A stretch of DNA of 21,816 nt, from IMG/VR virus record IMGVR_UViG_3300032223_001814, positions 1 to 21,816 of that record; one strand, given 5' to 3'. The notes below the pieces were generated by a model, which saw only the letters and a program-made list of their open reading frames with translations, was not told where the DNA came from and ran no database searches. The stretch comes from a virus. A program made the position numbers and the translations under genes. This document shows, piece after piece, positions 1 to 21,816 of this stretch. The number at the start of each line of letters is the position of its first letter. Within the stretch, counting starts at the first letter, position 1.

Positions 1-1
1 C

Positions 2-352
2 GGTTCATACGTCATCCCCGCCGATATTATTTCGGCCATGGGTGAGGGGAATACGATAGCTGGGTTCAAACACATGCGGCGCGTTTTCGGCGGCACCCCC
101 TACGGCGGCAGTGGAATGCCTTATGGTCAGGGATCTGGTCCCTACGGCGAACATCTGGCGACCGGCGGCGAAGCCGATGCGGTCCCGATTGTGGCGGCTG
201 GCGGCGAGTATGTTCTTTCGCCAGAGCAAGTGCGTCAGGCCGGTGGTGGCGATTTGGAAATGGGGCATCGCGTGCTGGATGAGTTCGTCAAGCGCAAGCG
301 GGCCGAAACAGTCAAAACTTTGAAAAATCTCCCCGGACCTAAAAAGGATTAA
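2..352 (+). CDS. Virion-associated hypothetical protein, 3' end (5'-partial)
   Basis: The reading frame is open from base 2, upstream of the first ATG at 38, so the gene starts outside the window and only its last 116 codons are present. The fragment begins with a phage-like stretch (SYVIPADIISAMGEGNTIAG), then a Gly/Tyr-rich segment with GGTPYGG and MPYGQG. A short domain containing AAGGEYVLSPEQV follows, and the end is basic (LDEFVKRKRAETVKTL...LPGPKKD). I recall similar C-termini on uncharacterised proteins just upstream of a GNAT gene in alphaproteobacterial phages, but this is memory, not a search. The stop is one base before the next ATG, and AAGGA near the stop serves that gene. The Gly-rich motifs resemble those in the two large downstream proteins, suggesting a shared particle. 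Function unknown; the ATG at 38 is probably internal. Confidence 0.75.
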   Translation, partial: GSYVIPADIISAMGEGNTIAGFKHMRRVFGGTPYGGSGMPYGQGSGPYGEHLATGGEADAVPIVAAGGEYVLSPEQVRQAGGGDLEMGHRVLDEFVKRKRAETVKTLKNLPGPKKD

Positions 353-353
353 C

Positions 354-842
354 ATGACAGAAGATCTCAAAATCCGTCTAGCCACTGTCGAAGATCTGGA
401 CGAAATGATGCGTCTGGCCCTGTCGGCATGCGACGAAAACGGATTTCTGAACCCCAATCCGATCAAGCTTCTGGAGCAGATTTGGCCCGCCCTGAATCAG
501 GATCACGGCCTATGCGCCGTCATCGGAAAGCCCGGTGGCACCATCGAAGGGGCGATCCTTCTGCGTATCGGCCAAATGTGGTATTCGGATGATTTGACCA
601 TTGAGGAAAAGGCCATTTTCATCCACCCAGACTTTCGGGGTGCCAAAGGCGGCAGGGCACGGAAACTATGCGAGTTCAGCAAGACGGTTGCTGACACGCT
701 TGGACTTCCACTGGTAATTGGTGTATTATCCAACAGCCGCACTGAGGCTAAAGTCAGAATGTACGAACGCCAGTTCGGGAAGCCGAGCGGGGCGTTTTTC
801 CTGTATGGGGCGAAAACCGGACAGTTTTCGAAAGGTCACTAA
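354..842 (+). CDS. GNAT-family N-acetyltransferase
   Basis: A 162-residue protein of typical GNAT length. It starts with a beta strand (KIRLATVEDLDEMMRLA), has a central strand pair (GAILLRIGQMWYSDD), then motif A: IFIHPDFRGAKGGRARKLCEFS at about residues 83-104. Its R-G-x-x-G-G-like turn corresponds to the pyrophosphate loop that binds acetyl-CoA. Motif B-like residues follow (LVIGVLSNSRTEAKVRMYERQFG). Such enzymes transfer an acetyl group to an amine; the substrate cannot be read from the sequence. The gene lies between virion genes, which is common for small phage GNATs, where modification of a phage or host protein is suspected but unproven. AAGGA sits 5-6 bases upstream of the ATG, supporting the start, and the stop abuts the next ATG. 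Confidence 0.85.
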   Translation: MTEDLKIRLATVEDLDEMMRLALSACDENGFLNPNPIKLLEQIWPALNQDHGLCAVIGKPGGTIEGAILLRIGQMWYSDDLTIEEKAIFIHPDFRGAKGGRARKLCEFSKTVADTLGLPLVIGVLSNSRTEAKVRMYERQFGKPSGAFFLYGAKTGQFSKGH

Positions 843-3800
843 ATGGGCGGCGGCGGTAAGACACAAACAAGTTCACAACAGGTTACTATCCCGCCGGAAG
901 TTTTGGCGCGGTATAACTCTGTCAACGCTCAAGCCCAGACAGCCGCTTCCCAACCCTTCCAGCAGTATTCGTCTGATCCCAACGCTTTCGTCGCCCCCCT
1001 TACCCCTACTCAGCAAGCGGGTATTGCCAATACCAATACGGCCGCTGGTCAGGCCCAGCCCTATTTCGATGCTGCAACGCAGCAGTTAACCGGGGCGCAG
1101 CAGGCTGCGACCCCGTTCATCTATGGTGCCGCGCAGGGCACTCAGGAGGCCCTACAGCAGGGCACAGCAGCCAATCAGCAGGCCGCTGGTCTGTATGGTG
1201 CTGGTCTCGCGGCGGGCGCTCCCATGATCGCCGCATCGGGCGCTGCGGCCGATGCCGCGCCGATCACCGGCCAGACCATCGGCCAGTATATGGACCCCTA
1301 TCTTTCCAGCGTCGTGGGTAACACCGCCGCGCTTCAAAACCAGCAGAACCAGCAGGCGATGGCCGGTCAAACCGGCAATGCCATTCGTCAGGGCGCTTTT
1401 GGTGGCGACCGCGCGGGCATCGCTGCGGCTAACCTTCAGGGTCAGCAGAATCTTGCCACTGGAAACTTGCTTTCCGGTCTTCTCAGTCAGGGCTACGGGC
1501 AGGCGCTTTCGACCGCCCAGCAGCAGCAGGGTGTCAATCTGGGCGCGCAGCAGGCCAATCTGGCCCGCTTGGGGCAGGCCGGTCAAGGGCTTGCCGGTCT
1601 GTATGGCAGCACAGCGGCTGGTCTTGGTGGCTTGGGTCAGCAGCAATATGCCCAGGGCACCGGCTCTGCCGCCCAACAGGCCGCTATTGGCAACCAGCTT
1701 TACGGCATGGGCGCTGGCACTTCGCAGGCTCTTGCTGGTCTTGGCGCTGGAGCGCAGGGCGCTGCTTTGCAGGGCGCGCAGGCCCAGCTTGCCGCCGGTC
1801 AGGCTGAACAGCAGACCCAGCAGGCCGGTAATACCGCGCTGTACAACCAGTTCCTCCAGAAGCAGTCCTACCCGTTCCAGGTGGCTCAGTTCCTCGCGAA
1901 CATCGCGGAAGGCACGGGTGCGCTGTCTGGTTCTACTACCACGACGACCCAGCCCGGCGGCTTCTTTTCCGACGAGCGGCTCAAGGAAGATATCGAACCG
2001 ATCGGCAAGACCTTCGATGGTCAGAACATCGTCAAGTTCCGGTATAAGGGCGAGCCACGCAAACAGATCGGCCTTATCGCGCAGGATGTTGAAAAGCATC
2101 ATCCTGACGCGGTCGGGTTGGCGTCTGGGTACAAGACGGTTGATTACGACAAGGCTACCGAAGATGCCGCCGATCGCGGCCGCTTTTATCGCGGTGGTTT
2201 GGTGCCTTCGAGCGAAGGCGGTGCGGTAACGACCGCTCATATGGGAGAAGGCTTTGCTGGTGGCGGTCCCGCGCTTCCCAATGCTACTGACATGGCCGCG
2301 TTGTTGGCCGCGCAGGCTCACATGTTTGGTCCGTTCTCACAGGGCGGTCTATACGGCGGCGAAAGCGGTGGTGTTCCCGGCGGCGGTTCAGGCCGCGTTC
2401 CGGCTGCCAACCTGCCTGTCAGTCATCTTGCTGTGGCTGGCGAATTGCCGAAAGCGACTACTACGGCCGAACAAATGGCTCAGATCGCTTCAGCCGGCGA
2501 AAATATTAATAAATTTGGTCAGGAAACTGGACTTTGGAAAGGCAAACCACCTTCTGATACTGCTCCTGCCGCCACTGTAAGTCATGACGAAGTCGATAAT
2601 AGAACTGCCGAACAAAGAGCGGCTGAATTTGGTTTGGGTGCAGGGAATGGTTATCCCATTTCGGATCCAAATGATCCGTATGGACCTTCGGCCCGTGGCG
2701 GCGTAGCCGGTGGCCGTCATCATTATGCTGACGGCGGCATGCCGTATTCTGAACAAACCAGCGGTCCAACTAAACGCGATATTCCTGACGAGCAAAAGGA
2801 AGCGCCGAAACTTGCGACTGCCGGCGGCCTTGGTGGCGGCGGCGGTGGTGGCGATGGCGGTTTGATCGGCGGCATATCGAAATTGGCGGGCATGGGCAGC
2901 AGCCTAGCCGGATTGGGCAGTAGTCTTGGTCTGTTTGGAAGCGCTGCGGGCGCTGCTGGTGCTGGCGGCGGAATTGCGGCCGCTCTGCCATTCCTAGCTG
3001 CTCTTTCTACCGGAGGTGTTGCCGGTGGGCGTAAGGGGTATGCTGGTCGCGGTGCTGTAAATAATGACGATGGTTCTGTCAGCATGGATATGTCTGATGG
3101 TTCAGATATTCCTGCCGATATGTTCGCCGATAGCACTGGGACACCTCATGTTCTTGATGATAGAGGCCCAGTTGTCAGGAAAGATATTCCTTCTGGATTC
3201 CTCGACAGGGAAACCAGGGTTGCTCCTCCTTTGCCAAAGTTTTTGTCTCCGAAAGAACAGGTTGCCGATATTCCCCAATTCAATATCGCACCCGATACTT
3301 CGACGCAGGCCCCCGCTCCTGTTGCACCGCCTGTTAAAACTGGCGTTGTTGCTGCCGCGCCTGTTGCTACTCCTGCCGCTGCGCCTGATTTCAATTCTGC
3401 GTTCAACCAGACGATGCGCTTTGAGGGTGGAAACGCTCTCAATCCTTCCGAAGGTTCAAGGTTTGGTGTTGTTCCCAGCGCCCATCCCGGTGTTGATGTG
3501 GCTAATCTCACCAAAGAGGGTGCCGCCGATATTTATAGAAACGAATATTGGAACCCGATTGGCGCTGATAAAATGTCGCCGCAGCTTGCACCGATCGCTG
3601 CTGACACTGCTTACCATCTTGGCGTTAGAAACACTAAGCCGCTTCTTGAGCAGGCTGGTGGCGATCCCAACAAATTGTTGGATCTGCGTCAGCAATACTA
3701 CAATGATCTTGTTTCTAGTAAACCAGACAAATACGGCCCCAGTTTGAAAGGCTGGACCAACCGCGTTAATCAGTTGCGCGCTACGCTGTCTCCTGCGGCC

Positions 3801-5585
3801 GCTCCTGCGGCCGCTCCTGCGGGCGGCGTAGTTCCCGCTGCCGCTCCTGCGGCCCAGCCCCCTGCGGTTCAGGCCGGCGTGACAGGCGGACAGCCCAGCC
3901 CGGCAGAACAGGCTCTTATTGCCGGTGCCCAGCGTGGCGTTGTCCCGCAGGGCGATATTCGTCAAATTTTGGCCCAAGAAAAGCAGCCGTCTACGGACAT
4001 TTTGCGGGAGCGTTATGATGCCATGATCGGCCAGAAAGGCCGTCAGGGTGACGGCGAGCAGCCTGACATGATTGACCGCGTTCTGCACCGCATTGCACCG
4101 CAGGGCGGCTATCTTGACCGTCTGACCAGTGGTGATGCTGATACGCTTATTCCTTTCCTGACTGGTCTTGCTGCCATGGGAACTGCTCCCACCCGTAATT
4201 TGGGCGTGGCGCTGGCCAGCGGCGTTGGTGCTGGTGCTAAGTCATCTCAAGCTATGCGCGAGTTTGATCTCAGGCGTCAGCAGATGGCATTTAATGTTGC
4301 AAGCAGCATGTTTGGTCCCGCACAGAAAGGCGTTCTTTTTGGGCGCGATCAAAACAAGAATTACTTCCTGAATAACAGATCTGGTCAGTTGGTTTCAGAA
4401 GACGAACGCGCTGCCATTATAAATAACATATACAAGGCATATGGCATTCCTTCGTTTGGCGATGTAGCCGCAAATATAGGACAAGATCGTTCTAGCGAAA
4501 CTAATTTGCCGCTGCCTCCGAAACCTACTGCACCGTTGCCTGGCGCAATGCCTGCTCCGCAGGCACCGCAAGCCGCTCCCACGGCCGGCAGCAAAGATTT
4601 TGGAATCAATGTTAAAGGCAAAACTGAAGCTGCACCTCAGAACGAAGTTTTTGAAATGACCGATCAGAGCATTCAAGATTATGTTCTGCATAACTACGAT
4701 TGGAGCAAAAGCGCGCAAGATCCTAATAGGCTGATTGCAGAGGCCGAAGCAGAAGAAAGGCTTGCGTCCCAGCCTAATCAGGATCCTGCAATTGCACAAA
4801 ATACTTTGGCACATGCTAGAGAATTGCGTAATACTGCTAGTGCCGAAGTTGCAAGAGCGGCTGCGCCTTATATCGAAGGCAAAAATCGCATGACTCAAGA
4901 ATCTCAAACTTATGCCGAGCGTAAGTCTTCAGAATTTCTTTATAACGGCCTAGCAAATATTCTTGAAAAATTCCAATCTGGCAGATTTGCAGGAACTGGT
5001 GCTGATCTTGATGCCTGGTATTCTTCCATTACTGGCGGCAAACATTTGCCGGCCGATCTTGCTCGCGGTCAAATTAGTGCCGATAAGGCTGAATCATTCA
5101 TCAAGGAACAGATGAACCTTGTCTACAAGCAGTTGAATACGCTTAAGGGAAGGATCTTGGACAAAGAAATCCAAGGTATGACAATGGCGTCTCCAGAAAC
5201 AACAAAACAGCCAGCGGCCAACAGGACCATCCTTGGACAGTTCAAGGGAGCGTTTGATTACGCAAACGCAAAATATGAAGCTGAAAGAGATTACACTCAC
5301 AGGAATGGCGGCTTGTTTAATGAAACAGCTTTCAATCGTGAATGGTTTAGCAATCCCGAAAACAGAGTTCAGAACTTTGTAGACAAAGCCACAAAATCTA
5401 TAGCGGTTCGAGGCGGGACACCAGATGATGTCAACCAATTGGAAAAGGGCCAAGCTTATATTATTGAGCCCCCCAGCAATGTCTATGGAAAGTCAAACTT
5501 TACGCCAACTGTAAAGCGTCCGACTAAATTTATATTTGAAGGATACGATCCCAAGACAAAAGAAATGCTTTGGAGGCGTGGATAA
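843..5585 (+). CDS. Giant virion protein: S74 self-cleavage domain, GH108-like lysozyme domain, ejection-protein-like C-terminus
   Basis: A 1580-residue multidomain protein. Residues 1-370 are Gln/Ala/Gly-rich and probably helical. Residues 374-445 form an internal peptidase S74 (intramolecular chaperone) domain starting SDERLKEDI. S376 and K381 are placed like the Ser-Lys dyad known in MYRF and phage S74 domains, where cleavage occurs just before the Ser. Residues 446-840 are Gly- then Pro/Ala-rich linkers with two GGVAGGR motifs. Residues 849-980 look like a GH108-type muramidase; E861 in RFEGG is the candidate catalytic acid, followed by AADIYRNEYWNPI and IAADTAYHLG. After another Ala/Pro linker, residues 1060-1580 are helical and resemble internal or DNA-ejection proteins. 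Inferred role: an ejected virion protein that opens peptidoglycan, possibly cut into two products. AAAGG lies 7 bases before the ATG. Base composition becomes AT-richer toward the 3' end. Confidence 0.8.
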   Translation: MGGGGKTQTSSQQVTIPPEVLARYNSVNAQAQTAASQPFQQYSSDPNAFVAPLTPTQQAGIANTNTAAGQAQPYFDAATQQLTGAQQAATPFIYGAAQGTQEALQQGTAANQQAAGLYGAGLAAGAPMIAASGAAADAAPITGQTIGQYMDPYLSSVVGNTAALQNQQNQQAMAGQTGNAIRQGAFGGDRAGIAAANLQGQQNLATGNLLSGLLSQGYGQALSTAQQQQGVNLGAQQANLARLGQAGQGLAGLYGSTAAGLGGLGQQQYAQGTGSAAQQAAIGNQLYGMGAGTSQALAGLGAGAQGAALQGAQAQLAAGQAEQQTQQAGNTALYNQFLQKQSYPFQVAQFLANIAEGTGALSGSTTTTTQPGGFFSDERLKEDIEPIGKTFDGQNIVKFRYKGEPRKQIGLIAQDVEKHHPDAVGLASGYKTVDYDKATEDAADRGRFYRGGLVPSSEGGAVTTAHMGEGFAGGGPALPNATDMAALLAAQAHMFGPFSQGGLYGGESGGVPGGGSGRVPAANLPVSHLAVAGELPKATTTAEQMAQIASAGENINKFGQETGLWKGKPPSDTAPAATVSHDEVDNRTAEQRAAEFGLGAGNGYPISDPNDPYGPSARGGVAGGRHHYADGGMPYSEQTSGPTKRDIPDEQKEAPKLATAGGLGGGGGGGDGGLIGGISKLAGMGSSLAGLGSSLGLFGSAAGAAGAGGGIAAALPFLAALSTGGVAGGRKGYAGRGAVNNDDGSVSMDMSDGSDIPADMFADSTGTPHVLDDRGPVVRKDIPSGFLDRETRVAPPLPKFLSPKEQVADIPQFNIAPDTSTQAPAPVAPPVKTGVVAAAPVATPAAAPDFNSAFNQTMRFEGGNALNPSEGSRFGVVPSAHPGVDVANLTKEGAADIYRNEYWNPIGADKMSPQLAPIAADTAYHLGVRNTKPLLEQAGGDPNKLLDLRQQYYNDLVSSKPDKYGPSLKGWTNRVNQLRATLSPAAAPAAAPAGGVVPAAAPAAQPPAVQAGVTGGQPSPAEQALIAGAQRGVVPQGDIRQILAQEKQPSTDILRERYDAMIGQKGRQGDGEQPDMIDRVLHRIAPQGGYLDRLTSGDADTLIPFLTGLAAMGTAPTRNLGVALASGVGAGAKSSQAMREFDLRRQQMAFNVASSMFGPAQKGVLFGRDQNKNYFLNNRSGQLVSEDERAAIINNIYKAYGIPSFGDVAANIGQDRSSETNLPLPPKPTAPLPGAMPAPQAPQAAPTAGSKDFGINVKGKTEAAPQNEVFEMTDQSIQDYVLHNYDWSKSAQDPNRLIAEAEAEERLASQPNQDPAIAQNTLAHARELRNTASAEVARAAAPYIEGKNRMTQESQTYAERKSSEFLYNGLANILEKFQSGRFAGTGADLDAWYSSITGGKHLPADLARGQISADKAESFIKEQMNLVYKQLNTLKGRILDKEIQGMTMASPETTKQPAANRTILGQFKGAFDYANAKYEAERDYTHRNGGLFNETAFNREWFSNPENRVQNFVDKATKSIAVRGGTPDDVNQLEKGQAYIIEPPSNVYGKSNFTPTVKRPTKFIFEGYDPKTKEMLWRRG
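3791..3854 (+). repeat. Tandem 12-bp Ala/Pro codon repeat inside the giant virion gene
   Basis: The unit GCTCCTGCGGCC (or its end) occurs at 3791-3800, 3801-3812, in part at 3813-3822, and again at 3843-3854, encoding an APAA-type linker just after the GH108-like domain. The repeat contains two overlapping GCGGCCGC octamers. It is probably a flexible interdomain linker that can expand or contract by slippage. Confidence 0.75.
5572..5577 (+). promoter_or_regulatory. Ribosome binding site deciding the next gene's start
   Basis: GGAGGC lies 7-8 bases before the ATG at 5585, inside the last codons of the upstream gene. It favours the ATG at 5585, which overlaps the upstream stop as TAATG, over the in-frame TTG at 5570, which lies before the ribosome binding site and would place it inside the coding region. 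Confidence 0.8.
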
Positions 5586-7564
5586 TGGTTGGCCAAGAAG
5601 ATACCGGAGAAATAGTTAAGATTCCTGCGCCGCAGGAATACGAAGCGCCAGAGTCTCATGCTAACGAAAGAGTTGGCGTTAAGGTTGATCCTAATAACCC
5701 GGATCCATCGCGCGAACAGGCTGCTTACGAAGCAGTAACTGGTAAGGGTGCTGGAACGCCTTACCCTGCCGATGAATTTGTTCAAAAAGTAACAAAACAT
5801 TTTATTCCTTCGGTTGGAGAAGAATTATCAGCATTTGGTCGTGCCGTTTCTGATCCCGCAACAACTTTGCACAGCATGTGGGAACTAGGGACCGGCGCTC
5901 TTTCAAAAACTATGCATCCCGGAGGCATAGGGCAATTTGCCGGAACACTTGGCCAAGCTGTAAATCTTGGCCATATGCCTACAGAAGAGGAAACCAAAGG
6001 AACATGGCTAGATCCTTCGGTTCAGGCTAAAAACGAAGCCCCTATTAATGCATTGATATCTAGGGAAGCGCCCAAATTTAGTTCTTTTGCAAATTTTGAA
6101 AGAGCCCTTGCGGAAGATCCGGCCGGTGTTCTTTCTACTGCAACTATTCCTTTTACTGGCGGTGAAACTGCCTTGGGCAAGGCTCCAGGACTTCTTGGAA
6201 AAACAGCCAGGATCGCGGGCAAAGTTGGATATTTAGACCCGGCACAATCTGCGCTTGGACTTGCTCGCGGTGCTTATGGCGGCATAGGTGGCATAACCCG
6301 TGCGGGACAGTCATTAGTTTCAGGCTCTCCTTGGAGGGCGTTGAAGACCGCTGAAGACACAATTGCAAATGCTAGCCCTACAGATGCTTGGTCATTTGTA
6401 AAACATTACACTGGGATGGGCGATCATTACGAGATAGTAAATTCGCTAAAAGAAGCTTTAAAAAAATATAAAGCAGAACAGTATGCTAATTGGAACGGAA
6501 TGAGGACAAAGGCTTTTGGCAACAATCCTCCCCCGCTTAGTTTCAATGAGCCTGGGACAAGCATAGATGATGCTTTGAACCGTGCAATAACGGCTACTTC
6601 TGGCCCTGCTGGCGTTGGATCACCAGGATTTAGGACTGCATTAAATAACGCAGTTCATGGTCCTAACGGACTAGTTGATCTTGTAAATTCTTTTAAAGCC
6701 AATCCTGCTTGGCACACCATGGAAGGATTTGATGCACTTCGTGAAAATGTAGGTCATTTCCTTAATGATGCGGATCCAAAAGTAAGAGAATATGCTGGAA
6801 GAGTTTATGGTGCCGTTCGCGGCACTATGACTAAAATGTCTCCTGAGTATTCTCAAGTTTTGCAAAGTATTAGCGAAGCGAGAAATAAAATTAATGATTT
6901 GAGCCAAACGCTTATTGGTGGAAAGAATGCTACAGCTACTAAAAGCACGGAAGCGTCGTTAAAAGCTTTGGGAACTAGTAAAGGTAATAATCTTCTTAAT
7001 GATCTTGCAAAACATGATTCAAGAATACCTTACATGCTTTCCGGTGCCGCTCTTAATGAATGGTTGCCAAGCAATGTGGGGAAAGTTGTTGATTTGGCGG
7101 GTGCTTTAGGAAGCGGCGCTGGAATTTACATGCAGCCACATTTGTGGCCCCAAATTTTGGGAAGTGCCGCGACAACCTTGGCTAGTACATCTCCTAAACT
7201 TGCTGGCTTCATGAACATGATGTCTGGTGCGTTTAAACGCGCAACTACTCCGTTCTCCAGCCCGACCGGTGTCAAGGCCACTACCCAAATAGGGCGCGAA
7301 CAAAAACGGCAAGACATTGAGCAAGGCAAAGAAAAAATCGATCCAACTCAATATGTCGATTTGGAAAAGTATAATTCCAGTGATCGCACCGGACGCGCCA
7401 GCGGAGGCAAGGTCGATGCCGACATGCACGAAAAGCTGGTCAATCGCCTTATGAATATGGCCAAGCAGGCCAAGAAGGTATCGGACAAGACAACGGAACC
7501 GCTTCTGAACGCGCCGGACGAAGCCATTGTGAAGGCGCTTGGCGTGGCCCAGGAAGCGATTTAG
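5585..7564 (+). CDS. Probable internal virion protein, unknown function
   Basis: A 659-residue protein starting at the ATG that overlaps the previous stop (TAATG). The N-terminus is acidic and Pro-rich. Residues 60-240 mix amphipathic helices with Gly/Ala-rich hydrophobic stretches (GGIGQFAGTLGQA, ARGAYGGIGGITRAG). Residues 260-490 look helical and charged, and residues 500-535 are hydrophobic and Gly-rich. The C-terminal 60 residues form a compact helical tail beginning RTGRASGGKVD at R601 and ending LLNAPDEAIVKALGVAQEAI. I recall similar tails on uncharacterised alphaproteobacterial phage proteins. Size, position after the giant ejection-like protein and absence of enzyme motifs suggest a virion internal or ejection protein; this is inference. 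Most of the gene is AT-rich with many AAA, ATA, AGG and TTA codons. The last 300 bases switch to GC-rich codons, suggesting mosaic ancestry. Confidence 0.7.
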   Translation: MVGQEDTGEIVKIPAPQEYEAPESHANERVGVKVDPNNPDPSREQAAYEAVTGKGAGTPYPADEFVQKVTKHFIPSVGEELSAFGRAVSDPATTLHSMWELGTGALSKTMHPGGIGQFAGTLGQAVNLGHMPTEEETKGTWLDPSVQAKNEAPINALISREAPKFSSFANFERALAEDPAGVLSTATIPFTGGETALGKAPGLLGKTARIAGKVGYLDPAQSALGLARGAYGGIGGITRAGQSLVSGSPWRALKTAEDTIANASPTDAWSFVKHYTGMGDHYEIVNSLKEALKKYKAEQYANWNGMRTKAFGNNPPPLSFNEPGTSIDDALNRAITATSGPAGVGSPGFRTALNNAVHGPNGLVDLVNSFKANPAWHTMEGFDALRENVGHFLNDADPKVREYAGRVYGAVRGTMTKMSPEYSQVLQSISEARNKINDLSQTLIGGKNATATKSTEASLKALGTSKGNNLLNDLAKHDSRIPYMLSGAALNEWLPSNVGKVVDLAGALGSGAGIYMQPHLWPQILGSAATTLASTSPKLAGFMNMMSGAFKRATTPFSSPTGVKATTQIGREQKRQDIEQGKEKIDPTQYVDLEKYNSSDRTGRASGGKVDADMHEKLVNRLMNMAKQAKKVSDKTTEPLLNAPDEAIVKALGVAQEAI

Positions 7565-7573
7565 GAGACGTAA

Positions 7574-8683
7574 ATGACCAGTTCGTACACAACCAATAAG
7601 AGCATCGAAAAACCCGGCAACGGCGACTATGTGAACACTTGGTCAAGCCCAGTTAATACTGACTGGGATATTGTTGATACTTGCTTTGGCGGCACCACTA
7701 CCCTGACTTCCACAAGCGGTAGCACCACGCTTTCTACGGCTCAGTACCGCACCCCCATTTTGAATTGCACCGGCACTCTTACCGGTAACGTCACCTACAC
7801 CATTCCGTCCGGTATTGGCGGCTTGTGGACTGTAGCTAACGCGACCAGTGGATCATACACGGTCACGTTTGCCTCTGGCGGCGGCGGTACCTCTATTGTG
7901 GTGACACAGGGCACTCGCGCTTTCCTTTTGTCGGACGGCACGAACATCTCTTATTGCAGCACTCAGCCCGTCACACCGGCTGGCAGCAACACCCAGATCC
8001 AGTTCAATAACAGTGGATCTCTGGGTGCGTCTTCCAACTTCGTGTGGACTGGATCTGCCGTTGGTATTGGCACGTCGTCCCCCGGTTACACTCTTGCCGT
8101 AAACGGCACGATTGGGGCCGGTGCCATTTCTTGCAGCAGCGTCACCAATTCCGGTGCCCTGTCTTGCGCCAGCGCCTCCATCAGCGGCGCGGCCACTGTT
8201 GGAACCACGCTGGGTGTCAGCGGGTCTGCCACTGTGGGTGGCAACCTCACGGTCAGCGGCACCATTTCCGGTTCGTTTGGCGCGATCTCTTGCAGCAGCC
8301 TTAGTGTCAGCGGTTCGGCCTCTCTATCGTCTGGCTTGACCGTCAGCGGCGCTATTACGGCCACTGGCAACGTAACGGCATACTATTCGGACATCCGGCT
8401 GAAGGACGTTCAGGGACCGATCACGGGCGCTTTGGATAAGGTTAGCAACCTGAACGGCTTCTACTACCGCGCCAACGACACTGCGAAGGCGCTGGGCTAT
8501 ACTGACGAACTTCAGGTTGGCCTGTCGGCGCAGGATGTCGAAGCCGTCATGCCGGAAGTTATCCATCCGGCTCCAATTGATAAGCAATATAAGACCCTGA
8601 ATTATGGACATCTGGTGCCGCTTCTGATAGAAGCCATCAAAGAACTGCGGCAGGAAGTCGAGACGCTGAAGGCTGGCAAATGA
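7574..8683 (+). CDS. Tail fibre with C-terminal S74 intramolecular chaperone
   Basis: A 369-residue fibre. The first 45 residues (TTNKSIEKPGNGDYVNTW) resemble particle-attachment ends of phage fibres. Residues 45-160 are Thr/Ser/Gly-rich beta structure. Residues 180-265 are a repetitive shaft of short Ser-Gly units (TVGGNLTVSGTISG type) in which GAISCSS recurs at 183 and 236. The S74 chaperone begins YSDIRLKDV, with S272 and K277 as the predicted self-cleavage dyad. It continues through VGLSAQDVEAVMPEVI and ends in a helix (LLIEAIKELRQEVETL) typical of trimeric chaperones. In known fibres the domain drives trimerisation and then cuts itself off before the Ser, leaving a fibre of about 271 residues. 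AGGAG overlapping the upstream TAG supports the start; the stop overlaps the next start as ATGA. Confidence 0.88.
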   Translation: MTSSYTTNKSIEKPGNGDYVNTWSSPVNTDWDIVDTCFGGTTTLTSTSGSTTLSTAQYRTPILNCTGTLTGNVTYTIPSGIGGLWTVANATSGSYTVTFASGGGGTSIVVTQGTRAFLLSDGTNISYCSTQPVTPAGSNTQIQFNNSGSLGASSNFVWTGSAVGIGTSSPGYTLAVNGTIGAGAISCSSVTNSGALSCASASISGAATVGTTLGVSGSATVGGNLTVSGTISGSFGAISCSSLSVSGSASLSSGLTVSGAITATGNVTAYYSDIRLKDVQGPITGALDKVSNLNGFYYRANDTAKALGYTDELQVGLSAQDVEAVMPEVIHPAPIDKQYKTLNYGHLVPLLIEAIKELRQEVETLKAGK

Positions 8684-9444
8684 CCCTTCCTTCCAGCGGC
8701 CCACTTTCGCTAAACGACATTAAAGGCGAGTTTAACGGTCCCGCCTCACCATCACTTGGCAATTATTATGCTGGTGGCGGCTATGTTCCAGCCGGAACCT
8801 CTGGAACTTATGGCGCGGTTCCGCCTACCGGTACTATCAGCATTCAGAACTTCTACGGCACATCCAATACCCCGCCATTCACCCCCATAACAAACACCTA
8901 CGGTGCAGGTTCTGGCAGCGAAACTGTCCCCACGGGCGCTACCAGCCTGACGATCACCGCTTACGGTACGGGCGGATCTGGTGGCTATGGCTATGATGCC
9001 AGCGGTATTGGCGATGGACCGTTCTATGGCGGCGGTGGTGGCGGTAGCGGCGCGTTGGTGGTCAAAACCATCAGCATTTCGTCCGGTGATTACGGCGGTG
9101 CAATTTCATGGACAGTGCCTGCCGCTGGATACGGCTTCGTTGGCAATACCACTGCGACAGGCTCCCTGACGGCAGGCAGCATTTCGGTGTCGGCTGGCGG
9201 TGGCGGTAGCGGTGGTGGCGGTTACCCGACCGGCGGCACGGGCGGCGCGGGCGGTACTGCATCGGGCGGCACATCCAATACCAACGGCAATGATGGCGGC
9301 TACGGCGGGACCTATTCTGCCGGTAGCGGCGCTTCGCCGGTCGGCGGATATAGTTATCCGGGCGGCGGCGGTTCAGGTAACACCGATCCCGGTGGCTACG
9401 GCAGCGACGGATACGTCGGTCAAATCACATTTGCGTGGAGTTAG
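8680..9444 (+). CDS. Glycine-rich tail adhesin-like protein
   Basis: A 254-residue protein. Its first 65 residues (LPSSGPLSLNDIKGEFNG ... GTISIQNFYGTSN) match a short module I recognise at the N-terminus of many phage tail-tip or fibre proteins. Residues 66-130 are beta-like. From about residue 110 to 250, dense Gly runs (GGGGGS, GGTGGAGG, YPGGGGSG) alternate with short Ser/Thr/Tyr loops before a terminal strand (YVGQITFAWS). Long Gly runs separated by variable loops recall the polyglycine-II receptor-binding domain of T-even gp38 adhesins, but homology is not shown and the fold is inference. The start overlaps the fibre stop (ATGA), so both are likely translated together, fitting a fibre-plus-tip pair. 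Gly-rich loops are often sites of host-range change. Confidence 0.72.
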   Translation: MTLPSSGPLSLNDIKGEFNGPASPSLGNYYAGGGYVPAGTSGTYGAVPPTGTISIQNFYGTSNTPPFTPITNTYGAGSGSETVPTGATSLTITAYGTGGSGGYGYDASGIGDGPFYGGGGGGSGALVVKTISISSGDYGGAISWTVPAAGYGFVGNTTATGSLTAGSISVSAGGGGSGGGGYPTGGTGGAGGTASGGTSNTNGNDGGYGGTYSAGSGASPVGGYSYPGGGGSGNTDPGGYGSDGYVGQITFAWS

Positions 9445-9446
9445 AC

Positions 9447-9644
9447 ATGAGCGAAAAAGACTATCTCCACGGCCTGTCAGATGAGGCGATCGACATTATC
9501 GCTGAACGTGCCGCCGAAAAGGCCATCCAAAAAGTCTACGAGCAGATCGGAAAGTCTGTCGCCCAGAAGATTTTCTGGTTCATTGGCGTAGCGGTTGTCG
9601 GCGTCATGATGATGATGGCCGGTAACGGAATTATAAAACAATAG
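9447..9644 (+). CDS. Small C-terminally anchored membrane protein of the lysis cassette
   Basis: A 65-residue protein. A charged, amphipathic N-terminal helix (EAIDIIAERAAEKAIQKVYEQIG) is followed by one transmembrane segment near residues 41-62 (FWFIGVAVVGVMMMMAG). I chose the ATG at 9447 over the in-frame GTG at 9435 because GGAG lies six bases before the ATG and the GTG would overlap the upstream gene. The shape, a soluble helix then one TM segment, fits small phage membrane proteins such as XhlA-type lysis proteins or antiholins. Its place directly before a holin supports a lysis role. It is not assigned to a named family. Confidence 0.7.
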   Translation: MSEKDYLHGLSDEAIDIIAERAAEKAIQKVYEQIGKSVAQKIFWFIGVAVVGVMMMMAGNGIIKQ

Positions 9645-9651
9645 GTGATCA

Positions 9652-10044
9652 ATGGCGTTTGGTATTGACGATGCAATTAGTGCAGGCCTGAAGATTGTCG
9701 ACAAATTCATTCCTGACCCTGAAGCGCGCGCCAAAGCAGAATCAGAACTGCGGTCTTCCCTTCAGGCCTGGGATGCCCAACAGAACTCAGTCAACGTCGT
9801 AGAGGCCCAGAATGCAAACGTATTTGTTTCTGGCTGGCGTCCAGCTATTGGCTGGGTATGCGCCGTGGCCTTGGCTTATCAATATGCGCTTTCTCCTATC
9901 GGACTTTGGGTTGCTACTATTGTTCACTATTCCATGCCAATGCCGCCCAAGCTGGACGATAGCCTGTGGCAATTGATGTTTGGTATGCTCGGCATGGGCG
10001 GTCTTCGCACTTATGAAAAGATCAAAGGCGTGGCGTCTAAATGA
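9652..10044 (+). CDS. Holin, GTA 3-TM superfamily-like
   Basis: A 130-residue protein with an amphipathic, acidic N-terminal half (IDDAISAGLKIVDKFIPDPEARAKAESEL), then FVSGWRPAIGWVCAVALAYQYALSPI near residues 58-83. More hydrophobic segments follow (LWVATIVHYSM; LWQLMFGMLGMGGLRTYEKIKG). The WRP-x-IGWVCA core and GLRTYEKIKG end are characteristic of the three-TM holin family described from gene transfer agents of alphaproteobacteria. Such holins form lesions in the inner membrane that let the endolysin reach peptidoglycan. AGGTGA precedes the ATG. The stop overlaps the next start as ATGA, and an endolysin lies two genes downstream, completing a lysis cassette. Confidence 0.87.
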   Translation: MAFGIDDAISAGLKIVDKFIPDPEARAKAESELRSSLQAWDAQQNSVNVVEAQNANVFVSGWRPAIGWVCAVALAYQYALSPIGLWVATIVHYSMPMPPKLDDSLWQLMFGMLGMGGLRTYEKIKGVASK

Positions 10045-10256
10045 ACGACCAAAATAACCTGATTCTTACAGTCGTTATTGTGACACTGGCATTAGTCATG
10101 GTTGCTGTCATTGGAGTGCTTTTGAACGGGTTGTTTACCCCCATGGTAGACAACAGCAAAATATTTGAAATTCTTGGTCCGGCCTTTCAAACCATAGTAG
10201 GTGCGTTTGTTGGGGTGCTGGGCGGAAGGGCTATAAACAATGGAAAAGACATTTGA
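10041..10256 (+). CDS. Small two-TM protein of the lysis cassette
   Basis: A 71-residue protein with two hydrophobic helices. One lies at about residues 8-30 (ILTVVIVTLALVMVAVIGVL), the other at about 46-63 (GPAFQTIVGAFVGVLGG). A short polar loop (DNSKIF) joins them, and the tail is short and polar. The start overlaps the holin stop (ATGA), and the end overlaps the endolysin start by 17 bp, so the three genes are likely translationally coupled. Two TM helices in a lysis cassette suggest a second holin, an antiholin or a pinholin. No family motif decides this, and the role is inference from context. Confidence 0.75.
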   Translation: MNDQNNLILTVVIVTLALVMVAVIGVLLNGLFTPMVDNSKIFEILGPAFQTIVGAFVGVLGGRAINNGKDI

Positions 10257-10755
10257 AAAATCCATCGTCATGCTCCTGAAGCATGAAGGTGGTTTTGTGC
10301 ATGACAAGCTGGATAAAGGCGGCATGACAAATCTTGGCGTGACGCAGGCTGTTTGGGAAAATTATGTCGGAAAGCCTTGTTCAGAAACTGAAATGCGGGC
10401 TCTTACGCCAGAAATGGTTGCTCCGCTTTACAAGAAAAATTACTGGGACAGGATACGCGGCGACGAATTACCGGCAGGCGTTGATCACTGCGTTTTTGAT
10501 TGTGCTGTCAATTCTGGTGTTGGCCGCGCAGTAGATATGTTGCAGTCATGTGTTAACGTGCCGGCTGATGGCAAGATCGGTCCTGTTACGATCGCGGCCG
10601 TTAAGGCCATGGACGTTAACGATTTAATTGATCAGTACACGACATTTCGCTTGTCTTTCCTGAAAAGACTGTCAAATTTTAATCACTTTGGTGCTGGGTG
10701 GACTTCTCGCGTTAAGAGCGTCTCTCAGGAGGCAAGAAAATTAACTAACGGATAG
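10240..10755 (+). CDS. Endolysin, GH108 muramidase with PG-binding-3 domain
   Basis: A 171-residue endolysin. The GH108 domain occupies residues 5-90. LLKHEGGFV carries E16, the family's catalytic acid. GGMTNLGVTQAVW is the conserved Gly-Thr loop, followed by LYKKNYWDRIRGDELPAG. The C-terminal half matches the PG_binding_3 module: VFDCAVNSGVGRAVDMLQ, then a peptidoglycan-recognition-like stretch (VPADGKIGPVTIAAVKAM) and the terminal helix YTTFRLSFLKRL. It hydrolyses the glycan backbone of peptidoglycan at lysis. There is no signal peptide or N-terminal TM anchor, so it should depend on the holin just upstream. GGAAGG lies about nine bases before the ATG, inside the preceding gene. Length fits the family. 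Confidence 0.93.
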   Translation: MEKTFEKSIVMLLKHEGGFVHDKLDKGGMTNLGVTQAVWENYVGKPCSETEMRALTPEMVAPLYKKNYWDRIRGDELPAGVDHCVFDCAVNSGVGRAVDMLQSCVNVPADGKIGPVTIAAVKAMDVNDLIDQYTTFRLSFLKRLSNFNHFGAGWTSRVKSVSQEARKLTNG

Positions 10756-10760
10756 ATTAC

Positions 10761-11816
10761 ATGGCCAGCCCCGGCGTACCCGATGAAGAACTTTTACATT
10801 GTCTAAAAATCTACGAGCGTTTTGGTGGCAACCAAGTTCAGGCCGGTAATTTTTTAGGTCTTGATCGGCGCACGCTGGCAAAACGTATCCAAACAGCCAA
10901 AACCAAAATAGCCGATGGCACTTTACGTCGGGACAAGCCATTTTCCGTAGAACATACAGGCGACCCTCAAGCTGACGCACAGGAATTGCTTGCGCGCCGC
11001 AAAAAGGATTTTGAACGAGTCAGGCGAGCCAAGGACAGCAAAAAGCTAATAAACGTAGATGTCAAAATAGATGGCCCTATAGGCATCGTGCATTTTGGCG
11101 ACCCCCATGTTGACGACGACGGCACGGACATCGGCTTGATCGAAGAACACATAAAGATCGTCAACAAGACCGAAGGCCTGTTTGGGGCCAACCTGGGCGA
11201 CATCCAAAACAACTGGATTGGCCGACTTGCCCGGCTTTATGCAGAACAGTCCACCTCCCATTCTGATGCCTGGGTGCTGACCGAATGGATGGTCAGTTCG
11301 GTCAACTGGCTGTACCTCGTAGCTGGTAATCATGACGCTTGGTCGGGCGTTGGTGACCCCCTGAAATGGATCGCCAAGCAGTCTGGAAACATTCTAGATT
11401 ACCACGGTTGCCGGTTGAACCTGGCCTTCCCCAACAAAAAAGGCGTCCGTATCAACGCCAGGCATGACTTTTCCGGCCATAGCATGTGGAACCCCGCCCA
11501 CGGGCCTATGAAGGCCGTACAGGGCGGTTGGCGGGATCATATACTCACCTGCGGCCACAAGCACGTTTCCTTCTTGGCAGGGCCTCTAAAGGATCCTGCG
11601 TCGGGCCTGCTGTCCTGGGCCATCCGGTGCGCCGGGTACAAGACCTATGACCGCTATGCCGAGGAGCGGGGTCTTCCAGACCAGAACGCCTTTGCGGCCT
11701 GCGTGACCATCATAGATCCGCAGTATGCCGACGACGATGCCCGCCTAATAACCGTGATCCCGGATGTTCAGGAAGGGGCAGAGTTCCTGAAGTTTAAACG
11801 CCGGAAGGGCAAATAG
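10761..11816 (+). CDS. Calcineurin-like metallophosphoesterase with N-terminal HTH
   Basis: A 351-residue protein. Residues 5-48 form a FIS/Hin-like helix-turn-helix (ELLHCLKIYERFGGNQVQAG, then LGLDRRTLAKRI), followed by a basic linker. The metallophosphoesterase domain spans about 100-310 and shows the full metal-ligand set: GDPHVD at 113-118, GD at 146-147, GNHD at 189-192, H235 in RHDFSGH, and GHKH at 265-268. Such enzymes hydrolyse phosphodiesters using two metal ions; Mre11/SbcD-type nucleases share the fold. The N-terminal DNA-binding domain makes a DNA substrate plausible, but substrate and role in phage growth are unknown. No strong Shine-Dalgarno is visible, and the ATG follows the endolysin stop by five bases. 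The next ATG directly abuts the stop. Confidence 0.85.
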   Translation: MASPGVPDEELLHCLKIYERFGGNQVQAGNFLGLDRRTLAKRIQTAKTKIADGTLRRDKPFSVEHTGDPQADAQELLARRKKDFERVRRAKDSKKLINVDVKIDGPIGIVHFGDPHVDDDGTDIGLIEEHIKIVNKTEGLFGANLGDIQNNWIGRLARLYAEQSTSHSDAWVLTEWMVSSVNWLYLVAGNHDAWSGVGDPLKWIAKQSGNILDYHGCRLNLAFPNKKGVRINARHDFSGHSMWNPAHGPMKAVQGGWRDHILTCGHKHVSFLAGPLKDPASGLLSWAIRCAGYKTYDRYAEERGLPDQNAFAACVTIIDPQYADDDARLITVIPDVQEGAEFLKFKRRKGK

Positions 11817-12194
11817 ATGACCCTACGGCTTCGACCAGATAGGCACCTGGTTGGGGCATATAACTATCTGTGCCATACTGAACCCTTCTGGGGTATGCGG
11901 CCTAAGCTTCTGGATGCAGATGATGTCAGCTTCCAGGTCATCAGGGATCGCAGGACAAGCGGCTATTTCCTGCCGCCATTGCCCAGCAATAAGTTCCCTA
12001 CGATCGCCATATCTTCCGCTTGCGTGGGTTCAACGCATATGTTGATGGAAGTCATGGCCCACGAAATGATACATATGTATCAATGGCTTTCAAAAACAGA
12101 AACCTCAAATACTGAACACAATGCCGCATTCTTTGAGATTTCTAAAAAAGTATGTAAAGCCCACGTTTTCGACATAAAATCGTTTGCGGGATAG
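11817..12194 (+). CDS. SprT-like zinc metallopeptidase
   Basis: A 125-residue protein with the zincin motif HEMIH at residues 82-86 in a helix (LMEVMAHEMIHMYQW). A probable third zinc ligand, H101, lies in the following helix (NTEHNAAFFEISKKVC), the SprT/SPRTN arrangement. The N-terminal half (LVGAYNYLCHTEPFW) also matches small phage SprT-like proteins. Those family members with known roles cut proteins on DNA; here the target is unknown. GGAAGG lies about 15 bases upstream, in the preceding gene. This is the last plus-strand gene, ending only 11 bp from the opposing gene. It may be an accessory early/late-boundary gene carried with the metallophosphoesterase. Confidence 0.82.
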   Translation: MTLRLRPDRHLVGAYNYLCHTEPFWGMRPKLLDADDVSFQVIRDRRTSGYFLPPLPSNKFPTIAISSACVGSTHMLMEVMAHEMIHMYQWLSKTETSNTEHNAAFFEISKKVCKAHVFDIKSFAG

Positions 12195-12205
12195 AAGTCT
12201 TCTAA

Positions 12206-12373
12206 TTATTCGCCAGACCTGATCCGAACCAGCTTTACTTTTACTTCTTCGCTATCAACTTCAAAATTGGCGATGTCTTCGGCAATGACCATCGCCCGCC
12301 GAAAATCATCGGGGTCAGCGCGGTCGTAGGGAATTGATAGGTCTACAGTCACTACGACCGCCGCTGTTTTCAT
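12206..12373 (-). CDS. Small hypothetical protein, last gene of the minus arm
   Basis: A 55-residue ORF read leftward, starting MKTAAVVVTVDLSIPYDRAD and ending VKVKLVRIRSGE. It is predicted as beta strand, helix (DDFRRAMVIAEDIANF) and strand. Its ATG overlaps the stop of the upstream gene as ATGA, strong evidence for a coupled real gene although it is short. I recognise no family. The stop is 11 bp from the end of the convergent plus-strand peptidase gene. Confidence 0.65.
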   Translation of the reverse strand: MKTAAVVVTVDLSIPYDRADPDDFRRAMVIAEDIANFEVDSEEVKVKLVRIRSGE

Positions 12374-12573
12374 TTTCTTACGAGTCTAACGCTTTGCGGC
12401 TTTTCTTCAGCCGCGCGATCCTTTGCACTGCGATACGGCCAGCCGTCCGACGCCTTCGGGGCCGGATTCGGATAACGCAGCCGCCAGATGGCGTCTACAT
12501 ACGATTCGACGCTTCCCGACTGCTCCATGATTTCTGAAAGTTTCTCACGCGCTTCTGTAGGATCAGGCATCAT
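12370..12573 (-). CDS. Small hypothetical protein
   Basis: A 67-residue protein with an acidic helical N-terminal half (DPTEAREKLSEIMEQSGSVE, VDAIWRLRY) and a basic C-terminus (SAKDRAAEEKPQSVRLVRK). AGGAG at 12578-12582 is four bases before the first ATG and seven before the second, so translation may start at 12570 instead. The stop overlaps the next ATG (ATGA). No family is recognised. It belongs to the run of small genes at the distal end of the replication operon. Confidence 0.65.
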   Translation of the reverse strand: MMPDPTEAREKLSEIMEQSGSVESYVDAIWRLRYPNPAPKASDGWPYRSAKDRAAEEKPQSVRLVRK

Positions 12574-12584
12574 TCATCTCCTGG

Positions 12585-12863
12585 TTAATCTTCGTCTTTA
12601 CGGCCCTTGCCTTCATTGACGGTATAAATCTGAACCTTGCCAATGATGGTTGCGTTCAGCATCACGGGGCCTTTGTAACGCCATTCGCGCACCGGATTAC
12701 TTTCTGTGTCACGCAAATGATAATACTGATCAACAATGATAAAATCATTTTCATCAAGTACGTTTTTGAGCCTGTTAAGATCCGGTGCAGGATGATCACC
12801 GATGATCTGCTGGATCGGCTGATGCTTGAAGGACGCCATGTTCAAAGTAAATAAAAATCTCAT
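12585..12863 (-). CDS. Small hypothetical protein
   Basis: A 92-residue protein. After a hydrophobic start (MRFLFTLNM) it has FKHQPIQQIIGDHPAPDLNRLKNVL, a strand-rich middle (FIIVDQYYHL, EWRYKGPVMLNATII) and an acidic end (NEGKGRKDED). AAAAGG at 12872-12877 lies eight bases before this ATG and supports it over the ATG nine codons in. It overlaps the preceding 74-codon ORF by 68 bp in another frame, so one of the two boundaries may be wrong. No family recognised. Confidence 0.65.
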   Translation of the reverse strand: MRFLFTLNMASFKHQPIQQIIGDHPAPDLNRLKNVLDENDFIIVDQYYHLRDTESNPVREWRYKGPVMLNATIIGKVQIYTVNEGKGRKDED

Positions 12864-13020
12864 CGTTGTTACCTTTTGAAGCAGAAAATTCCTGTTTGGT
12901 TATTTCCTGTTTAACCGCTGGGTGTTTCGTATGCAAGGAAGCTACTTTTGACTGTAATTTCCCTATTTCATCTATGGCGCAATCATGATGATCCCGCCAG
13001 CATTCTTCATAGTGTTCCAT
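12796..13020 (-). CDS. Small hypothetical protein, overlapping its downstream neighbour
   Basis: A 74-residue ORF starting MEHYEECWRDHHDCAIDEIG, with a helical segment (KLQSKVASLHTKHPAVKQEI) and a polar C-terminus. Its ATG lies inside the last codons of the primase-helicase gene (14-bp overlap), and AGAGG at 13030-13034 is nine bases upstream. The N-terminal two-thirds is plausible coding sequence. The last third overlaps the next gene by 68 bp, unusually long for this genome. The Cys/His-rich start could bind a metal, but only one C-x7-C pair is visible. Function unknown. Confidence 0.45.
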   Translation of the reverse strand: MEHYEECWRDHHDCAIDEIGKLQSKVASLHTKHPAVKQEITKQEFSASKGNNDEIFIYFEHGVLQASADPADHR

Positions 13021-15649
13021 TATCGTTATCCTCTTCTATAAATTCTCTATGTACATACGCGGAACGCTTGCGACCGGCCTTTCTTTTGCCGAATGCGACA
13101 TCATCAACCCAGACGACATCGCCTCCATCAATGATGGCTTGCATGACATCTTTCAATTCGCGCTCTGGCAAACGACCAGGCGGCGAGCGGCGAAGTTCAT
13201 AATGCGCCAATCCGCGCGGGCCGGCGGCATGCACCAGTTTCTTTGCCGCCTTCATTTTCTGCTCAAAATTGGTATCCGCGATCTCGTCCTTGGCGCTGGC
13301 TTCCATAGCGGTGATAGTCACGCGGGACAGTTCGCAAGCCCAGCGCATGATGTCACCCGTCACCACCAGCGTGGTGGTATCGATTTGGCGCTTGCCTTCT
13401 TCGACGAGGGCCGGGGCAGAACAGGCCGCAACCAAAGCGAATTTCAAAGCGTTTTCACGGGCGCGGACGTACAGAGAATCGGTACCGCGTTCGCGCGCCG
13501 CAACCTTTTTGGCATGCATTTCCAGTTCAAAATCTTTGGCGACGTTCATGGCCTCATCGGTCATGGGCACCTTGATCGGGCGGATAACCTGGTCGCCGCC
13601 CACCAGTTCTATGGGGTTCGGATTTAGCGGCCGCTCGTTCCAGGCACGCAGCCAGTCGATGACTTCTTCGGGCGGGTCCATTTCCACCGGCATGGAGCCA
13701 ATGGGGTCATGGTCACCGGCTGAAAACAGCGTGAAGCGGCTCAGAAGGCCGTTGGTGACATCTTTGGTGGACAGGGCAGAGAACAGGCCGGCCGGGGTGG
13801 ACGCGCCCATGACGCAAACACAGGGCTGGTCAACGGTCTTGATCTTCTCACTATCGGCGTAGGATTTGCCCTTAAAAACGGTGCGGCTGGAAGAGTACAG
13901 CTTCAGCAGTGTAGAAACGATGTTTACAACGTGAACACCGGCATTCCGATTATTGGTAGACGAAAATAGGAATGAAATTTCGTCCAAAAGGCAGATCTGG
14001 TTCGGCTGCCTGATAACGCAATTTGTCAGGCCCGCATCGCTGGCCATTTCCTCGACACCGATCAGGACATCGAATAGGCCGGCCGCCTTGGCGGTCTGCT
14101 TGACCGCAGACAGAAGGCGCTCCTTGCCGGCACCAGAATGGGCCACCGCAAGGGCGTAAATGTTAGCCCTAACCCCAGATACCTCCAATTCGGCCTTCCG
14201 GCCTATGGCAGACCCGAAAAATGTCAGGACAGATGCCAGCGCTAGGGCCGGCTGGGGCTTGGGGGAGGTTGCTACGATAAAGTTATGCATATCCCGCATA
14301 ACCCCAGGAAGATTACTGTACAATGATGGGGGGATATTCGAGTTCTTCTCAGCAGCCACATAGAAGGCCACAGGCGTCGATTTGCGGGTTGGCTGGTGTA
14401 CCAGACCGGACAGGTCCACAAGGGGCGGCGCTGGCGTCAGGAAGGCTTCTGAGGACAGGTCTGAGACTTCCAGAACCCCGTTGGCCAGCAGGGCGCGCAG
14501 GTGGTCCAGCCGGTCATGGCCGGCGCAGCCCGCATGCATGCAGTTTATGACAAAACCAGACTTCACGGACGGCAGGGAGGCCATCGGCAGATCCGAAGCG
14601 TTTACGGCGTAGGTTCCGCCGGTATCCTCCCCGGCCGTCACATGGTCCCCGGCGTTCGGGCACCGGATATGCCGTTTCACTCCGTTTACCCGGCTGGTGA
14701 ACATCTTTGGGGCCTTAGCCTGGAGCGCCTTCACCACCTCGAACCGGGAGGCGTACTGGGCTGCCCATTCGGTCAGGTCGATAAACTCCCCGTCCTTGGA
14801 CACCGCATGCTTGTGATCGGGCTTTACAGCCTTCAGGTGAGGCGCTGGGGCAGCGGCCGCAAATAGGGGTGCCTCGGCAGCCGGGGCATCGGGAAGGTCG
14901 AACAGCGGGCACGGCAAGCCCTCCAGCGATCGATATTCAAACGGGGCCTCCTTGGTCTTGATCCGGGGCAGATAAAACAGGCGGCTGGTGTCCACGCAGG
15001 ACTGGTCGTTGTTCAGCCCCAAGGCGTGTGCAAGTGCAGCAATTCTCTCCCGCCACCGGGTGTTGGCCGATAGCTGGCTCTCAAAATTCTCGGCCACCCA
15101 CGGTTCGGCCAACTTCAGAATAATTCTAAATTTGGGGCACGGGGCATGCTCCACGACAAGGTTGCGGGCGCTGCCCTCGCTGACCTCGTCAATGATCTTG
15201 GCCCCCTTGATCACGCGGGGCAGATAACCCTTCTTTTCGGCAAGGTATTCCTCGACCCCCTTGCCAGTATTGTCCGCCCGCCACTTTTCGAACGCAGCCT
15301 CTGAAATCTGGGTCTGGTTCGTCATATGGCTATGGGTCGAATGAATAACCGCCCGCCAGCCCTTGGCCGTGATAGAATCGGCGATTTCGCCCAAGCTGTA
15401 ACCGCAGTCTGCATCCAGAACGACAACATCGATCCGGGCAGTCTGATCCATGCGGCGGGCAGTGCCCGTAAAAATGGCCGGCGTATAGCAAGGACCATCC
15501 TTGATTCCGACGCCAGGCTTGCGAAGAAGATCAGCAAAATCGTCAAACGTCATGCTGCGGCGATCGGACCACCGCACTTCAGAACGCGACTTGCCAAAAG
15601 TTAAAGATATTTCCTGCTGCTCTGCCATATCGGGATCATTATCAATCAT
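13007..15649 (-). CDS. Bifunctional AEP primase (PrimPol) and DUF3987-type helicase
   Basis: An 880-residue replication protein, taking the ATG at 15649 that overlaps the upstream stop (TAATG). A longer version from 15709 would overlap that gene by 61 bp and is less likely. The N-terminal part has archaeo-eukaryotic primase motifs: DVVVLDAD (D79, D81) for metal binding, VIHSTHSH (about 102-108) as the His motif, FRIILKL (about 174-180), and DTSRLFYLPR (220-229). A Cys cluster (C330, C370, C375) suggests a zinc-binding linker. The C-terminal half is a P-loop ATPase: Walker A HSGAGKE with K509, Walker B CLLDEISF with D556/E557, matching the DUF3987 family. A winged-helix-like end follows. Likely role: priming and unwinding at the phage origin or forks. 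No DNA polymerase gene is in the window. Confidence 0.85.
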   Translation of the reverse strand: MIDNDPDMAEQQEISLTFGKSRSEVRWSDRRSMTFDDFADLLRKPGVGIKDGPCYTPAIFTGTARRMDQTARIDVVVLDADCGYSLGEIADSITAKGWRAVIHSTHSHMTNQTQISEAAFEKWRADNTGKGVEEYLAEKKGYLPRVIKGAKIIDEVSEGSARNLVVEHAPCPKFRIILKLAEPWVAENFESQLSANTRWRERIAALAHALGLNNDQSCVDTSRLFYLPRIKTKEAPFEYRSLEGLPCPLFDLPDAPAAEAPLFAAAAPAPHLKAVKPDHKHAVSKDGEFIDLTEWAAQYASRFEVVKALQAKAPKMFTSRVNGVKRHIRCPNAGDHVTAGEDTGGTYAVNASDLPMASLPSVKSGFVINCMHAGCAGHDRLDHLRALLANGVLEVSDLSSEAFLTPAPPLVDLSGLVHQPTRKSTPVAFYVAAEKNSNIPPSLYSNLPGVMRDMHNFIVATSPKPQPALALASVLTFFGSAIGRKAELEVSGVRANIYALAVAHSGAGKERLLSAVKQTAKAAGLFDVLIGVEEMASDAGLTNCVIRQPNQICLLDEISFLFSSTNNRNAGVHVVNIVSTLLKLYSSSRTVFKGKSYADSEKIKTVDQPCVCVMGASTPAGLFSALSTKDVTNGLLSRFTLFSAGDHDPIGSMPVEMDPPEEVIDWLRAWNERPLNPNPIELVGGDQVIRPIKVPMTDEAMNVAKDFELEMHAKKVAARERGTDSLYVRARENALKFALVAACSAPALVEEGKRQIDTTTLVVTGDIMRWACELSRVTITAMEASAKDEIADTNFEQKMKAAKKLVHAAGPRGLAHYELRRSPPGRLPERELKDVMQAIIDGGDVVWVDDVAFGKRKAGRKRSAYVHREFIEEDNDNGTL

Positions 15650-15858
15650 TAAAAAGGAACTGCTCTGGTCATATATTGACGAATGACGATGGCAAGGAAA
15701 TTCATCCACTCTTCGGATGTCATATCGTCAAAATTTTTGAACCCCATATTTTCCAGATAACAGCCGGCTGCATCGCTGGCATCATACAAAGCTTCAATTT
15801 CATAATCTTCAAATTTCCAATATTCAAAAACATCTATATTACCCAACATTCTGTTCAT
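15649..15858 (-). CDS. Small acidic hypothetical protein
   Basis: A 69-residue protein, rich in Asp, Glu and aromatic residues (FEYWKFEDYEIEALYDASDA), ending FLAIVIRQYMTRAVPF. Its ATG overlaps the helicase stop (ATGA), and its stop overlaps the primase-helicase start (TAATG), so it is tightly coupled between two replication enzymes. A second ATG three codons later is an alternative start. Acidity and position would suit a protein partner of either enzyme, but this is inference and no family is recognised. Confidence 0.65.
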   Translation of the reverse strand: MNRMLGNIDVFEYWKFEDYEIEALYDASDAAGCYLENMGFKNFDDMTSEEWMNFLAIVIRQYMTRAVPF

Positions 15859-17438
15859 GGCAGCATGTACCCCATAATTTCGGTGTACTTTCCATTAGGA
15901 CGCACCCGGATCTTCTTGGGAACTTCCAAAAACGTTGATCTCTTGACGGCTTCATTAGTATCGCGCGGCACTGGTGCAGTTTCCATAGTTCTATTGATCC
16001 ACCATTTCACCGCTTTTTCGCCGGCATACCCAACATGCTCAAAGCATATCCATTCGCGGTACTGAATCAAACCACACTGATAGGTAACACACATGGACGG
16101 CGGCTTGCCGGGCTTGAAGTGGGCCGCATAGGTAACCTTGTCTACTTCTACCCATTCGTTATTTATCTGGCTGGAAAGTAATGCATCGGTTGATGCCACC
16201 TTACTGATCTTGATTTCGCGTGGTGGGAACTCAAAACCGCAGTTTTTGCATCTCAACGTACCCGCAGCGCATATCATTGCACATTTTGGGCAAACCTTGA
16301 CTGGGGCCTCTCCTGGTTCCTCGTTGTCATCCTTTTTCTTAGATCCGCGAACTGTGTCTACGGGCCCGTGCCGGCGCGTGTTCCCCGCGAAGTCTAGAAC
16401 CAGACAATCATCCTTGCCGTTGGCCAACCGCGTTCCACGACCCAGCATCTGCACATAAAGACCCTGAGACTTGGTCGGCCGCAGCATGCCGATCATGTCC
16501 ACGCCAGGGGCATCGAAGCCGGTGGTCAGAACATTCATATTGGTGATGCAGCGGATGTTGCCTTCCTTGAACTCGCGCAGAATCCTGTCGCGCTCCGGTG
16601 CCGGCGTATCGCCAGACACTGTTTCGCAAGTCAGACCTACCGCCTTGATCAGATCCCGAACGTGCTTTGCGTGAGAGACACCAGCGCAGAAGACCAGCCA
16701 TGAGCCCCTGTCCTGCCCGTGCTTTATCATTTCCGCGACAGCGGCGACATTGGCTTCTTCCGTATCGACCGCCCGCTCAAGTTCGCCCGCAATAAATTCG
16801 CCGCCGCGCGTATGAACCCCGGTAACGTCCAGCGTCATGCTCGTTTGCTTGGGGATAAGCGGGACCAGATAGCCCTGCTCAATCATGTCGAGCATATCTG
16901 CTTCGTAACAGATATCGGTAAACAGCGCGTCAACGCCGCTGGTAAGCATGCCCTGATCCATGCGGTAGGGCGTAGCAGTCAGGCCGATGATCTTCAGATC
17001 AGGATTAATATCTTTCAGGTCGCGCAGAAAGTTCCGATACATGCCGTTATCGGACTTCTGCATCAGGTGCGCCTCGTCGATCATGACAAGGTCGCATTTC
17101 TGCACTTCATAGGCGCGGCGATGTATCGACTGAATGCCAGCAAACAGGATCTGGCTGTCCATCTCGCGCTTGCCAAGGCCCGCGCTGTAGATGCCGGCCG
17201 GGGCTTCGGGCCAGGCGCGCAAGGCTGCGTTGAAGTTCTGCTGGATCAATTCCTTCACATGGGTCAGGACAATGACGCGCGTATCGCGCCATGTGCCAAG
17301 TGACTCTTGCAAAAACTTCGCCAGCACCACGCTCTTGCCGGTGCCTGTAGGTAATACGATTAGTGGATTGCCGTCGTCTGACCGAAAGTATTCGTATATC
17401 GAATCAATCGCTTCCCGCTGGTACTTTCTTAGTTCCAT
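15855..17438 (-). CDS. DEAH-box superfamily 2 helicase with zinc ribbon
   Basis: A 527-residue SF2 helicase beginning MELRKYQREAIDSIYEYF, the Q-motif-like start. Motifs appear in order: Walker A PTGTGKS (30-36), Ia region VIVLTHVKELIQQ, DEAH (121-124), TATP (154-157), motif V TTGFDAPGVD (305-314) and motif VI QMLGRGTR (320-327). A zinc ribbon follows (CPKC at 383-386, CKNC at 397-400), then a C-terminal domain of unknown type. The frame is open back to 17597, but that extension lies within the nuclease gene and lacks helicase sequence. The chosen ATG overlaps the nuclease end by 35 bp. Phage relatives unwind recombination or replication intermediates (UvsW/Res-type). Here it sits between a Cas4-like nuclease and a primase-helicase. 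Confidence 0.9.
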   Translation of the reverse strand: MELRKYQREAIDSIYEYFRSDDGNPLIVLPTGTGKSVVLAKFLQESLGTWRDTRVIVLTHVKELIQQNFNAALRAWPEAPAGIYSAGLGKREMDSQILFAGIQSIHRRAYEVQKCDLVMIDEAHLMQKSDNGMYRNFLRDLKDINPDLKIIGLTATPYRMDQGMLTSGVDALFTDICYEADMLDMIEQGYLVPLIPKQTSMTLDVTGVHTRGGEFIAGELERAVDTEEANVAAVAEMIKHGQDRGSWLVFCAGVSHAKHVRDLIKAVGLTCETVSGDTPAPERDRILREFKEGNIRCITNMNVLTTGFDAPGVDMIGMLRPTKSQGLYVQMLGRGTRLANGKDDCLVLDFAGNTRRHGPVDTVRGSKKKDDNEEPGEAPVKVCPKCAMICAAGTLRCKNCGFEFPPREIKISKVASTDALLSSQINNEWVEVDKVTYAAHFKPGKPPSMCVTYQCGLIQYREWICFEHVGYAGEKAVKWWINRTMETAPVPRDTNEAVKRSTFLEVPKKIRVRPNGKYTEIMGYMLP

Positions 17439-18162
17439 GACATGTTTCTCTATAGTTGCACCATTTACACGCAAACCAATTAGGGTCGTTTGATGTCTTT
17501 GCCAGCGGATACTTGGCCTCCAGAATGCGGTGGGCCTTGTCCTTGATGGCTTCAAAATCTTCGGGCACAAATTCCGTGCGGCAAGCGTCCCAGTCACGAC
17601 CGCCGGGTGTTCCCACGGTCAGGAAGTGACGCTTCATTCCAGAATAGCCCATGTAGCACTGCGCCTGGGCGTAGTAGACCGGATCCCATTCCTTCAGCGT
17701 TTTCTTTTCGCCGTTCTTCTGCTTGATGCTCTGGAACTTGGCGTATTTCTTTTCGTTGACGCACTTGCCTTCCCAGACATGCCAGGTGGCCGGCGCTTGG
17801 ATCAGGCCTTTGATAATGCCGTCCATGTGGCCTTTGAACTTGCCATCAAAATCCACGACTTCGAACTGACGGCCGGTTTCCGGGTCCAGCGTCATGAACG
17901 TAATGCCCGGTATCAGGCGCAAACGCTCGCCCATCAAATCTTCTGTCCTGTGACCGTCCGCGAACCGGCGCAGCGTGGCGGCGTCGAAGTTCTCAGGTTC
18001 AGGCTGGTGATAGCTGTACCAAAGCTTGCGCGAGCATTCGTTGCCGATAGCCGACATGCCGAGATATTGGCGGCGCGGAGCGCGGGCTTCGCGCTCAACC
18101 ATGGCTACATCTACTGCGGCAAGGTTTGGATCTTGAACTGGCGGTTGTGGAATAGCGACCAT
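17404..18162 (-). CDS. Cas4/RecB-like PD-(D/E)XK exonuclease with Fe-S cysteines
   Basis: A 252-residue nuclease. The start at 18162 is preceded by AGGGGA; a longer frame to 18318 would run through the terminator and overlap the SSB gene. Motifs: C43 in ECSRKLWY, E74 in HRTEDLMGER, D114 in GHMDG, E131-G-K133, and a Q-x3-Y motif at Q166-Y170. Three more cysteines (C232, C235, C241 in ACKWCNYRETCHG) complete the four-Cys set that holds a [4Fe-4S] cluster in Cas4, AddB and related enzymes. It probably resects DNA ends to give single strands for the Sak4-like annealing protein encoded upstream. It is not an adaptation Cas4, since no cas1, cas2 or repeat array is present. Confidence 0.88.
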   Translation of the reverse strand: MVAIPQPPVQDPNLAAVDVAMVEREARAPRRQYLGMSAIGNECSRKLWYSYHQPEPENFDAATLRRFADGHRTEDLMGERLRLIPGITFMTLDPETGRQFEVVDFDGKFKGHMDGIIKGLIQAPATWHVWEGKCVNEKKYAKFQSIKQKNGEKKTLKEWDPVYYAQAQCYMGYSGMKRHFLTVGTPGGRDWDACRTEFVPEDFEAIKDKAHRILEAKYPLAKTSNDPNWFACKWCNYRETCHGTKKVPAGSD

Positions 18163-18174
18163 GTGTTCCCCTAT

Positions 18175-18202
18175 AAAAAAGGGCCGGCTGTTACGCCGGC
18201 CC
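18175..18202 (-). terminator. Intrinsic terminator between SSB-like and nuclease genes
   Basis: Read on the minus strand, a perfect 8-bp GC stem GGGCCGGC/GCCGGCCC (18202-18195 with 18188-18181) encloses a six-base loop and is followed directly by six T residues (18180-18175). It lies seven bases after the SSB-like stop and just before the nuclease ribosome binding site, in the middle of an otherwise gapless operon. It should reduce, or conditionally stop, transcription into the nuclease, helicase and primase genes. Confidence 0.88.
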
Positions 18203-18208
18203 AATTTC

Positions 18209-18694
18209 TTACGAACGCCTCCAGGGCGGCGCGCTGCTGGCTGCGGGAGCAGAAGGTGCCGGAGCGGCCGGCGCAGAACCACGCAAGGACTTGTAGCCCT
18301 TGATCTCGTTCTGGGCATCGCGATCGATACCGTTCTTATCGGGACCGGCCGGGCGAACCTTCAGACTGATGGTGAACTCTTTGAAGTAAAGCTGTTCAGT
18401 TTCCTTAAGCTTTAGAACACCACAGGCGCGGCTGATCGAAGACATGGTCCTGAATGCGATATCAACGGCAGTGGGATTGCTGTTTTCAATGTTCAAACGC
18501 TCGAACAGCTTGCGGCCGCGATACTGGCCATCCGTGATTTCGATTTCCATCCAGATGTAACGGCCAGACCCCGACTTAGTCTCGCGCCATTCGCTATTGA
18601 TGATCTGGGCCGGGTAATCACCAGGCGGGATGGGTTCATAGGAACTGTTGGGTTCGATAGCTTCTGCGTCGAACATTGTGCTGAGTTGTACCAT
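18209..18694 (-). CDS. DUF669-family single-stranded-DNA-binding-like protein
   Basis: A 161-residue protein. The region from about residue 14 to 130 (YEPIPPGDYPAQIINSEWRE, YIWMEIEITDGQYRGRKLFERLNIENSN, AFRTMSSISRACGVLKL, FTISLKVRPAG) matches the DUF669 family. That family is repeatedly encoded next to phage annealing or RecA-like ATPases and is regarded as an SSB-like OB-fold protein. The C-terminus is a disordered Ala/Pro/Ser tail ending APPWRRS. It lacks the acidic DDDIPF-type tip of bacterial SSB. The gene is two bases after the Sak4-like stop, supporting a joint role coating ssDNA during annealing. Confidence 0.82.
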   Translation of the reverse strand: MVQLSTMFDAEAIEPNSSYEPIPPGDYPAQIINSEWRETKSGSGRYIWMEIEITDGQYRGRKLFERLNIENSNPTAVDIAFRTMSSISRACGVLKLKETEQLYFKEFTISLKVRPAGPDKNGIDRDAQNEIKGYKSLRGSAPAAPAPSAPAASSAPPWRRS

Positions 18695-18696
18695 TT

Positions 18697-19470
18697 TCAG
18701 ACTGCCTTCTTTTCAGTTTTGGGTTTTGCGTAGAACGGAATGCCAGAAGCGTAGGTATCCCAATCCATGGGAATCATGGGTTCAAGATTGAAACGCTGCT
18801 TGGCAAGGAATGCGGGGCGCTCTTCAGTGTACAACACGCGGTCGCCGCCCCCGACTGCCCGCGTGATCTTCTTGCCGAATCCCGCATCGGACTTGATGGT
18901 CGAAATGCGGTAGTTGGCAAACAAGACATTGTCCATGGCTTCCTGCAACAGGGCAGAAGCGCCTTTGTGGATCTTGGGAGTATACCGATCATAAGGCTCA
19001 CTGTCGGGAGCCTCGAACCGGCTGATCTGGGAATGCGCGATCAGAATGACAGACATCTTCTTGTCATCGCGCAGGGCGCGCAAACCATCGATCATGGCCC
19101 GCCACATATCCAGTGCAGCGACATAGCCCTTGCCGTAGCCAGGCGCTTCGATGTTGGCCCAACCGTTGTCCTTACAGGCTTGCGCCCAGACCAGCGGCTC
19201 CAGATGGTCCACGCTGTCCAGAACTAGCGTTTCATACTTGTGATCTTCCGAATAAAGAGATCCGATCGACTGCATGACCTCATCAAAGGTCCGAAGCATG
19301 CCGAAAGTATCGCGATCGATCAGACCCAGACCGTCTTCAGTCTGGAGAAAGATCGGCTTTGGTGCGCTGGCGGCGAAACTGGTCTTGCCGACGCCGTGTG
19401 GGCCGTAAATCATTCCCATGGGCGGCTTATTTGTCGCCCCTGATTTTACGTTAGCTAGAGAGATTGCCAT
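18697..19470 (-). CDS. Sak4-like RecA-fold ATPase (single-strand annealing/recombination)
   Basis: A 257-residue P-loop ATPase of the AAA_24/Sak4 type. Walker A is GPHGVGKT (23-30). KPIFLQTEDGLGL follows, then Walker B YETLVLDSVDHL with D85, and VILIAHSQIS (141-150) with a sensor-like His and Gln. The fold is a shortened RecA core; Sak4 proteins of this size promote annealing with help from a phage SSB. The neighbouring DUF669 gene and Cas4-like nuclease form the expected resect-coat-anneal set. GGAA lies about eight bases before the ATG, which follows the upstream TAG directly. Confidence 0.87.
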   Translation of the reverse strand: MAISLANVKSGATNKPPMGMIYGPHGVGKTSFAASAPKPIFLQTEDGLGLIDRDTFGMLRTFDEVMQSIGSLYSEDHKYETLVLDSVDHLEPLVWAQACKDNGWANIEAPGYGKGYVAALDMWRAMIDGLRALRDDKKMSVILIAHSQISRFEAPDSEPYDRYTPKIHKGASALLQEAMDNVLFANYRISTIKSDAGFGKKITRAVGGGDRVLYTEERPAFLAKQRFNLEPMIPMDWDTYASGIPFYAKPKTEKKAV

Positions 19471-19941
19471 CTATTTTCCTTTCTCGATTTTGAACGTGGG
19501 TTTCTTTGTGTTGACAGTGCGCGCAGGGTCAAAAATTGCTTTGATGCTTTGCGGCCATGCTTTGTACTTGCTCTCAGGTACGCTGTATTTGATTGTGACG
19601 TAATCCTCCACTGGTTCGTTCATGTCTGCAATAGCCGACGCAGCGCGCCTCAGTGCGCCCTGGTCCCAATCGACATCCTTGGCCAGATCGGCGGTTACTA
19701 CATATCCGTCTACCTCAATCCGCACTGATCCAGTGTCCTTGCCGGCAGAAGCGCGAAGCTTATCAGCTTGATCACTGAACCTGGACACCAGAAGGTTGTG
19801 CAGAAAGCCGTCATATTTCTTGGCCAAAGCCTTCAATTCAGACAATTCATCGACCAAAAGAACAATCTGTTCGATCGGCATCTTAACGGTTTTGGAAGCT
19901 GACAACGATTCCAGATCAGACAAAGTAATGCTGTTTTTCAT
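19471..19941 (-). CDS. Conserved-looking hypothetical protein upstream of Sak4-like gene
   Basis: A 156-residue protein, first in the operon. Residues 20-70 look like an amphipathic or coiled-coil helix pair (IEQIVLLVDELSELKALAKK). A strand pair follows (VRIEVDGYVVTADLAKDVDWDQ), then a helix (LRRAASAIADM) and YVTIKYSVPESKYKAWPQSI, ending RTVNTKKPTFKIEKG. I recall similar proteins beside Sak4-type ATPases in other phages but know no function. GAGG lies seven bases before the ATG, and a predicted promoter is only about 30 bp upstream, so it should be abundantly expressed early. A role in recombination is inferred from position only. Confidence 0.75.
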   Translation of the reverse strand: MKNSITLSDLESLSASKTVKMPIEQIVLLVDELSELKALAKKYDGFLHNLLVSRFSDQADKLRASAGKDTGSVRIEVDGYVVTADLAKDVDWDQGALRRAASAIADMNEPVEDYVTIKYSVPESKYKAWPQSIKAIFDPARTVNTKKPTFKIEKGK

Positions 19942-19972
19942 AGTTTCCTCGTTAGCGAATAGATTTATATCG

Positions 19973-20003
19973 TCTATATGATAACAGAATGCGGATAGGT
20001 CAA
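19973..20003 (-). promoter_or_regulatory. Predicted sigma-70-type promoter for the recombination operon
   Basis: On the minus strand TTGACC (20003-19998) is followed after 17 bases by CATATA (19980-19975) or after 19 by TATAGA (19978-19973). It lies in the only gap of the early region, between the HTH gene and the 156-residue gene, and the -35 overlaps the HTH gene's stop. A TTGACC box with a following CGCATT also occurs in the promoter at 21654-21682. A weak inverted repeat TTAT...ATAA (19965-19984) covers the -10. Confidence 0.65.
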
Positions 20004-20176
20004 GCCTTGTGGCGGACCATCATTTCAAAAAGTTTGTAAGCACTTTTGGGTATTCTGGTATCCCCAGCGATCCAACGGTACCAGGTGGCAATGTGTACGC
20101 CGGCCATGTCAGCCGCTTCCACATATGTCAGGTTCAACCGCTTCGCCATGTCAGCCAGCTTTTCACCTTCAGTCAT
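20000..20176 (-). CDS. Small helix-turn-helix DNA-binding protein
   Basis: A 58-residue protein that is essentially one HTH domain: EKLADMAKRLNLTYVEAADM, then AGVHIATWYRWIAGDTRIP, and a helix KSAYKLFEMMV. The TYVEAADMAGVHIATWYRWIAG stretch fits the helix-turn-helix of Cro/CI or YdaS-like regulators. I chose the ATG at 20176 over a TTG at 20191; it overlaps the upstream stop by eight bases. Its end coincides with the -35 box of the recombination-operon promoter, so it is placed to regulate that promoter, its own operon or both. Target unknown; without a partner repressor I do not call it a lysogeny switch. Confidence 0.78.
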   Translation of the reverse strand: MTEGEKLADMAKRLNLTYVEAADMAGVHIATWYRWIAGDTRIPKSAYKLFEMMVRHKA

Positions 20177-20336
20177 AAAATGAACCCACAATAGATGCCA
20201 ACATCAAAACAACAATTCCAATTATTGTAATACCCAGAGCGGCAGATATACCGCTCAACACACGTTCCCCAATACTAGGTTTCTTCGGTGGCTCTGCGTA
20301 CATTTTGGGCGGAACGCCCCAGTTTCTTTGATTCAC
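20169..20336 (-). CDS. Small single-pass membrane protein
   Basis: A 55-residue protein starting at a GTG that overlaps the upstream TGA as GTGA, with GAGG seven bases before it. The alternative in-frame start at 20375 lies inside the upstream gene. The N-terminal 25 residues are polar and Pro-rich (YAEPPKKPSIGERV). Residues 27-50 form one TM helix (ISAALGITIIGIVVLMLASI) with a short C-terminal tail. Early expression of a small membrane protein could indicate superinfection exclusion or a host-membrane effect; this is a guess from position. Confidence 0.68.
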   Translation of the reverse strand: MNQRNWGVPPKMYAEPPKKPSIGERVLSGISAALGITIIGIVVLMLASIVGSFYD

Positions 20337-21088
20337 TTTTCGTCCTCCGTTACATGAAAACACAATACGCCACATTCAATATCTTCTTCGTTGCTATATC
20401 TCCCTAGGTCTGGCGGCAGTTCGTCCAGGAATATCCTTTTGCGCTTTCCATCGCCCGCGTAACTTTTGTTGATGGCGGCATTCAAGTGCCGCTCCATCTT
20501 GGCCATGCGATCAAACGCCTCTGGAAAGTCCACCCGGATCTTATTCCAGTATCCTAGCTGGCCCTTCACGCAGCCAATGCAATTGTTGTTTCGGTATCCC
20601 AGCTTGTACATGGCCGGCAATTCGATGCCGGCATTCCTGATACGCTGGTGGCATTCTTGTTTGGTGATACCTTTGCGATGCAAGATAAAGTCAGCCTGAA
20701 GGTCAGGGTTCTCGCGGTGGAACTTGGCCACCCGGCTACCCTCTTCGGCCGTAAATCCGAAAACATGCAGATCATCGGGCCGCTGATATTCTATGCGCGG
20801 CATCTTTTTCATTTCTGTCGTACAGCGGGCACCACCAACGCCTACCAGCCAGCGCGTCTTCTCGAAGACATCGTAAATATCTTTGTAGTCACTAGACCGC
20901 AGTATGGTGATCGGACGGCCGAGCCAATCCTGAACGTCGGCAAAGAACCGTTTATTGTCGGGATGCTCATAAGCAAACGTGTCGCAATAATAGACTTCGA
21001 CACGATCACCGTATTCAGCAATCGCCTCCTTGGCGGCAACCGCACTCGCGTCACCACACGAAAATGCAACCAGAATCCTATCGTTCAT
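20333..21088 (-). CDS. PP-loop ATPase, phosphoadenosine-phosphosulfate-reductase-like
   Basis: A 251-residue adenine nucleotide alpha-hydrolase-fold protein. The PP-loop at residues 8-15 (AFSCGDAS) replaces the usual SGGxDS. VEVYYCDTFAYEHPDNKRFF follows, then the CT pair of GARCTTEMKK (C89), and HVFGFTAEEGSR. Further cysteines lie at C146, C170-x2-C173 (NNNCIGCVKG) and C239-x3-C243 near the end, suggesting metal or Fe-S binding. The family is widespread in phages and annotated PAPS reductase-like. Relatives include sulfate reductases and DndC-type DNA sulfur enzymes, so sulfate reduction is not implied. With no dnd or cysteine-synthesis neighbours, the role here (nucleic-acid or cofactor modification) is open. 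Start overlaps the upstream stop as ATGA. Confidence 0.82.
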   Translation of the reverse strand: MNDRILVAFSCGDASAVAAKEAIAEYGDRVEVYYCDTFAYEHPDNKRFFADVQDWLGRPITILRSSDYKDIYDVFEKTRWLVGVGGARCTTEMKKMPRIEYQRPDDLHVFGFTAEEGSRVAKFHRENPDLQADFILHRKGITKQECHQRIRNAGIELPAMYKLGYRNNNCIGCVKGQLGYWNKIRVDFPEAFDRMAKMERHLNAAINKSYAGDGKRKRIFLDELPPDLGRYSNEEDIECGVLCFHVTEDEK

Positions 21089-21411
21089 ACCTTCATCGAC
21101 CCATTGGCTTTCAGCTTTTTATTTGCCCAGGACCAAAGGTCATTTTCCCAATGCGTCCATTCCGAATCATCATCAGGAAGGCGTTCGTCCATAATGTGAA
21201 GCGCGACTTCGCGCGTGACATCCTTGCTAATGCCATTAGCAAGATCGACAAAAATTATTGACTGCACACCTTCCCACTGCCCAGACGAAATGTTGTCCAG
21301 CACAGACTTCATGTCCTGCAATTCACTCAGCGGAAATTCAGAAATGTACGGCCCAGGATATTTAGGGGAATACGGTCCATCCATCACCGCAATATAAAAC
21401 GGACTAAGCAT
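21085..21411 (-). CDS. Hypothetical protein
   Basis: A 108-residue acidic protein starting MLSPFYIAVMDGPYSPKYPG. A strand GVQSIIFVDLANG sits mid-protein, then a helix TREVALHIMDERL and an acidic Trp-rich segment (WTHWENDLWSWANKK). GGAGG six bases before the ATG is one of the best ribosome binding sites in the window. It overlaps the previous gene's end by eight bases and the next start by four. Family not recognised. Confidence 0.72.
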   Translation of the reverse strand: MLSPFYIAVMDGPYSPKYPGPYISEFPLSELQDMKSVLDNISSGQWEGVQSIIFVDLANGISKDVTREVALHIMDERLPDDDSEWTHWENDLWSWANKKLKANGSMKV

Positions 21412-21625
21412 TATATTCCTCCACCGTGATCTTGTAGTCCTTGCCGTTCATGTCCTTCACAAAGACCGTCTTGGCCGGCGAAATCAGCCAGCCGCCATGG
21501 TCAAGATCCGAACACATAGGCCCGATCTGTTCGATCAGGCTAGAATCGTGCAAGCCGGCAATGATGCGGGTGGCGATGTAGTCCGTCAGGACCAGGGGCT
21601 TTATAGCCTTAAAATGAATTGCCAT
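21404..21625 (-). CDS. Hypothetical protein, first complete gene after the rightmost promoter
   Basis: A 73-residue protein starting MAIHFKAIKPLVLTDYIATR. A helix IIAGLHDSSLIEQIG is followed by strands (GGWLISPAKTVFVKDM, KDYKITVEEYNA). AAGGA lies seven bases before the ATG, and a predicted promoter lies about 30 bp upstream, so it should be expressed immediately early. No family recognised. Its last codons carry the ribosome binding site of the next gene. Confidence 0.7.
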   Translation of the reverse strand: MAIHFKAIKPLVLTDYIATRIIAGLHDSSLIEQIGPMCSDLDHGGWLISPAKTVFVKDMNGKDYKITVEEYNA

Positions 21626-21653
21626 TTATCTATCCTTGATTAGCGATTTGCGA

Positions 21654-21682
21654 TGTATAGCGAAATGCGATCGGAGGGTCAA
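21654..21682 (-). promoter_or_regulatory. Predicted sigma-70 promoter for the early operon
   Basis: On the minus strand TTGACC (21682-21677) and TATACA (21659-21654) are separated by exactly 17 bases, close to the host sigma-70 consensus. It lies about 30 bp before the 73-residue gene and its AAGGA site, in a non-coding gap of 78 bp. GCGA occurs four times in and around the spacer (21643, 21650, 21660, 21667), a candidate operator. Confidence 0.75.
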
Positions 21683-21703
21683 ATGTCTTTTGGGGCTCCT
21701 TAT

Positions 21704-21814
21704 TTAATCAATCCAGCCGTCGCCTTGGCACCAATGCCAGAGCCTATGACGGAACACAGCTAACAACAGCCCGCGCAGGGTGTCGTGTTCGTACCAATAG
21801 TTTCCGACGATCAG
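21704..21814 (-). CDS. 3' end of an upstream gene (5'-partial)
   Basis: The minus frame is open from the window's right edge to a TAA at 21706-21704. It encodes 36 residues including VGNYWYEHDTLRGLLLAVF and ending WHWCQGDGWID. No start codon upstream is visible, so the gene continues beyond the window. The Trp/His-rich sequence reads like a protein C-terminus, but the stretch is short and the other two frames stop sooner. No family is recognised, and no terminator is seen between it and the promoter that follows. Confidence 0.45.
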   Translation of the reverse strand: MIVGNYWYEHDTLRGLLLAVFRHRLWHWCQGDGWID

Positions 21815-21816
21815 CC

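Follow-up and report, generated by a model that had tools for sequence, protein, structure and literature searches.

The window (the whole stretch of viral DNA analysed, 21,816 nucleotides) carries an open reading frame at positions 843 to 5585 that encodes 1580 amino acids with no internal stop, and that joins an N-terminal helical domain, an S74 domain and a GH108-type lysozyme domain in one chain. The genes and features of this region are as follows.

354-842, plus strand: GNAT-like acetyltransferase at the internal virion protein A position (P22 gp14 / T7) (phrog_1249, E 6e-9)
843-5585, plus strand: fused protein of 1580 aa, very probably an ejection protein (open reading frame; 76 complete fused relatives)
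843-1937, plus strand: Gln/Ala-rich helical domain of internal virion protein B type, residues 1-365 (phrog_4287/phrog_6121; predicted helical)
1968-2162, plus strand: short-form S74 domain, residues 376-440 (PF13884, AlphaFold2, invariant S/D/K)
1968-1970 and 1983-1985, plus strand: codons of S376 and K381; the cut is predicted after codon 375, directly before codon 376
2163-3386, plus strand: linkers rich in Gly that bear aromatic-x-x-GG repeats, plus a variable middle region, residues 441-848
3387-3782, plus strand: GH108-type lysozyme domain, residues 849-980 (PF05838, phrog_315; E861 codon 3423-3425)
4095-5582, plus strand: helical C-terminal region at an ejection-protein position, residues 1085-1580 (position; low-confidence helical model)
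4146-4238, plus strand: most strongly conserved stretch within the C-terminal part, residues 1102-1132, hydrophobic (LIPFLTGLAAMGTAPTRNLGVALASGVGAGA; alignment)
5585-7564, plus strand: next ejection-protein gene, internal virion protein D position (gene order in relatives)
7574-8683, plus strand: tail fibre with a full-length S74 domain at its end (PF13884, E 1.6e-10 at residues 272-330)

The Pfam GNAT match of the acetyltransferase is weak and below the cut-off. The gene after the fused frame probably starts at ATG 5585, at the fused gene's stop, rather than at TTG 5570, and a GGAGG Shine-Dalgarno sequence lies upstream of this ATG. The fibre keeps its terminal coiled-coil helix (IEAIKELRQEVETLKAGK); the phage thus encodes two types of S74, the full-length one of the fibre lying two genes downstream of the short form in the fused protein. 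A holin and then a GH108 endolysin follow the fibre. Further downstream are a DNA repair exonuclease-like gene (10761-11816, phrog_7339) and, on the minus strand, genes for a DUF3987 protein (13007-15709), a ResIII/helicase (15855-17597) and an AAA_24 ATPase (18697-19470), these last three probably forming a replication/recombination block. An SU10-type adaptor (PF24175, E 2e-14) is encoded upstream in L002, a 90% identical relative, which fits a short-tailed phage.

Pfam recognises two domains in the fused protein, Peptidase_S74 (PF13884) at residues 376-424 (E 2e-10, 41.2 bits against a curated cut-off of 22) and GH108 (PF05838) at residues 856-927 (E 1.9e-8, 35.2 bits against a curated cut-off of 21.2). 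As both lie above the curated thresholds, neither match is due to chance, and with S376, K381 and E861 all in place they bear out the first-pass annotation, which had proposed an internal S74 domain with the pair S376/K381 and a GH108-like domain with E861. Its description of the N-terminal piece as Gln/Ala-rich also holds, as Gln and Ala make up 39% of the first 375 residues. Linkers with an aromatic residue (RFYRGG, HHYADGG) recur at residues 445-452, 468-475, 625-632 and 730-735, and many relatives have Gly-rich linkers of this aromatic kind, both following S74 and separating domains.

Scanning viral contigs with a profile brought up at least 466 relatives in the 600 stretches retained, and the loci fetched from these yielded 97 non-redundant proteins, 76 of them complete. 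All 76 complete relatives are fused, with lengths of 1050-1926 aa, and none is standalone; no relative in a bacterial genome was confirmed. A frameshift or assembly artefact behind the fusion is ruled out by these 76 non-redundant complete proteins from many contigs. The fusion is natural and well supported: it links an internal virion protein B, an S74 domain and a muramidase-bearing ejection protein, and its boundary, at which S74 lies, corresponds to the border between two separate genes in other phages. No in-frame internal start with a Shine-Dalgarno sequence of at least 5 bases was found for the C-terminal part, weaker sites being possible.

The 76 complete relatives carry one S74 module in 55 cases, two in 15 and none in six, counts that are biased towards S74 carriers because the first query included S74. 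In the two-module proteins (among them L004 5211-10181, L011, L036, L065, L068, L084, L103, L113, L119 and L121) the modules lie ~160-380 residues apart and the catalytic dyad is intact in both (15/15); the second module, present in about one fifth of complete relatives, sits in the variable middle region. Such double-S74 proteins would give three fragments if both modules cut. From the six complete proteins that lack it S74 is wholly gone, with no dead full-length copy found. In a tree of the N-terminal domain these S74-less proteins are scattered, with five changes of presence or absence, at least four of which are forced by well-supported branches.

The S-D-x-x-x-K motif is kept in 107 of 107 S74 modules from the 97 non-redundant proteins. 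Across 32 non-redundant modules seven columns are invariant (S376, D377, K381, G410, A413, P421 and V433), and the median pairwise identity is 47% (30 non-redundant modules). AlphaFold2, run on input alignments from which rows from annotated records were left out, predicts the S74 fold with pLDDT ~89 over residues 381-440; the final helix ends at residue 444 and pLDDT falls below 50 after 446. The S74 profile matches the solved structures of a neck appendage (3gud), a long tail fibre subunit (6f45) and MyRF (7dc3) (E ~4e-4). The domain resembles the intramolecular chaperone autocleavage (ICA) domains of endosialidase, MyRF and phi29-type neck appendages in Pfam family, Ser-Lys dyad and predicted fold, and the ICA domain of MyRF is, as here, internal rather than terminal. 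It differs from them in lacking the trimerising coiled coil, in having a short hairpin and no beta-helix stalk, and in that its cleavage is predicted. The C-terminal alpha4 coiled coil, which brings known S74 domains together as trimers, is absent; past the last S74 strand, 92 modules average 6.3 Gly per 36 residues and 3.2 Leu/Ile/Val/Met per 28 residues. In low-confidence AlphaFold2 models the region upstream of S74 is helical or disordered and no triple beta-helix stalk is predicted. In MyRF the coiled coil trimerises the ICA domain and is needed for cleavage, and the substitutions L692A or R695A in this helix block it (PMC8326128). As the coiled coil is lacking, we class the module of the window as a short-form S74 and not as a proven ICA autoprotease. 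Truncated second modules of ~36 residues, with an SDRR(T/A)K start running into a Gly-rich linker, are present in L104 (2622-6764, residues 548-584) and L066 (5998-10053, residues 545-579); these cannot be full S74 domains, so the motif alone is no proof of catalysis.

The S74 domain and the sequence before it match two PHROG families, phrog_4287 'DNA ejection protein' and phrog_6121 'virion structural protein', over residues 4-440 and 16-441, respectively. These families are ~392 residues long, and the members examined carry S74 at their end; residues 1-365 of the window protein alone matched no PHROG family. The N-terminal domains of two S74-less relatives do match phrog_4287 (L023, E 3e-11 over residues 1-313; L032, E 8e-11 over residues 12-302), and the kinship of the domain to ejection proteins is therefore independent of S74. 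A Foldseek search with the model of residues 1-476 returned generic long helices only (best E 0.03).

Gene order points the same way. In podoviruses with separate genes, cultured and assembled ones alike, the recurrent order is a nozzle/stabilisation gene, an acetyltransferase, an S74 protein, a muramidase or internal virion protein, and a further ejection protein; this block is seen in EBPR podovirus 2 (gp27-gp29), Sulfitobacter pCB2047-C, Ochrobactrum OH, Rhizobium RHph_N2 and phiGT1; Sinorhizobium phiM5 and Pseudomonas PAE2 have most of the block, no acetyltransferase being annotated there. In phiGT1, pCB2047-C, RHph_N2, OH and MW202675 the S74 gene follows the acetyltransferase gene. The phiGT1 paper gave the name internal virion protein A to the homologue of P22 gene 14 (PMC10386132), and the phiGT1 record puts the acetyltransferase at that place. 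The phiM5 record notes the S74 protein and the next three (internal virion) proteins as detected in the particle. The window protein shares with phiGT1 gp17, EBPR podovirus 2 gp27, phiM5_27 and pCB2047-C SUBG_00009 a Gln/Asn/Ala-rich N-terminus, a short S74 domain with intact dyad and the gene order; unlike it, these proteins stop after S74 and the muramidase or ejection protein is a separate gene. The first-pass view that S74 domains normally end a fibre thus needs correction, as many podoviruses carry S74 at the end of an internal virion protein. The 'internal virion protein D' of MW202675 (Manatee Spring isolate ct7L0027; 1185 aa, S74 at residues 277-327) is fused in the same way, with an N-terminal domain, S74, a lysozyme-type domain and a C-terminal region, but bears an SLT transglycosylase where the window protein has GH108.

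The lysozyme domain is also matched by phrog_315 endolysin over residues 809-1000 (E 1e-20). Its E-G-G motif is kept (E861-G-G); the second GH108 motif reads NPSEGSRFG, shorter and with the Asp absent there, against DDAGKGPSKYG in ctQRb9 and DKLDKGGMTNLG in the window's own endolysin. With the Glu of E-G-G kept and the usual Asp-bearing second motif absent, the domain is, on these motifs, likely but not certain to be active. It is 42-44% identical to the lysozyme domains of two podovirus proteins at internal positions, those of ctQRb9 (MW202722) and ctHz2215 (MW202485), where GH108 likewise belongs to a large protein at an internal virion position; in these records, however, nothing matches the S74 of the window protein, and the flanks differ. 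Two diverged GH108 domains are present in the one phage, at 3387-3782 in the ejection protein and at 10240-10755 in the lysis cassette, and with 24% identity between them the former is ruled out as a recent copy of the latter.

The muramidase differs in type among the relatives: the window and its near-copy L002 have GH108, L032 and L038 have SLT, and L036 has Phage_lysozyme2. In others it is the next gene that encodes a wall hydrolase or SLT domain; a Hydrolase_2 or SLT domain lies there, with none detected in the fused protein, in L008 (11880-14786), L010 (10147-13083), L011 (10415-12826) and L022 (10731-13682). The enzyme appears as if it had moved between the fused gene and the next one. 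Ejection proteins are mosaic, with lysozyme activity on different members (PMC8954989), and the exchange of muramidases among the relatives fits this pattern.

For the C-terminal region (residues ~1060-1580) no family was matched in Pfam or PHROG, and no similarity to T7 gp15/gp16 or P22 gp20/gp16 was found by the same route. Comparison of the C-terminal part with the muramidase and ejection proteins of split-gene phages by hhalign and hmmsearch gave nothing significant, and the conserved block gave one weak match of 11 bits, to the OH protein, within Gly/Gln-rich sequence. The AlphaFold2 model of residues 1060-1580 is poor (mean pLDDT 48) and mostly helical. The large helical, ejection-type C-terminus of the first-pass annotation is borne out at low confidence in its predicted helicity and by no family match; its putative ejection role is assigned from gene position only. 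The protein as a whole is comparable to T7 gp14/gp15/gp16 and P22 gp7/gp20/gp16 in genome position, in proposed role and in having a peptidoglycan-cutting domain in one protein of the set, and unlike them has an S74 domain and two proteins fused.

These observations make it very probable that the product of the fused frame is an ejection protein that would leave the virion at infection. The first-pass suggestion that a cut would part a structural piece from an ejected one is probably wrong: the N-terminal part is kin to phrog_4287 and occupies the internal virion protein B position, and both products are thus probably ejection proteins. The reading that best accommodates the data, to which we give a probability of about 50%, is a self-splitting ejection polyprotein of a P22/LUZ24/SU10-like short-tailed phage, in which an internal virion protein B (residues 1-365) is joined via S74 (residues 376-440) to a muramidase-bearing ejection protein. 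Folding and oligomerisation of the N-terminal helical domain would come first, probably within the prohead. With K381 as its activator, S376 would then attack its own peptide bond and sever the chain between residues 375 and 376, leaving an ejection protein of 375 residues and a muramidase/ejection protein of 1205 residues in a 1:1 ratio. Both products would exit the particle together with the DNA, the muramidase opening the peptidoglycan and the helical parts helping to build a trans-envelope channel. That the chain is in fact cut at S376 is about as likely as not.

The main rival holds that the protein is never cut and that the short S74 domain serves as a folding cap or packing module of internal virion protein B, the whole chain being packaged and ejected. 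This is a serious possibility, though we would put it at somewhat less than even odds. It accords with an S74 domain that has neither coiled coil nor beta-helix stalk, and with the size of T7 gp16 (1318 aa), a working ejection protein of similar length (PMC8954989). The six S74-less fused relatives also speak for it: they imply that a cut is not required in every such phage and, barring the action of another protease, that a long chain can function uncut. What it explains poorly is the invariance of Ser and Lys in 107 modules, second copies included, while adjacent positions vary, since in a module with a structural role alone one or other residue should have been lost somewhere.

It is also conceivable, if rather improbable, that S74 cuts mainly to free the C-terminus of an oligomerised N-terminal ejection protein, the splitting of the fusion being a by-product. 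Standalone S74 proteins stop 3-15 residues past the last S74 strand and often have a hydrophobic stretch before the Ser (phiM5, OH, EBPR2), and similar stretches precede the second modules of fused relatives; the stretch before S376 in the window (GSTTTTTQPGGFF), however, is not a hydrophobic helix. That the gene product is simply a tail fibre or tailspike that bears S74 and lysozyme domains, as the database names of its relatives ('tail fiber domain-containing protein', 'putative tailspike protein') would have it, is very improbable, since such names probably derive from the S74 match alone, the N-terminal part is kin to DNA ejection families, the gene belongs to the block for internal virion proteins, a distinct fibre bearing a full S74 is encoded two genes downstream, and the region before S74 is predicted to be helical and not beta.

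Standalone S74 proteins at this gene position are already recorded in annotation (e.g. phiGT1). What is new is the fusion, the occurrence of two S74 modules in one protein and a module free of coiled coil with a conserved dyad; our literature search, with most subscription journals outside its reach, found no paper on S74 with internal virion or ejection proteins. More tentatively, the self-splitting polyprotein may represent a class of ejection proteins that cut themselves once or twice by means of a minimal, coiled-coil-free S74, with cleavage triggered by assembly and products in equal amounts. S74 domains have so far been studied as chaperones of trimeric fibres, and naming such genes 'tail fiber' from an S74 match is likely wrong. 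Here the S74 fold turns up in the ejection apparatus across many environmental phages, at times twice in one protein, with its catalytic pair untouched and without the portion on which trimerisation depends. If it does not cut, the 'catalytic' residues are kept for another reason; if it does, phage ejection would involve a polyprotein strategy, and the module would be a minimal version of the self-cutting domain.
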